Positions 1 through 63,799 of a stretch of 63,799 nt of DNA are shown one piece after another (positions within the stretch are counted from its first letter, which is position 1; each line of letters opens with the position of its first letter). The notes under the pieces are model-generated. The model ran no database searches, was not told the origin of the DNA, and saw nothing but the letters and a program-made list of their open reading frames with translations. Both the position numbers and the translations under genes were made by a program. This DNA is from Candidatus Contendibacter sp. Lineage in GTDB: Bacteria > Pseudomonadota > Gammaproteobacteria > Competibacterales > Competibacteraceae. The DNA lies in contig WBUJ01000004.1 in assembly GCA_008933795.1 (NCBI GenBank), forward strand, positions 1 to 63,799, given 5' to 3'.

Positions 1-3000
1 GGCGACGGCGCGGGCGTTGCCCAGCGGGGTGTTGAGTTCGTGCGCCACCCCGGCCACCAGACTGCCCAGCGCGGCCAGCTTCTCCGTCTGAATCAGTTGC
101 GCCATCGCTTGGCGCAGGTCGGCAGTGGTCCGTTGCAATTCGGCGGTGCGCTCGGCGACCCGTTCTTCCAAATGCTCGCGATATTGCTGTAATTCGTCCT
201 CAGCGCGCTTGCGTTCGGTGATGTCGCGATAATTGACGACGATGGCGGCGATGCTGGGTTCGTCCAGAAAATTCGTAAAAAAGCCTTCGAAGAAGCTCCA
301 GGAGTCATCCTTGCACCGTATTTCAGCCTGCACCACGACAGGACGCTTCGGATGTCGCAACGATTCCGCGAATCGGTCTCGAACGAATGCTTGTTCGTCA
401 GCCCGCATGAACGCAAAAGCGCTCTGGCCCAAGAGTTCCATGGATTCGTAACCCAGAACCTGTTTTGTCGCCGGGCTGACGTAAAGAATCGTCCCTTCCG
501 GATCAAACAAAGCAATCAAATCGGAACTGTTTTCGATCAGTGCCCGGAAGCGCCGCTCCTGGTGTTGCAAGGCCATCTCCGCCCGCTTGCGTTCGCTAAT
601 ATCCCGAACGCTGGAGAGAATGCAGTTCCTACCCCCGAACTGGATGGCTCTGATCATGACTTCGACGGGAAAGCAATCACCATCCTTGGGTCTTCTCGCA
701 TTCCATTCGAAGCGCAGAATCTCCCCTCGCAAGACGCGCGGCCAATGATCGTCTGGTGGATTCGGCAGGTTGTCCGGCCCGGACAGATCGGTAATGTTGA
801 CTGTCAATGCCTCCTCGTATTCCAGGCCGTACAGGGCCAGCATGGTCTGGTTGACCGCCTGAATGGCCCCATCGAAATCATGCACGATGATAGCGTCGTG
901 GGCGTTCTCGAACACCACCCGATAGCGTTCCTCGCTTTCCTGAAGTTGCTTGAGCAGCAGATGACCGGCGAGGGCGTCGCCCGCCCGCTCGGCGATGGCC
1001 TGAAACAGCCGTTGCTCCGCGCCGGTCCAGTACCGGAGATAAGCGCACTGGTGGAGGCCCAGCAGCCACGGCCGGTCCCCTTGGGGATGGAGCGCGATGG
1101 CCATTTGACTTTGAATGCCATGGCGAGCGATTCCCAAAAATTTGGATGCGCCGGCGAACTTGGCGACCACTGGCCCAGCGTGGCGCAACGCTTGTTGGAG
1201 GATGGCCCTGAAGGTGTCGTCGACGACGATATCTTCATTGGCGGCAAAGGTGCCGGGATATTCGGGCCGGGTCACCTCCATCTTAATATGGCAACGAACG
1301 GCGTCGGGGTCGCAGGGATGCAGGAAGAAGACGCGGTCGGCCTGGAAGATGTCCAGGATCGCGGCGGCCAGCTCGGCCAGAATGTCGGCGCCTTGCTCCC
1401 GTTGCGTGAGGATGCGCGAAATCCGGTCCAGGTTCTCCAAAAAGCGCGCGTTATCGCGCAAGGCCCGGTCGGATTCGATATGTTGCAGGGTGTGGGCGAC
1501 GATCTCCGCCACCATGCGCAACAGCCGGGTTTCTTCTTCCTGCCATGTTCGCTCGGTGGTCACGGCGTCGAAGCCGATGAAGCCACGCAGGTTTCCACCC
1601 CAATGGATGGGGACGCAGGCCATCGCGCGGACGTTGCCCTCCAGCAGAAGCGCCTTGAGGGGGGTCTCATCCGGCAAGTGGGTGGTTTGAACGAAGACGA
1701 CCTCATCGCGTTGCAGCCAGTCGTAGAAAAGCTGGTAGTTGGTGATCGGCAGGTTTTGCAAGTCCTGGATTTGGGAATGGATGCCCGAAGCGCACCACTC
1801 GTGGGTGTTGCCGATGGTCAGGCCATCCGGCGCGACGACGAAAAGATAGCTGCGGTCGGCCTGGGTCAAGCGGCCGATGCGCTCCAATGCCCAGTTGACG
1901 CGGGTGTCGAAATCCTCCCAGTCGGGCTTGATCATCAGCGCCGAGATTTCGGCCACTGCCTGCTCCAAATCCAGGTGATAGCGCAATTTGGTTTCGGCGG
2001 CTTTGCGGTCGGTGATATTAAGATGATAAGCGACGGCGTGCGTGACTTGGCCGAGGGCGTCTTTGATGGGAAAAACCGTGGAATCCAGATCGAAACAAGC
2101 CGATGGAGGCGCTGGCGACCGGGCCTGAAATCGTTTCGGGTTGAAGCGGTTGTGAAATCGAACCGTTTCCCCGGGATGGAACACCCGTTCGAGCAACGGT
2201 AAATAGCCTCGCTCCCGCAGTTGTTCGTCCCGAAACAGGTTGTACTGCCCCACCAACTCCTCGTCGTCGACTTGAAACAGATCGCGGGTCGCCTGATTTT
2301 GCCGGATCAACGTTCCCGTTGCGTCGAAGACCACGATCGGGAGCGGACTCTGGGCGATCACGCTGTCCAGAAACGCCTCGGACGCCCGCAGCGCCTCTTC
2401 CGCTTGCTTGCGCGCGTTGATGTCCTCCACCATCCCGATGGCGTAAACGGGTTTGCCCGCCTCATCCCGAATCGCCGAGACGGTCAGATCGATCCAAACC
2501 GTCGCGCCATCCTGGCGCAAATAGCGCTTCTCCAAGCGATAGCTGGAGGTATGACCCTCGAGCAGCGCCTGATACTGATCGAGGTCTTTGTCGATATCGT
2601 CGGGATGGGTGATCTCCGTCACGGTCAGGCGTTGCAGTTGTTCCCCGCCATAGCCCAGCAGGCGTTGAAAGGCGGCGTTGCTGAGGGTGATGCGGTCGTC
2701 CGCGCCGTCGACCAGGGCGATGCCCAGGGGAGCATGATCGAAGATGGAGCGAAAACGCTCTTCGCTCTCCCGCAAGGCCTCTTCGGCGCGTTTATTCTCG
2801 GTGATGTCGTAAAGGAGGGACAGCAAGACATCCTGCGCGCCCAGCCGGAGGATTTCCGCCGAATAGAGCGTCTGGCGAATATCGCCCGTCCGGGTTCGAA
2901 AGCGCATCGGCGCTTCCCGGAAACACCGATCCGCGCGGAGTCGCGCGATCATCCGTTCGCGTGCTCCCGGATCGGCCCAGGCGCCAAGTTCGGTGGAAGT

Positions 3001-3894
3001 GTGGCCGATCACCTGTTCGCGGGTATAGTCGAGCATGCGCAGCAACCGCGTGTTGATGTCGAGGAAGCGGCCGGTTTCGATGTCGGTGATGCACATCGGG
3101 GCCGGGCTGGCGTGGAACGCCTTGGCGAAGCGTTCCTCGCTTTCCCGCAGGGCCGCTTCCGTTCGTTTGCGCTCGGTGATGTCCAGGTGGGTGCCGACCA
3201 TGCGCAGGGGGCGACCGGCGGCGTCCCACTGCACGATCTTGCCCACCGACAGCACCCACACCCACTCGCCGGAACGGGCGCGCAGGCGAAACTCGGCCCG
3301 GTAATTCGGTTGCCGTCCGATGGCGCAAGCCTCGAAAAGTTGCAGAATCCGTTCCCGATCTTCCGGATGCAGCCAGCCGGCCCAGGTTGCCACGGTCAAG
3401 TCGAGTTTGGACGGCTCGTAACCCAGCATCCGGGCGTATTCGTCGCTGAAGAGGGCTTGGCCGGTGGCGAGATTCAGGTCGTACAGACCTTGGCCGGAAA
3501 CCGCCAGCGCCAGCGCCAAGCGCTCCTCGCTCTCGCGCAGGGCGGTTTCCGTTTGCCGCTGGGGGGTGAGCGGGCAAGCCAGGGCGCAGTCGTACTCGCG
3601 GCCGGCGAGTTCGACGTGGTGGGCCGAAACCTCGACCGGGATCGGCGAGCCGTCCTGGCGGCGGTGGGTGGTTTGGAAGTGGAGAGTTTTGGCGTGGCGC
3701 AATTCCCGCCAATGGTCGGGCCAGCGGTCTGGAGGGAAGTTCGGATCGACGTCCCATATCGCCAGGGTCAGCAGTTCCTCCCGGACGTAGCCGAGCGCGC
3801 GACAGGCATGGTCGCTGGCGTCGAGGAAGCGGCCCTCCGGGCTGATCCAGTACAGCATGGCGTTTGAAGTCTGGGCGGTGGCGAACGGGTTCAA
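1..3894 (-). CDS. Multi-PAS/GAF sensor histidine kinase (C-terminus beyond window)
   Basis: The minus-strand frame is open from the window edge up to the stop of the upstream kinase. It reads as about 1,298 codons and lacks its C-terminal ATPase domain. I read seven PAS-type modules, most ending in a DITERKRAE-like linker. Two GAF domains (roughly 1,300-2,000) sit between the fifth and sixth PAS. A coiled coil then leads to the phosphoacceptor box, whose VAHELNTPLGNA motif lies at the window start. No membrane segment is visible, so it is probably cytosolic. The start is uncertain: a TTG at 3894 lies 8 nt after an AGAGAGG Shine-Dalgarno and covers the whole first PAS, while the first ATG is at 3858. 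The partner response regulator is not in view. The frame is consistent at every PAS linker I checked. Confidence 0.85.
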   Translation of the reverse strand, partial: MNPFATAQTSNAMLYWISPEGRFLDASDHACRALGYVREELLTLAIWDVDPNFPPDRWPDHWRELRHAKTLHFQTTHRRQDGSPIPVEVSAHHVELAGREYDCALACPLTPQRQTETALRESEERLALALAVSGQGLYDLNLATGQALFSDEYARMLGYEPSKLDLTVATWAGWLHPEDRERILQLFEACAIGRQPNYRAEFRLRARSGEWVWVLSVGKIVQWDAAGRPLRMVGTHLDITERKRTEAALRESEERFAKAFHASPAPMCITDIETGRFLDINTRLLRMLDYTREQVIGHTSTELGAWADPGARERMIARLRADRCFREAPMRFRTRTGDIRQTLYSAEILRLGAQDVLLSLLYDITENKRAEEALRESEERFRSIFDHAPLGIALVDGADDRITLSNAAFQRLLGYGGEQLQRLTVTEITHPDDIDKDLDQYQALLEGHTSSYRLEKRYLRQDGATVWIDLTVSAIRDEAGKPVYAIGMVEDINARKQAEEALRASEAFLDSVIAQSPLPIVVFDATGTLIRQNQATRDLFQVDDEELVGQYNLFRDEQLRERGYLPLLERVFHPGETVRFHNRFNPKRFQARSPAPPSACFDLDSTVFPIKDALGQVTHAVAYHLNITDRKAAETKLRYHLDLEQAVAEISALMIKPDWEDFDTRVNWALERIGRLTQADRSYLFVVAPDGLTIGNTHEWCASGIHSQIQDLQNLPITNYQLFYDWLQRDEVVFVQTTHLPDETPLKALLLEGNVRAMACVPIHWGGNLRGFIGFDAVTTERTWQEEETRLLRMVAEIVAHTLQHIESDRALRDNARFLENLDRISRILTQREQGADILAELAAAILDIFQADRVFFLHPCDPDAVRCHIKMEVTRPEYPGTFAANEDIVVDDTFRAILQQALRHAGPVVAKFAGASKFLGIARHGIQSQMAIALHPQGDRPWLLGLHQCAYLRYWTGAEQRLFQAIAERAGDALAGHLLLKQLQESEERYRVVFENAHDAIIVHDFDGAIQAVNQTMLALYGLEYEEALTVNITDLSGPDNLPNPPDDHWPRVLRGEILRFEWNARRPKDGDCFPVEVMIRAIQFGGRNCILSSVRDISERKRAEMALQHQERRFRALIENSSDLIALFDPEGTILYVSPATKQVLGYESMELLGQSAFAFMRADEQAFVRDRFAESLRHPKRPVVVQAEIRCKDDSWSFFEGFFTNFLDEPSIAAIVVNYRDITERKRAEDELQQYREHLEERVAERTAELQRTTADLRQAMAQLIQTEKLAALGSLVAGVAHELNTPLGNARAVA

Positions 3895-3918
3895 GGACGG
3901 CGCCTCTCTGAAGTTGAC

Positions 3919-6900
3919 CTACGCGCGGCGCGAGTCGGGGGTTGCGGGGACCGGCGCGACGGTCGGCAGGACGAGGCTGAAGGTCGCGCCGTGACCGGGC
4001 GAGCTATCCACCTGGATGGTGCCGCCGAGCACGCCCGTCACCAGGTTGTAGACGATGTACAGCCCCAGCCCGCTGCCGCCGCTGCCCAGATGGGTGGTGA
4101 AGAAGGGGTCGAAGATACGATGCCGGATCGCGTCCGGGATGCCGGAGCCGTCATCGCCGTAGCGCAGCCGGATGTGGCCGGCGTTCAACGGGGCGGCTTC
4201 GATCCGGATACAACCGGCCTCCACCCTCGCGAAACCGTGAACGAGGGAGTTGCCGGTCAGATTGGCGATGACCTGCTCCAGCGGGCCGGGGTAGCTGTCC
4301 AGCTCCAGGCCGGGGGGGATATCCAGCGCGATGCGGTGAGCGGTGCGCTTGAACTGGGGGCGCAAGGTGACCAGCAGCTCCTCGACGGTCTGGCGCAGGT
4401 CGAACCGGCGGCGCCGCACGCTGCTCTGGTCCACCGCCACCTGCTTGAAGTGGGCGATCAGGTCGGCGGCGCGGGCGGTGTTGCGCTCAAGCAGGTCCAC
4501 CGCTTCCCGGCCCCGGCTCAGGAAGGCGTCCACCTGGGAGCGGCGCAGGGCGCCGGAACCCACAGCGGTGGCGAAGGCGCGCAGGTCCTCGCCCAAGGCG
4601 CCGGCGACGGTGCGGGCGTTGCCCAGCGGGGTGTTGAGTTCGTGGGCCACCCCGGCCACCAAGTGGCCCAGCGCGGCCAGCTTTTCGGCTTGCACCAGTT
4701 GCTCCATCGCCTGGCGCAACTCGGCGTTGGCTCGCTGTAGCGCTTCGGTGACCATTTGAGCGATCCGATGCTGTTGGCGCAACTCGGCGTTGGCTCGCTG
4801 TAACTCTGCGGTGCGCTCGGTCACCAGTTCCTCCAGGCGCTCCCGATGTTGCCGCAGTTCCGTTTCCACCCGCTTGCGGTCGGTGATGTCGAGGATAATT
4901 CCGGTAAAAACCAGCTCCTGCGCACGTTGCGTGGGGCTGGAGACGCCCTTGAACCAGATGACCGCGCCGGTCGACTTGATAAGCCGGCCTTCGAAATCCC
5001 AAGGGCTCGTCGTGGCGACGGCTTGCCTGATCGAAGCGAGGAACGATTCCCGGTCTTCGGGAGCGACCTGCGCGGCGAATCGCGCAAAGGCATCTTCCAA
5101 ACGATGGTCGATGCCGAAGAGTTCGTCCGCGCGCTCGCTGATGTAATAAAACCCCAGTTCGCCGGTTGGCCGGGCGTAGAACTGATAGACGGTTCCCGGA
5201 ACATTGTTGGCGATGTCCCGCAACCGTTCCTCGCTGGCCCGCAGCGCCGCCTCGGTTCGTTTTTGCTCGGTGATGTCCTGGACGGCCGTGGCGGCTCCGG
5301 CCGTCCGGTCGTCGGGTTGCAGGGGCGCGGTGTGGAGGGATACGTCGCGCCAAGTCCCATCGGCCCGGCGAAACCGCGTTTCGACGTGGCTGAAGCCGGC
5401 GTCCCAGAGCGGGTCGTACACGGCGTGGCCAACCCGTTGATACTCCTCATCGGTCTCGTAGAACTGGCGCGATCCGTGTCCCACCAGCTCCGCACGGGAA
5501 TGGCCGACGATCTCGCAAAATCGTTCGTTGACCGAGCGCAGGACGCGATCCTGGAGGGTGACCAAACCCACCGGCACGGCACTGAACAGGCTGCGCAGCG
5601 TCGCCTCGCTGTGCTTGAGGGCCTCTTCCGCCCGCTTGCGCTCGGTGATATCCATCATGACGCCCGCAATCCCAACCGTCTCACCCCTTTCCGACAGTGG
5701 GCGGCCGTGGATGCGCGCATGCAGGATCGCCTTATCTTTTGCCACCATGCGAAACTCGAAAGGCTGCGAGGTCCCGGCCAGAGTCCGCTCCAGGTTGGAG
5801 ATTAGGCCAGAAAGATCATCGGGATGGATAAATTTGGCGAAAGGCTGGCCGACCATTTCAGCGTCCGTATAGGCAATCAAATGCTCGATCACCGGGCTGA
5901 TGTAGGAGAAGCAGCCCTTGATATCCAGGGCAAAAACGACGTCGTTGATGTTCTCGACAAGAGTACGGTATTTTTCAGCGGATGCTGTTTCGAGCGCTTC
6001 CAACATTTGATTGATGATGATGCCCAGACTTGCCAGCTCATCCCTGCCCCGCACGCATAGGCGCTGCGATTGATCGCCACTGACCCGAATCCAACTGATT
6101 TGTCGGCTCAAGGTTGTTAATGGCGCCAAGACCAGCCAGCGCAGCAAAAACGTAGTCAAGATGATGAAACCCAGCCCCGCTATTGCAGCCATGGCCGAGA
6201 AATAACGCAAGCTGGTCAATCCTTGGGCATAAATGTGGCGTGGCAGTACGGCCTTGATTATGAATGCCGGTTGATTCTCCAATGTCCTGATATACGTGTA
6301 GCCGGCTATGAATTCTTCATTGAGATTTTTGATGCTTATTGATGGCGCGGCTGATGATGATCTGAGTTCCAGATGAGCTTGATGGACATCGCGCGGCATT
6401 TTCGAATCATCCAACCGGTAAGCGAACACCGGGAATTGCATCGCTTCAGCCAGATTGGCGACCACCTTTTCGTCCAGAAAACGCCCCAGAATCACCGCGC
6501 CACGCGGGTCGCCTGAAAAATCGGTGCGCAAACTGCCCAGCGAGACGACGAACATGGGCCGACCCTCCAGCAAAATAACGCCGGTTTTTTCCGCATGATC
6601 TCGAGAAAGCTTCAGCAACGGGCTATCGGTTTTTAAATAAGCCAGCAAATCGGGAGGGATTTCAATGGGCTTGGGCGTTTGAATGTCGTACATCCCAAGA
6701 AAAGCCGGGCGGTAATCGACATCAAGAATCGCTATCAAATTAACCTTTTGGGTCGCATAGAGGCTGGGGGTGAGGCCCAGGGAATCCAAAAATGCTTGCT
6801 TGGGCTCCTCGACAAATTGATACATGTCGTCCCAAACCGCATAGGCTCGCGCAGTCGGAATGATGTTTCGCGACTGGTCGTGAAAAGTGTTGACAACCCG

Positions 6901-7041
6901 TAAGATATTGGTGCGGGCATCGTTATGCTCGATCTTTTGATAACCATCCAGCAAGGTAAACCGTGAAACTAAATAGAGAATAACGATTGACGCCACGACC
7001 GTATTGATAACGATGAGTAGTATCTTGGTTAGGAGCGACAT
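3919..7041 (-). CDS. CHASE4-HAMP-PAS sensor histidine kinase
   Basis: Membrane sensor kinase of 1,040 residues. A transmembrane helix at about 6-28 is followed by a periplasmic CHASE4-like domain (about 40-270), a second helix (about 280-303) and HAMP (about 305-360). Three PAS modules (about 355-475, 480-600, 605-725) and a coiled coil rich in ERTAELQRANAELRQ repeats come next. The HisKA-like box has its phosphoacceptor at His800 (GVAHELNTPLGNA). HATPase_c follows with N-box Asn931, a DDGSGIP G1 box at 963-969 and a GGSGLGLY G2 box near 988-995. The start has a GGAGGAG ribosome site. The kinase core is nearly identical to those of the two neighbours, implying duplication. Its TAG stop is in the same frame as the following kinase. 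The ligand is unknown. Confidence 0.93.
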   Translation of the reverse strand: MSLLTKILLIVINTVVASIVILYLVSRFTLLDGYQKIEHNDARTNILRVVNTFHDQSRNIIPTARAYAVWDDMYQFVEEPKQAFLDSLGLTPSLYATQKVNLIAILDVDYRPAFLGMYDIQTPKPIEIPPDLLAYLKTDSPLLKLSRDHAEKTGVILLEGRPMFVVSLGSLRTDFSGDPRGAVILGRFLDEKVVANLAEAMQFPVFAYRLDDSKMPRDVHQAHLELRSSSAAPSISIKNLNEEFIAGYTYIRTLENQPAFIIKAVLPRHIYAQGLTSLRYFSAMAAIAGLGFIILTTFLLRWLVLAPLTTLSRQISWIRVSGDQSQRLCVRGRDELASLGIIINQMLEALETASAEKYRTLVENINDVVFALDIKGCFSYISPVIEHLIAYTDAEMVGQPFAKFIHPDDLSGLISNLERTLAGTSQPFEFRMVAKDKAILHARIHGRPLSERGETVGIAGVMMDITERKRAEEALKHSEATLRSLFSAVPVGLVTLQDRVLRSVNERFCEIVGHSRAELVGHGSRQFYETDEEYQRVGHAVYDPLWDAGFSHVETRFRRADGTWRDVSLHTAPLQPDDRTAGAATAVQDITEQKRTEAALRASEERLRDIANNVPGTVYQFYARPTGELGFYYISERADELFGIDHRLEDAFARFAAQVAPEDRESFLASIRQAVATTSPWDFEGRLIKSTGAVIWFKGVSSPTQRAQELVFTGIILDITDRKRVETELRQHRERLEELVTERTAELQRANAELRQQHRIAQMVTEALQRANAELRQAMEQLVQAEKLAALGHLVAGVAHELNTPLGNARTVAGALGEDLRAFATAVGSGALRRSQVDAFLSRGREAVDLLERNTARAADLIAHFKQVAVDQSSVRRRRFDLRQTVEELLVTLRPQFKRTAHRIALDIPPGLELDSYPGPLEQVIANLTGNSLVHGFARVEAGCIRIEAAPLNAGHIRLRYGDDGSGIPDAIRHRIFDPFFTTHLGSGGSGLGLYIVYNLVTGVLGGTIQVDSSPGHGATFSLVLPTVAPVPATPDSRRA

Positions 7042-7158
7042 AACTCCTCCAGAAAGTTTGCAAAGGCCGTTAGGCGTTTTTGGTAATATTCGACTTTAGC
7101 CCTTTAAATGGCCTCCGCGAGTTGATCAGATCATCGTTCACGAAACCATCCCCACGTT

Positions 7159-10348
<3,190 letters not shown>

Positions 10349-10374
<26 letters not shown>

Positions 10375-11488
10375 CGCGCACGACCATGATGAGGCTATCG
10401 CGTCTGGCTTCGCCGAATTCGTCGAAAACGACCGGATGCTGGAGACCCTCGAAGCGGCGCAAGGCCAGAATGGTTTTCTTGAGATTTCGCTCCGCCGGGT
10501 GCTTGGCCAACGCTTCCAACACGATGTTGGCGGCGTCGAACGTGGTTACGCCCCCAAAACCGGGTTCCCTTTGAAAGCGATCGAGATAAGTTTGGCGAAA
10601 GGTTTGATAGCGCGGCCCGGTATTGTTGCGATCGAAGATTTGCGCCACGGACAATCCTTCCACCGCCCTGCCGCCGAGCTCCACCAGCCGCTCGGTGGCT
10701 CCCCATTCGGAACCGATGAGGGGTATCCGGGCGTCCAGTTTGCGGATTTGCTGGCAGAACATCGCCGTGTCGACCGAATTGGCGACGATCACCACCCCGT
10801 CGGGCTGGGGAGCAAGCAAGTCGCTGGCGATACGCAGGAAAGCCGTTTCATCGCCCGACTCGAAGCCGATTGCCTGGATGATTTCACCACCCGCCTCGGT
10901 AAAGGCGGCGCGAAAGTCATCGAGCCAATCTTCGGTGTAGGCCCGGTTGTTGAGGTCGTAGACCGCTGTTACGCGCCGCAGGCCCCACGCGTTCCGCCCG
11001 TACAGCGCGATCTTATGCACGTATTCCCGAGTGGGCGAACTCACCCTGAGGAAATAGTCGTCCTTGCCGGTCAATTCGTTCGTGACGACGGTAGGGCTGA
11101 CGAGCGCGATCTCCGCTTCGTTGGCGACTGGCGTCATGGCGACGGCCATGGCGCTGGTCATGGGACCGATGATGGCGACGACGCCTTGCGCGATCAGTTC
11201 GCGCACTGCGCGCTGGGCCACGTCCGGGTTCTGCTGGTCGTCCTTGATCAGGAGTTCCACTTGGCGCCCGGCCACCCCGCCGGCTCGATTGCGGAGTTCG
11301 ACGGCCAGCAGCACGGCGTCGCGCCCGGCGATGCCGAGATCGGCCACCCGTCCGGAGGTGCCGCCCACGAAGCCAATGCGGATCGGCTCCGGTGGCGCGC
11401 AACCCGGTAATACCGCGTAACTCAGCAAAACGGCGCTCAGAAGCGCAATCACCCCAGTGCCTGTGCCTGCCGTTCGGAAAGGCTTCAT
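10349..11488 (-). CDS. Leu/Ile/Val-type substrate-binding lipoprotein
   Basis: About 379 residues of the type I periplasmic binding fold (Peripl_BP_6/LivJ-like). The chosen ATG at 11488 gives a basic N-terminus, a hydrophobic core and a lipobox ending LPGC, so it should be exported and lipid-anchored. An ATG further out (11551) would add an unlikely 21-residue lead. After the lipobox come the family features IRIGFVGGTSG, an NRAGGVAGRQ segment and GVVAIIGPMTS. No permease or ATPase gene is nearby. Instead the gene runs straight into a Cache-domain histidine kinase, overlapping its listed start. This suggests a sensory or accessory role rather than transport, similar to binding proteins that feed sensor kinases. 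The ligand cannot be told from sequence. Confidence 0.88.
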
Positions 11489-11557
11489 GGTGATTTCCGT
11501 CGACGAAAATGAATGACGATCACAACTGGCGCGGCGGCTTGGCCGATTCAACTGAAT

Positions 11558-12466
11558 TCATGGCAACCGGCGCAATTGCGCGGCATTCAACAAAAATACC
11601 CCCTGACCGCCGCGCTCAAATTCCAGCCAGGTGAACGGCACGTCTGGGAACGTCTCGCACAGGGCGTACTGAGCGTTGCCGACCTCGACGATCAGCAGCC
11701 CGTCACGTTTCAGGTGATCGGCGGCTTGGCGCAGGATTTCCACCACGACGTCCAGCCCCTCCTCGCCGGCGGCCAGTCCCAGTCGCGGTTCGTGATGGTA
11801 TTCGGGCGGCAGGCTGTCCAATTCCTCCAGACCCACGTAGGGCGGATTGCTGATGATCAGGTCGTAACGACGTCCCTTCAGCGCCGAGAACAGATCGGAC
11901 GGAATCACCTCAACCTGATCCTCCAGACCGTGTTCGGCGACGTTGCGCCGCGCCACCTCCAACGCCTCGGTGGAAATGTCCACCAAATCCACCCGCGCGT
12001 CCGGAAAGGCGTAGGCGCAGGCGATGCCGATGCAACCGCTGCCCGTGCCCAGATCGAGGATGTCGCTGATCTGCCGGCTGTCCGGCAACCACGGCGCGAA
12101 ATGCCGCTCGATCAGCTCCGCCAGCGGCGAGCGCGGGATCAGCACCCGCTCGTCCACGTAAAACGGCAGGCCCATGAACCAGGCTCGCCGGGTCAGATAC
12201 GCCGCCGGTTTGCGCTCGGCGATGCGCCGCTCCAGCAGTCGCAGCGCCGTCTGTTGCTCGGCCGGGAGCAGGTTGGCCTGGAAATAGTCGGCGTGCAGAT
12301 CCGGCGGCAGGTGCAGCGCGTGCAGCACCAGCGCCGCCGCTTCGTCGATGGCGTTGTCGGTGCCGTGGCCGAAATGCAGGCCGGCCTCGTTCATGCGGCT
12401 GGCGCCCCAGCGGATCAGGTCGCGGATCGTGCGCAGATGAGAGGAAAGGTCGTCGTGGTCGGTCAT
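11558..12466 (-). CDS. prmB: Ribosomal protein L3 glutamine N5-methyltransferase
   Basis: The 302-residue protein matches PrmB, which methylates a glutamine of ribosomal protein L3 using S-adenosylmethionine. The SAM-binding motif [14 protein letters not shown] lies near residues 138-151. The catalytic NPPYV motif sits near 205, followed by the diagnostic [13 protein letters not shown] stretch. The N-terminal segment (about 1-100) is the helical substrate-recognition domain. Length is typical of the family. The related PrmC (release-factor methylase) is less likely because of the EYxHEP signature. The gene is divergent from psd with a 127-nt spacer, and a 69-nt gap separates it from the binding-protein gene downstream, so it may have its own promoter in the psd-prmB gap. 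Confidence 0.93.
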
Positions 12467-12593
12467 CGGAAATCGGGAGTGGTTGGAAAAGGCGGGAGAG
12501 GGTCGATGGCATTCTACCGTTGCGACGGTGAACCGGATATGCTTCCGCTCCCTATCCCTAATTCAAGCATAGGCTACGCAAAGGGCTTCCATC

Positions 12594-13478
12594 ATGAGCG
12601 CAATCCGGGGCGACCGCCTGCGCCACCTGCCGCAATTCTTGCTGCCGCAACGGCTGCTCACCCGCCTGATTTACCGCTTGGCGCGAGTGCGAACGTCCTG
12701 GTTCAAGGACGTGCTGATCCGCCACTTCGCCCGGCGATTCCGGGTCAAGTTGGACGAGGCGCTGGAGCCGAACCCGCGCGCCTACCCGGATTTCAACGCC
12801 TTTTTCACTCGCGCGCTCAAGCCGGGTGCGCGGCCCGTGGCGCCGGGCGACCGGGTGGCGTGTTGTCCGGTCGATGGCGCGGTCAGCCAGATCGGTTTTG
12901 CCGAGGCCGACACGCTGCTGCAAGCCAAGGGGCGGAGCTTTTCGCTGACCGCGCTGCTGGGCGGCGATGCGGAACGGGCGCGGCCGTTTCAGGGCGGCGC
13001 ATTCGCCACGCTGTATCTGTCGCCGCGCGACTATCACCGCATTCACATGCCGCTGGCCGGTCGGTTGCGAGAGATGGTTCACATTCCGGGCAAGCTGTTT
13101 AGCGTGTCGCCGCTGACGACCCGGATGGTTCCCGATCTGTTCGCCCGCAACGAGCGGGTGGCAGCGCTGTTCGATACCCCAGCGGGGCCGATGGCGCTGG
13201 TGCTGGTGGGGGCGATCAACGTGGCGTCCATCGAAACGGTGTGGGCCGGGGCACTCACCCCACCGCTGGGCAAAACCATTCGGAGCTGGAGCTATCCGCC
13301 GAACGGGGAGGGCGCGGTGCGGCTCGACAAGGGCGCGGAAATGGGCCGGTTCAACATGGGTTCCACCGTGATTCTGCTATTCAGCCGGGGCGCGGTGCGC
13401 TGGGAACGGGAAATTCAGCCGGGCGCAACGGTGCGGATGGGCCAGCGGCTGGGCAAAGGGTCCAAACCAGCGGTTTAA
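12594..13478 (+). CDS. psd: Phosphatidylserine decarboxylase proenzyme
   Basis: Psd converts phosphatidylserine to phosphatidylethanolamine at the inner membrane. It is made as a proenzyme that cleaves itself to form a pyruvoyl cofactor. The 294-residue product has the family charge-relay elements: Asp in CPVDGAVSQ (about 88), His in YHRIHMP (about 144) and the self-cleavage site NMGSTVILLF near residue 250, where the Ser becomes the pyruvoyl group. The usual LGST is MGST here, a conservative change. An AAGGG element lies 8 nt before the ATG. The 3' end overlaps the convergent restriction-modification gene by 4 nt, so the two transcripts are antisense at their tails. Confidence 0.95.
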   Translation: MSAIRGDRLRHLPQFLLPQRLLTRLIYRLARVRTSWFKDVLIRHFARRFRVKLDEALEPNPRAYPDFNAFFTRALKPGARPVAPGDRVACCPVDGAVSQIGFAEADTLLQAKGRSFSLTALLGGDAERARPFQGGAFATLYLSPRDYHRIHMPLAGRLREMVHIPGKLFSVSPLTTRMVPDLFARNERVAALFDTPAGPMALVLVGAINVASIETVWAGALTPPLGKTIRSWSYPPNGEGAVRLDKGAEMGRFNMGSTVILLFSRGAVRWEREIQPGATVRMGQRLGKGSKPAV

Positions 13479-16400
13479 CACCCGGCGTCAGCCAAGTCAC
13501 GCGACTCCGGCACAGCGCTGCCCATGGCGCGGAGAATTTGCATCGTCTCCACGCTGACCCGCGTGACCCGGCCGAGCAAGTCAAGGACGGCTTCCTTGTA
13601 GTCGGCGAAGCGGTAGGCGTTGAACTGGTCGCGGAGGGTCGGATCGCGGGGGGTGGCTTCCTGATATTCCTCCAGAATCCAGTCCAGCGCCGAGCGGTTG
13701 CCCAGCCGATAATCCCAGGCTTCGGGCGGAACGCCTTCCAGGCGGGTCATGCTGTCAATCTCGATGACGCCCGCAGTTTTATCAGCCTTGAGGCGAGGAT
13801 TGGGCGGCGCGGGCGGCGCGGCCCAATCCTCTTTGCGCGTCAACGGCCAAGGCTCCACGCTGGCAAATCCGGCGTGCAACGCCAGCAACGCCTGGCCCCA
13901 TGCCGCCCATTGCCGGAAGTCTGCATAACACGGAATGCGCGGGAATGCCGCCTTGAGGTTCAGCGCATAGGTTTCCCGATAGGCGGGATCGTGCAGCACG
14001 GCGTAGACGTAATCGAAAATCGCCGGTTTCTCAATGGACATATCCTGATAGCGGGTGCGAAACTGTATTAAAGCCCAGTCGGTGATGTTGTCCTGACGGG
14101 AGCCGTCCGGGGCATAAATCCACCGCGGCAGCAACTGATTCTTTTCAACGCATTCGTAGTCTGCCAATCCATTGAACGCCAGTGCCTGAAATGGTTTCAT
14201 CGCCGAACCGCCCGAAATGCCGATGCAAAGATTGTCCTGTTTTAAATCCGCGCCATAAATCTGATAGTGCAGCGCAGTGAGCCGGTCGCTCATGGTCTTT
14301 TCCGCGTAATAATGCTTCGTCACGAAAGGCCGCCAAAGTGATTTTAATAGGCGCTTGGTGGAGTAGGCCGGCAATTTATTCCGGGTTTTAAGGGTGCTGC
14401 TCCACTTGATCGAATAATCGAGGGTATCTGGATGTAGAGTGCCGCTGGCGACCTGACGATTGAAGGCGGTGATGAAATACTGAACCTTGCGTTTCAACTG
14501 TTTTTTGTCGAAATCGTAAACCCATTCATCCCGATTGGTCTTGATGCTGCTGGCGAACAGCCGAAAAATGGCCTGTTCGGACTGGCCGGCCTTGACGGCT
14601 TTATCCGCGACCGGGAGGAACGCCGACCAGTCCGCCGTGGGTTGATTCAGCCAGTCGCCGTTGGCGGTGGGGCGGATGCGGCGTAACTCGCCATCGCGGG
14701 CCAGTTGCCGCAGGGGATGCGCCGCCAGCCAGCGCCGCTTGGCCACGGCGGTCATGAAATCATCCAGAGCGATATGGCGGATTTCGCAACCCTCCAGGTT
14801 CGGGTTGCGCACGAAAAAACCAATGGCGACGCCGACCCGGATTTTGTCATCGAAAACATTGCCGGCTTCCTGCCGCCGTCGCTCGCCGCTGGTGCGGGCG
14901 TTGCCCTTGAGGTCTACGACCCAGATTTCCTGAAACTCGCGGGCGACGATCTGGCGGAAACCGTCGGCTTGCCGCCCGTCCAGGTACGAACGATTGGTGA
15001 TAAAGCCGATGATGCCTTCCTGGCCGATCCAGTCGCTGGCCCAGCGGAAAAAGCGGATGTAAGGATCGTAGAGCTTGGTCTTTTGCGCCGAGCTTTCCGC
15101 CAGATAGGTGGCCCGGATGCGCGCGTCGGCAATCGGCGCGGGTTCGTTCTTATTGTTTTCGTTCTCGCTCCGCTGGCTGGCGTTGTAGGGCGGGTTGCCT
15201 AAAATGACCGGGATGCGCCGGGTGTTCTGATGCTGAATCCGCCGCCGGTTTTCTTCCGTCAACGCGCCAAATAAATCGGATTGCGCGCCCCGGTGGGTCA
15301 GTTCAAAGCCCCAGTTGGCTAGGGTGTCCACAAAGCAGGCCCCGGCGAATTCCCGCCAGGTTCCCATGATTTCCGCGTAAGTCTGCTCGATATTCAGACA
15401 GGCGATGTAGTAGGGCAGGATGGCGATTTCATTGGCGTGGATTTCCTCGGCGTATTTGCGCGCCAGCGCCGTCCGGTCGCCGCGCAGCCAGTCCAGCAAT
15501 TCCACGATAAACGCGCCGGTCCCGGTGCAGGGGTCGAGGATATCCAGTTCCGGGTCGCTCAGGCTCTTGCCAAAGTGCCGTCGCGCCAGCCAGTCGCAGC
15601 CGGCGAGGATGAACCGCACCACTTCGCCCGGCGTGTAGACCACCCCCAGCTTGTCGGCGTCCCTGGGGTTATAGGCGGTGTAGAAATCCTCGTAGATCGC
15701 CTTGAGAAATTCCTGTTTGTCCGCCGCCGAAATCGCGCCCGCCGCCGTCCGCCGAATCGCGGTGTAATAGGGTTCCAGCCGGATCAGCAGGTTGCGGCGG
15801 GTCTCGCCGCGCAGAAAGGCGCTTTCCAGGTCGGTCAGGGTGCAGGCCAAGTGATTGGCCCGGTGAAATTCGCTGACCGGGAAAATGTCGCGGAAAATCT
15901 GTTCGGTCAGGATGTGCTGAATCAGCATCTCCCGCGCCTGGCTCGCCGTCACCCGCCCGCCGATGGTGTGCTGGCACTGGGCCAGAAACGCGGCGAACCG
16001 CTGTTGAAACGCCGTCTCATGGGCCAGCGCTGCGGTCAACAGGTCATTCAGCGCGGCGATGACGGTCGGCAGTTCGGCGCGGAACCGGGCGACGGCTTGG
16101 TCGAAATGGGCGACTTCGGGCGGGCGAAAGGCGAAAAAGCCGTCGAGCAGGCGATTCAGCGCCGGGCCGTCACCGGTCGCCACACGCAACACCTCCTGAC
16201 CATTCTGGATCAACACCGCCGTGCGGGTGTCCTCGAACACGATGTTGTCAGTGGGATAGCCCTTGGCCAGTTTGGCCGCGATCTCGTGGTCCAGATCGTC
16301 GCTGGAATCCTTGGCTTCCCACCAGCCATGCACCAGCCGCACCCGATCCAGCAGCGCGCCGTCGGGCCGCAGCGTTTTGCCTGTCGGGGTCGGGAACGGA

Positions 16401-16555
16401 TGTTGTTGCGACAGGACGAGTTGATGCTCGACCGCACGGACTTTGAGCAGGCCGGCAAAAGCCTGCGACAATGCGCCTTCGTGCTCGGCGCCCGCCACCC
16501 GCCGCAGGGCGTCCAACTCGCGCCAGTACGCTTCAATGTCATGCATGGCCGTCAT
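13475..16555 (-). CDS. Single-chain restriction-modification enzyme (N6-adenine methylase with PD-(D/E)xK nuclease)
   Basis: The ATG at 16555 lies 6-7 nt after GGGAG and 13 nt after the epmA stop, giving 1,026 residues. The N-terminus carries a nuclease-like signature: Asp in a PDGALLDR motif followed by WWEAKDSSDD, a D-(x)n-E-x-K arrangement, near residues 50-80. A helical linker leads to an N6-adenine methylase core with LDPCTGTGAFIVE (SAM binding) and the catalytic VILGNPPYNASQ motif. A long C-terminal region probably recognises DNA. The methylase and coupler resemble type ISP enzymes, but no helicase motifs are visible, so the layout is like type IIG. No separate methylase or specificity gene is nearby. 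It may cut DNA lacking its own modification; the target sequence is unknown. A GC-normal composition argues against very recent arrival. Confidence 0.82.
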   Translation of the reverse strand: MTAMHDIEAYWRELDALRRVAGAEHEGALSQAFAGLLKVRAVEHQLVLSQQHPFPTPTGKTLRPDGALLDRVRLVHGWWEAKDSSDDLDHEIAAKLAKGYPTDNIVFEDTRTAVLIQNGQEVLRVATGDGPALNRLLDGFFAFRPPEVAHFDQAVARFRAELPTVIAALNDLLTAALAHETAFQQRFAAFLAQCQHTIGGRVTASQAREMLIQHILTEQIFRDIFPVSEFHRANHLACTLTDLESAFLRGETRRNLLIRLEPYYTAIRRTAAGAISAADKQEFLKAIYEDFYTAYNPRDADKLGVVYTPGEVVRFILAGCDWLARRHFGKSLSDPELDILDPCTGTGAFIVELLDWLRGDRTALARKYAEEIHANEIAILPYYIACLNIEQTYAEIMGTWREFAGACFVDTLANWGFELTHRGAQSDLFGALTEENRRRIQHQNTRRIPVILGNPPYNASQRSENENNKNEPAPIADARIRATYLAESSAQKTKLYDPYIRFFRWASDWIGQEGIIGFITNRSYLDGRQADGFRQIVAREFQEIWVVDLKGNARTSGERRRQEAGNVFDDKIRVGVAIGFFVRNPNLEGCEIRHIALDDFMTAVAKRRWLAAHPLRQLARDGELRRIRPTANGDWLNQPTADWSAFLPVADKAVKAGQSEQAIFRLFASSIKTNRDEWVYDFDKKQLKRKVQYFITAFNRQVASGTLHPDTLDYSIKWSSTLKTRNKLPAYSTKRLLKSLWRPFVTKHYYAEKTMSDRLTALHYQIYGADLKQDNLCIGISGGSAMKPFQALAFNGLADYECVEKNQLLPRWIYAPDGSRQDNITDWALIQFRTRYQDMSIEKPAIFDYVYAVLHDPAYRETYALNLKAAFPRIPCYADFRQWAAWGQALLALHAGFASVEPWPLTRKEDWAAPPAPPNPRLKADKTAGVIEIDSMTRLEGVPPEAWDYRLGNRSALDWILEEYQEATPRDPTLRDQFNAYRFADYKEAVLDLLGRVTRVSVETMQILRAMGSAVPESRDLADAGC

Positions 16556-16568
16556 CAGAGTCTCCCGC

Positions 16569-17558
16569 TTACGCCCGTTCCACCGGAAACGCCAGCACCT
16601 CCGCCAGCGCTGTTTTGCCCGCCGCCAGCATCGCCAGCCGGTCGAAACCCAGCGCCACCCCGGCGCAGTCCGGCAAACCCGCTTCCAGCGCCGCCAACAG
16701 GTTTTCATCCACTGGCATGACCGGCAGGCCCAGTGAACGCCGCGCCGCGTTTTCCGCCTCGAACCGGCGGCGCTGTTCGCCGGCGTCGCCCAGTTCGTGA
16801 AAGCCGTTGGCCAGTTCGACGCCGTTCAGGTACACCTCGAAACGTTCGCCGACGAGCGGGTCATCGGGCCGCAGCCGCGCCAGCGCCGCCTGCGAAGCCG
16901 GATAGTCGTACACGAAAGTCAGTCGCCCCGCTCCCAAACGCGGCTCGATGCCATGGGTCAGCAACAAATCCAGCCAGGGATCGGCATCATCCGCCGGCAT
17001 TCCTGGCGGAATCGGCACGCCCCGCGCCCCGGCGCACGCCGCCAGTTCCGCCACGCCGGCCTGATGCGGGTTCAGGTCAAGATGGCGCTGGAACAACTCG
17101 CGGTAGCTCAGCCGTTCCGGCTCCGCCAGCGCCAACCGCCCAGCCAGCAACTCGGTCGCCAGTTCCGCGACTTCATCCATCAGCCGGTGATGATCGAACC
17201 CGACCCGATACCATTCCAGCAGGGTGAATTCGGGATTGTGGCGGCGGCCTGCCTCGCCATCGCGGAACACCCGCGCGATCTGGTAGATGCAGCCGCTGCC
17301 CGCCGCCAGCAGCCGTTTCATCGGAAATTCCGGCGAGGTGTGCAGATACAGCCTCTGACCGTAGCGAGCTCCAGGGCCGGAGTAGACCGTGCTGAAACTG
17401 GCCAGATTCGGCTCGGTGATCGCCGCCGCCGACAGCGCTGGCGTTTCCACTTCCAACACGCCGCGCGCCGCGAAGAAGGTTCGAATGCGCGCCAGCAACT
17501 CGGCCCGCAAGCGCAGCGTGGCAAGATCGGCGCTGGGTCGCCAGGCGGGATGAGCCAC
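16569..17558 (-). CDS. epmA: Elongation factor P--(R)-beta-lysine ligase
   Basis: EpmA (PoxA/GenX) is a class II lysyl-tRNA synthetase paralogue that attaches (R)-beta-lysine to a conserved lysine of EF-P. The 329-residue protein begins at a GTG and has no anticodon-binding domain, as expected. Class II motifs are present: the motif 2 region IARVFRDGEAGRRHNPEFT (about residues 99-117), followed by LLEWY, and a C-terminal motif 3 with GVALGFDRLAML. It lies 18 nt downstream of efp, so substrate and ligase are co-transcribed. A restriction-modification gene follows after 13 nt, an unusual operon partner. Confidence 0.95.
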   Translation of the reverse strand: MAHPAWRPSADLATLRLRAELLARIRTFFAARGVLEVETPALSAAAITEPNLASFSTVYSGPGARYGQRLYLHTSPEFPMKRLLAAGSGCIYQIARVFRDGEAGRRHNPEFTLLEWYRVGFDHHRLMDEVAELATELLAGRLALAEPERLSYRELFQRHLDLNPHQAGVAELAACAGARGVPIPPGMPADDADPWLDLLLTHGIEPRLGAGRLTFVYDYPASQAALARLRPDDPLVGERFEVYLNGVELANGFHELGDAGEQRRRFEAENAARRSLGLPVMPVDENLLAALEAGLPDCAGVALGFDRLAMLAAGKTALAEVLAFPVERA

Positions 17559-17576
17559 GAGGCGGCGCGCTGCCCG

Positions 17577-18146
17577 TTATTCCTTGACGCGGGACACGTA
17601 TTCGCCGGTGCGGGTGTCCACCTTGATCACCTCGCCGTTCTGCACGAACAGCGGCACACGGACCACCGCGCCGGTTTCCAGCGTCGCCGGCTTGCCGCCG
17701 CCACCCGAGGTATCGCCGCGCACGCCGGGGTCGGTTTCAACGATGGTCATGATCACGAAGTTGGGCGCGGCCACGCTCAGCGGCACGCCGTTCCACAGCG
17801 TCACCTGACAAATCGCTTCCTCCTTCAGCCACTTGGCGGCGTCGCCTACGGCGGCGGCATCGGCGGTCAACTGTTCGTAGCTTTGCTGGTCCATGAAATG
17901 CCAGTATTCGCCGTCGTTGTAGAGATATTGCAACTCCACATCCACTACGTCAGCGCCTTCGGCGGTATCGCCCGACTTGAAGGTGCGCTCGATGGTTCGC
18001 CCGGTTTTCAGATTGCGCACCTTGACCCGGTTGAACGCCTGGCCCTTGCCGGGCTTGACGAACTCGTTCTCGACGATGGCGTAGGGATCGCCATCCAGCA
18101 TGATCTTCAGTCCGCTCTTAAATTCATTGGTACTATACGTCGCCAT
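17577..18146 (-). CDS. efp: Translation elongation factor P
   Basis: EF-P relieves ribosome stalling at polyproline stretches. The 189-residue product has the three-domain length of the family. The modified lysine lies in the KPGKGQAF loop near residue 34, the site used by EpmA. The C-terminal signature ([12 protein letters not shown]) is intact. The ATG is well placed and the gene is divergent from epmB, with only 46 nt between the start codons chosen here, so both promoters must lie close together or overlap the coding ends. The downstream epmA completes the modification operon. Confidence 0.97.
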
Positions 18147-18192
18147 GCAAAGCCTGCCTTCCGCTAGAGTAATAGAGTCACAAAAGCTGATT

Positions 18193-19200
18193 ATGATACC
18201 GGTAAAGACCCTGTCGCGTCAGGTTCCGCGCTGGCAGCGGGAATTGGCCCGGGCGATTACCGATCCAGCGGAACTGCTGCGGGAATTGGAACTCGATCCC
18301 GCGCTGTTGTCGGCGGCGCAGGTGGCAGCAGCGCGCTTTTCCCTGCGGGTTCCGCGCGGATTCGTGGCGCGGATGACGAAGGGCGACCCGGACGATCCAT
18401 TGTTGCGGCAAATCCTGCCGCTGGGCGTGGAGTTGGAAGCGACGCCAGGGTTCGTGACCGACCCGGTCGGCGACCAGGCGGCGCAAGCAGCGCCCGGAGT
18501 ACTGCACAAATACCACGGTCGCGCTCTGCTGATCGTCACCGGGGCCTGCGCGGTGCATTGCCGCTACTGCTTCCGCCGCGAGTATCCCTACGCCGATTCC
18601 CACGCTGGCGTGGACGAATGGCGGCCGGCGCTGGCGTATCTGGCCGGCGATTCCAGCCTCCGCGAGGTGATTTTGAGCGGCGGCGATCCGCTGTCTCTGT
18701 CGGACCGGCGGCTGGGCGCGCTGCTGGCGGCGCTGGATCGAATTCCCCATCTGGAGCGGCTGCGCATTCACAGCCGGCAGACGATCGTGTTGCCCGAGCG
18801 GGTGGATGGTGGGTTGCTGGATCTGCTGGCTCAAACCCGGTTGCGTCCGGTGCTGGTGGTCCACGCCAACCACCCGCGCGAGATCGACGCCGCCGTGCGC
18901 GCGGCGCTGACGCGACTGGCGGAGGCTGGCGTGACCCTGTTGAATCAGTCGGTGCTGCTGCGCGGCGTCAACGACTCGGCGGCGGTCCTGGCCGAATTGA
19001 GCGAGGCGCTGTTCGCCGCCCGGGTGTTGCCCTACTACCTGCACCTGCTCGACCCGGTGCGCGGCGCGGCGCATTTCGACGTGAACAAAACCGAGGCATC
19101 GGCTATGATAAAAACATTACGTCAGCGCTTGCCGGGTTATCTGATGCCCCGCCTGGTGCGCGAGCAGCCCGGACAACTGGCCAAGACCCCGGTTGGGTAG
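18193..19200 (+). CDS. epmB: EF-P beta-lysylation protein (lysine 2,3-aminomutase-like)
   Basis: EpmB is a radical SAM, PLP-dependent aminomutase that makes (R)-beta-lysine for EF-P. The start at 18193 (MIPVKTLS) was chosen because it aligns with the usual N-terminus before the [10 protein letters not shown] segment. Open frame continues upstream to 18145 and 18100, but those starts would overlap efp. The radical SAM cluster is CAVHCRYC, near residues 116-123 of this start, followed by FRREYPY. The C-terminal PLP-binding part reads through [15 protein letters not shown]. Together with epmA and efp this is the complete modification pathway in one locus. Confidence 0.93.
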
Positions 19201-19262
19201 CCGCGCCGGCGCGGTCTCCGCTTTCCTTACTCAGGCTACGCCATTGGTAGAGGTTGGTACGC

Positions 19263-21356
19263 GTGTCCAGTCCTTCCGTCATCAATCTGCTCATCGTCGA
19301 TCATTCCCGATCCGACATCGATCATATCGTCCAGACTCTGCGCGGCGATGGCTATCAAATCGAATTGCTGGATACCGACCAGACGGGAACCGCCCGCAAC
19401 GCCATCGAGTATCAGCCCCTGGACCTGATCCTGCTGCGGGTGGCCGAAGACCTGCCCGCCCTCACCGAAATGCGGTCGATGGTGACCGAGGCCCAGCAGG
19501 ATATTCCCATCATCGCCGTGGTGGACGACGCAGGCCGCGCTCGGTACCGGCCTGCCCGGTTGCTAGGCGAAGGCGCCGACAATTTTTTCTATCTGGATGA
19601 CGCCGACCATCTGGTGGCCGTGGTGCGCGCCGAACTGCGTCACCTGCAGGCGCGCAAGCGCGAGCGGTCCTTCGATATCCGGTTCAAGGAAAGCGAGACC
19701 CGCACTCAGGCGCTGTTGGAAAACATCCAGGAGGCTGTCGCCTATATTCACGAGGGCGTCCATGTCTACGCCAATCCCGCCTATCTCCGGCTGTTCGGCT
19801 ACGAAGCCCCGGATGAGTTGGCCATGATCCAACTGGTCCACATGGTGCCGCCGGGTTACCGGGACGCGGTGAAAAGCGTCCAGCGCCGCAGCATCCGCTC
19901 CGGCAAGGCGATCGAGCCGGTGGAATTGGTCGGGGTGCGCCGCAACGGCCAGACCTTTCCGGTCCTGCTGGAATGCGCGCCGACCCGGATGAACGACGAA
20001 CCTTGCACCCAGATCATCGTGCGCGACGCCACGCTGAAAAAGAGCACCTACGACCAGCAACTCGAGAATCTGCTCAAGTTCGACGACACCACCGGGTTGT
20101 ACAGCCGGCGCTTTTTCATGGAGACTTTGGAGATCAACCACAACGGCGCCGTGCTGTACATTCTGTTGACCGATTACGCCGCCATCCGCTACGCCATGGG
20201 GTTCGAGGCCATCGAGCAGTTCGTGCTCGAAGCCGTCGGGCTGTTCAAGGAGATGTTGGCGCTCGATGATGTGGCCGCCCATTTCGCCAGTGGCGTGTTC
20301 ACGGTTTTCGTCCCCGCGAACTCGCCGACCCAGCCGCTGGATTTGGCCGAGCACATCCGCGCGGCGATCGCCGAACACAGTTTTCAAGTCAGCGGCAAGC
20401 TGTTCACGACGACCTGTTGCGTTGGCGTCTGCCAGGCGCCCGACACCCATGAGGGCGCGGTTCAGATTCTGTCGCACGCCGATCGGGCCTGCGAGGCGGC
20501 CCGGCAGAAGGGGGGCAATCAGGTCGAGGTTTACGCGCCGCCCAGGGAAGATCAGCGATCCGGCCGGGCCACCATTAGCCCCCAGGACGAGGCTGTCCTC
20601 CGCCTGATTCGAACCGCCCTGAGCAAGGGCCGACTCAGCCTGATGTATCAGCCAATCGTCAGCTTCGAGAACGCCGAGGAAGCGCGCTACAAGGTTTACC
20701 TGCAGATCATGGACGATGAAGATAAGCCGCAGACCATGGACAAACTGGGTTCCGTGGCGGTGCGCTACAACGTGATGGGCGCCTTGGACAAATGGACGAT
20801 CATCCGGGGGCTGGGGATGCTCCTGGACATTCAGCGCGCCGCCGCCAAACCGCCGATCCTGTTTGTCCGTCTTTCCCGCAATTCGCTGGCTGACAAGGAA
20901 TTTTTTGACTGGCTCGCCAAACGCTTCCAGGATAGCCGGCTGGCCGGCCACTATCTGGTGCTGGAGGTCAAGGAGGACAACGCCGACGACTGCTTCGAGG
21001 AAACCAAGCAGTTGCGCGCCCGCCTGCGGGAATTGGGCTGTGGCCTGGCCCTGTCTCACTTCGGCGGCAAGACGCACTCCGAGCGGTTGCTTAAGGAGTT
21101 GGTTCCCGATTACATCAAGCTCGATGGCAGCCTGATCGAACGGCTGGCCAAGGCCAAGGACGAGAATAGCCGCAAGGCGATGGCGGATCTGGCGCGGCAG
21201 GCGCAGGGGTTGAAGACCCGGGTGGTGGCGGCCGGGGTCTCCACCGCGCCCCAGATGGCCAGCATCTGGCAATTTGGCGTGACCCTGGTCCAGGGCAACA
21301 TGGTCGCCGAAGCCGGATCGAGACTGGACTTTGATTTCAAGCAGTTCGCTGGGTGA
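19263..21356 (+). CDS. FimX-like protein: REC-like, PAS, degenerate GGDEF and EAL domains
   Basis: The GTG at 19263 lies 9 nt after AGAGG and is preferred over the TTG at 19254, giving 697 residues. Domains in order: REC-like (about 1-125, INLLIVDHS at the start), PAS (about 140-260), GGDEF-like (about 265-420) and EAL-like (about 440-695). The GGDEF signature is replaced by FASGVFTVF. The EAL motif is replaced by KVYLQIMDD, DDFG by SHFGGK, and the metal-binding Glu near the end by AGVS. Neither cyclase nor phosphodiesterase activity is therefore expected. This layout and length match FimX, a c-di-GMP receptor that controls type IV pili through PilZ partners. The functional link is inference; no pilus genes are nearby. 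Confidence 0.82.
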   Translation: MSSPSVINLLIVDHSRSDIDHIVQTLRGDGYQIELLDTDQTGTARNAIEYQPLDLILLRVAEDLPALTEMRSMVTEAQQDIPIIAVVDDAGRARYRPARLLGEGADNFFYLDDADHLVAVVRAELRHLQARKRERSFDIRFKESETRTQALLENIQEAVAYIHEGVHVYANPAYLRLFGYEAPDELAMIQLVHMVPPGYRDAVKSVQRRSIRSGKAIEPVELVGVRRNGQTFPVLLECAPTRMNDEPCTQIIVRDATLKKSTYDQQLENLLKFDDTTGLYSRRFFMETLEINHNGAVLYILLTDYAAIRYAMGFEAIEQFVLEAVGLFKEMLALDDVAAHFASGVFTVFVPANSPTQPLDLAEHIRAAIAEHSFQVSGKLFTTTCCVGVCQAPDTHEGAVQILSHADRACEAARQKGGNQVEVYAPPREDQRSGRATISPQDEAVLRLIRTALSKGRLSLMYQPIVSFENAEEARYKVYLQIMDDEDKPQTMDKLGSVAVRYNVMGALDKWTIIRGLGMLLDIQRAAAKPPILFVRLSRNSLADKEFFDWLAKRFQDSRLAGHYLVLEVKEDNADDCFEETKQLRARLRELGCGLALSHFGGKTHSERLLKELVPDYIKLDGSLIERLAKAKDENSRKAMADLARQAQGLKTRVVAAGVSTAPQMASIWQFGVTLVQGNMVAEAGSRLDFDFKQFAG

Positions 21357-21362
21357 AGGCGA

Positions 21363-21382
21363 GCGGGGCCTTCCAGCCCCGC
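21363..21382. terminator. GC-rich hairpin between two convergent genes
   Basis: A perfect 7-bp inverted repeat, GCGGGGC and GCCCCGC with a 6-nt loop, lies between the FimX-like gene and convergent htpX. No clear T-run follows, so it would be an imperfect intrinsic terminator. The position suggests it serves both strands. Confidence 0.45.
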
Positions 21383-21413
21383 CGGGTCGGCGAACAACCC
21401 CGCTCCTCGCCCG

Positions 21414-22295
21414 TCAGGCCTGTTGGCGCAACGCCGCGATTCGCTCCTCCAGGGGCGGATGGGTCATGAACAGTTTGCGCAGACCGTCGCCCAAGCCGCC
21501 GTTGATGCCGAATGCCGCCATCTGCGAGGGCAGTCGCGAGGGTTCGTGCAACTGCCGCAGCCGCTCCAGCGCCGCGATCATCTTGCCGCGCCCGGCCAAG
21601 CGGGCGCCGCCGGCGTCGGCATGGAATTCGCGGTAGCGGCTGAACCACATCACGATCAGCGAGGCCAGCAGGCCAAACACGATTTCCAGGATCATGCTGG
21701 TAATCCAGTAGCCAATACCGGGGCCGCGGTTCTCACCCTTGGATAGAAATTGATCCACCCCGTAGCCGACCACCCGCGACAGCACGATCACGAAGGTGTT
21801 GAGCACGCCCTGCAGCAGGCTCAGCGTCACCATGTCGCCGTTGGCGACGTGGCTGACTTCGTGGCCCAGCACCGCCTCCACCTCCTCGGCGGACATTTGC
21901 TCCAGCAGGCCGGTGCTGACCGCGACCAGCGCCGCGTTGCGGTTGGCGCCGGTGGCGAAGGCGTTGGGTTCCGGCGAGTCGTACAGGGCGACTTCCGGCA
22001 TGCCGATGCCGGCCGCTCGCGCCTGACGCTGGACAGTCTCCACCAGCCAGCGCTCGGCCTGGGTGCGCGGCTGTTCGATAATCTGTGCCCCGACCGACCT
22101 CTTGGCGATCCACTTCGACATCAGCAGCGAGATCAGCGAGCCGCCCATGCCGAAAATGGCGGCGAAAATCAGCAGGCTGGGTAGGTTCAGGCCCGACTGG
22201 TACAGAAAGCGATCCACGCCCAGGAGGCGAGCCACCATGCCGAGCAGCAACACGACTGCCAAGTTGGTGGCGACAAACAGCAGAATGCGTTTCAT
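21414..22295 (-). CDS. htpX: Membrane zinc metalloprotease HtpX
   Basis: HtpX is an inner-membrane M48 zinc protease that helps remove damaged membrane proteins. The 293-residue product has two N-terminal transmembrane helices (about 4-22 and 33-55). The HEVSH zinc motif lies near residue 140 in [15 protein letters not shown] second hydrophobic pair spans about 155-215, and a third zinc ligand is probably the Glu in [13 protein letters not shown]. Length matches E. coli HtpX (293). A GGAG lies 8 nt before the ATG. Heat-shock control is known for the family, but I see no convincing heat-shock promoter here. Confidence 0.96.
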
Positions 22296-22351
22296 GGCGA
22301 AACTCCGTGAAGAGGGTTGCCGGCGACTCTATAGGTACGGCGCTGGAAATT

Positions 22352-23422
22352 TCAAGCTGGCCGGCGGGTGATGAACATGGCGTCGCCGTAGCTGAAAAAG
22401 CGATAGCGCCGTTCGATGGCGTGGCGGTAGGCGTTCAGCGTCTCGGTGCGTCCGGCGAACGCCGCCACCAGCATCAGCAGGGTGGATTCCGGCAAGTGAA
22501 AGTTGGTGATCAGGGCGTCCACGCAACGGAAGCGGTAGCCGGGATAAATGAAGAGGCGGGTTTCGCCGCGCCACGGTTGGATTTCGCCGTTTCGAGCGGC
22601 GGTTTCCAGCGCTCGGGCGACCGTGGTGCCGACCGCGATCACCCGCCCGCCGCGCGCTCGGGCGGCAGCGATATGTTCGCGGATTTCCGTGCCAACTTCG
22701 ATCCACTCGCCATGCATGAGGTGCTCCTCGATGCGCTCGACCCGCACCGGCTGGAAGGTGCCCGCGCCGACATGCAGAGTGACGAACGCTCGTTCCACGC
22801 CCTGCTCGGTCAGCCGGTCGAGCAGGTCCCGGTCGAAGTGCAGGCCGGCGGTCGGCGCGGCCACCGCGCCGGGCCGACGGGCATAGACGGTTTGATAGCG
22901 CTCGCGATCTTCCGGGGTCGGTTCGCGGCGGATGTAGGGCGGCAGCGGCGTTTGCCCGTGCCGTTCCAGCAGCGCCAGCCACGGTTCGTCGCCGTCGAGG
23001 CCAATTTCAACCAACTCGCCGTGGCGGCCGAGCACGGTGGCGGCGAAGCCGGCGTCGAATAGCAGCGCGCCGCCGGGTTTGGGCGACTTGCTGGCGTGGA
23101 GATGGACCAGCGCCCGCCGCTGGTCCAGCAACCGTTCGATGAGGATCTCGATGCGTCCACCACTGGCCTTGCGGCCGAACAGCCGCGCCGGGATCACCCG
23201 GGTATCGTTGAACACCAACAGATCGCCGGGCCGCAGCAGTTCCGGCAATTCGTGAAACCGCCGGTCGTGGAGTTCGCCGCTGGCGCCGTCCAAGGTCAGC
23301 AACCGACTGTCGCCGCGGCGAGCCGGCGGCTGCTGAGCGATCAATTCCGCCGGCAGATCGTAGCCAAAGTCCCGCCGCAGCGCGCCGGCGGATTCCAGCG
23401 GCGGGTCGGCTTCCGCTTGCAT
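22352..23422 (-). CDS. queA: tRNA preQ1(34) S-adenosylmethionine ribosyltransferase-isomerase
   Basis: QueA transfers and isomerises the ribose of S-adenosylmethionine onto preQ1 at tRNA wobble position 34, the penultimate step of queuosine synthesis. With the ATG at 23422 it has 356 residues, matching the family. Signature segments visible: [11 protein letters not shown] at the N-terminus, [15 protein letters not shown], and APTAGLHFD and [11 protein letters not shown] in the core, ending [10 protein letters not shown]. The frame is open further upstream to 23923, with ATGs at 23482 and 23494. Those would nearly abut the divergent dsbC-like start at 23511 and are less likely. No tgt gene is in view. 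Confidence 0.93.
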
Positions 23423-23510
23423 TTCCGCCGCTGGCCGGTCATGGTTGAACCCTCGCTGACTGAAAAACTCTGAATCCATCATCCCTTCGCTCATACCCTG
23501 GAACATTGAA

Positions 23511-24305
23511 ATGCGTAACATTCTATTCGTAGCCGCTGTGTTGCACGCCGCCGGCGCGCTGGCCGCCGATCCCGCTCCACCACCATCCGCGTCCGCTCTC
23601 GCCGTCGCTCCCGCCTCTGTTCCCGCGTCGGTCAAGCAACCGGATTTGACCAAGCTGCAAGAGGCTCTGAATGGCGCCAAGCCCGACGGCGTCGCGCCCA
23701 CTGCCATTCCGGGATTGTACGAGGTGGTGTTGGGCGGCCAAGTGCTGTATGTGAGCGAGGATGGCCGGTTTGCGGTGCGGGGCGACATTCTCGACCTGGG
23801 GTCCCGCGCCAATCTGACCGAGGACCGGCGCGGCGAGTTGCGCGGCAAGGCCATCGCAGCGGTCGGCGAGAGCAATATGGTGGTGTTCGCGCCCGACGGG
23901 CCAGTCAAGCACACGGTCACCATCTTTACCGATATCGACTGTGGTTACTGCCGCAAGATGCACAGCCAGATGGCTGACTACAACAAGGAGGGCATCAAGA
24001 TACGCTACCTGTGGTTCCCGCGCGAGGGCGTCGGTTCCGAGTCGTTCAACAAGGCGGTGGCGGTCTGGTGCGCCGACAACCGGCAGGAGGCGCTGACCAA
24101 GGCCAAGCGCGGCGAGAGCAACGAACCAAGGACCTGCGATAATCCGGTGCAGGCCCAGTACGAACTGGGCGAAAAACTGGGGGTGCGCGGCACGCCGAGC
24201 CTGATTCTGGAATCCGGCGAGATGTTGCCCGGCTATGTGCCGCCCACCCAACTGGCGCAAATACTGGCGGAAAAAATGGCTCCCAAATCGGTGTTGAGAC
24301 GCTGA
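23511..24305 (+). CDS. DsbC-like thiol:disulfide interchange protein
   Basis: Periplasmic disulfide isomerase of 264 residues. A signal peptide ([19 protein letters not shown]) ends near residue 19, followed by a Pro/Ala-rich linker (about 20-42). The N-terminal dimerisation domain spans about 43-115, and the thioredoxin domain has the active-site CGYC at 144-147. The cis-Pro loop is at GVRGTPSLI. The CGYC sequence is that of DsbC; DsbG usually has CPYC. It would correct wrong disulfides in secreted proteins and needs DsbD, not seen here. The gene precedes the GH31 gene by 14 nt, perhaps co-transcribed. Confidence 0.9.
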
Positions 24306-24319
24306 ACTGGAAGCTGTCC

Positions 24320-26701
24320 ATGTTTTTCGGCCAGAAAATCCATCCGCTCAATTTCGATTACCCCGAGCGGCTGACGGTCGACGCCGATGCGGTCGAATTG
24401 TCCGGGCCAGCAGTTCGGCTGCGGGTGCGTTGCGTCGAACTTTTCGCGGGTTGCCTGCGGTTGCGGTTCGAAAATGTCGCCGTCACCGACCCGCGCCAGC
24501 ATTCGGACGCCGTGTTGCCGGAATGGCGGGAAGGTCGACCGGTAGCGGCCCGGCTGGAAACGGACAGGGCGGTGTTCGCAGCGGAGGCGGGACGGGTCGA
24601 ACTGGGCGCAACGTGCTTGCGATTGGAACTGGCTGGTTTCGCCCTGGCGACGGTTGCCGCGGGCATCGGCGCCTGTGGCGAGGCGCTGCTGTTCAATTTC
24701 GCCATCGAGGCGGTGGAAGGGTGCTACGGTTTCGGCGAGCGCACCCGGCGACTCAACAAGCTGGGCGACAGCGCCGATTGCCTGACCGTGGACGTGGTGT
24801 CGGTGTTTCGTCACACCTACGCCCGCGATGATTACGACCCCAGCTACGTCGCCATTCCGTTCGCGATTTTCAAAAGCGGCGAGCGGTTTCTGGGATTGTT
24901 TTTCGACAATCCCGGTCGGGCGGTCATGGATGCCGGCAAGGTCCAGCCGGGCGAATTCGGGTACCAATCCCTCGGCGGCAACACCGACGTTTATGCTTTT
25001 GCCGGACCCAGCCTGCCCGAGGTGACGCGGCGTTACGCGGCGCTGACCGGACGGGCGCCACTGCCGCCGTTGTGGGCGCTGGGCTATCACCAGTGTCGCT
25101 GGGGCTATCAGTACGAAGCGGAATTCCGGGAACTGGCCGCCCGGTTCGCCGCCGCCGACGTGCCGGTCAGCGCCCTGTGGTACGACATCGACTACATGGA
25201 CGGCTATCGGCTGTTTACCTGGGATCGGGTGGATTTTCCCGATCCCGCCGGTTTGAACCGCGATCTCAAGGCCGCCGGCATCCGCGCCGTGACCATCGTC
25301 GATCCCGGCGTGAAGCGCGAGCCGGGCTACGCGGTTTACGAGAGCGGGCGGGAGCGGAAAGCGTTCTGCCAGACCGCCGGCGGCCGCGAGTACGTGGGCA
25401 AGGTCTGGCCGGGCGACACGGTGTTTCCCGACTTTACCCTGGAGGTCGCCCGCGACTGGTGGGCCAGTTGGCTGGCCGAGTTCCTGCGCGAGGGCGCGGT
25501 GGACGGCGCGTGGCTGGACATGAACGATCCCGCCACCGGCTACAGCCGCACCGAGGAGATGCGCTTCCAGCATGGCGCGATTCCCCACGACCGTTATCAC
25601 AACCAGTACGCGCATTTCATGGCCATGGCCAGCCGCGCCGCCTGCGACCGGCTCGACTCCGATGGCCGGCCCTTTCTGCTCACCCGCAGCGCCTGCGCCG
25701 GAACGCAGCGCTACAGCGCGGTGTGGACCGGCGACAACGCCAGCAATTGGAAGCATCTGCGGATGGCGCTGCCGTGTTCGCTGAATCTGAGTCTGTCGGG
25801 AGTGGCGTTCAACGGCCCGGACGTGGGCGGCTTCATGGACGACGCCAGCGCCGAATTACTGGTGCGCTGGCATCAGGCCTGCTGTCTGTTCCCGTTCTTC
25901 CGCAACCACTCGATCCGCCATTCCCGGCCGCAGGAGCCGTGGCAATTCGGGCCGGGACCGCTGGCGGCGATGCGCGGCGCGATCCGCGTCCGCTACCGGT
26001 TGTTGCCGTATCTGTACCAGTGCTTTTTTACCCACTGGCTAGACGGCGATCCGGTCATCCGCCCGCTGCTTTATCACCATGCCGGGCCGGAATACGTCGA
26101 TTTGGACGATCAATACCTGGTCGGCGATACGTTGCTGGTTGCGCCGATTCTGCACGGCGAAGGGCAGGGGCCGGAACTGGTCCGCAATGGGGTGAAACAT
26201 CAGGAGCGGTCGGTGGCGTTGCCGCCGGGCTGGTGGTTCGACCTGAACCGGGGCGAGTGGGTGCAAGGCGGTCGGGTGATTCCCTACGCCGCCGCACTGG
26301 ACGAGTTGCCGCTGTTCGCCCGCGATGGCGCAGTGTTGCCGTATTACGCCGGGCCGTTGCGAAACAGCGTCATGGATCTGCGCACCATCGAGTTGCATCT
26401 GTTCTGCCGCGAGCGGCCAGCGCAGTTTGACTATTACGTGGACGACCGGGAAACCCGGCGCTATCAGCACGGCGGCTACGGCATGACCCGAATAACGGTG
26501 GAACTGGGTGGCGAGCGGTTGCGGGTCGGGATTGTCGAGACCGGCGACTATCCGCGCGACACGGTGGTTTTCATGCCGGTGCTGTACGATCATCCCGAAG
26601 CGTGGGAACTGGAGTTGATGGTCAATGGCCGCGCCGTAACGCGGCCGCTGAAAGCCAATCAGCGGGAATGGCTTTGTCGCGCGCTACCGGTGCGCGCCTG
26701 A
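24320..26701 (+). CDS. Glycoside hydrolase family 31 alpha-glucosidase
   Basis: Retaining alpha-glucosidase of 793 residues and of the GH31 family. An N-terminal beta-sandwich (about 1-220) precedes the catalytic barrel, with LWYDIDYMDGYRLFTWD near 285-305. The nucleophile is Asp400 in AWLDMNDP, and the acid/base is Asp472 in WTGDNASNW. No signal peptide is present, so it is probably cytoplasmic and acts on maltodextrins, glycogen fragments or another alpha-glucoside. Substrate specificity (glucose, xylose or sulfoquinovose) cannot be settled from sequence. It lies 14 nt after the DsbC-like gene. A cytoplasmic glucosidase would fit an organism that stores glycogen, which is inference. Confidence 0.92.
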   Translation: MFFGQKIHPLNFDYPERLTVDADAVELSGPAVRLRVRCVELFAGCLRLRFENVAVTDPRQHSDAVLPEWREGRPVAARLETDRAVFAAEAGRVELGATCLRLELAGFALATVAAGIGACGEALLFNFAIEAVEGCYGFGERTRRLNKLGDSADCLTVDVVSVFRHTYARDDYDPSYVAIPFAIFKSGERFLGLFFDNPGRAVMDAGKVQPGEFGYQSLGGNTDVYAFAGPSLPEVTRRYAALTGRAPLPPLWALGYHQCRWGYQYEAEFRELAARFAAADVPVSALWYDIDYMDGYRLFTWDRVDFPDPAGLNRDLKAAGIRAVTIVDPGVKREPGYAVYESGRERKAFCQTAGGREYVGKVWPGDTVFPDFTLEVARDWWASWLAEFLREGAVDGAWLDMNDPATGYSRTEEMRFQHGAIPHDRYHNQYAHFMAMASRAACDRLDSDGRPFLLTRSACAGTQRYSAVWTGDNASNWKHLRMALPCSLNLSLSGVAFNGPDVGGFMDDASAELLVRWHQACCLFPFFRNHSIRHSRPQEPWQFGPGPLAAMRGAIRVRYRLLPYLYQCFFTHWLDGDPVIRPLLYHHAGPEYVDLDDQYLVGDTLLVAPILHGEGQGPELVRNGVKHQERSVALPPGWWFDLNRGEWVQGGRVIPYAAALDELPLFARDGAVLPYYAGPLRNSVMDLRTIELHLFCRERPAQFDYYVDDRETRRYQHGGYGMTRITVELGGERLRVGIVETGDYPRDTVVFMPVLYDHPEAWELELMVNGRAVTRPLKANQREWLCRALPVRA

Positions 26702-26720
26702 ACGGCTGCCCGGTTGATGT

Positions 26721-26739
26721 CGCCCCGAATCCCGGGGTG
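26721..26739 (+). terminator. Hairpin after the GH31 gene
   Basis: A GC-rich stem (CGCCCCG and CGGGGTG, 5-nt loop) starts 19 nt after the alpha-glucosidase stop. There is no T-run, so it is a weak candidate terminator separating the gene from the caspase-like unit downstream. Confidence 0.35.
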
Positions 26740-26858
26740 GCGGTCTCCGGTTTATCTTGACCTGCGAGGCCGGATTGGCCGATTCAAAATGGGCTGTTTT
26801 TCCGTGGTGCCTTGGAGAAATAATTAATTATAACAAAAGCTTATTGGTTGGTACGATT

Positions 26859-26871
26859 CTGGTGTTACCAG
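26859..26871. promoter_or_regulatory. Inverted repeat upstream of the caspase-like gene
   Basis: CTGGT and ACCAG arms around a 3-nt spacer sit 40 nt before the ATG, just after a strongly AT-rich block (26820-26845) that contrasts with the GC-rich surroundings. This could be an operator next to a promoter; a TATAAC at 26829 could be part of a -10 element. No factor can be named. Confidence 0.3.
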
Positions 26872-26911
26872 AGATCATCATTTGGCGGCGCTCGAATCGA
26901 GGAGGTTTGTC

Positions 26912-27406
26912 ATGTTCGGAAAAAAGGTAATTCATGTGGTCGATGACCGGGTTGATTGGTCTGCCGGAGCGCGGGGCGCCTTGTGGGGACCAGTTATTGC
27001 CATCTCAACCTTTGGCGAGATCACCATGACCAGCGTCAACACCATGGTGGATAATGTCAAGACGGAAATCGGCACTGGTAGAAAAATGGATATTTTGCGC
27101 ATTGCCGACCACGGTAACCGCGATGGTCTTGAGTTGGGCGATGATTGGATCACTGCGGTTAATTTCGCTACCTATGCCCCCAAGCTTGGAGAACTGCGAA
27201 GTTATTTCAACAACAACGGGATCGCCCATTTTCTCAATTGCCTGGTGGGCAATAATACCGGGTTGCTGCACCAGTTTGCCGTAACTTGGAATGTTACGAT
27301 CTACGGTGGAACTGGATTGACCAACGGCTTCCGGATGAATGGTGGTGAATGGGTTTCCGTCACGCCCGGTGGCGTTATTACCCAGAACGTGAGTTGGCCG
27401 GACTGA
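26912..27406 (+). CDS. Predicted caspase-fold (DUF4347-like) small protein
   Basis: A 164-residue cytoplasmic protein I do not recognise as a named gene. The ATG at 26912 has an AGGAGG site 6 nt upstream; an in-frame ATG-less extension to 26882 is not needed. Two segments look like the catalytic dyad of the caspase/DUF4347 fold: ILRIADHGNRDGLELG with His67, and GIAHFLNCLVGNN with Cys110. Each comes at the end of a predicted hydrophobic strand, and the 43-residue spacing fits. A later YGGTGLTNGF resembles the strand after the Cys in DUF4347. No signal peptide, repeats or other domains are present. The stop codon overlaps the ATG of the next gene, so the two are translated together. Codon use is less GC-rich than the neighbours. 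Protease activity is inference from the two motifs only. Confidence 0.6.
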   Translation: MFGKKVIHVVDDRVDWSAGARGALWGPVIAISTFGEITMTSVNTMVDNVKTEIGTGRKMDILRIADHGNRDGLELGDDWITAVNFATYAPKLGELRSYFNNNGIAHFLNCLVGNNTGLLHQFAVTWNVTIYGGTGLTNGFRMNGGEWVSVTPGGVITQNVSWPD

Positions 27407-27687
27407 TGCTAAAAAAAATTGGATATTGGGCATTTCTTGCCAGTGTGGGGTTGACGCTACTGTTTGGGATAGGAGTGGGACTAAGCTTGCTTCTGGGGAG
27501 TAACGCCCACCCCTTTCTCGATGGCGCCGTGGTCGCTTCTACTCTGGGTTTTGTCTACTTGCAGCCGCTGCTGGTGGTGTTGGCCTTGGTTACCGATCGC
27601 ACCCGTCCGGCCAAAGTGGCGATCTGTGGATTGTTTTTCGGTCTATGGCTTTTGGTGATCGCTGCTGGTTGGTGGATCGTCGGCTAA
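27406..27687 (+). CDS. Small three-helix membrane protein coupled to the caspase-like gene
   Basis: This 93-residue protein is almost entirely hydrophobic. Helices are predicted at about 7-31, 39-62 and 68-92. Short polar loops (SNAHPF and TDRTRPAK) separate them. Its ATG overlaps the preceding TGA as TGATG, the typical arrangement for translational coupling. I do not recognise a family. A small membrane partner next to a predicted protease could be an effector activated by cleavage, an anchor or an inhibitor. None of these can be shown from sequence alone. An upstream in-frame start at 27349 would overlap the first gene by 58 nt and lacks a ribosome site, so it was rejected. Confidence 0.7.
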   Translation: MLKKIGYWAFLASVGLTLLFGIGVGLSLLLGSNAHPFLDGAVVASTLGFVYLQPLLVVLALVTDRTRPAKVAICGLFFGLWLLVIAAGWWIVG

Positions 27688-27790
27688 CCGAAATTCACAA
27701 CCACCCCGGTCATCGCCAACCCGTCGGCGCGAGTGGTGACTGGGTCGAGAGTGGGCGGTATAGGTTCAAAACATTCGCGAGGGCGAATTC

Positions 27791-28492
27791 ATGGCGATAT
27801 TCACGATCACCGGCGACGTCGATCCATTCCTGCATGTTTCGCTGCGCAAGGGCGAGCAGATTTACTGCGAATCCGACGCGATGGTGATGATGGAAGACAC
27901 GCTCGACCTGACTGGAAAAATGACCGGCGGCTTGGGTAGCGCGCTCATGCGCCGGTTCGCCAACGGCGAATCGTTTTTCCAGCAGCACATTGCGGCGACC
28001 CGGGGCGACGGGGATTGCCTGCTGTCGCCGGTGTTGCCGGGGACGATCCAGGTTTTGGAAGTCGGCGCGACCAGCTACATGCTCAGCGACGGGGTGTTCG
28101 TGGCCGCCGAAAGCGGCGTGAATCTGCGCGTCCGCACTCAAAATATTGGCAACGCGCTACTCGCCCAGACCGGTGGTTTTTTCGTCGGCGAGGCCACCGG
28201 CAAGGGCAAGCTGGCGGTCTCCGGGTTTGGCTCCGGCTTTATCCTGGACGTGGAACCGGGCAAGGATGTGATCATCGACAACGCCCATGTGGTGGCGTGG
28301 GACAGCCAGTTGCGTTACGAGATTTCCGTGCCTGGCCAGCAGGGCGGTGGGGGATTGTTCGACCGGCTGGTCGGCAGCGTGACCAGCGGGGAAGGCGTCG
28401 TGCTGCGCTTTTCCGGGCGGGGGAAAGTCGTCATCTGTTCGCGCAACCGCAACGCCTTTTCAAGCTGGGTGCGCGGCGGAGCCCGAGGATAA
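27791..28492 (+). CDS. AIM24/TIGR00266 family protein
   Basis: The 233-residue product belongs to the AIM24 family of all-beta proteins, related by name to a yeast mitochondrial inner-membrane biogenesis protein; the bacterial role is unknown. The family hallmark sequence runs from FLHVSLRKGEQIYCESDAMV through DLTGKMTGGLGSALMRRF (about 45-65) to an AQTGGFFVGEATGKG segment and ends in GRGKVVICSRN. There is no signal peptide. A GAGG lies 9 nt before the ATG. It is 103 nt downstream of the small membrane protein gene, so it may or may not belong to that transcript. Confidence 0.88.
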   Translation: MAIFTITGDVDPFLHVSLRKGEQIYCESDAMVMMEDTLDLTGKMTGGLGSALMRRFANGESFFQQHIAATRGDGDCLLSPVLPGTIQVLEVGATSYMLSDGVFVAAESGVNLRVRTQNIGNALLAQTGGFFVGEATGKGKLAVSGFGSGFILDVEPGKDVIIDNAHVVAWDSQLRYEISVPGQQGGGGLFDRLVGSVTSGEGVVLRFSGRGKVVICSRNRNAFSSWVRGGARG

Positions 28493-28504
28493 CCGGGGAC
28501 TTTT

Positions 28505-29320
28505 TCAACCGCCCCCCGATTCCGCCGCCGACTCGCGCTTGGCCCGTTCCCACAGCGCATCCATTTCCGCCAGGGTCGAGTCCGCTGGCTTGCGCCCCTC
28601 TTCCGCCAGCCAGTGTTCGATCCGCCGGAACCGGCGCTCGAATTTGGCGTTGGTGCCGCGCAGGGCGGCCTCGGGGTCGAGCTTGAGGTGGCGGGCCAGG
28701 TTGGCGACCGCGAACAGCACGTCGCCCAGTTCGTCGGCCAGCCGTTCCGGCGGCGCAGCGCTGGCGATTTCGTGGCGGACTTCGGCGATTTCCTCTTCGA
28801 TTTTGGCCAGCACCGGTTCCACCGAACCCCAGTCGAAGCCCACCTTGGCGGCTTCCTTCTGCAACTTGACCGCCCGGGTCAGCGCCGGCAGAGCCAGCGG
28901 GATGTCGTCCAATACGCCGGCGGGTTGCCCGGATTTTTCAGCCGCTTCGGCGGCCTTGATCCGCTCCCAGGCGGAGGTCTGCTCGGCGGCGTCGGCGTAA
29001 CTTTCATCGCCGAACACGTGCGGATGGCGGCGGGTCATTTTCTCGACGATGCCGCGCGCCACATCGGCGAAATTGAAGCGGCCTTCTTCACGGGCGATTT
29101 GCGCGTAGAACACGACTTGAAACAGCAGATCGCCCAGTTCCGCCTGCAATTCCGCCCAATCCTCGCGGGCGATGGCGTCGGCGACTTCGTAGGCTTCCTC
29201 GATGGTATGAGGAACGATGGTGGCGTAGGTTTGTTGCCGATCCCACGGGCAGCCGTGATCGGGATCGCGCAGGCGGGCCATCAATTCCAATAAAGCGTCC
29301 GTCGGGCAACGATCAGTCAT
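28505..29320 (-). CDS. mazG: Nucleoside triphosphate pyrophosphohydrolase
   Basis: MazG hydrolyses (d)NTPs to monophosphates and pyrophosphate, and helps clear abnormal nucleotides. The start at 29320 (MTDRCPTD) matches the family N-terminus, with LMARLRDPDHGCPWDRQQT following. The first MazG domain shows EEAYEVADAI (acidic metal ligands) and ELGDLLFQVVFYAQIA. The second repeats EEIAEV and ELGDVLFAVANLARHL. Length 271 fits E. coli (263). An upstream in-frame start at 29380 adds only a low-quality lead. It converges with the AIM24-family gene and diverges from glmM. MazE/F are not present, so this is the housekeeping nucleotidase rather than part of a toxin locus. Confidence 0.95.
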   Translation of the reverse strand: MTDRCPTDALLELMARLRDPDHGCPWDRQQTYATIVPHTIEEAYEVADAIAREDWAELQAELGDLLFQVVFYAQIAREEGRFNFADVARGIVEKMTRRHPHVFGDESYADAAEQTSAWERIKAAEAAEKSGQPAGVLDDIPLALPALTRAVKLQKEAAKVGFDWGSVEPVLAKIEEEIAEVRHEIASAAPPERLADELGDVLFAVANLARHLKLDPEAALRGTNAKFERRFRRIEHWLAEEGRKPADSTLAEMDALWERAKRESAAESGGG

Positions 29321-29424
29321 GGGTGGTAACCGCCATGCGACTACTGTAGGTTTGCCAAAGCCCGCGCGCCGTGTCGCCATCCCCGCTATAATTCCCGACC
29401 GCGCTCAGGCAGGGGGAACAAGTC

Positions 29425-30762
29425 ATGGGAAAACGGTATTTTGGTACGGACGGCATTCGCGGGCGGGTCGGCGACTACCCTATCACGGCGGAATTCGTGT
29501 TGAAACTGGGTTGGGCGGCCGGGCGAGCGTTGCAGACCCAGGGTTTCAACAAGGTGGTCATCGGCAAGGATACCCGCATCTCCGGCTACATGTTCGAGTC
29601 AGCCCTGGAAGCAGGGCTGTCGGCGGCCGGAGTCAACATCGCCCTGCTGGGACCGATGCCGACGCCCGGCATCGCCTACCTAACCCGAACCCTGCACGCC
29701 TGCGCCGGCATCGTGGTCAGCGCCTCCCACAATCCTTATTACGACAACGGCATCAAGTTCTTCTCTCGCGATGGCCAGAAATTGCCCGATGTGATCGAAC
29801 TGCACATCGAGGAACTGCTGGAGCAACCGCTGACCACCGCCGAACCCGACGCCTTGGGAAAGGCCGAACGCATCGTGGACGCCGCCGGCCGCTACATCGA
29901 GTTTTGCAAGAGCACGGCGCCCGCCTACACCAGTCTGGCAGGCCTGAAAATCGTGGTGGATTGCGCCCACGGCGCGACCTATCACATCGCGCCCAGCGTA
30001 TTGAGCGAAATGGGCGCGACCGTAATTCCCGTGGGCGTCGCGCCCGACGGACTGAACATCAATTTGGACTGTGGCTCCACCAAGCCAGCGATGTTGCGCG
30101 CCCTGGTCGAGGAGGAGGGTGCCGATCTCGGCATCGCCTTCGACGGCGACGGCGACCGGGTGATCATGGTGGACCATCGGGGCGAAGTGGTGGATGGCGA
30201 CGAACTGCTGTTCGTCATCGCCCGCGACCGCCTGCGCGCCGGCAGCCGCTTCAACGCCGTGGTCGGCACCCTGATGACCAATCTGGGCCTGGAAATCGCG
30301 TTGCGGGCGCTGGGGCTGGACTTGCGCCGCGCCAAGGTGGGCGACCGCTATGTCATGGAAGGGTTGCTGGCCGAGAATCTGATTCTCGGCGGCGAAAACT
30401 CCGGCCACATCATCTGCCTGGACCGAACCACCACCGGCGACGGCATTGTTTCCGCCTTGCAAGTGCTGTCGGCGATGCTGCAATCCGGCAAGAGCCTGCA
30501 CGACCTCAAGGCTGGCATGAGCAAATATCCCCAGGTGCTGATCAATGTGTCGGTGAGCGGAGAAGTGGATCTGCACCGGCCAGCGATTCAGGAGGCGGTG
30601 CGGGCGGTGGAGAGCCAATTGGGCGACCATGGCCGGGTGTTGCTGCGTCCCTCCGGGACCGAACCGGTGGTGCGGGTCATGGTGGAGGGCGCGGACGCTG
30701 GCGCCGTCGAACGCCACGCCCGGGAATTGGCCGGGGTGGTACGGGATACTCTTTCGGCGTGA
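29425..30762 (+). CDS. glmM: Phosphoglucosamine mutase
   Basis: GlmM converts glucosamine-6-phosphate to glucosamine-1-phosphate for peptidoglycan and lipopolysaccharide. It has 445 residues, the expected length. The active-site phosphoserine is Ser101 in [13 protein letters not shown], and the metal-binding loop [12 protein letters not shown] lies near 240. The sugar-binding GGENSGHI loop and the phosphate-binding [12 protein letters not shown] loop at the C-terminus are intact. GGGGGAAC lies upstream of the ATG. The gene leads into tpiA and secG, the arrangement typical of gammaproteobacteria. Confidence 0.97.
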
Positions 30763-30769
30763 TTGATTT

Positions 30770-30805
30770 CCGGGCGCGAACTCCGTAAGCTTGCCCGGCT
30801 TTTTT
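30770..30805 (+). terminator. Hairpin with T-run between glmM and tpiA
   Basis: CCGGGC and GCCCGG arms with a 17-nt loop are followed directly by CTTTTTT. It looks like an intrinsic terminator or attenuator that partly separates glmM from tpiA. The loop is large, which lowers confidence. Confidence 0.5.
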
Positions 30806-30825
30806 CGCAAGGGGAGAAGAACGAC

Positions 30826-31578
30826 ATGCGCCGTAAGCTGGTGGCTGGAAACTGGAAAATGAATGGCTCGACCGGCAGCATCCGCGAGTTGCTGCAAGGA
30901 ATCCTGGGGGGCGCCGCCGAGGTTGCCGCCGTCGAACTGGCCGTGTTTCCGCCGTTCGCGTACCTGGACGCGGTCGCGCGACAACTGACTGGAACCGCGA
31001 TCAGATGGGGCGCGCAAAACCTCTCCGAACACGCCTCGGGCGCCTACACCGGTGAAGTGGCCGGTCCGATGCTGAAGGATTTTGGCTGCGCCTACGTCAT
31101 CGTCGGTCACTCGGAGCGGCGCACGCTGTATGGCGAAAGCGATCAGGTGGTGGCGCGCAAGTTCGCCGCCGCGCGCAAGTTTGGTCTGAAGCCGATCCTT
31201 TGTGTCGGCGAGACCCTGGAGGAACGCGAGCAGGGCGTGACCGAGGCCGTGGTCGGTCGCCAGCTCAAGGCGGTGCTTGATCTGGAAGGCATCGCCAGTT
31301 TCGCCGATGCGGTCATCGCCTACGAGCCGGTTTGGGCGATTGGTACCGGCCGCACCGCGACCTCCGCGCAGGCGCAGGAGGTTCACGCCTTCATCCGCGC
31401 CCAGTTGGCCGTGCTCGATCCGGCGCGGGCGAGCCAGGTTTGCGTTCTGTACGGCGGCAGCGTCAAGGGCTCCAATGCCGGGGAACTGCTGGCCATGCCC
31501 GACATCGACGGCGGCTTGGTGGGTGGCGCCTCACTCGACCCCAAGGATTTCTTGGCGATTGCCAAGGCGGGTTGTTAA
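30826..31578 (+). CDS. tpiA: Triosephosphate isomerase
   Basis: TpiA interconverts dihydroxyacetone phosphate and glyceraldehyde 3-phosphate. The ATG at 30826 gives the family start [14 protein letters not shown], and a GGGGAG site lies upstream; the upstream in-frame ATG at 30763 is not used. The protein has 250 residues. Active-site residues are Lys11 in NWKMNG, His in VIVGHSERR (about 95) and Glu in [11 protein letters not shown] (about 165). The phosphate loop YGGSVKGSN follows. It is 9 nt before secG, so they are probably co-transcribed. Confidence 0.97.
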
Positions 31579-31587
31579 ACTGTCGCC

Positions 31588-31923
31588 ATGATTCACACCC
31601 TGATTCTCGTCGCCCATGTCGTGGTTGCGGTCGCGCTGGTCGCGCTGGTGCTGCTGCAACAGGGCAAGGGTGCCGACGCGGGAGCGGCGTTCGGCAGCGG
31701 CGCTTCGGCGACCATGTTCGGGTCGCAGGGTTCCGCGTCTTTCCTGAGTCGGACTACCGCCATTCTGGCGACCGTGTTCTTTCTGACCAGTCTGACCCTG
31801 GCGTATTTCTCGACGCAAAGCTCCACGCCCCGGAGCGTCGTCGAACGGATTCAAGCGGAAAAGCCCGCCGAGCCACTCCAGGGCAGCGGCCCCTCGGATG
31901 TGCCGAAGTTGCCGCAGCAATAG
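31588..31923 (+). CDS. secG: Protein-export membrane protein SecG
   Basis: SecG is an auxiliary subunit of the SecYEG translocon. The 111-residue product has two membrane helices (about 3-23 and 54-73) separated by the conserved [21 protein letters not shown] loop. The C-terminal tail is hydrophilic and of normal length. It sits 9 nt after tpiA and just before tRNA-Leu, the conserved arrangement. Confidence 0.96.
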
Positions 31924-31950
31924 CGGAAGATCGGTTTGATGTTTTGCCGT

Positions 31951-32035
31951 GCCGATGTGGTGGAACTGGTAGACACGCTAGCTTGAGGGGTTAGTGGCGC
32001 GAGCCGTGCCGGTTCGAGTCCGGCCATCGGTACCA
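31951..32035 (+). tRNA. tRNA-Leu (anticodon GAG)
   Basis: An 85-nt class II tRNA with encoded CCA. The acceptor stem pairs GCCGATG with CATCGGT. The D-arm region reads GGTGGAACTGGTAGACACG. The anticodon stem CTAGC/GTTAG encloses loop TTGAGGG, with GAG at 31985-31987. A variable arm and a GGTTCGAGTCC T-arm complete it. It lies between secG and nuoA, as in many gammaproteobacteria. Confidence 0.96.
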
Positions 32036-32301
32036 AATAACGATACGGAGCATCCCGAACCCCCCGATTCGAGATGCGCGATGCGATTCCCGGATGGGGG
32101 ATTGCAGACCACCATGAGGTTCGACGTCCCATGCGGCGTTTTAATTATAAGAAAACATTCGCCCCAATCGTTGTTCCCGGTAGGCTCATTCCAGGGTATT
32201 ACGGCCTCGCAACCCGCCGGGGCTGCGTGCTTAGGCTCCAGGCCAAGACCCAATTACCCTAGCGCTTTCTCCCGGTTCGCCATGCCGAAGGTGCGACTCT
32301 G
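32036..32301 (+). promoter_or_regulatory. Spacer before the nuo operon, probable promoter region
   Basis: 266 nt with no credible gene. The most notable part is an AT-rich block at 32140-32155 with TTTTAATTATAAGAAAAC inside GC-rich sequence, which may be the -10 region of the nuo promoter. I see no clear -35 element and no strong terminator for the tRNA. Short open frames here lack ribosome sites and family features. Confidence 0.35.
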
Positions 32302-32658
32302 ATGCTGTCCAATTACCTTCCTGTCCTGATCTTCGTGGTTATTTCCATCGCGATGGCCGTGGTCGTCATCAGTCTCGGCTATTTCCTTGGCACTCGCCGT
32401 CCCGATGGTGAAAAGCTGTCACCCTACGAGTGCGGTTTCGAATCGTTCGAGGATGCCCGAATGAAGTTCGATGTCCGCTACTATCTGGTGGCCATCCTGT
32501 TCATCATTTTCGATCTGGAAATCGCTTTCCTGTTTCCCTGGGCGATCGTGCTCGACCAAATCGGCCTGTTCGGTTTTGCCTCGATGGCGATCTTTCTCGG
32601 CATCCTGGTGATCGGCTTCATTTACGAGTGGAAGAAAGGAGCCTTGGAATGGGAATAG
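32302..32658 (+). CDS. nuoA: NADH-quinone oxidoreductase subunit A
   Basis: First gene of the complex I operon. The 118-residue product is a small membrane subunit with helices about 5-29, 62-85 and 88-110. The conserved loop [18 protein letters not shown] (about 36-53) contains the Cys and acidic residues that face the quinone-entry region. The length is normal. The gene overlaps nuoB by 10 nt, so the two are translationally linked. Confidence 0.97.
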
Positions 32659-33125
32659 AAGGCATTCTCGAAAAGGGCTTGGTGACCACCACGGCCGACA
32701 AGCTCATCAACTGGGCGCGCACCGGCTCGATGTGGCCGATGACCTTCGGTCTGGCCTGCTGCGCGGTGGAAATGATGCAAGCCGGCGCGGCTCGCTACGA
32801 CCTGGACCGGTTCGGCATCGTGTTCCGGCCCAGCCCTCGTCAGTCCGATGTCATGATCGTGGCGGGTACTCTGTGCAACAAGATGGGGCCGGCCCTGCGC
32901 AAGGTCTACGATCAGATGCCCGAGCCGCGCTGGGTGATTTCCATGGGGTCCTGCGCCAACGGCGGCGGCTATTACCACTATTCCTATGCGGTGGTGCGCG
33001 GCTGCGACCGGATCGTGCCGGTGGATATCTACGTGCCCGGCTGCCCGCCGACGGCGGAAGCGCTGCTGTACGGGATTATCCAGTTGCAGAACAAGATCAA
33101 GCGCACCTTTACCATCGCCCGCTGA
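32649..33125 (+). CDS. nuoB: NADH-quinone oxidoreductase subunit B
   Basis: NuoB carries the terminal [4Fe-4S] cluster N2 that passes electrons to quinone. The 158-residue protein has the expected ligands: tandem cysteines in LACCAVEMM (about 35-36), Cys in GSCANGGG (about 101) and Cys in VPGCPPTAE (about 131). The ATG at 32649 lies inside the nuoA end, preceded by GGAG within nuoA. Cytoplasmic arm, next to NuoC and NuoD. Confidence 0.97.
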
Positions 33126-33137
33126 GAGAGAGATTCC

Positions 33138-33845
33138 ATGGCTGACGTGCAGACCCTTGTGGAAAAACTCCAGGCCCGGTTTGGCGATGCCCTGCTGGAA
33201 TGCAAGCTCGACCGTGGGGAAGTGACGGTTGAGGTTTCACCGGCGCGAGCCATCGAGGTGTTCACCGCCCTGCGCGATGAGCCGGACTTTGCTTTCGAGC
33301 AGGTCATGGACGTTTGCGGGGTGGATTACTCGGCTTACGGCGAAGGGGAATGGGCCACCAATGAATCCACCAACCAAGGATTCAGCCGTGGCGTGGTGGA
33401 GCGGGCCACCGGCCGCGGACCCTCGGCTGTCCAGTACGTGGCCGAAAGGCCGCTGACGACCCGCAGCCGGTTCGCCGCCGTTTATCAATTGCTGTCGGTC
33501 TCCCGTAATCAGCGGCTGCGAGTGCGCGTATCCGCGCCCGATGACGAATTGCCGGTGGTGCCTTCGGTGGTGGGTTTGTGGTCCTCGGCCAACTGGTTCG
33601 AGCGCGAAGCGTTTGACCTGTTCGGCATCGCGTTCGAAGGCCATCCCGATTTACGCCGCATTCTGACCGACTATGGGTTTATCGGCCATCCGTTCCGCAA
33701 GGATTTCCCGCTGATCGGCAACGTCGAGATGCGTTACGATCCCGAACGCGGCCGCGTGGTCTACGAGCCGGTGAGCATCGAGCCGCGCGTGCTGGTGCCC
33801 CGCGTCATTCGCAAGGACAACCGTTATCTGCCCGAGTCTCGCTAA
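33138..33845 (+). CDS. nuoC: NADH-quinone oxidoreductase subunit C
   Basis: Peripheral-arm subunit of 235 residues. The C-terminal signature [21 protein letters not shown] (about 154-174, shown here across its two halves) and [10 protein letters not shown] are intact. An extra 30-40-residue segment rich in polar residues (about 73-112, [10 protein letters not shown] onward) lies between the two conserved halves; such a loop is known in beta- and some gammaproteobacterial NuoC. It is separate from nuoD, unlike the fused nuoCD of enterics. 12 nt after nuoB. Confidence 0.96.
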
Positions 33846-33860
33846 CCGAGAAAACCGCCG

Positions 33861-35120
33861 ATGCCTGAGATTCGCAATTACACCCTGAACTTCGGGCCCC
33901 AGCATCCCGCCGCACACGGCGTGTTGCGCTTGGTGCTGGAACTGGATGGCGAAGTCGTCCAACGCGCCGACCCGCATATTGGTCTGCTGCACCGGGGCAC
34001 CGAAAAACTGGCCGAAAGCAAGCCGTTCAACCAAAGCATTGGCTACATGGACCGGCTCGACTACATGTCGGCGATGTGCAACGAGCAGGCCTACGTGCTG
34101 GCTATCGAGAAACTGCTGGGCATCCAGCCGCCGGCGCGCGCCCAGTACATCCGGGTCATGTACGCGGAAATCACCCGGATTTTGAATCACCTGTTATGGA
34201 TCGGCGCGCACGGTCTGGATGTTGGGGCCATGACCATGTTCCTCTACGCTTTCCGCGAGCGCGAGGATCTGATGGATTGTTACGAGGCGGTCTCCGGGGC
34301 GCGGCTGCATCCTTCCTATTTCCGCGTGGGCGGCGTCTATCGCGACCTGCCGAATATGATGCCAAAGTATGAATATGAAACATCCAGGTTTCATAGCAAA
34401 AAAGATGTGGACGAACGAAACGCGACCCGGCAGGGATCGCTGCTCGATTTCATCGAGGCGTTCACCGACCGGTTCCCGCAGCGGGTGGATGAATACGAAA
34501 CCCTGCTAACCGACAATCGCATCTGGAAGCAGCGGCTGGTCGGCATTGGCGTGGTGTCGCCCGAGCGCGCCCTGCAACTGGGTTTTTCCGGGCCGATGCT
34601 GCGCGGTTCCGGCTTTGCCTGGGATCTGCGCAAGAAGCAGCCCTACGAAGTCTACGACCAAGTGGATTTCGATATCCCGGTGGGCGTCAACGGCGACTGC
34701 TACGACCGCTACTTGGTCCGGGTCGAGGAGATGCGCCAAGCCAACCGCATCATCAAGCAGTGCGTGAAATGGCTGAAAGAAAATCCCGGCCCGGTGATCG
34801 TCGACGATTACAAGGTCGCGCCGCCGCCGCGCGAGAAGATGAAAGAGGACATGGAAGCCCTGATCCATCACTTCAAACTGTTTACGGAAGGCTATTGCGC
34901 GCCGGAGGGCGAGGTTTATGTGGCCACCGAGCATCCCAAGGGCGAATTCGGTATCTACCTGATTTCCGACGGCGCCAACAAGCCTTATCGGGTCAAGGTC
35001 CGGGCGGCCGGGTTCGCGCATCTATCGTCCATGGACGAGATGACCCGCGGTCACATGCTGGCCGACGTGGTGGCCGTCATCGGCACCCAGGATATCGTCT
35101 TCGGAGAGGTTGACCGCTAA
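33861..35120 (+). CDS. nuoD: NADH-quinone oxidoreductase subunit D
   Basis: The 49-kDa-type subunit that forms the quinone cavity with NuoB. 419 residues. The N-terminal [14 protein letters not shown] motif (about 11-24) supplies the quinone-binding His, and [10 protein letters not shown] follows. [12 protein letters not shown] and the C-terminal [28 protein letters not shown] tail are normal. Around 34355-34430 the DNA is markedly AT-richer, and the protein there ([15 protein letters not shown]) is variable in the family. The stop overlaps the nuoE start as TAATG. Confidence 0.97.
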
Positions 35121-35617
35121 TGAGTTCACGCAAGAGCGATCTGCTGTCCGCCCACGCCCGCGCGGAAATCGATCACTGGATTGCCCGCTATCCAGCCGAC
35201 CGGAAGCAATCCGCAGTGTTGGCCGCCCTGCGCGAGGCGCAGCACGAAAACGGCGGCTATCTGACCACGGAACTGATGGATGCGGTGGCCGATTATCTGG
35301 ACATGCCGCCCATCGCTGTGTACGAAGTGGCCAGCTTTTATTCGATGTATGAGCTGAAGCCGGTGGGGCGGCACAACATCGCGGTCTGCACCAACATTTC
35401 CTGCATGTTGCGCGGCGGCGAGGCGATCCTGGCGCATATCGAGAAGAAGCTGGGCATCAAGCTGGGCGAGAGTACCCCGGATGGCAAGTTCTACCTGAAA
35501 CGGGAAGAAGAATGCCTGGCCGCCTGCTGCGGGGCGCCGATGATGCAGGTGGATCACGTCTATCACGAGCATCTGACCCCGGAAAGGGTGGATCGGATTC
35601 TCGACAGCCTGGAGTGA
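35120..35617 (+). CDS. nuoE: NADH-quinone oxidoreductase subunit E
   Basis: Thioredoxin-fold subunit binding the [2Fe-2S] cluster N1a. 165 residues. The ligands are Cys in VCTNISCMLRGG (two Cys, about 89-94) and Cys in ECLAACCGAP (about 130-135). The N-terminal helical region includes the ALREAQHENGGYL stretch. It overlaps nuoD by one base and precedes nuoF by 6 nt, forming the NADH-dehydrogenase module. Confidence 0.97.
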   Translation: MSSRKSDLLSAHARAEIDHWIARYPADRKQSAVLAALREAQHENGGYLTTELMDAVADYLDMPPIAVYEVASFYSMYELKPVGRHNIAVCTNISCMLRGGEAILAHIEKKLGIKLGESTPDGKFYLKREEECLAACCGAPMMQVDHVYHEHLTPERVDRILDSLE

Positions 35618-35623
35618 ACCGCG

Positions 35624-36919
35624 ATGGCCAATGAAGTTTGCTACCGGACGCTGGGCCTGGACCGGTCGTGGTCGATCGAGACCTACACGAGCGTGGGAGG
35701 TTACGAGGCGTGGAAGAGGATTCTGGCCGGGCAACTGACGCCCGATCAGGTGATTGGCGAAGTCAAAAAATCCGGCCTGCGCGGCCGGGGCGGCGCCGGG
35801 TTTCCGGCCGGGTTGAAATGGACCTTTATGCCGCGCAACGCCCCGGGCCAGAAGTACATGGTCTGCAACTCCGACGAGTCCGAGCCAGGCACCTGCAAGG
35901 ACCGCGACATTCTGCGCTTCAACCCGCACGCCCTGGTTGAGGGCATGGCCATCGCTGGTTTCGCCACCGGTTCCACGGTTGGCTACAACTACATGCGCGG
36001 CGAGTTCATGGACGAGCCCTACCAGCGGTTCGAAAACGCGGTGAAGGAAGCTTACGCCGCCGGTTTGCTGGGCAAGAACATTCAGGGGTCGGGCATCGAC
36101 TTCGATCTATACCCGACCCTGGGCGCCGGCGCCTACATCTGCGGTGAGGAAACCGCGCTGCTGGAGTCGCTGGAAGGCAAGAAGGGCCAACCCCGCTTCA
36201 AGCCGCCATTCCCGGCCAGCTACGGTTTGTACGGCCGGCCGACCACGATCAACAACACGGAATCGTTTTCCTCGGTGCCGTCGATCATCCGCAACGGTGG
36301 CGAGTGGTTCGCCAATCTCGGTACGACCAACGCCGGCGGCACCAAGATTTTCTCGGTCTCCGGGCATGTCGAGAAACCGGGTAATTTTGAAGTCTCGTTA
36401 GGCATCCCCTTTGTCGAACTGCTGGCCTTGACGGGGGGAGTCTGGAAGGGGCGCAAGCTCAAGGCGGTGATTCCGGGCGGCTCCTCGGTGCCGGTGGTGC
36501 CGGGCGACATCATGCTCAAGGCCAACATGGACTACGATTCCGTGTCCAAGGTGGCCGGCTCGATGCTCGGTTCCGGCGCGGTGATCGTGATGGACGAGAC
36601 CACCGACATGGTCAAGGCGCTACAACGCATTTCCCGGTTCTACTACTCCGAATCCTGCGGGCAATGCACCCCCTGCCGCGAAGGCACCGGCTGGTTGTAC
36701 CGGCTGGTGACCCGCATCGTCGAAGGCAAGGGCCGACCCGAGGATCTGGATCTGCTGGATAGCGTGGCCAGCAAGATCGAAGGGCGCACCATCTGCGCGC
36801 TGGGCGACGCCGCCGCCATGCCGGTGCGCAGCTTCGTCAAGCATTACCGGCACGAATTCGCCTATTACATCGAGCACAAGCGCAGCATGGTCGGCGGCGC
36901 GCCGGCGCTGGCCGCGTGA
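35624..36919 (+). CDS. nuoF: NADH-quinone oxidoreductase subunit F
   Basis: NuoF binds NADH and FMN and carries cluster N3. 431 residues. The nucleotide-binding [16 protein letters not shown] motif is near 55-70, and the FMN region reads [28 protein letters not shown] follows, and the cluster ligands lie in [15 protein letters not shown] (about 344-358) with a further Cys in [12 protein letters not shown]. All are intact. Cytoplasmic tip of complex I. Confidence 0.97.
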
Positions 36920-36956
36920 GCCGCGAAACCACCAACACGGTCGCAGTGGGTAAAAG

Positions 36957-39314
36957 ATGAGCGAGGAACAGGTCAACATCGAAGTCAATGGCATCCCGCT
37001 GAAGGCGCGCAAGGGCGCGATGCTCATCGAGGCCACCGATGCGGCGGGCATCTCGATCCCCCGGTTCTGTTATCACAAGAAGCTGTCCATCGCCGCCAGT
37101 TGCCGGATGTGCTTGGTCGAGGTGGAGAAGGCGCCCAAGCCGTTGCCGGCCTGCGCGACGCCGGTGATGGAGGGGATGAAGGTCTACACCGAGTCGCCCA
37201 AGGCGCTGGCCGCGCAGAAGGGCACCATGGAGTTTCTGCTGATCAACCACCCGCTGGACTGTCCGATCTGCGACCAGGGCGGGGAGTGCGAGCTGCAGGA
37301 CGTGGCGCTGGGCTACGGCGGCGACGTGTCGCGCTTCGCCGAGCGCAAGCGGGTGGTCAAGGAAAAGGACATCGGGCCGCTGATCGCCACCGACATGACC
37401 CGCTGCATTCATTGCACCCGCTGCGTGCGCTTCGGCGAGGAAATCGCCGGCCTGCGCGAACTGGGCGCGACCGGGCGCGGCGAGGACATGGAAATCGGTA
37501 CCTACGTAGCCCATAGCGTGATTTCGGAACTGTCCGGCAACGTCATCGATCTCTGTCCGGTGGGCGCGCTGACCGCCAAGCCGTCCCGCTACAAGGGCCG
37601 CTCCTGGGAATACGTCCAGCACGCCGCCGTCGCTCCGCACGATTCGGTCGGTTCCAACATCTTCATTCACACCCTACGCGGCAAGGTGATGCGGGTGGTT
37701 CCGCTCGAGAACGAGCAGGTCAACGAAACCTGGATTTCCGACCGCGACCGCTTCAGTTACGAAGGCATCTATAGCGAAGATCGCTTGGCCAAGCCGCTGA
37801 TCGGCGACGCCGAGGCCGATTGGGAAACCGCGCTGGAAGCGACGGCCAAGGGTCTGAAGGACGTGATCGCCCGCCATGGCGCCGATGCGGTCGGCTTCCT
37901 GGTCTCGCCGACCGCGACCGTCGAGGAACTGTATCTGGCGCAGAAGCTGGCGCGTGGTCTGGGCGTGGCCCACATCGACCACCGCCTGCGCCAAGCCGAT
38001 TTCAGCGATCAGGGCGCGGCCCCGGTGTTTCCATGGCTGGGGCAGGCGCTGGAAGACCTGGAGAAGGTCGAGGCCGCCCTGTTGATCGGCTCCAACGCGC
38101 GGATGGAACAACCGCTGGCCGGCCATCGCCTGCGCAAGGCGGCACTGGCGGGTGGCCAGATCATGTTCATCAACCCGCGCGACTTCGATTTCCGCTTCCC
38201 GGTGGCGGCGAAAGTAATCGCCGATCCGGCCGGAATGGTCGCGGCGCTGGCTGGCGTGGCCCAGGCGGTGGCGGAATTGAAGGATCAAGCCCTGCCAGCG
38301 AGCCTAGCGGGTCTGGTCGCGGGCGCTCCGGGCGAAACCGAACGGGCCATTGCCGCCCATCTGGCGAACAACGCCCCGGCCACCGTGCTGTTGGGCAATC
38401 TGGCGGTCTCCCATCCGGCCTTTGCGTCATTGCGGGCGCTGGCGGGTTTCGTGGCGCAGGGTAGCGGCGCACGACTGGGTTATCTGCCCGAGGCCACCAA
38501 TTCGGCGGGTGGCTGGCTGGCCGGTGTGCTGCCGCATCGCCTGCCGGGCGGCAAGCCAGCCCCGAAAGCGGGTCTGGACGCGCGAGCGATGATGGAAGCG
38601 CCGCGCAAGGCTTACGTGCTGGTCGGGGCCGAACCGGAACTGGACTGCTGGAACGGCGCGGCGGCGCTGAACGCTCTGCAAGGCGCCGAATTCGTGGCGG
38701 TGCTCGGCCCCTACGCCAGCGCTGCCAGCAAGAGCTACGCGCGGGTTATTTTGCCGGTGGCGACCTTCGCCGAGACTTCCGGCGCCTACGTCAACGCCGA
38801 GGGGCGCTGGCAAAGCTTCCGGGGCGCCAGCAAGCCGTTCGGCGAAGCGCGGCCTGCCTGGAAAGTGCTGCGGGTGCTGGGCAACCTGTGCGGCGTGGCG
38901 GGTTTCGAGTACGCGAGTTCCGAAGAGGTGCTGGCCGAAGTTCGGGGCGCCTGCGGCGAGGTCAAGCCGGACAATACGCTGGACTTCAGTCAGACGCTGA
39001 CGCCGTTCCGGGTCGATGGCCTGCTGCGGGTTGCGGACGTGCCGATCTACGCGGTCGACCCGCTGGTGCGCCGTGCCCGCTCGCTGCAAGCCAGTCCGCT
39101 GGCGCGGCCCGCCGAGGTGCGACTGCATCCCGACGCAGCCCGCGACTTGGGAGTCACCGGGCGGGAACAGGTTCAAGTGCGCCAGAACGGTGTGGCAGTG
39201 GATCTGCCGCTGGTGCTGGATGAAAGCGTACCCAGGGGTTGCGCCTGGATTCCAGCCGGCCTGGCCGCCAGCGTGGCGCTCGGTCCGGCGGTGGGGCCGG
39301 TGGCCATCCAATAA
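36957..39314 (+). CDS. nuoG: NADH-quinone oxidoreductase subunit G
   Basis: Large iron-sulfur subunit of 785 residues. The N-terminal ferredoxin domain shows PRFCYHKKLSIAASCRMCLVE (split Cys ligands about 34-50). The His-Cys cluster segment HPLDCPICDQGGECELQD follows, then CIHCTRCVRF for the [4Fe-4S] cluster and a NVIDLCPVGALT ligand. The remaining two-thirds is a molybdopterin-oxidoreductase-like domain without a cofactor in this family. A 37-nt spacer follows nuoF. The protein is shorter than E. coli NuoG (about 908), consistent with non-enteric types. Confidence 0.96.
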   Translation: MSEEQVNIEVNGIPLKARKGAMLIEATDAAGISIPRFCYHKKLSIAASCRMCLVEVEKAPKPLPACATPVMEGMKVYTESPKALAAQKGTMEFLLINHPLDCPICDQGGECELQDVALGYGGDVSRFAERKRVVKEKDIGPLIATDMTRCIHCTRCVRFGEEIAGLRELGATGRGEDMEIGTYVAHSVISELSGNVIDLCPVGALTAKPSRYKGRSWEYVQHAAVAPHDSVGSNIFIHTLRGKVMRVVPLENEQVNETWISDRDRFSYEGIYSEDRLAKPLIGDAEADWETALEATAKGLKDVIARHGADAVGFLVSPTATVEELYLAQKLARGLGVAHIDHRLRQADFSDQGAAPVFPWLGQALEDLEKVEAALLIGSNARMEQPLAGHRLRKAALAGGQIMFINPRDFDFRFPVAAKVIADPAGMVAALAGVAQAVAELKDQALPASLAGLVAGAPGETERAIAAHLANNAPATVLLGNLAVSHPAFASLRALAGFVAQGSGARLGYLPEATNSAGGWLAGVLPHRLPGGKPAPKAGLDARAMMEAPRKAYVLVGAEPELDCWNGAAALNALQGAEFVAVLGPYASAASKSYARVILPVATFAETSGAYVNAEGRWQSFRGASKPFGEARPAWKVLRVLGNLCGVAGFEYASSEEVLAEVRGACGEVKPDNTLDFSQTLTPFRVDGLLRVADVPIYAVDPLVRRARSLQASPLARPAEVRLHPDAARDLGVTGREQVQVRQNGVAVDLPLVLDESVPRGCAWIPAGLAASVALGPAVGPVAIQ

Positions 39315-39332
39315 CAATCAGGACATCGGATC

Positions 39333-40355
39333 GTGGAAACGCTGCTGACGGTCATCATCATCTTGCTGAAAATCATCGCCCTCCTGGCCCCCCTGCTGTT
39401 GGCCGTGGCGTATCTGACCTTCGCCGAGCGCAAGATCATCGGCTACATGCAGATTCGGCTGGGTCCGAACCGGGTCGGTCCCAAGGGCTGGTTGCAGCCT
39501 ATCGCCGACGCCATGAAGCTGATGTTCAAGGAAATCATCATTCCGACCAAGGCGGATCGCTTTCTGTTCCTGCTGGCGCCGGTGCTGTCCTTCGGACCGG
39601 CGCTGGCGGCTTGGGCGGTGGTGCCGTTCGGCGACGGCATGATGATTTCTCATCTGGACGCCGGTTTGTTGTACCTACTGGCGTTAACCTCGCTGGGCGT
39701 CTACGGGGTGATCGTCGCCGGCTGGGCGTCCAACTCGAAGTACGCTTTTCTCGGCGCGATGCGGTCGGCGGCGCAGATCGTGGCCTACGAAATCGCCATG
39801 GGCTTCGCCCTGGTGGGCGTGTTGATGGCTGCCGGCAGCCTGAATCTCAACCAGATCGTGCTGGCCCAGCAGGGCAGTTTCCTGCACTGGTTCTGGCTGC
39901 CGCTGCTGCCGCTGTTCCTGGTGTATTTCATCTCCGGCGTCGCCGAAACCAACCGCGCGCCCTTCGACGTGGCCGAGGGCGAATCGGAAATCGTGGCTGG
40001 GTTTCACGTCGATTATTCCGGCATGGCGTTCGCGGTTTTCTTCCTGGCCGAATACGCCAACATGATCCTGGTGTCGGCGCTGGCGGCCACCATGTTCCTG
40101 GGTGGCTGGCTGTCGCCGTTCGAGGGTATTCCGGTGCTGGGCGCACTGTTTGGTTTCGTGCCCGGCGCGCTCTGGCTGACGCTGAAGATTTCGCTCCTGC
40201 TGCTGTTCTTCCTGTGGTTCCGCGCCACCTTCCCGCGCTATCGCTACGATCAGATCATGCGGCTGGGCTGGAAGGTCTTTATCCCCGTGACCCTGGTCTG
40301 GATTCTGGTGGTCGGGCTGGGCGTGTTGGGCCAGGTCGGTCCGTGGTTCGATTGA
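39333..40355 (+). CDS. nuoH: NADH-quinone oxidoreductase subunit H
   Basis: Membrane subunit that connects the quinone chamber to the proton channels. 340 residues with about eight helices. The [20 protein letters not shown] segment near 35-55 (cited as two halves) and the acidic loop [21 protein letters not shown] region near 205-225 are the family signatures. The length is normal. 18 nt after nuoG. Confidence 0.97.
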
Positions 40356-40371
40356 GCGGAGAAAGCGAGCG

Positions 40372-40869
40372 ATGAATACCCTGAACGCCGTTCGGTACTA
40401 CTTCAAAAGCTTCCTGCTGTGGGAACTGTTGCAGGGTCTGCGGGTGACTGGCCGTTATCTGTTCGCCAAGAAGATCACGGTGCAATATCCGGAAGAGAAA
40501 ACTCCGCTGTCGCATCGGTTCCGTGGCTTGCACGCCCAGCGCCGCTATCCCAACGGCGAGGAGCGTTGCATCGCCTGCAAGCTGTGCGAGGCGGTCTGTC
40601 CGGCGTTGGCGATTACCATCGAGTCCGAGCAGCGGGAAGATGGCACCCGACGCACCACTCGCTACGACATCGATTTGTTCAAGTGCATCTTCTGTGGGTT
40701 TTGCGAGGAAGCCTGTCCGGTGGATGCGATCGTGGAGACGCGGGTGTTCGATTATCATTTCGAAAAGCGCGGCGAGCAGATCATGACCAAGGAAAAGCTG
40801 CTTGCCCATGGCGATCGCTGCGAAGCGCAGATCGCCGCCGACCGGGCCGCCGACGCGGCCTACCGCTAG
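40372..40869 (+). CDS. nuoI: NADH-quinone oxidoreductase subunit I
   Basis: TYKY-type subunit binding clusters N6a and N6b. 165 residues. Two ferredoxin motifs are complete: [12 protein letters not shown] (about 64-75) and [12 protein letters not shown] (about 104-115). A short amphipathic N-terminus holds it to the membrane near NuoH and NuoB. 16 nt after nuoH. Confidence 0.97.
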
Positions 40870-40908
40870 CCGGCTTCCGGCGCCAGAGATAAGAAAACAG
40901 GTCCGCTC

Positions 40909-41511
40909 ATGGGATTTGAAAAGTTTCTGTTCTACGTCTTCGCGCTCATTCTGATCTTCGCGGCGGTGCGGGTCATCACGGTGCGCAATTCGGTGCATGC
41001 CGTCCTGTTCCTGGTGCTGGCGTTTTTCACCAGCGCCGCGCTCTGGTTGCTGATCGAAGCCGAGTTCCTGGCCATCACCCTGGTTCTGGTCTACGTGGGC
41101 GCGGTGATGGTGCTGTTCCTGTTCGTGGTGATGATGCTGGATCTCAACGTCGACCCGGTGCGCGAGGGCTTTATCAAGTACCTGCCGGTCGGAGCGACGG
41201 TGGCGCTGCTCATTGTGATCGAGATGGGGCTGGTAGTGGGGTCCAGTTATTTCGGCACCGACCGGTACGACTTGGTTTCGCGCGCGGCCGATTACAGCAA
41301 CACCAAGGAACTGGGCAGCGTCCTGTACACCTTCTACGTCTATCCGTTCGAGATCGCTTCGGTGATCCTGCTGGTGGCGATCGTCGCCGCCATTTCGCTG
41401 ACGATGCGGCGCCGGGCGGGCGTTAAGTCCCAGGATCCGGGCCAGCAGGTCCGGGTATCGCGGGACGACCGAGTGCGGCTGGTGCGCATGGCGTCGGAAA
41501 AGAAGCAGTAA
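40909..41511 (+). CDS. nuoJ: NADH-quinone oxidoreductase subunit J
   Basis: Membrane subunit with five helices in 200 residues. The third helix has the usual LVYVGAVMVLFLFVVMM sequence (about 62-78), part of the flexible pi-bulge region. The soluble C-terminal tail (about 165-200) is basic and Arg-rich. 39 nt after nuoI and 59 nt before nuoK. Confidence 0.96.
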   Translation: MGFEKFLFYVFALILIFAAVRVITVRNSVHAVLFLVLAFFTSAALWLLIEAEFLAITLVLVYVGAVMVLFLFVVMMLDLNVDPVREGFIKYLPVGATVALLIVIEMGLVVGSSYFGTDRYDLVSRAADYSNTKELGSVLYTFYVYPFEIASVILLVAIVAAISLTMRRRAGVKSQDPGQQVRVSRDDRVRLVRMASEKKQ

Positions 41512-41570
41512 TTTCGCCTGTTCCTGATTGGCGGGTGCGGATTGAAACAAACCAATAAAGGCGGGGATAG

Positions 41571-41876
41571 ATGATCGCGCTTACTGATTATCTTGTGCTT
41601 GGAGCAATCCTCTTTTGTCTCAGCGTGGCGGGCATCTTTCTGAACCGGAAGAACGTCATTATCCTGCTGATGTCGATCGAGCTCATGCTGCTGGCGGTGA
41701 ATTTTAACTTCATCGCCTTTTCGCGGTTCCTCGACGACACCATCGGCCAGGTTTTCGTCTTTTTCATCCTGACGGTGGCGGCGGCCGAATCCGCTATCGG
41801 TCTGGCCATCCTGGTGGTGCTGTTCCGTAATCGCCGCACCATCAACGTCGCCGATCTCGACACGCTGAAGGGCTAG
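41571..41876 (+). CDS. nuoK: NADH-quinone oxidoreductase subunit K
   Basis: Small antiporter-like membrane subunit of 101 residues with three helices. The conserved acidic residues are Glu in [16 protein letters not shown] (about 36) and Glu in [13 protein letters not shown] (about 72), both needed for proton transfer in the family. GGGGA lies just before the ATG. 4 nt before nuoL. Confidence 0.97.
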
Positions 41877-41880
41877 CCGC

Positions 41881-43833
41881 ATGCAAAACGTCTACCTCGC
41901 GATTGTGCTCGCGCCGCTGTTCGGCGCCATCATCGCCGGCTTGTTCGGCCGCAGGATCGGTCGAGCGGGCGCCCACTGGGTGACCATCCTCGGCGTGGCG
42001 ATCTCCTTCCTATTGTCGCTGGTGGTGCTGCGCCATCATGTCCTGGAGGGCGCCGAGCCCTACAATGGTTCGGTCTACACCTGGATGGTGGTCGAGGGCA
42101 TCCGCATGGAGGTCGGTTTCCTGGTGGATAACCTGACCGCCGTCATGATTGCCACCGTGACCTTCGTGTCGCTGATGGTCCATATCTACACCATCGGCTA
42201 CATGCACGACGACGACGGTTACCAGCGCTTCTTCAGCTACATCGCGCTGTTCACCTTCTCGATGCTGATGCTGGTGATGGCCAACAATTTCCTGCAACTG
42301 TTCTTCGGTTGGGAAGCGGTCGGCTTGGTGTCCTATTTGCTGATCGGCTTCTGGTTCAAGCGCGAGAGCGCGATTTTCGCCAACCTGAAAGCATTCCTGG
42401 TCAACCGCGTGGGCGATTTCGGCTTTCTGCTTGGCATCGCCGCCGTACTGATGGCTTTCAACAGCCTCGATTACAAGGATGTGTTTGCCGCCGCGCCGCT
42501 GATGGCCAGCATGACCGTGCAGATCATCCCCGGCGCCGATTGGTCGCTGATGTCGGTGATCTGCATCCTGCTGTTCATCGGCGCGATGGGCAAGTCGGCC
42601 CAGGTGCCGTTGCACGTCTGGCTGCCGGATTCGATGGAAGGTCCCACCCCGATCTCTGCCCTGATCCACGCCGCGACCATGGTGACCGCCGGCATCTTCA
42701 TGGTGGCCCGGATGTCGCCCTTGTTCGAACTGTCGGAGACCGCGCTGAGCTTCGTGCTGGTGATCGGCTCGATCACCGCGCTGTTCATGGGTTTCCTGGG
42801 CATTGTCCAGAACGACATCAAGCGGGTGGTGGCCTATTCGACGCTGTCGCAACTCGGTTATATGACGGTGGCGTTGGGCGTGTCGGCCTACTCGGCGGCC
42901 ATCTTCCACCTCATGACCCACGCCTTCTTCAAGGCGCTGTTGTTCCTGGGCGCCGGCTCGGTGATCATCGCCATGCACCACGAGCAGGATATCCGCAAGA
43001 TGGGCGGGTTGTGGAAGTACATGCCGATCACCTGGATCACTTTCCTGCTGGGCACGCTGGCGCTGATCGGTACCCCGGGCTTCGCCGGCTTCTACTCCAA
43101 GGACAGCATCCTGGAGGCGGTGCATTACTCGCATATCGCTGGCTCCGGCTTTGCCTACTTCGCGGTGATGCTGGGCGTGTTCGTGACCTCCTTCTATTCG
43201 TTCCGGCTGTATTTCATCGTGTTCCACGGCAAGGAGCGGATGGATCACCACACCCAGGAGCACCTGCATGAAACCCCGGCGGTGGTGACCGTGCCACTGA
43301 TCCTGCTGGCCATTCCCTCGGTGGTGATCGGGGCCATGACCATCGAACCCATGCTGTTTGGCGATGTGTTCGAGGGCGTGATCGCGGTCGCGCCGGCGCA
43401 CGACGTGTTGGAGCATGTCGCCGGGCACTTCCATGGCGCGATGAGTTTCGCGCTGCACGGCCTGACTGGCCTGCCGTTCGTCCTGGTGTTGGCCGGTTTC
43501 GGCTCGGCGTTCTATCTGTACATGGTGAAGCCGGACCTGCCCGAACGGATTCGGCGGCTCTTCGCGCCGGTGTACGCCATCCTGGACAACAAGTACTACT
43601 TCGACCAGTTCTATCAGCGGTTCTTCGCCAAGGGCAGTTGCGAGACCGGCACCGCGCTCTGGAAGTACGCCGACGCCGGGCTGATCGACGGCCTGATGGT
43701 GAACGGCACGGCGCGATTGGTGGGCTGGGTTTCGTCCGTGGTTCGATACCTGCAAACGGGCTATCTGTACACCTACGCGTTCGCGATGATCATCGGCTTG
43801 CTGATCCTGCTGACCTGGTTTGTCGCCCGCTAA
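41881..43833 (+). CDS. nuoL: NADH-quinone oxidoreductase subunit L
   Basis: Distal antiporter-like subunit with a lateral helix. 650 residues. Key elements: Glu in FFGWEAVGLVSYLLIGFW (about 144), Lys in GAMGKSAQVPLHVWLPDSMEGPTP region (about 240), and the HAFFKALLFLGAGS helix (about 345). The C-terminal third contains the long amphipathic helix and a last transmembrane anchor. The length is normal. A 1,360-residue open frame on the opposite strand across nuoL-N is a shadow. Confidence 0.97.
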   Translation: MQNVYLAIVLAPLFGAIIAGLFGRRIGRAGAHWVTILGVAISFLLSLVVLRHHVLEGAEPYNGSVYTWMVVEGIRMEVGFLVDNLTAVMIATVTFVSLMVHIYTIGYMHDDDGYQRFFSYIALFTFSMLMLVMANNFLQLFFGWEAVGLVSYLLIGFWFKRESAIFANLKAFLVNRVGDFGFLLGIAAVLMAFNSLDYKDVFAAAPLMASMTVQIIPGADWSLMSVICILLFIGAMGKSAQVPLHVWLPDSMEGPTPISALIHAATMVTAGIFMVARMSPLFELSETALSFVLVIGSITALFMGFLGIVQNDIKRVVAYSTLSQLGYMTVALGVSAYSAAIFHLMTHAFFKALLFLGAGSVIIAMHHEQDIRKMGGLWKYMPITWITFLLGTLALIGTPGFAGFYSKDSILEAVHYSHIAGSGFAYFAVMLGVFVTSFYSFRLYFIVFHGKERMDHHTQEHLHETPAVVTVPLILLAIPSVVIGAMTIEPMLFGDVFEGVIAVAPAHDVLEHVAGHFHGAMSFALHGLTGLPFVLVLAGFGSAFYLYMVKPDLPERIRRLFAPVYAILDNKYYFDQFYQRFFAKGSCETGTALWKYADAGLIDGLMVNGTARLVGWVSSVVRYLQTGYLYTYAFAMIIGLLILLTWFVAR

Positions 43834-43851
43834 CCTGGAAGAAGAAAAACC

Positions 43852-45369
43852 ATGCTGTCGGAACTGCCTCCTCTGTTGAGTCTCGTTATCTGGTTCCCGA
43901 TTCTTGGTGGCGTCGCGGTCCTGTTCGTGGGTGACGACAACCCCGGACGCGCCAAGGCGCTGTCCCTGACCTTGGCGATTCTCACCTTCCTGATCAGTAT
44001 CCCGCTGTTCGCGCTGTTCGATACCTCGACGGCGGCGATGCAGTTCCAGGAACTCGTCCCCTGGATTCCGGCGCTCAACGTCAATTACCACTTGGGCGTG
44101 GACGGTTTCTCGATGCCGCTGATCCTGCTGACCGCGTTCATGACCGTGCTGGTGGTGATCGCTGGCTGGGAGGTGGTGCAATATCGAGTGGCCCAGTACA
44201 TGGCCGCCTTCCTGATCATGGAAGGATTGATGATCGGCGTGTTCGCCGCATTGGACGCCATTCTGTTCTACGTGCTTTTCGAGGCGATGCTGATCCCGAT
44301 GTTCCTCATCATCGGCATCTGGGGCGGACCGCGCCGGGTCTACGCCACCCTCAAGTTTTTCCTGTACACCTTCCTGGGTTCGGTGTTCATGCTGATCGCC
44401 CTGATCTACATGTACAGCCAAGCCAACAGCTTCGAAATCCTGGATTTTCACAAGCTGCCGCTGACCCTGTGCGAACAGGTGTGGATCTTCTTCGCCTTCC
44501 TGCTCGGCTTCTCGGTCAAGGTGCCGATGTGGCCGGTGCATACCTGGTTGCCGGACGCTCACGTCGAAGCGCCCACCGGCGGTTCGGTGATCCTGGCGGC
44601 CATCACCCTGAAGATCGGCGGCTACGGTTTCCTGCGGTTCGCGCTGCCGATCACCCCGGACGCCTCCGCCACGCTGGACTGGCTGATCATTACCCTGTCG
44701 CTGGTGGCAGTGGTCTACATCGGTTTGGTCGCCCTGATCCAGCAGGACATGAAGAAGCTGATCGCCTATTCCTCGATCGCGCACATGGGTTTCGTCACTC
44801 TGGGCTTCTTCATCGCTTTCAGCATCTACCGCCACACCGGTAGTCTGAATGGTGCGGCGATGGGCATCGAGGGCGGCATGGTGCAGATGGTGTCGCACGG
44901 CTTCATTTCGGGCGCGCTGTTCCTGTGCGTGGGCGTGCTGTACGACCGGGTTCACTCCCGCCAGATCAAGGACTACGGCGGGGTGGCGAACACCATGCCG
45001 GTGTTCGCCGCCTTCATGGTGTTGTTCGCCATGGCCAACGCCGGCCTGCCGGGCACCTCGGGGTTCGTTGGCGAATTCCTGGTGATCCTGAGCAGTTTCA
45101 AGGCCAGTTTCTGGATCGCCTTCCTGGCGTCCTTTACCCTGATCCTGGGCGCGGCCTACACCCTGTGGCTGGTCAAGCGGGTCATTTTCGGCGAGATCGG
45201 CAACCGCCATGTCGCCGAGCTGAAGGATGTCGGCAGCCGCGAGATCATCATGCTGAGCCTGCTGGCGGCGGCGGTGTTGCTGCTGGGCTTGTGGCCCGAC
45301 CCGTTGACCGCGACGATGCACGCCACGGTGAATAACCTGTTGCAGCACATGACCGTGCCCAAGCTGTAA
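43852..45369 (+). CDS. nuoM: NADH-quinone oxidoreductase subunit M
   Basis: Antiporter-like proton-pumping subunit of 505 residues with 13-14 helices. The charged residues conserved in the family are visible: Glu in LFEAMLIPMF (about 144) and Lys in GFSVKVPMWPVHTWLPDAH (about 223), followed by EAPTGGSVILAAITLK and the HMGFVTLG region. 18 nt after nuoL. Confidence 0.97.
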   Translation: MLSELPPLLSLVIWFPILGGVAVLFVGDDNPGRAKALSLTLAILTFLISIPLFALFDTSTAAMQFQELVPWIPALNVNYHLGVDGFSMPLILLTAFMTVLVVIAGWEVVQYRVAQYMAAFLIMEGLMIGVFAALDAILFYVLFEAMLIPMFLIIGIWGGPRRVYATLKFFLYTFLGSVFMLIALIYMYSQANSFEILDFHKLPLTLCEQVWIFFAFLLGFSVKVPMWPVHTWLPDAHVEAPTGGSVILAAITLKIGGYGFLRFALPITPDASATLDWLIITLSLVAVVYIGLVALIQQDMKKLIAYSSIAHMGFVTLGFFIAFSIYRHTGSLNGAAMGIEGGMVQMVSHGFISGALFLCVGVLYDRVHSRQIKDYGGVANTMPVFAAFMVLFAMANAGLPGTSGFVGEFLVILSSFKASFWIAFLASFTLILGAAYTLWLVKRVIFGEIGNRHVAELKDVGSREIIMLSLLAAAVLLLGLWPDPLTATMHATVNNLLQHMTVPKL

Positions 45370-45411
45370 CCGCGCCCGTTGCAGAGAAGAATCGGAGAAT
45401 AGGGAAACCCC

Positions 45412-46863
45412 ATGAACTTCGTCGCTCCTGACTTCATGCCGGTACTGCCGGAACTGTTCGTCCTGACCATGACCTGTCTGGTCCTGGTGATCGACGTGTT
45501 CTTGGACCAACGGCAGCGCCATATCACTTACGGGCTGACGCAACTGACGCTGCTGGGCGCGGCCCTGCTGACCTTGTTCACCTACGCCCAGGCGCCGGTC
45601 GTGACCATGTTCGGTCACTACGTCAAGGATGCGATGGGCGACCTGCTCAAGCTGTTCGTTTATCTGGCCGCCGCCGCCGTGTTCCTGTACTCGCGTGACT
45701 ATTTGCGCCAGCGCGATTTGTTCAAGGGCGAGTATTTCGTGCTGGGGCTGTTCGGCGTGTTGGGCATGATGATCATGGTGTCGGCGCATAGTTTGTTGAC
45801 CGTGTATCTCGGCCTGGAACTGCTGTCGTTGTCGCTGTACGCCTTGGTGGCGACCGACCGCGATTCGCCGGTGGCGTCCGAAGCCGCCATGAAGTATTTC
45901 GTGCTGGGGTCGCTGGCCTCTGGCATGTTGCTGTACGGCATCTCGATGATCTACGGCGCGACCGGTAGCGTCGATCTCCAAGTGATAGCCGCTGCCGTCG
46001 CCCGGCAGGGTGCGGATAATCTGGTGCTGGTGTTTGGGCTGGTGTTCCTGGTGGTCGGGCTGTCGTTCAAGCTGGGCGCGGTGCCGTTTCACATGTGGCT
46101 ACCCGATGTGTACCAGGGCGCGCCAACCTCGGTCACGCTTTATATCGGTTCGGCCCCCAAGCTGGCCGCATTCGCCTTGGTGATGCGGATTCTGGTGGAC
46201 GGGTTGGGTACCCTGCAGGGCGATTGGCAGCAGATGCTGATCATCCTGGCGGCATCGTCCATGGCGCTGGGTAATCTGGTGGCCATCGTCCAGACCAACA
46301 TCAAGCGGATGCTGGCCTACTCGACCATTTCCCACGTTGGTTTCCTGTTGCTGGGCATCCTGGCTGGCACCCCGGAAGGCTACGCGGCGGCGATGTTCTA
46401 CACCATTGTTTACGTGTTGATGGCGGTCGGCGCCTTCGGCGTGATCATCATGCTGAGCCGGACGGGCTTTGAGGCCGAGAATATCGACGACTTCAAGGGC
46501 CTGAACGACCGCAGTCCGTGGCTGGCCTTTCTGATGATGATGATCATGATGTCCATGGCTGGTGTTCCCTTCCTGGTCGGCTTTTATGCCAAGTGGGTGG
46601 TGTTGCAGGCCATCGTCAATATCGGGCTGGTCTGGTTGGCGATTCTGGGCGTGGTGTTCTCGGTGATCGGGGCGTTCTACTATCTGCGGGTGGTCAAGTG
46701 TATGTACTTCGACAAGCCGGAGCAGAGCGAGCCGATCCAACTCAGCCTGGATACCGAAATCGCCATCAGCGCCAATGGCTTGCTTTTGGTGGTGCTGGGC
46801 CTGTATCCGACCGCGTTGATGGGTTGGTGTGCGGCGGCGCTGTCATTGAAGGCGCTGGCTTAA
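45412..46863 (+). CDS. nuoN: NADH-quinone oxidoreductase subunit N
   Basis: Third antiporter-like subunit, 483 residues. The family elements [15 protein letters not shown] (Glu about 133), [21 protein letters not shown] region (Lys about 217) and a Lys-containing helix near 395 are present. Last canonical subunit of the operon. 42 nt after nuoM and 16 nt before a DUF2818 gene. Confidence 0.97.
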
Positions 46864-46879
46864 GGGTAGCTTATCGTCC

Positions 46880-47206
46880 ATGCCAGGAATCCTGATTGGC
46901 CTGTGGCTGGGGTTGGCGGTGATCGCCGCCAACCTGCCTTGGCTGAGTGAGCGTTGGTTGTTGATCTTCGCCCGCCCTGATCGGCGGGCGAAGCCGTTTT
47001 GGCTGCGGCTGATTGAGTGGGGCCTGTTGTATGGCTTGATCGTCGGCATGGGGTTCGGGTTCGAGTACAAGATGACCGGTACGGTCCATGTCCAGGATTG
47101 GGAGTTTTACGTCGTGACGCTGTGCCTGTTCGCGGTCAGCGCCCTGCCGGGGTTTATCTATCGTTATCAACTGCGGCGATTGCTGGAACAGGCGGGGCGG
47201 GTGTAA
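46880..47206 (+). CDS. DUF2818 family membrane protein
   Basis: A 108-residue membrane protein with three helices (about 4-25, 47-66, 76-95). The family is known as a conserved companion gene after nuoN in beta- and some gammaproteobacteria, so a role in complex I assembly is plausible but unproven. Signature parts: ANLPWLSERWLLIF and the GFIYRYQLRR tail. 16 nt after nuoN, so it is likely the last gene of the operon. Immediately afterwards the base composition falls sharply. Confidence 0.82.
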   Translation: MPGILIGLWLGLAVIAANLPWLSERWLLIFARPDRRAKPFWLRLIEWGLLYGLIVGMGFGFEYKMTGTVHVQDWEFYVVTLCLFAVSALPGFIYRYQLRRLLEQAGRV

Positions 47207-47230
47207 TGAGAGGAAAAGGAGAGTGGTAAA

Positions 47231-47488
47231 GTGCCCATAATAAGTAGATTTCTTGGAATCATCATTTCGATGTACTGGGACGATCATTTACCATCTCATT
47301 TTCACGCAAAATATGGAGAGTATGAAATTACGGTGAATATTGAAACGGGGGTAATTGAGGGAAGGTTTCCAAAGCGGGCTTTGAAGTTGGTATTGGAATG
47401 GTATGAAAGTCATAAAGATGAATTGATGGAAAATTGGGAATTGTGTCGAAACAAGGAAACGCCGAAGCAAATTAGCCCATTGGAGTAA
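47231..47488 (+). CDS. DUF4160 family protein
   Basis: Eighty-five residues starting at GTG, with GGAG 10-14 nt upstream. The DUF4160 core is clear: PIISRFLGIIISMYWDDHLPSHFHA followed by KYGEYEITVNI (quoted in parts). The HFH motif suggests metal or nucleic-acid contact, but no activity is established. The gene is AT-rich compared with the nuo operon 24 nt upstream and forms a pair with the DUF2442 gene 4 nt downstream. This pairing is common in bacteria and has been suggested to be toxin-antitoxin-like. It marks the left end of an accessory island. Confidence 0.85.
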   Translation: MPIISRFLGIIISMYWDDHLPSHFHAKYGEYEITVNIETGVIEGRFPKRALKLVLEWYESHKDELMENWELCRNKETPKQISPLE

Positions 47489-47492
47489 TATT

Positions 47493-47780
47493 ATGATTTT
47501 ACATGTTACCAAAGCAAAGTACTTGGAAGGTTATCGAGTTGAAGTTTCATTTAACGATGGAAAAACAGGAACAGTTGATTTGAGTCAATCATTGACAGGA
47601 ACAGTTTTTGGCCTTCTAAAAGATATAAAGGTATTTTCACAACTAAAAGTTGATAAAGAATTGGATACGATTGTTTGGCCTAATGGCGCAGATTTAGCGC
47701 CTGAATATTTATATTTTCAGGCATTTAAGGAAGTACCTGAACTGAAAAATAAATTTAGGGAATGGGGATATATTGCCTAA
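47493..47780 (+). CDS. DUF2442 family protein
   Basis: Ninety-five residues. DUF2442 features: VTKAKYLEGYRVEVSFNDGK at the N-terminus (given up to 20 residues) and IVWPNGADLAPEYLYFQA in the second half. It is AT-rich like its partner DUF4160 gene. Its TAA stop lies inside GCCTAAC, a sequence matching the left core (RYYYAAC) of an integron attC site, the usual position of a cassette gene stop. It is probably the antitoxin-like member of the pair, by analogy only. Confidence 0.82.
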   Translation: MILHVTKAKYLEGYRVEVSFNDGKTGTVDLSQSLTGTVFGLLKDIKVFSQLKVDKELDTIVWPNGADLAPEYLYFQAFKEVPELKNKFREWGYIA

Positions 47781-47858
47781 CAAGGCATTCCCTGTTGATA
47801 GTCCTGATGAGTTCTCCACAAACTACTTGTGTTGTATTGGATTGGATGCCTTGCGCCC
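47775..47858 (+). other. Left attC-like core and partial hairpin
   Basis: GCCTAAC (47775-47781) fits RYYYAAC and is the exact reverse complement of GTTAGGC at 47989. It is followed by AAGGCAT and, 60 nt on, ATGCCTT, an inverted pair as expected of L boxes. No right core is present before the next site, so this looks like a truncated or fused attC. Confidence 0.4.
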
Positions 47859-47995
47859 GCGACAACGGGGTGGCGAATAGACATCCGCTGGTTGCTTGGC
47901 GCTTTGCGCCGCGCAACCAGCGGATGAAGCCGACTTCGGGCGGAAAAGCCTGTGGCTCTCCCGCCCTGTGCGGCTTATCCGCCGCCCCGTTAGGC
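47859..47995 (+). other. attC-like recombination site
   Basis: 137 nt with paired ends. The left part AACGGGGTGGCGAATA is nearly complementary to the right part TTATCCGCCGCCCCGTT, and the site ends in GTTAGGC, a perfect GTTRRRY core (47989-47995). Two hairpins lie between: a perfect 14-bp stem (47882-47895 with 47913-47926) with an inner GGCGC/GCGCC stem, and a nested structure at 47927-47976. This is the organisation of an integron attC site. The next gene begins 22 nt after the core, as cassette genes do. No integrase is in the window. Confidence 0.6.
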
Positions 47996-48016
47996 TACAA
48001 AAAGTTGGGAACTCCT

Positions 48017-48715
48017 ATGAAAGAAGATTACATAGACAAAGACATTGGATGGAGAATTCAACTAAAACGAAAAAATGAAACTGTTGATTATGTGTATAAA
48101 AATCTTGTGACAAAAGAAAAAATAAAAGGGGGTGCTATGGAAGATGCTTTCAAATCACCTAGAGAAAGCATTGCACAATACCTAGATGAAAAAGAAAGAA
48201 CTAATACTTTAAGAAAAGCTGGTGTATTAGGGGAACAAATAGCTCGTAAGATAATAGAAATGATAGCATTGCTACATAACCGAGGTTATGAATCTCTATA
48301 TCTTGATTCTTGTATGGCACCTAGTGGAATGTACTGGCGCTACAAAATAGGTGCAATGGTGGAGAACCGTTGGCCAAACCCAGATTGTTATTTTGGCAAT
48401 GATACATCGTCATGCGTATCAGGTTCTATAGGTGGTGGATTTGAGCAAAAATTATCGTGGGCTAATATTACTGACACTATAGAAGTGATAGCAAATAAAT
48501 TTCAAGACACATACCCGATAATTCTTAATAATGCGCGTTGTTCAAATACGGAATATGTGAGTTGGTATAAAGAAATGCTAAAAAAAACAAGCCCGGAAGG
48601 TGTTTTGATTTTTAGCTGTGATTATGGTCCAGATTATGAGTATGCGTTTACATGGGGAGAACCAAAAAATTTTCAGATGCCTATGCCACCAGGGTTTAAG
48701 AAAAACGATTTTTAG
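48017..48715 (+). CDS. Orphan gene in a probable integron-type cassette
   Basis: 232 residues from the ATG at 48017; an open frame upstream to 47762 reads through the attC-like site and is not real coding. I do not recognise the family. The protein is soluble, lysine-rich in its first 70 residues (MKEDYIDKDIGWRIQLKRK). It has several Cys and aromatic residues (RGYESLYLDSCMAPSGMYWR near 95) and a Gly-rich SGSIGGGFEQ stretch. The end reads PEGVLIFSCDYGPDYEYAF and has no signal peptide or membrane helix. Composition is AT-rich, unlike the GC-rich chromosome. The gene starts 22 nt after an attC right core and ends just before another attC-like site, which is the layout of a mobile gene cassette. 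Confidence 0.7.
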   Translation: MKEDYIDKDIGWRIQLKRKNETVDYVYKNLVTKEKIKGGAMEDAFKSPRESIAQYLDEKERTNTLRKAGVLGEQIARKIIEMIALLHNRGYESLYLDSCMAPSGMYWRYKIGAMVENRWPNPDCYFGNDTSSCVSGSIGGGFEQKLSWANITDTIEVIANKFQDTYPIILNNARCSNTEYVSWYKEMLKKTSPEGVLIFSCDYGPDYEYAFTWGEPKNFQMPMPPGFKKNDF

Positions 48716-48721
48716 GAAAGT

Positions 48722-48855
48722 ATGTAACCAATGGTGCTAGTTTAATTCAGTAACTCTTTGATTTTGCTGGAGGCGCATCTTCTGGTACCAGCAACCGCAA
48801 AGCTGTAACCGCTTGATTTTGCTTGCCCGTAATGAACTAGCACCAATCGTTATGT
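48722..48855 (+). other. attC-like site downstream of the orphan gene
   Basis: The ends form an imperfect palindrome: AACcaatGGTGCTAGTT on the left and AACTAGCACCaatcGTT on the right, with 10 bp perfectly paired next to AAC and GTT cores. Inside, TTGCTGG (48764) pairs with CCAGCAA (48788), and the stretch TTGATTTTGCT occurs twice as a direct repeat. The right core is GTTATGT, which departs from strict GTTRRRY. Length 134 nt is normal for attC. Confidence 0.5.
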
Positions 48856-48971
48856 AGAGTGAAGCGAAACCGCCTAACTGGGCGTTGTACCTGACCGTGT
48901 TACGCACGGCAGGTGAACGAATGCTAGGGAACTAGGGACATTAGGGAACTAGGGACAGACCACGGTTTCCT
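48856..48971 (+). repeat. Decayed attC-like core and 16-bp tandem repeat
   Basis: GCCTAAC recurs at 48872, followed by a CCTG-CCGTG/CACGG-CAGG hairpin (about 48889-48913) but no right core. Then TAGGGAACTAGGGACA occurs twice (48925-48940 and 48942-48957), just beyond the stop of the transposase remnant on the other strand. Such GGGACA repeats are often found beside REP-associated transposases. Confidence 0.45.
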
Positions 48972-49195
48972 TTACATCTGAAACAGGTTCCCTGATTCCG
49001 ATTCCGATTCCGGTTCCAATTCCGGCGCTTTGCGAGGTCGCCCGAATTTTCCCGGCGTTGCCCGTCTTCCCAAGACCGATGACACTTGTGCAGCGAAGCG
49101 TTTATTGCCCAGCGTAAAATTGCCATTCGTGGCCCGCCGGATATCATCGACCAGTCTCGGCGCTAACTCGTAGTGAAAAAGTTCGAGTTTACAAG
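48972..49195 (-). pseudogene. C-terminal remnant of a REP-associated tyrosine transposase
   Basis: About 75 codons read LFHYELAPRLVDDIRRATNG, then FTLGNKRFAAQVSSVLGRR and GKFGRPRK. This is the characteristic C-terminal tail of RAYT (Y1/IS200-like, formerly DUF1568) transposases, ending in an acidic ELEPESESE repeat. The N-terminal catalytic domain with its HUH motif and tyrosine is missing, so the gene is dead. The remnant lies at the right border of the AT-rich island, with a repeat cluster just beyond its stop. Confidence 0.7.
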
Positions 49196-49294
49196 ACCAA
49201 AAACCGTGCTCTGCCCCCTTTTTTTCTGTTTGCTGCATTGCAATATAAAACCGTGTAGAGTAAGACCGCTTTTAGCTGAGTTTGTGGAGCGGTC
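49196..49294 (+). promoter_or_regulatory. Upstream region of prkB
   Basis: A T-run (49218-49226) followed by an AT-rich TATAAAA (49244-49250) sits about 45 nt before the prkB ATG, and could supply a -10 element. No confident -35 is seen. GGAG lies 8 nt before the start codon. Confidence 0.3.
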
Positions 49295-50167
49295 ATGTCG
49301 AAACAGCATCCCATCATCGCGATCACCGGTTCGTCCGGCGCTGGCACCTCGACGGTGCGGGTGGCGATGGAACACATTTTCCGGCGGGACGGCTTCAAGG
49401 CCGCCATCATCGAAGGCGACAGCTTCCATCGTTACGATCGACTGGAAATGCAACGGCAGGTCGAGCGCGCGCTCCGGGAAGGCCGCCATCTGAGCCACTT
49501 TGGCCCCGAGGGCAATTTGTTCGACCGGTTGGAGGCGCTGTTCATGGAGTACAGCGAGCGCGGCGGCGGACTGCGGCGCTATTATCCGCACGACCGCGCA
49601 ACCGCGGCCCGCTACGGTCGGGAACCGGGCGCCTTCACGCCGTGGGAACCGGTGCCGCCCGATACCGACCTGCTGTTTTACGAGGGACTGCATGGCGGCG
49701 TCGTCACCGACAAGGTCAACGTCGCCCGCTATGTAGACTTGCTGATCGGGGTGGTGCCCATCGTCAATCTCGAATGGATTCAAAAGATTCACCGAGATAC
49801 CGCCGAGCGGGGCTACAGCCAGGAGGCGGTGACCGAGAACATCCTGCGACGGATGTACGACTACACCCATTACATCGTGCCCCAGTTCTCACTGACCGAC
49901 ATCAATTTTCAGCGAGTGCCGACGGTGGATACCTCCAATCCTTTTACCGCTCGCGACATTCCAACCCTGGACGAGAGCTTCGTGGTGATCCGGTTCAAGG
50001 GCTCCAAGCAGAAAGTTCAACCGGATTTTCGCTATCTGCTCGGCATGATTCACGACTCCTTCATGTCGCGACGCAACACCCTGGTGGTGCCAGGCGGCAA
50101 GATGGGGTTCGCCATGGAACTCATCCTGCAACCGTTGATCGAGCGGTTGGTCCGCCAGGAGTACTGA
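49295..50167 (+). CDS. prkB: Phosphoribulokinase (class I)
   Basis: ATP-dependent kinase forming ribulose 1,5-bisphosphate from ribulose 5-phosphate, or a close orphan homologue. 290 residues. The P-loop is ITGSSGAGTSTV (about 10-21), followed by IEGDSFHRYDR with the catalytic Asp and substrate-binding residues. YEGLHGGVVTD (about 129-139) and IQKIHRD are typical of class I PRK, as is a tail with RRNTLVVPGGKMGFAMELI. No RuBisCO or other Calvin-cycle gene is in the window, so a role in carbon fixation is uncertain; orphan prkB genes occur in many heterotrophic gammaproteobacteria. Confidence 0.92.
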   Translation: MSKQHPIIAITGSSGAGTSTVRVAMEHIFRRDGFKAAIIEGDSFHRYDRLEMQRQVERALREGRHLSHFGPEGNLFDRLEALFMEYSERGGGLRRYYPHDRATAARYGREPGAFTPWEPVPPDTDLLFYEGLHGGVVTDKVNVARYVDLLIGVVPIVNLEWIQKIHRDTAERGYSQEAVTENILRRMYDYTHYIVPQFSLTDINFQRVPTVDTSNPFTARDIPTLDESFVVIRFKGSKQKVQPDFRYLLGMIHDSFMSRRNTLVVPGGKMGFAMELILQPLIERLVRQEY

Positions 50168-50173
50168 AGCGGG

Positions 50174-51076
50174 CTATCGAGTGGCGGCGCGGCGGTTTAC
50201 CGCCGGCGCGGTGATGACGGCGATGCCCGCCAAGGTCAGAACGCCCCCCAGCACCAATTTCCAGGTCAGGACATCGCCCCACAGCAGCCCGCCGAACGCT
50301 ACCGCCAAAACGGGCGACAGCAGCATCAGCGGCGTGGTGACGCTGACCGGATAGCGGACGAGCAGGTAGTAGACGATGCCGTGCCCGACCAGCGAGGCGC
50401 CGATGGCGGAATAGACTGGCGTGGCCAGTTCCAGCCCGGTGGCGGTGCGCACCGCCTCCCACTGCCCGTGCTCGAACAGCAGCGACAGCAGCGCCAGCGC
50501 CGGCGTGGCGCACAGCGCGATCCAGGCTTGCAGCACGAACACGCTGACCCCGCGCAATTGCCGCATTTGAATGGTGGCGACCGCCTGGGCCATCGCGCCG
50601 GCGGTGATCAGCAGCAAGGCGTCGAGATGCCGGAACACCACCGGATCGAAGCCGATCACCAGCACGCCGCCAAACGCCGAGACGATGCCGGCCAGTCGCC
50701 GCCGGTCCAGGGTTTCGCCCAGCCAGACCAGCGCCAGCAACGCCGAAAAGGGCACGTACAACTGACTGGCGATGGCGACCGAGGAGATATCGCCGCTGGC
50801 TCCCAGCCCGAGGAACACCAAGGCGAAATGCACCACGCCCAACACCAGGGCGATGCTCAGCACCCCGCGCATTCGACCCGGAATCCAGCGCAGGAACGGC
50901 AACAACACCAGCAACAGCACGGCGAAGCGCAGAGCCGTGAACAGGAACGGCTGAAAGTGGTCCACCCCAGCCTTGCCGGCGATGAAGTTGAAGGCCCAGG
51001 CGACGTTGGCCAGCAGCGCCAGTAGCAAATCACCAGGTTTCAGTGCCTGGGGCGCGCTGCCGCCAGGTGGATTCAA
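50174..51076 (-). CDS. EamA/DMT-family transporter
   Basis: A 300-residue permease with ten predicted helices in two EamA repeats (about 10-140 and 150-290). The repeat signature is LLALLANVAWAFNFIAGKAG near residues 18-37, and the second half contains ALVWLGETLDRRRLAG and FGGVLVIG. The start is a TTG at 51076 that overlaps the DUF349 stop as TTGA, with GGGAGG immediately upstream inside that gene. The frame is open much further upstream (51352), but that part is a shadow of the DUF349 gene. The substrate is unknown; related proteins export amino acids or metabolites. Confidence 0.85.
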   Translation of the reverse strand: MNPPGGSAPQALKPGDLLLALLANVAWAFNFIAGKAGVDHFQPFLFTALRFAVLLLVLLPFLRWIPGRMRGVLSIALVLGVVHFALVFLGLGASGDISSVAIASQLYVPFSALLALVWLGETLDRRRLAGIVSAFGGVLVIGFDPVVFRHLDALLLITAGAMAQAVATIQMRQLRGVSVFVLQAWIALCATPALALLSLLFEHGQWEAVRTATGLELATPVYSAIGASLVGHGIVYYLLVRYPVSVTTPLMLLSPVLAVAFGGLLWGDVLTWKLVLGGVLTLAGIAVITAPAVNRRAATR

Positions 51077-53946
51077 CTCTCCTCCCGCCGTTGCCAAACC
51101 TCCAGGGCACGCAGAAAGCGGGCATCCAGTTCCGCCTCCGCTCCAGCAGGCAGCGCCCCGGTCAGGCACCATTGTTCCTGCAACCGGCGGGGATCGTAAA
51201 TCGCGTCGGCCTTGACTGCGGCGCCGGCCAGCGACGCCGACAGCCGGGCGACCTGATATTCCATCCGCAGCGCGGCGAATTCGGGCGGCGATTCCATCCT
51301 GGCGACGATTTCCATGCACACGCACCAGATCCGCTTGCGCTCCAGGTTGCATTCCAGGCTGGAGTGCAATTCCCGTGCTGGAGTCGCATCAGCATCGCTC
51401 AGCGCCCGAACCACCGCGGCAAACCGCTGCCGCATCGATTCCTGCAACGCCGCCGGCAATTCCGGCAGGGTTTCCCAGGCCTCCCGCGCCTCGGCCAGCA
51501 TGGCCTCCGTGTCGGCGGGCGGGTCGGCGAGTAGAGCTTCCAGCCGGGCGCACAGCCGGGCGCGTTGGTGCAGGTGCTGGAAGGTTTCCCGAACTTTGGT
51601 CCGACGCAGGGTTTGCTCGTGGTGGCCGAACTGGCGCACGGCGGCTTCGAATCGCTGGTCGAGCGCGCGTTGCTCGGCCTTGGGAACCGGTCCCGCCGCT
51701 TCCCACTCCTGCTGGATGGCTTGCAACCGGGCGCGTGCTCCGGCCAGTTGCTTGGAGTCGGCGACGGCCAGCACCTCGATTTCCGCGCACAGCTCCCGCT
51801 TGCGCCGCAGATGATCCTGCCGCTCGGTATCGGCGGCCTGCTGCTCGGTCTGGCGGCGAGCGAACACCTGGTCGCAGGCCGCGCGGAATTCCTTCCACAG
51901 CGCCTGCTCCTGGCGGGGCGGGGCCTGCACGGTGGGATGCCATTCCGCTTGCGCCTTTTTGGCGGTTTCGATGGCGACGCGCAGGTCGGCGCTTTCCGCC
52001 AGCGCCCGCACCTGCTGGACGAGCTGTTGGCGCCGTTGGAATTCGCGGTTGCGTTCGGCGTCGAGGCGTTCGTCCAACTGGCGCAGAACCCGCTGGAACC
52101 GGCGATCCAGGGTCTTGCGATCGGTACGGTTGACTGGCCCGAGCTTGTACCACTGCTCCTGGGCGCGGTGGCGCAGCCGGTCGACCTCGCGCCAGTCCAC
52201 CCGCTGCCAGTCGGCAGTGGTTTCGAACTGCTCCAACTGCGCGCACAGCGCCTGTTTTTTTTCGAGGTTTCGCCGCCGCTCCTGGGCCTGGGCCTCGAAG
52301 TAAGCCTGACAGGGAGCGTAGGCGCGCTCGCAGGCGGCGTTGAAGCGTTTCCACAGCGCCTTGGGCGCGGCGCCTTCGTGATGGTCCAGATCCTTCCAGG
52401 CTTCGCGGACCTGCTGGATGCGCTGGGCGATCTCGGTCGGTTCGGCCGCCAGGTCGACCAAGCTTTCGGCGGTGGTGCAAAGCTGTTCCCGCGCCTGATG
52501 AGCGCCCCAGCGGCGCCAGTCGCGCAGTTCGCCGAGGCGGCCCGCGCAGGCCTGTAGACGTTCCTCGATCCCCGCCAGTTGCGCCCGGCTCAGGCCGATG
52601 TTGTGCTTGAGGCGGTGGCGGATCTGATCCTGAAGCTGGGTGGCCTGTTGCAATTCGCCGTCCTCGGCCGCCGCTTCGATCTGCCCCGTCAGTTCCTGTA
52701 GTTCCCGCCATTCCTGGTCGCGTTGCTGAACCTGCCGTTGCAAGCGGGCGCGCAGTTGGTCGAGCAGTTGGTCGAAACGGTTCTGAAGTTCCAGGATCAG
52801 GGCGGGGGCCTCGGGATGCTCCAGGCCCTCCCAGCGCTGGCGCAGATGTTTGAGGTCGGTCTCGTGGACCGCGCTGGGTTGCTGGAGCAGGGCTTCGGCC
52901 TGCCGCAACACTTCGCGCAGGTGCTCGGCGCGGGCGTGGTTGCGGTGCAGGATGCGGTCCCGGTCGTGAATGTCCTGTTCCAGTTGCCGGAATCGCTCGT
53001 TCAGCCGCCGGCTTTCGGCATCCTGGGGAGGACCGCAATTTGTCCAAGCCGCCGGCGCTTCGCCGGTGGCGTACCGAATCGCCGCGTCGAGTTCGACGCT
53101 CGGTTCGGTTTCGTGGCGCAGCCGTTCCAGCAGGGCATCCAGCGTCGCGATCAGTTCCAGCCGCTGGCCGCGGCGGCCGGCGCTGGCTTGGCGCTCGGCC
53201 AGAAAGCGGGCGCGCGCCTGGGCATAGCGTTCCCGCAGTTCGGGCGGCGCGGCGGCTTCCTGATCGCGCCACGCCTGTTCCAGCCGGGGAAACCGGCCAG
53301 CATTGCTGCCGCTCTCGCCGTCCCAGCCCAGGTTCTCCATTTCGATGCACAGTTGCTCGCCGTGAACGACGCGAGCCTGTTCGGCGACCAGGGCATCCAG
53401 GCGCTCCCGCGCCCGACGATGGAGACGCTTGTCGCGGTTGCGGCTGTGGCGGGCGATCTGGTCGAGCAGTTCGGGATCGTGAACCCGTTCCAGCGCCGCC
53501 AACCGCACGTCAGGATGGTAATCCCCCCACGCGATTTCGGCCAGGGCCGGTTCGGCGTCGATCCGCTCCAGCACGGCCAGTCGCAGTTCCGGTTCAGCGG
53601 CATGGCGCAGCAGGTAGTTCACCAAGTCGGTGTCCGGCTCGCGCCGCAGTCGCTCCAGGCGATCGGCCAGCGCCGGACCGCCCGCGGTTTGTCCAGCCAG
53701 CAGGGCGCGGTAACGTTCCTCGGCGGTGGCGCGCACGCTGGCATCGCCATCCTCGCGGGCGATGAGCCGTAGCAGGTCGAGATCGCCGAGGCGTTCCAAC
53801 ACGGCGCGGCGCACGCTCGGGTCGGGATCCTGCCGGGCCAGTTCGTGCAGCGTCGGGTCGGTGTTTTCCAGTTCCCGCAAGGCCTGTTTACGGGTCTCGG
53901 GATCGGCGTGTTGCCACTTGGGCTTGAGGAAGCGGCTCAGGATCAT
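51073..53946 (-). CDS. Large DUF349 coiled-coil protein
   Basis: A 957-residue cytoplasmic protein. The first 220 residues are HEAT-like repeats (LHELARQDPDPSVRRAVLERLGD and similar, quoted in part). The rest is mostly coiled coil with several DUF349 modules, seen as recurring LCAQLEQF...VDWREVDRLRHRAQEQWYKLGPV blocks. The family is widespread in proteobacteria, and its function is unknown. Glu, Gln and Arg make up a large share. It is co-transcribed and translationally coupled with the DMT permease downstream. Confidence 0.88.
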   Translation of the reverse strand: MILSRFLKPKWQHADPETRKQALRELENTDPTLHELARQDPDPSVRRAVLERLGDLDLLRLIAREDGDASVRATAEERYRALLAGQTAGGPALADRLERLRREPDTDLVNYLLRHAAEPELRLAVLERIDAEPALAEIAWGDYHPDVRLAALERVHDPELLDQIARHSRNRDKRLHRRARERLDALVAEQARVVHGEQLCIEMENLGWDGESGSNAGRFPRLEQAWRDQEAAAPPELRERYAQARARFLAERQASAGRRGQRLELIATLDALLERLRHETEPSVELDAAIRYATGEAPAAWTNCGPPQDAESRRLNERFRQLEQDIHDRDRILHRNHARAEHLREVLRQAEALLQQPSAVHETDLKHLRQRWEGLEHPEAPALILELQNRFDQLLDQLRARLQRQVQQRDQEWRELQELTGQIEAAAEDGELQQATQLQDQIRHRLKHNIGLSRAQLAGIEERLQACAGRLGELRDWRRWGAHQAREQLCTTAESLVDLAAEPTEIAQRIQQVREAWKDLDHHEGAAPKALWKRFNAACERAYAPCQAYFEAQAQERRRNLEKKQALCAQLEQFETTADWQRVDWREVDRLRHRAQEQWYKLGPVNRTDRKTLDRRFQRVLRQLDERLDAERNREFQRRQQLVQQVRALAESADLRVAIETAKKAQAEWHPTVQAPPRQEQALWKEFRAACDQVFARRQTEQQAADTERQDHLRRKRELCAEIEVLAVADSKQLAGARARLQAIQQEWEAAGPVPKAEQRALDQRFEAAVRQFGHHEQTLRRTKVRETFQHLHQRARLCARLEALLADPPADTEAMLAEAREAWETLPELPAALQESMRQRFAAVVRALSDADATPARELHSSLECNLERKRIWCVCMEIVARMESPPEFAALRMEYQVARLSASLAGAAVKADAIYDPRRLQEQWCLTGALPAGAEAELDARFLRALEVWQRREES

Positions 53947-54184
53947 GGGACGGTTGTAGGACTCTGGATAGGGTTTGGCTCCGCCAGTCGTGGCGGGGCG
54001 GGCTATCGGATCGGAAGGGTGTCGATGGATTACTTTATCATAGCGGCGGCGCGGGAGGCGGTCGGCCGCGTGGGCTGGATGAGGCTGGATAAAATGCCGC
54101 TTAGGGTGTTTGCACTAGTTTTCATTGCTAAGATGATTACCGTGATCAATTGGAACCCATGGCAATCGCCTAAAGGAGTACGAC
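53947..54184 (+). promoter_or_regulatory. Divergent intergenic region before the phasin-like gene
   Basis: 238 nt without a gene. It must hold promoters for both the DUF349 operon and the phasin-like gene. AT-rich stretches lie at 54025-54040 and 54105-54150. I could not fix a promoter. AAAGGAG at 54172-54178 is a good ribosome site for the GTG at 54185. Confidence 0.4.
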
Positions 54185-54817
54185 GTGAGCAATGATACCG
54201 AAAAACAGGCGCCCGAATCCGTGGCCCATCAACTCAGGGCCGTGGTGGACAAGGCCCAGGAAGAAGCCGGCAAGGTGGTGGATTCGCTGGTCAAGGAAGG
54301 CGGGAAATTGCGCGATCAGACGCTGAAACTGGCCGGGGAAAAGGTCGGCGAAGCGAAAGAACGGGTGGACGAGGTACGCGGCATGGTCGAGGGCGTCAAG
54401 AACAAGGCTGCCGATACGCTGGATAATCTGGAACAGTTATTCGAGGAGCGGGTGGCCCGCGCCCTGAAACGGCTGGGCGTGCCGACCCGCGATGATTTGC
54501 AGGGCATCGCCAAGCGGCTGGAAGAGATGAATGATCTGCTCAAGGGGCTGGCCGAGAATCCGGAGGTGGCTGACGAGGCCGCTCCGTCGCCGGCGGAGAA
54601 GGACGATCTGAAGCTGATCAGCGGGATCGGTCCGGTGCTGGAGGGCAAGCTCAATGGGGCGGGCATTACGACTTACCAGCAGATTGCGGCGCTGACCGGT
54701 GACGAGATCGAACGACTCGAATCGGAGGTCATCAATTTCAGCGGCCGCGTTCACCGCGACGACTGGATCGGTCAAGCCAAAACCTTGTACCTCAAAAAGT
54801 ACGGCAAGACAGTCTGA
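54185..54817 (+). CDS. Phasin-like PHA granule protein fused to a helix-hairpin-helix domain
   Basis: 210 residues, GTG start with AGGAG at proper spacing. The first part (about 1-85) is amphipathic helical, rich in Lys, Glu and Ala, like phasins that coat polyhydroxyalkanoate granules. LFEERVARALKRLGVPTRDD (about 86-105) is the signature of the PhaF/PhaI-type granule-associated family. After a short acidic linker, a C-terminal helix-hairpin-helix domain follows (DDLKLISGIGPVLEGKLNGAG, about 141-161, and the GRVHRDDWIGQAKTLYLKKYG tail). Such HhH domains bind DNA or proteins, so the protein could link granules to the nucleoid, as PhaF does in pseudomonads. That link is inference. Confidence 0.75.
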   Translation: MSNDTEKQAPESVAHQLRAVVDKAQEEAGKVVDSLVKEGGKLRDQTLKLAGEKVGEAKERVDEVRGMVEGVKNKAADTLDNLEQLFEERVARALKRLGVPTRDDLQGIAKRLEEMNDLLKGLAENPEVADEAAPSPAEKDDLKLISGIGPVLEGKLNGAGITTYQQIAALTGDEIERLESEVINFSGRVHRDDWIGQAKTLYLKKYGKTV

Positions 54818-54840
54818 ACGAACCAGGGGGTGGAGGCGAT

Positions 54841-54874
54841 GGGGCTGCCGCGGGCCGCAAGGCCGAGCAGCCCC
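54841..54874. terminator. Strong hairpin between the phasin-like gene and the YdcH-family gene
   Basis: An 8-bp perfect stem GGGGCTGC/GCAGCCCC encloses a further GGCC/GGCC pair. It lies between two convergent genes and may end both transcripts, although no T-run follows on the plus strand. Confidence 0.5.
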
Positions 54875-54890
54875 ATTCGTTTGGGCAGGC

Positions 54891-55097
54891 TTAGGCGTTG
54901 AGGTCGGGAATCAGTTTGCTTTCCAGATGGGCGATCATATCCTTGAGCAGGAGCTTGCGCTTTTTGAGCCGCTTCAGCTCCAGTTCGTCGACCAGAGGAT
55001 CCTTGACGAGGCGGGTGATGACGTCATCGAGGTCGCGGTGCTCGACGCGCAGTTCGACGAGCCGGTGTCGGTAATGTTCGATGTCACGGGTCTCCAT
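54891..55097 (-). CDS. YdcH-family (DUF465) small coiled-coil protein
   Basis: A 68-residue helical protein. The family core is clear: HRLVELRVEHRDLDDVITRL, then ELKRLKKRKLLLKDMIAHLE. Members are small cytosolic proteins of unknown function, often found near stress or cell-division genes. It converges with the phasin-like gene and has an ATG with GGAGACC upstream. Confidence 0.88.
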   Translation of the reverse strand: METRDIEHYRHRLVELRVEHRDLDDVITRLVKDPLVDELELKRLKKRKLLLKDMIAHLESKLIPDLNA

Positions 55098-55305
55098 GGT
55101 GGGGGGTCTCCGGAGAATAGCGGTCAGTGCGGGCTGGCGGGCCGGGATCGGGGAGCGCCAGACTGCGGGTTTGAACGATAACGATCAAGATTAATGAGGG
55201 AGTCTAGTCCCCCGCCCGGCGTCCGGCAAGGGATGAACTTGGCGCAACCAAGCCCAATTTCGGGTAAAGTCTCCCGCCGCGCGAGCGGTTTCCAGGGGGA
55301 TGACG

Positions 55306-56250
55306 ATGACGGCGGCGGTCAGGAAACAGCAGGTCCATTTCAACAAGCTTCAGAAGCGCCTGCGGCGGAACGTGGGCCGCGCCATTCAGGATTTCAATAT
55401 GATCGAGGAGGGCGACCGGGTGATGGTCTGCCTGTCCGGCGGCAAGGATTCCTTCGTCCTGCTCGACATTCTGCGCAAGCTCCAGGCGCGGGCGCCGGTG
55501 CAGTTTGAGCTGACCGCAATCAATCTTGACCAGAAGCAGCCCGGCTTTCCCGAACACGTGCTGCCGGACTATTTGCGCAGCATCGGCGTTCCGTTCCATA
55601 TCATCGAGCAGGATACCTACCGCATCGTCAAGCGGGTGATTCCCGAAGGTAAAACCACTTGCGGGCTGTGTTCGCGACTGCGGCGCGGAATTCTCTACAC
55701 CTTCGCCGCCGAACACGGCATGACCAAAATTGCGCTGGGCCATCACCGCGACGACCTTCTGGAAACTCTGTTTCTGAATCTGTTTCACGGCGGCAAGCTC
55801 AAGGCCATGCCGCCGAAGTTGCTCAGCGACGATGGCCGGCACGTGGTGATTCGGCCGCTGGCCTACTGCCGGGAGCGCGATATCGCTGCTTATGCCGAGG
55901 CCCGGGAATTTCCGATCATTCCCTGCAACCTGTGTGGCTCGCAGCCGAACCTGCAACGGCAGGCGATCAAGGCGATGCTGCGGCAATGGGAAAAGCAGTT
56001 TCCGGGGCGGGTGGAGAATATCTTCGCCGCGCTCCACAACGTGGCGCCCTCGCATCTGGCCGATGGCCGGCTGTTCGATTTCGCCAGCCTGGGTTCCCAC
56101 ACCGGCGGCCAAGCGCCGGCCTGGCTGCCCGGTGGGGATGAAGGCGCGGAAGAAGCGGACGAGGATGACGAGAATGAGGCCAGCGCGCCGGTTGCCGCGG
56201 CGCCGCTGGCGGAAATCAGAGTGCCTGTTCCATCCATTCGGCGGGTTTGA
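55306..56250 (+). CDS. ttcA: tRNA 2-thiocytidine biosynthesis protein
   Basis: TtcA inserts sulfur at cytidine 32 of some tRNAs, using ATP and an iron-sulfur cluster. 314 residues. The PP-loop is [13 protein letters not shown] (about 45-57). A CxxC pair CGLC (about 120) and a second CNLCGS (about 207) supply the cluster cysteines. [14 protein letters not shown] follows the PP-loop fold. The ATG at 55306 is 7 nt after GGGGG; an ATG at 55300 abuts that site and is less likely. The C-terminal tail is acidic and longer than in E. coli. Operon partners are not obvious. Confidence 0.94.
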
Positions 56251-56313
56251 CGCTGTTTTAAATTCGTTGCTATCGTTACCCCTTCCCACATTTTGCCAGG
56301 AGGATGTCACTGC

Positions 56314-57441
56314 ATGAAAAAGCAACTGTTGACCTTGGTCGCGGCGGTCGGTTTGGCGCTGGGCGGCGGGCTGGCCCAGGCGGCGGACACGGTCAAGATC
56401 GGCCTGATGGCGCCGCTGACCGGTTCGTGGGCCAGCGAAGGGCAGGGGATGAAGAAGATCGTCGAGTTGCTGGCCGAGCAGCAGAACGCCAAGGGCGGCG
56501 TGCTGGGCAAGAAGATCGAGGTGGTGACCGAGGACGACGGCGGCGATCCGCGCACTGCTTCGCTGGCCGCGCAACGGCTGACCACCAAGGGCGTGGCGGC
56601 GGTGGTCGGCACCTACGGTTCTGCCGTGACCGAAGCCAGCCAGAACATCTACGACGAGGCCGGGATTCCGCAGATCGCCAACGGTTCGACCGCGATCCGC
56701 CTGACCGAGAAGGGCTTCAAGAAATTCTTCCGCACCGCGCCGCGCGATGACGAGCAGGGCCGCATGGCGGCGCAGACCATTGAAAAGCTGGGCTTCAAGA
56801 AGGTTGCCATCCTGCACGACAGCAGCGCCTACGCCAAGGGGCTGGCGGATGAGACTAACGCCCTGCTGAAGAAGAAGGGTACGGACGTGGTGTTCTTCGA
56901 TGCGCTGACGCCCAAGGAGAGCGACTACACCGCCATCCTGACCAAGCTGAAGGGCGCTAATCCGGACGTGGTGCTGTTCACCGGCTATTACCCGGAGGCC
57001 GGCCTGCTGCTGAAGCAGAAGAAGGGCATGAACTGGAATGTGCCGTTCATCGGCGGCGACGCCACCAACAATGTGGATCTGGTCAAGATCGCCGGCAAGG
57101 CGGCTGAAGGCTACTATTTCCTCAGCCCGCCGCAGCCGCAGGACCTGGATACGCCGGAGGCCAAGGCGTTCCTGGCTGATTTTCAGAAGAAACATAACGA
57201 ATTGCCGCCTTCGATCTGGGCGGTGCTGGCCGGCGATGGGTTCCGGGTGATGGCAGCGGGCATCGCGGGCGCTAAGTCCACCGATGGCGCCAAAATCGCC
57301 GACTATCTGCACAAGGACCTGAAGAACTTTTCCGGTCTGAGCGGCCCGATTGCCTTCGACGCCAAAGGTGACCGCGAGGGTGAGGTGTACCGGGTCTACC
57401 AGGTGGATGCCGACGGCAAGTTCGTGATGCAGAAGCTGTAA
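56314..57441 (+). CDS. livJ: Branched-chain amino-acid ABC transporter substrate-binding protein
   Basis: Periplasmic binding protein of 375 residues. The signal peptide MKKQLLTLVAAVGLALGGG ends with LAQA about residue 24. The mature protein starts DTVKIGLMAPLTGSWASEGQ, a Peripl_BP_6 signature. AGGAGG lies 10 nt upstream; the in-frame ATG at 56293 is not used. Features include GGVLGKKIEVVTEDDGGDP and VVGTYGSAVTEAS in the ligand cleft. The ligand is probably a branched-chain or related amino acid. The permeases livH and livM follow only after the hicBA module. The symbol indicates the family, not proven specificity. Confidence 0.88.
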   Translation: MKKQLLTLVAAVGLALGGGLAQAADTVKIGLMAPLTGSWASEGQGMKKIVELLAEQQNAKGGVLGKKIEVVTEDDGGDPRTASLAAQRLTTKGVAAVVGTYGSAVTEASQNIYDEAGIPQIANGSTAIRLTEKGFKKFFRTAPRDDEQGRMAAQTIEKLGFKKVAILHDSSAYAKGLADETNALLKKKGTDVVFFDALTPKESDYTAILTKLKGANPDVVLFTGYYPEAGLLLKQKKGMNWNVPFIGGDATNNVDLVKIAGKAAEGYYFLSPPQPQDLDTPEAKAFLADFQKKHNELPPSIWAVLAGDGFRVMAAGIAGAKSTDGAKIADYLHKDLKNFSGLSGPIAFDAKGDREGEVYRVYQVDADGKFVMQKL

Positions 57442-57451
57442 GGCAGCCAGG

Positions 57452-57479
57452 CGGCTTTCTCCCCTGCCGGAGGGAGCCG
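57452..57479 (+). repeat. Hairpin after the binding-protein gene
   Basis: CGGCT and CTCCC arms pair with GGGAG and AGCCG arms around a short loop just after the livJ stop. A stem here could protect the abundant binding-protein mRNA or partly end transcription before hicB. No T-run is present. Confidence 0.35.
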
Positions 57480-57503
57480 TCGCAATCACCAGGCGAGGCG
57501 ACC

Positions 57504-57791
57504 ATGCTGACTTACAAGGCGATGTATAAATTTGTGGAGGGCGGGGTTCACGCCGAGGTGCTCGATCTTCCCGGCGTCATCACGTGCGCTGAAAATCTGC
57601 CGGAAGCCAGGCGGCTGTTGGCCAGCGCCCTGGTGGATATGGCGGAGACCGCTCTGTTATTGGGGGAATCCTTGCCGCGCCCGGATTTGACTTTAACCCA
57701 TCCTGACGCGGATATCGAAGAACCCATCTATTTGCTGTTGACGGCGGCTTCCCGCGTCAGCGTGACGCCAGGGCAATCGGTCGCCGCATGA
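57504..57791 (+). CDS. hicB: HicB-family antitoxin
   Basis: Ninety-five residues of the HicB partial-RNase-H fold. Features: YKFVEGGVHAEVLDLPGVITC (quoted in part) at the N-terminus, then ENLPEARRLLASALVDMAE, and a C-terminal tail without a clear DNA-binding motif. HicB neutralises the HicA RNA-cutting toxin and often represses the operon. Here it precedes hicA, the reverse of the commonest order, and overlaps it by 4 nt (ATGA). It sits between livJ and livH. Confidence 0.88.
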   Translation: MLTYKAMYKFVEGGVHAEVLDLPGVITCAENLPEARRLLASALVDMAETALLLGESLPRPDLTLTHPDADIEEPIYLLLTAASRVSVTPGQSVAA

Positions 57792-57979
57792 AACGGCGGG
57801 ATCTATTGCTGCATCTGCGCCAGCAGGGTTGCCAGTTGTTGCGGGAAGGCGGCGAACACTTCATTTGGGAAAATCCGGCCAATCACCGTCGCACCGCCAT
57901 TCCCCGCCATCGTGAGATCACCGATTTCACGGCGGCGAGCATTTGTCGGCAACTTGGCATTTCTCTCCCTCCAGCCTGA
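57788..57979 (+). CDS. hicA: HicA-family mRNA interferase toxin
   Basis: Sixty-three residues with the double-stranded-RNA-binding fold. The catalytic His is in REGGEHFIWENP (about 25), followed by RRTAIPRHREITDFTAASICRQLG (split). HicA cleaves mRNA when not bound by HicB. Translation is coupled to hicB by ATGA overlap. Only 14 nt separate it from livH, so the toxin unit lies inside the transporter operon. Confidence 0.88.
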   Translation: MKRRDLLLHLRQQGCQLLREGGEHFIWENPANHRRTAIPRHREITDFTAASICRQLGISLPPA

Positions 57980-57993
57980 ATCCCAGCGACGTC

Positions 57994-58899
57994 ATGGAAG
58001 AATTCCTCCAGCAACTCACCAACGGCCTTGCTGTTGGCGGCATCTACGCCCTGATCGCCCTGGGCTACACCATGGTTTATGGCGTGCTCAAGCTGATCAA
58101 CTTCGCCCATGGCGACCTGTTCACCTACGGCGCTTATCTCGGCCTGACCCTGCTGACCTCGCTGGCGCTGACCGACCGGGTCGGTTTCGCCGTGGGCGTG
58201 CTGGTGCTGGTACTGATGGTGATGGGCCTGGTGGCGGTGCTGGGCGCGATTCTGGAACGGGCCGCCTATCGCCCCCTGCGCGAATCGCCGCGCCTGTCGG
58301 CGGTGGTGTCGGCGCTGGGCGCTTCGATCTTTCTGCAAAACACCCTGATGCTGGTTTACGGCGCGCAAATCCAGGTCTATCCCGACGGGATCCTGCCCAC
58401 CGCGACCCTCGACTTTTTCGGTCTGTATCTGCCGTTGATGCGGGTGCTGATCGTGCTGGCGTCGGTGGCGATGATGGTCGCCCTGTACCTGTTCATCCAG
58501 AAAACCCGAATCGGCACCGCCATCCGCGCGGCGGCGATTGACCAGGGCGCGGCGCGGCTGATGGGCATCGACGTGAACCGGGTGATCCTGCTGGTGTTTC
58601 TGCTGGGGCCGGCGCTGGGCGGCGCGGCGGGACTGATGGTGGGGCTGTATTACGGTCAGGTCAATTTCACCATGGGCTGGGTCTACGGGATGAAGGCGTT
58701 CACCGCCGCGATTCTCGGCGGCATCGGCAACATCCCCGGCGCGATGGTGGGTGGCTTGTTGCTGGGGGTGATCGAGGCACTGGGCGCGGCCTACATCTCC
58801 ATCGCCTGGAAGGACGCCATCGCATTTTGCGTGCTGATCCTGATTCTGATCGTCCGGCCCACCGGGCTATTGGGCGAGCGGGTGGCGGACAAGATCTAA
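57994..58899 (+). CDS. livH: Branched-chain amino-acid ABC transporter permease LivH
   Basis: 301-residue inner-membrane permease with eight to nine helices. Start at 57994 (MEEFLQQLTNGLAVGGIYAL) is the family start; the in-frame ATG at 57943 would overlap hicA. LGYTMVYGVLKLINFAHGDL near residues 22-45 (quoted up to 20) is typical, and the EAA-like segment GIDVNRVILLVFLLGPALGG (about 191-210) contacts the ATPase. Works with livM and the binding protein livJ. Confidence 0.93.
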   Translation: MEEFLQQLTNGLAVGGIYALIALGYTMVYGVLKLINFAHGDLFTYGAYLGLTLLTSLALTDRVGFAVGVLVLVLMVMGLVAVLGAILERAAYRPLRESPRLSAVVSALGASIFLQNTLMLVYGAQIQVYPDGILPTATLDFFGLYLPLMRVLIVLASVAMMVALYLFIQKTRIGTAIRAAAIDQGAARLMGIDVNRVILLVFLLGPALGGAAGLMVGLYYGQVNFTMGWVYGMKAFTAAILGGIGNIPGAMVGGLLLGVIEALGAAYISIAWKDAIAFCVLILILIVRPTGLLGERVADKI

Positions 58900-58917
58900 G
58901 GGCGAAAGGCTAAGGGT

Positions 58918-59874
58918 ATGAACCGTTTCAAGCCATTCCTCATTGCTCTGGTTGCCGGTCTGCTGCCATTTGCACCGCTGTTTCTCAACACCTATCAGGT
59001 GGACGTGCTCAACAGCATCGGTCTGTACGCGCTGCTGGCGCTAAGCCTCAACCTGATCCTGGGCGAGGCCGGGCTGTTCAACATGGGCCACGCCGCGTTT
59101 TATGCGATGGGAGCCTATACCGCCGCCATCCTCAACACCCGCTACCAGATTCCGATTTTGTGGACGCTACCGCTGAGCGGATTAGTCGCCGGGCTATTCG
59201 CGCTGGCGGTGGCGCGACCCGTCGTCCATCTGCGCGGCGATTATCTGCTGATCGTCACCATCGGCGTCGGCGAGATCGTCCGCATCGCTCTGGTCAACGA
59301 CGTGTTCGGCATTACCGGTGGCGCGAATGGCATTTTCGGCATCAGCCGCCCCAAGCTGTTCGGCTTCGTGATCCGCCGGCCCGAAGAGTTTTTTTATCTG
59401 ATCTGGGGCTTCGTCGCGCTGACCATTTTCCTGTTCCTGCGGCTCAAGCAGTCGCGATTCGGGCGGGCGCTCAATTACCTGCGCGAGGACGAGGTGGCGG
59501 CGGAGGGCAGCGGGATCAACACCGATTATTACAAGCTGGCGGCGTTCGGGTTGGGTGCGGCCTGGGCTGGCATGGCCGGTACGCTATTCGCCGCCAAGAT
59601 GACCATCATCTCGCCGGAATCGTTCAGCTTCTGGGAATCGGTGGTGCTGTTCATGATCGTGATTCTCGGCGGAGCGGGCAGCATCCCCGGTGTACTGCTG
59701 GCGGCGTTCCTGGTGGTGGGTCTACCGGAACTGTTCCGCGAATTCGCCAGCGCCCGGATGCTGGTGTTTGGGCTGGTGATGATGGTGATGATGGTGGTTC
59801 GCCCGCAGGGCTTGTTGCCGGCGCGCGGCCAACGCTTTTCGCTGGCTACGCTGATGAGGGAGACGGTGCGGTGA
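58918..59874 (+). CDS. livM: Branched-chain amino-acid ABC transporter permease LivM
   Basis: 318 residues, nine to ten helices. ALSLNLILGEAGLFNMGHAAFYAMGAY (about 42-68, cited in part) matches the family, and the cytoplasmic loop with SRFGRALNYLREDEVAAEGSG (quoted up to 20) contacts the ATPase. A GIFGISRPKLFGFVIR stretch follows the TGGANG loop. No livG or livF gene follows; the next genes encode DUF4139 proteins, so the ATPases must be elsewhere. 18 nt after livH. Confidence 0.93.
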   Translation: MNRFKPFLIALVAGLLPFAPLFLNTYQVDVLNSIGLYALLALSLNLILGEAGLFNMGHAAFYAMGAYTAAILNTRYQIPILWTLPLSGLVAGLFALAVARPVVHLRGDYLLIVTIGVGEIVRIALVNDVFGITGGANGIFGISRPKLFGFVIRRPEEFFYLIWGFVALTIFLFLRLKQSRFGRALNYLREDEVAAEGSGINTDYYKLAAFGLGAAWAGMAGTLFAAKMTIISPESFSFWESVVLFMIVILGGAGSIPGVLLAAFLVVGLPELFREFASARMLVFGLVMMVMMVVRPQGLLPARGQRFSLATLMRETVR

Positions 59875-59984
59875 GCGGCGCGCTTTTCCATGATCCGGGG
59901 ATTTAATCCAGCGGATTGACCCCAAATTCGCTACCGAGCGTTTATGGTTATACCCATCTGTTGAATTTCTGGAGGCGATAACCC

Positions 59985-61172
59985 ATGAACCGAACTCGAT
60001 GGCTGTATCCGCTGGGCATTCTGTTGCTGCTCGGCGCCGCGCCGCTGGACGCGCTGGCCCGCATCAAGCTGACCACCCTGCCGGTGCGCGAGCGGGTGGA
60101 AATCCAGCTTGACCATCCCCAACTCGCCCTGGTCGAGGAGGAGCGCATCGTGCCTCTGGTCAAGGGCGTCAATCAGGTGGATTTCTCCTGGGCCAACACC
60201 CGCATTGATCCCGATACCCTGGTGTTGCGCATCCTGCCGCCGCCCGCTGATCAGCCGCTCGACGCCAAAGTGCTGTCGGTGAGCTATCCGCCCAATGAGA
60301 ACGCCTTGGTCTGGGCGGTGGCCGCCAGCGCCTCCGGCGCGGCGCGAGTGCGCATCAGCTACGTCCTGGGCGGGCTGAGCAAGGATTTTCATTACCGCGC
60401 CGTGGCCGACCACACGGAGAAGGCGCTGAATCTGGCGCAATACCTGCGAGTCAACAATAACGCCAACGAAGCCTACGACGCCGCCGAGTTCTGGGCCGGC
60501 GTGGGCGACCGGTTCGGCAAGCCGCTGGGCCTGAATGAAACCAAGGAAGTGCAACTGGACCGTTTCGCCAGCGTGCCGGTGCGCAAGACTTACACCACCC
60601 ATCCCGTGGAGTTCGGCTATCTCGACCGCGCTCAGGACAAGCTCAACGTGCCGATGCACTACGTGGTCAAGAACGCCGGCGGCGAATTGGGCAAAGAGCC
60701 GCTGCCGGAAGGCAAGGCCCGCATTTTCCAGGACGACGGCAAGGGCGGCGCGGCGTTTCTGGGCGAGGATCGCGGCAAGTTCACCGCGCCTGACGACGAG
60801 TTGAAGCTTTACCTGGGCCTGGCCCGCGACATTGCGGTGCGCCGCACCGTGGACCGCAACGAGCGCCAGCGCATCGCCGGCAATCTGTACCGCTACGACG
60901 TGACCCTGAAATACGAGATCGAGAACTTCAAGGACACGCCGGTCACCCTGGACATTGCCGAAAGCGTTCGCCAGATCCGCGATCAGATTCGCGGCGACAG
61001 TGGCCGCGACCCGGAATGGCAACTGGGCGACGGCAGCCTGCGCAACCCCGATCCCGAAAAGAGCGACGCCGACAAGTTGTTGTTTCACGTTGATCTGCCG
61101 GCCCGCGCCGCTGACGGCCAGGCCAAAAAACAGATTCACACTCTGCGGCTGACCCTGAACAACGAATGGTGA
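59985..61172 (+). CDS. DUF4139-like exported protein
   Basis: 395 residues. A signal peptide (about 1-26, LYPLGILLLLGAAPLDALA) suggests export. The body resembles DUF4139/MucoidyInhibitor-like beta-rich proteins: early LVEEERIVPLVKGVNQVDFSWANTRIDPDTL (quoted in part) and a later KYEIENFKDTPVTLDIAESV. The family role is unknown. It is paralogous to the next gene (both have a SWANTxIDP motif after a VKGVNQ/FKQGVN run). The ATG has a GGAGGCGATAACC site upstream. Its last bases are followed directly by the next gene. Confidence 0.7.
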   Translation: MNRTRWLYPLGILLLLGAAPLDALARIKLTTLPVRERVEIQLDHPQLALVEEERIVPLVKGVNQVDFSWANTRIDPDTLVLRILPPPADQPLDAKVLSVSYPPNENALVWAVAASASGAARVRISYVLGGLSKDFHYRAVADHTEKALNLAQYLRVNNNANEAYDAAEFWAGVGDRFGKPLGLNETKEVQLDRFASVPVRKTYTTHPVEFGYLDRAQDKLNVPMHYVVKNAGGELGKEPLPEGKARIFQDDGKGGAAFLGEDRGKFTAPDDELKLYLGLARDIAVRRTVDRNERQRIAGNLYRYDVTLKYEIENFKDTPVTLDIAESVRQIRDQIRGDSGRDPEWQLGDGSLRNPDPEKSDADKLLFHVDLPARAADGQAKKQIHTLRLTLNNEW

Positions 61173-61177
61173 GCGCC

Positions 61178-62629
61178 ATGACCCCCAATCTGACCGTTCG
61201 TTTTTTGCTCTGCCTGTTCGGGCTGCTACTGCCGCTGGCGACAATGGCCCGCAATGTTGACCTCGCCACCGTCCCCGCCCGCAGCACGGTGCAACTGACC
61301 ATCTACAACTCCGAGGACCTGACCCTGGTGCGGGAAACGCGGGTGGTGACTTTCAAACAAGGCGTCAATCCCCTGCAATTCTCCTGGGCCAACACCCTGA
61401 TTGACCCGACCTCGGTGGAGCTGAAGTTCCGCGAACCGAAAGCCGGTCTGGACGTACTCGACACCACGTTCCCGCACGACAAGCCGCAGATGCTGTACTG
61501 GAACGTGCAGAGCGACGCCAACCGCGAGGCGACCATCGAGATCAGTTACTTCACCTCCGGCATTTCGTGGGCGGCGGATTATGTGGCCATCGCCGATGCT
61601 GAGGAAAAGACGTTGCGACTGGAAAGCTTCGTGCGGGTCAACAATCGTTCCGGCGAGGACTACGAAAACGCCCAGGTGCGACTGGTGGTGGGCACGATCA
61701 ATCTGGTGGAGAAGATCGCCGAACTGGCGAAAGTGCCGGTCGGGCGGGTCAAGGATGAAGTCAAGGGGGAGGACTATCGGGAACTGCGCCAAAGAGCCGC
61801 CCGCAAGATGATGGCGCCCGCTGCGCCCGCGCCGATGATGATGGCTGGAGCCGCAGCCTACGACGCGGCGGCGGAAATGGAAGCGCCCAAGGAAATCATC
61901 AAGGAAGGGTTGAGCGAGTATTTCATCTACACCATCGAAGGGACCGAAACCGTGCCCAACGGCTGGGCCAAGCGCCTGCGCAGCTTCGAGGCGGCGGGCG
62001 TGCCGATGACGGTCGAATATCGTTACCGTCCGCGCGAATACGGCGAGCCACTGACGCGACTCTATCTTCTGCGCAACGATGCCGCCTCCAAGCTGGGAAG
62101 TACGCCGCTGCCCGACGGGATGCTGCGCGTGTTCCGCGCCAATGGCCGCGACGGCTTGAGCTATCTGGCCACTCAGAATCTGAAATATGTCCCCATCGGC
62201 GACAAGATCGAACTGAATCTCGGCCCCGATCCGGCGGTGGTGTTCGAACTGCTCAAGCAGAAGGTCTACCGCGACAACCTGTGGTTCCAGATCAAGGGCG
62301 GCAATCTCTATCGCAAGCTGGGCGAGGACGGGTTCAAGCTGGAACTGGATAGCCAAGTCGCTGGCTGGGACGAGCATACGGTGTACCGGCAGAAAATCCG
62401 CAACTACACCCGCAAGCCCATCCACGTGCAAATCCGCCGCGAATACCCGGGCGACATCGTGTTCCGCAGCCGGCTGAATCCGACCCTGCACGATTTCCAG
62501 ACCGTGCAATTCGAGACCGACATCCCCGCTGGCGGCAAGGCCGAACTGGATTACGAAGTCATCGCCCGGCTGGGCTATAACCAGAAACAGAACCGGGTGG
62601 AGTTGCAGGCGGGCGAGGCGAACCGTTGA
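61178..62629 (+). CDS. DUF4139 domain-containing exported protein
   Basis: 483 residues from the ATG at 61178; the ATG at 61166 inside the previous gene is less likely. A signal peptide (LLCLFGLLLPLATMA) precedes a DUF4139-type body: SRGVTFKQGVNPLQFSWAN-like lead, an ISWAADYVAIADAEEK strand, and a C-terminal beta domain (KYVPIGDKIELNLGPDPAVVFE region). A central insertion rich in Ala and Met (about 210-240, APAAPAPMMMAGAAA) is low complexity. Paralogue of the preceding gene, 5 nt apart, suggesting they act together in the periplasm or at the envelope. Confidence 0.78.
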   Translation: MTPNLTVRFLLCLFGLLLPLATMARNVDLATVPARSTVQLTIYNSEDLTLVRETRVVTFKQGVNPLQFSWANTLIDPTSVELKFREPKAGLDVLDTTFPHDKPQMLYWNVQSDANREATIEISYFTSGISWAADYVAIADAEEKTLRLESFVRVNNRSGEDYENAQVRLVVGTINLVEKIAELAKVPVGRVKDEVKGEDYRELRQRAARKMMAPAAPAPMMMAGAAAYDAAAEMEAPKEIIKEGLSEYFIYTIEGTETVPNGWAKRLRSFEAAGVPMTVEYRYRPREYGEPLTRLYLLRNDAASKLGSTPLPDGMLRVFRANGRDGLSYLATQNLKYVPIGDKIELNLGPDPAVVFELLKQKVYRDNLWFQIKGGNLYRKLGEDGFKLELDSQVAGWDEHTVYRQKIRNYTRKPIHVQIRREYPGDIVFRSRLNPTLHDFQTVQFETDIPAGGKAELDYEVIARLGYNQKQNRVELQAGEANR

Positions 62630-62630
62630 C

Positions 62631-63014
62631 ATGACCCCGCTGGCGAAAATCTTTCTGGCTCTTGGCAGCATCGGGATGTTGCTGGCGGTGGCGTTGGGCG
62701 CGTTCGGCGCGCACGCCCTGAAAAAGACGCTGGCCCCCGAACTCATGGCGGTGTACGAAACCGCCGTGAACTATCATGTTGTTCATGCCTTGGGACTGCT
62801 GGCGGTCGGCTTGCTGGCGTCGCATCTTCCCGAGTCGGGAACGCTGCGCTGGGCGGGCATCCTGATGACCGTCGGCCTGCTGCTGTTCTCGGGCAGCCTA
62901 TACGCCCTGAGCCTGAGCGGCATTCGCGCGTTGGGAGCCATCACTCCCGTGGGCGGCGCGGCTTTTCTGGCAGCCTGGTTGCTGTTGGCGGTCGCGGTCG
63001 TCCGAGCGGATTAA
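62631..63014 (+). CDS. DUF423 family membrane protein
   Basis: 127 residues, four predicted helices (about 5-25, 43-65, 72-93, 99-122). The DUF423 signature GAFGAHALKKTLAPE lies near 22-37 and YHVVHALGLLAVGLLA follows. Function unknown. The ATG sits 1 nt beyond the previous gene's TGA, so it may be co-transcribed with it. Confidence 0.9.
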   Translation: MTPLAKIFLALGSIGMLLAVALGAFGAHALKKTLAPELMAVYETAVNYHVVHALGLLAVGLLASHLPESGTLRWAGILMTVGLLLFSGSLYALSLSGIRALGAITPVGGAAFLAAWLLLAVAVVRAD

Positions 63015-63058
63015 GCCAGGCGTCGGGCGGGAAATCAGCTTCGGACAGAGAGGAACTT

Positions 63059-63745
63059 GTGGAAAAGACTTACGCTTTGGGATTCGATGTTTACGGCACG
63101 CTGGTGGATCCGCTGGCGATGGCCGAGCCGCTGCGAGCGCTGGTCGGCGAGCAGGCTGGCCGGTTCGCCGAACTGTGGCGGAGCAAGCAATTGGAATATT
63201 CGTTCCGGCGCGGTCTGATGCGGCGCTACGTCGATTTCGACGCCTGCACCCGACAGGCATTGCGCTACACCCAGCGGGCCTTGCGGTGCGAACTGCCGGA
63301 ATCCGACCACGACCGGTTGCTGGAAGCCTATCTGTACTTGCCGCTGTTCCCGGAGGTCGCCGCCAGCCTGACCACGATCAAGGCCCAGGGCCATCGGATC
63401 GTGGCGTTCACTAACGGGGTGGAAGCCAGCATTCGGGCGCTGCTGGCCAATGCTGGGGTGCTGTCCCAGTTGGAGGATGTGGTCAGCGTGGACGACCTAC
63501 GCACTTTCAAGCCCGATCCGGCGGTCTACGCCTACTTGGCGCGGCGAACCGGGCGCGCGCCAGCCGAGACTTGGCTGGTGTCCAGCAACGCCTGGGACGT
63601 GATCGGCGCCAAGGCCGCCGGTCTGCGCGCCGTTTGGGTCAAGCGTCAGCCGGAGGCCGTGTTCGATCCCTGGGAAGTGGAGCCGGACAGGGTGGTGAGC
63701 GGTTTGGATGAACTGGCGGCCGGGTTTGCCAGCCAGCCGGAATGA
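63059..63745 (+). CDS. Haloacid dehalogenase type II/HAD-IA hydrolase
   Basis: 228 residues starting at GTG, with AGAGAGGA upstream. The nucleophile is Asp10 in FDVYGTLVDP. Motif II is FTNG (about 119), motif III the Lys in RTFKPDP (about 150), and motif IV SSNAWDVIGAKAAGL (about 175-189). These match type II (S)-2-haloacid dehalogenases, although many family members act on other phosphate or halogen substrates. No regulator or transporter is adjacent. The substrate is not proven. Confidence 0.85.
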   Translation: MEKTYALGFDVYGTLVDPLAMAEPLRALVGEQAGRFAELWRSKQLEYSFRRGLMRRYVDFDACTRQALRYTQRALRCELPESDHDRLLEAYLYLPLFPEVAASLTTIKAQGHRIVAFTNGVEASIRALLANAGVLSQLEDVVSVDDLRTFKPDPAVYAYLARRTGRAPAETWLVSSNAWDVIGAKAAGLRAVWVKRQPEAVFDPWEVEPDRVVSGLDELAAGFASQPE

Positions 63746-63767
63746 GATTGGGAGCGGAACGGCAACT

Positions 63768-63792
63768 CCCCTCTCCTCCTGTGGGAGAGGGG
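63768..63792. repeat. Dispersed inverted repeat, cut by the window end
   Basis: CCCCTCTCC and GGAGAGGGG around a 7-nt loop, followed by GGGTGGGGG. Sequences of this kind (CCCTCTCC...GGGAGAGGG then GGGGTGAGGG) are widespread intergenic repeats in many proteobacteria and may act as terminators. The right end is missing here. Confidence 0.55.
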
Positions 63793-63799
63793 GTGGGGG

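Follow-up and report, generated by a model that had tools for sequence, protein, structure and literature searches.

The analysed window comprises 63,799 nt and corresponds to contig C158, one of the 334 contigs in the genome (G000) of a Competibacteraceae bacterium that shares its genus with a Candidatus Contendobacter. Between the nuo operon (nuoN) with the DUF2818 gene on one side and prkB on the other (gene names from reading the ORFs) there is a short integron cassette stretch consisting of a DhiT/DhiA-like toxin–antitoxin (TA) cassette, a probable hairpin cassette without a gene and the cassette of an orphan gene. An IS982-type MITE and a further small repeat have since damaged it (Table 1). 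In genomes G008, G017 and G018 prkB comes directly after DUF2818 with a short spacer between them, so about 2 kb are extra in the lineage of the window. The sequence next to the DUF2818 stop codon, where the entire insert begins, showed no clear G|TT, and entry at a genomic (attG-type) site is thus without support.

Table 1 Features of the cassette stretch (positions within the window)
Feature	Position	Strand	Basis
DUF4160 gene, DhiT-like toxin of the TA pair, cassette gene	47231..47488	+	PF13711
DUF2442 gene, DhiA-like antitoxin, stop codon within the attC core	47493..47780	+	PF10387
attC of the TA cassette, left part	47775..47853	+	14-bp perfect stem with TTAGGC 47990-47995, element left out
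ORF-less structured element, left-truncated, ends ...CCGCCGCCCCG	47854..47989	+	covariance model R1, 130 bits
TTAGGC, TTRRRY half-core opening the orphan cassette	47990..47995	+	sequence
Orphan gene, 232 aa, no detectable family	48017..48715	+	
MITE of an IS982-like insertion sequence	48721..48857	.	ends shared with IS
Remnant attC of the orphan cassette	48872..48928	+	sequence and fold
Separate small repeat	48925..49217	.	TAGGGAACTAGGGACA doublet and GGGACAGACCACGGTTT

The DUF4160 protein matches its Pfam family with 83 bits, above the cut-off, and the NCBIfam model DhiT with 79 bits, below the cut-off of 100 for that model; the DUF2442 protein also exceeds its Pfam cut-off (53 bits), with a DhiA score of 25 bits, far below the cut-off. 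The stop codon of the latter gene (TAA, 47778-47780) lies inside a GCCTAAC core (47775-47781), as had been noticed in the initial annotation. This core is the R'' box of an attC whose left part also holds the L'' box AAGGCAT, the L' box ATGCCTT and the last G of the G|TT cut point, and the TTAGGC half-core is complementary to the R'' box GCCTAAC of this upstream attC as well as to that of the downstream one. GCCTAACAAGGCAT (47775-47788) pairs without a mismatch with ATGCCTTG (47846-47853) plus the half-core. This 14-bp inverted repeat is perfect only once 47854-47989 is taken out, and the join then falls at G|TT. Integron recombination cuts the R' box as G|TTRRRY, so that adjacent cassettes each receive a part of it (PMC11014356). 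A perfect stem joined at this very point indicates an ordinary attC of about 85 nt, with R'' complementary to R' and L'' to L' around G|TT, that closes the DUF4160/DUF2442 cassette and is split by the structured element, so that the pair, earlier suggested as possibly mobile, is indeed a TA cassette.

The core heptamers were rejected as evidence on their own, since their counts are at chance level (about 3.9 expected per strand in 63.8 kb, two and three found). What stands above chance is the 14-bp inverted repeat, as well as the fact that the ~143-155 nt in between recur in this genome and in relatives. The GCCTAAC/GTTAGGC cores reported initially were confirmed in the sequence, GCCTAAC also being present at 48872-48878 and GTTAGGC at 47989-47995; the cores at 47775 and 47989 do not bound one attC, however, but are the halves of an attC split by the element. 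Taking 47775-47995 as one long attC was rejected because its 143-nt part repeats independently.

The ATG of the orphan ORF is located 22 nt past the right core, and the initial annotation was right about the cassette layout and about the orphan as a cassette gene. The orphan protein belongs to no Pfam family, and neither phages nor 368 other genomes from the class yielded a homologue; there is one weak plasmid match with 25% identity, and the single-sequence structure model is unusable (pLDDT 38). The gene indeed stops just before a palindrome (48725-48852), but the proposal that the latter is an attC was rejected, because its arms are IS terminal repeats and the same ends bound full IS copies. 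The palindrome is part of the MITE, which is 78% identical to a second copy (C46:17720-17851) located between unrelated genes, after a ParB-like gene (by reading), and whose terminal repeat TAACCATTGGTGCTAGTT also bounds insertion sequences of about 0.9 kb with a DDE transposase in G004 of the same genus (L050, L052). It resembles IS982-family MITEs in having IS982-like ends and a replaced interior, whereas the related transposase (L050, 261 aa) scores below the IS982 family cut-off (NF033520, 8.8e-17, 61 bits) and there is no clear target duplication. Caution is needed here, as IS-derived MITEs can look like attC sites by eye. The MITE came to lie between the orphan gene and the attC of its cassette; of this attC a remnant is left with the R'' box GCCTAAC, the hairpin CCTGaCCGTG/CACGGcAGG and a degraded R' box GCTAGGG instead of GTTAGGC. 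The arrangement initially proposed, one ordinary gene cassette between two attC sites (47775-47995 and the palindrome), accommodates the core heptamers and inverted arms and is nonetheless highly improbable, given that the palindrome is an IS-derived MITE and that the 221-nt first "attC" is made of an attC of ~85 nt and an inserted element of 136 nt. The small repeat was observed to be inserted between the decayed attC and the region upstream of prkB, with an imperfect inverted copy of GGGACAGACCACGGTTT at 49201-49217, about 250 nt away.

Intact copies of the structured element are about 155 nt long and contain a first hairpin, GTTGTCGCGGACGCTTCGCGCCCGCGACAAC, then GGGGCGGCGGAT ... ATCCGCCGCCCCG, which is a long stem carrying two inner hairpins. 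The 5' hairpin has about 14 bp and a top-strand loop which is usually TTC, and the long stem follows directly. The window copy (136 nt) has lost the left arm of the 5' hairpin, so that G47853 is directly followed by CGCCCGCGACAAC; the fold of 47772-47998 has a z-score of -8.4. There is no ORF of at least 70 aa in the element, ~155 nt being too short for one.

A BLAST search with the 143-nt segment yielded about 10 copies in the genome of the window and showed the segment in 22 of 59 related genomes as well; covariance model R1 detected the element in 23 of the 39 genomes of the family Competibacteraceae. Related records in which the element occurs are Competibacteraceae and include Candidatus Competibacter phosphatis SBR_G and Candidatus Contendobacter sp. 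SCELSE-2-Con. Beyond this family, in other families of the gammaproteobacteria, homologues are present in G095 and G231 (family f58: GATGCAGCAGGCGC... and ...ATCCGCAGAACCG|TT) and in G086 (f49). Weaker covariance matches with a similar layout come from G140 (f103), G179, G067/G212 and G217; such matches outside f1, f58 and f49 may represent convergent layouts. The copy in G011 has the same layout and a largely different sequence. No copies were found in PLSDB plasmids, nor was there any exact pattern match in viral contigs.

The stems and the junction sequence are conserved across families. Twenty-one copies from three families were aligned by sequence alone (A4); 96.2% of the cells were paired compared to 37-49% with the partners slid. 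This slide control preserves relatedness, though it is biased towards a structure taken from the alignment being tested, which is the case here. Both-sided changes were found in 113 cells versus 45 after shuffling, and the covariation was 0.317 versus 0.109 (0/500), a comparison that relatedness may inflate. Double changes affect 14 pairs. When RNA energies are used, all 10 copies compared have a more stable fold on the bottom strand than on the top one, in agreement with what is expected of attC; for the window copy, DNA energies do not distinguish the two strands. A known RNA family was rejected for the element, since nothing in Rfam reached the gathering score; the best weak match was sbcD (E 0.009, 23.6 bits against 40).

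Among 47 distinct copies, the left neighbour is G in 44 and the right neighbour is [GA]TT[AG] in 44. The unit thus starts after the G, and is followed by the TTRRRY, of attI or attC sites, and the hexamers to its right are typical cassette starts such as TTAGGC, TTGGGC, TTATGC and TTATGT. The left flank is attI-like in 17-18 copies (GGATTGTGGTAGATAGGCGGAAACTACATAATCACTTG and variants, a class recognised by sequence pattern). In the host genome (C314), G017 and G018, this attI is located just upstream of the divergent integrase gene, and on C308 of the host genome and in G036:C98 attI is joined straight to TTAGGY at the same G|TT with no element in between. In the remaining copies, attC was recognised by a simple stem rule, in which the sequence after YAAC is compared with the 22 nt that precede the junction. 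By this rule, 15 of 29 have a significant stem of the classic attC type versus 9 of 1160 control positions (p 1e-20), the left attC not being recognisable in 14 of the 29. Clear attC-flanked examples are the arrays in G034 and in G095/G231.

The element copies have a mean identity of 96% in G095, 100% in G140 and 97% in G034, and their 100-nt flanks are mostly at background level, which suggests a recent spread in these genomes. Five compared copies in the host genome average 82% identity, so that they are probably older.

The conservation of stems and junction sequence could also be explained if the element acted in cassette leaders as an RNA with a regulatory or stabilising role, retained because it helps the gene downstream to be expressed, with mobility being secondary. 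Many copies have an ORF start 7-120 nt downstream, the attI copies follow a promoter-like TTGTGG-17-CATAAT/TATAAT box ending about 5 nt before the element (by reading), and promoter activity has been reported for gene-less cassettes in Vibrio (PMC11014356). We regard such a leader function as quite unlikely, as conserved pairing is equally needed by a folded DNA site, the window copy has no 5' hairpin, and no promoter, terminator or riboswitch family was recognised within the element.

An intact integron integrase of 486 aa (TIGR02249, 377 bits with a cut-off of 265) is encoded on C314, where it adjoins attI and an element copy. The locus, initially described as being without an integrase, indeed has none on its contig, whereas the genome has this intact enzyme; the search for intI elsewhere in the genome, which had been proposed along with it, found this gene and a stop-containing one on C278. 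A CALIN is defined by at least two attC sites and no adjoining integrase; like one, the window has attC-bounded cassettes on a contig lacking intI, but there is just one split and one decayed attC. Integrases are also present in G140, G086 and G217, and none was found at E <= 1e-30 in G095 and G231, which have nine and four element copies, respectively. Within Competibacteraceae the element is commoner in genomes where an integrase was found (15/18 versus 10/21, p 0.04), a weak test given incomplete MAGs and related genomes, the whole sample being made up of draft genomes and MAGs.

Judging by its sequence and surroundings, the element is probably a gene-less integron cassette, presumably mobile, that amounts to little more than a folded recombination site. 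This reading is backed by the G|TT position, the near-identical copies with unrelated flanks, the covarying stems and the split attC, as well as by the presence of an intact integrase, attI and an element copy in one genome. In the circle that excision would produce, the two outer arms belonging to the 5' hairpin would serve as the R'/R'' boxes of a site resembling attC. The integron integrase would then cut the folded bottom strand at G and insert the unit at the G|TT of either attI or the attC of a different cassette, with no duplication left behind. The circle junction would read CCCCG|TTGTCGCG, and the circular single-stranded DNA of the element could fold into a nearly closed dumbbell.

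Against this stands the outer stem in Competibacteraceae and f58, which is fully paired and has neither the unpaired central spacer nor the extrahelical bases that orient attC recombination (PMC8946536), and the cores are GTTGTCG, GTAGTGC or GATGCAG, not GTTRRRY. A canonical attC of its own, with R boxes, unpaired central spacer and extrahelical bases, is thus lacking in the element, and both the pairing of the outer stem and the non-canonical cores seriously complicate an integrase mechanism. They fit with a non-autonomous mobile element of another kind, such as an IS110/IS1111-attC-like, an IS200/IS605-like or a group II intron derivative, which targets attI and attC, and so do the f58 genomes that carry copies and no detected integrase. 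Insertion sequences targeting attC are known. Group IIC introns are also known to do so (PMC7923331). We nevertheless consider this origin unlikely, since the target is not duplicated, the left flanks share G alone and the right ones keep TTR, the integrase consensus, attI and attC flanks differ save at G|TT, there is no match to group II introns in Rfam, and the ends were not seen on any longer element. A MITE of a DDE transposon was rejected for the hairpin element because there is no target duplication, and a Y1-type insertion because the left tetranucleotide is not conserved.

A broader form of the cassette reading, which we put forward tentatively, is that the elements may be minimal integron parasites crossing family borders, that is, gene-less "dumbbell" cassettes with non-canonical cores which spread via attI and attC in several gammaproteobacterial lineages and are kept by their structure; they would then be the integrons' own equivalent of MITEs. 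Gene-less cassettes are already known in Vibrio, where they have promoter activity (PMC11014356), and in oral metagenomes and Treponema (PMC6557892), and the units described here are similarly ORF-less and placed between gene cassettes. Unlike those, which were studied as promoter cassettes, the element is nearly all folded site, conserved in structure across families, present in many copies per genome and often first after attI. With the attC sites of sedentary chromosomal integrons it shares the location at G|TT, the hairpin form and the many near-identical copies per genome, and it differs from them in its outer stem and cores, as described above, and in the extra 5' hairpin. In the open-access literature searched, no description of the element or of integrons in Competibacter was found, nor was a cross-family, structure-conserved gene-less cassette with non-canonical cores.

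If the cassette reading is true, integron arrays host a family of self-spreading structured gene-less cassettes which repeatedly take the first position after attI. Such an element would test what the integrase needs in its substrate (spacer, extrahelical bases, GTTRRRY) and could account for part of the gene-less cassettes in environmental arrays. Cassette counts based on attC would be complicated too, as one element can split an attC and so hide it from search.

Further integron sequences were noticed, in part in the host genome, to which contigs C314, C278, C291, C308 and C185 belong. The first cassette genes after attI on C314 (L010, 9679-11222) code for a nuclease protein with weak resemblance to Mrr and for a protein with a PIN domain. 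The second integron integrase gene, on C278 (L009, 8700-9651), is interrupted by an in-frame TAA; part of a third such gene, with a TGA, is located on C291 (L011, 8783-8881). Attachment sequences resembling attI with a promoter-like box, several copies per genome, were seen at L041 (C308, 9511-9462), L108, L078, L104, L105, L109 and L058, mostly with no recognisable adjoining integrase in the stretches examined. On C308 (L041, 9470-7500) a cassette array with attI, an HNH-type nuclease-like gene (by reading) and a classic attC was observed, and no integrase was found beside it. Four element copies on the same strand are distributed over 8.6 kb of C185 (L033, 5300-13940), interspersed with genes including those for an AAA-ATPase (OLD/RecF-like) and a KatG-like protein (by reading).
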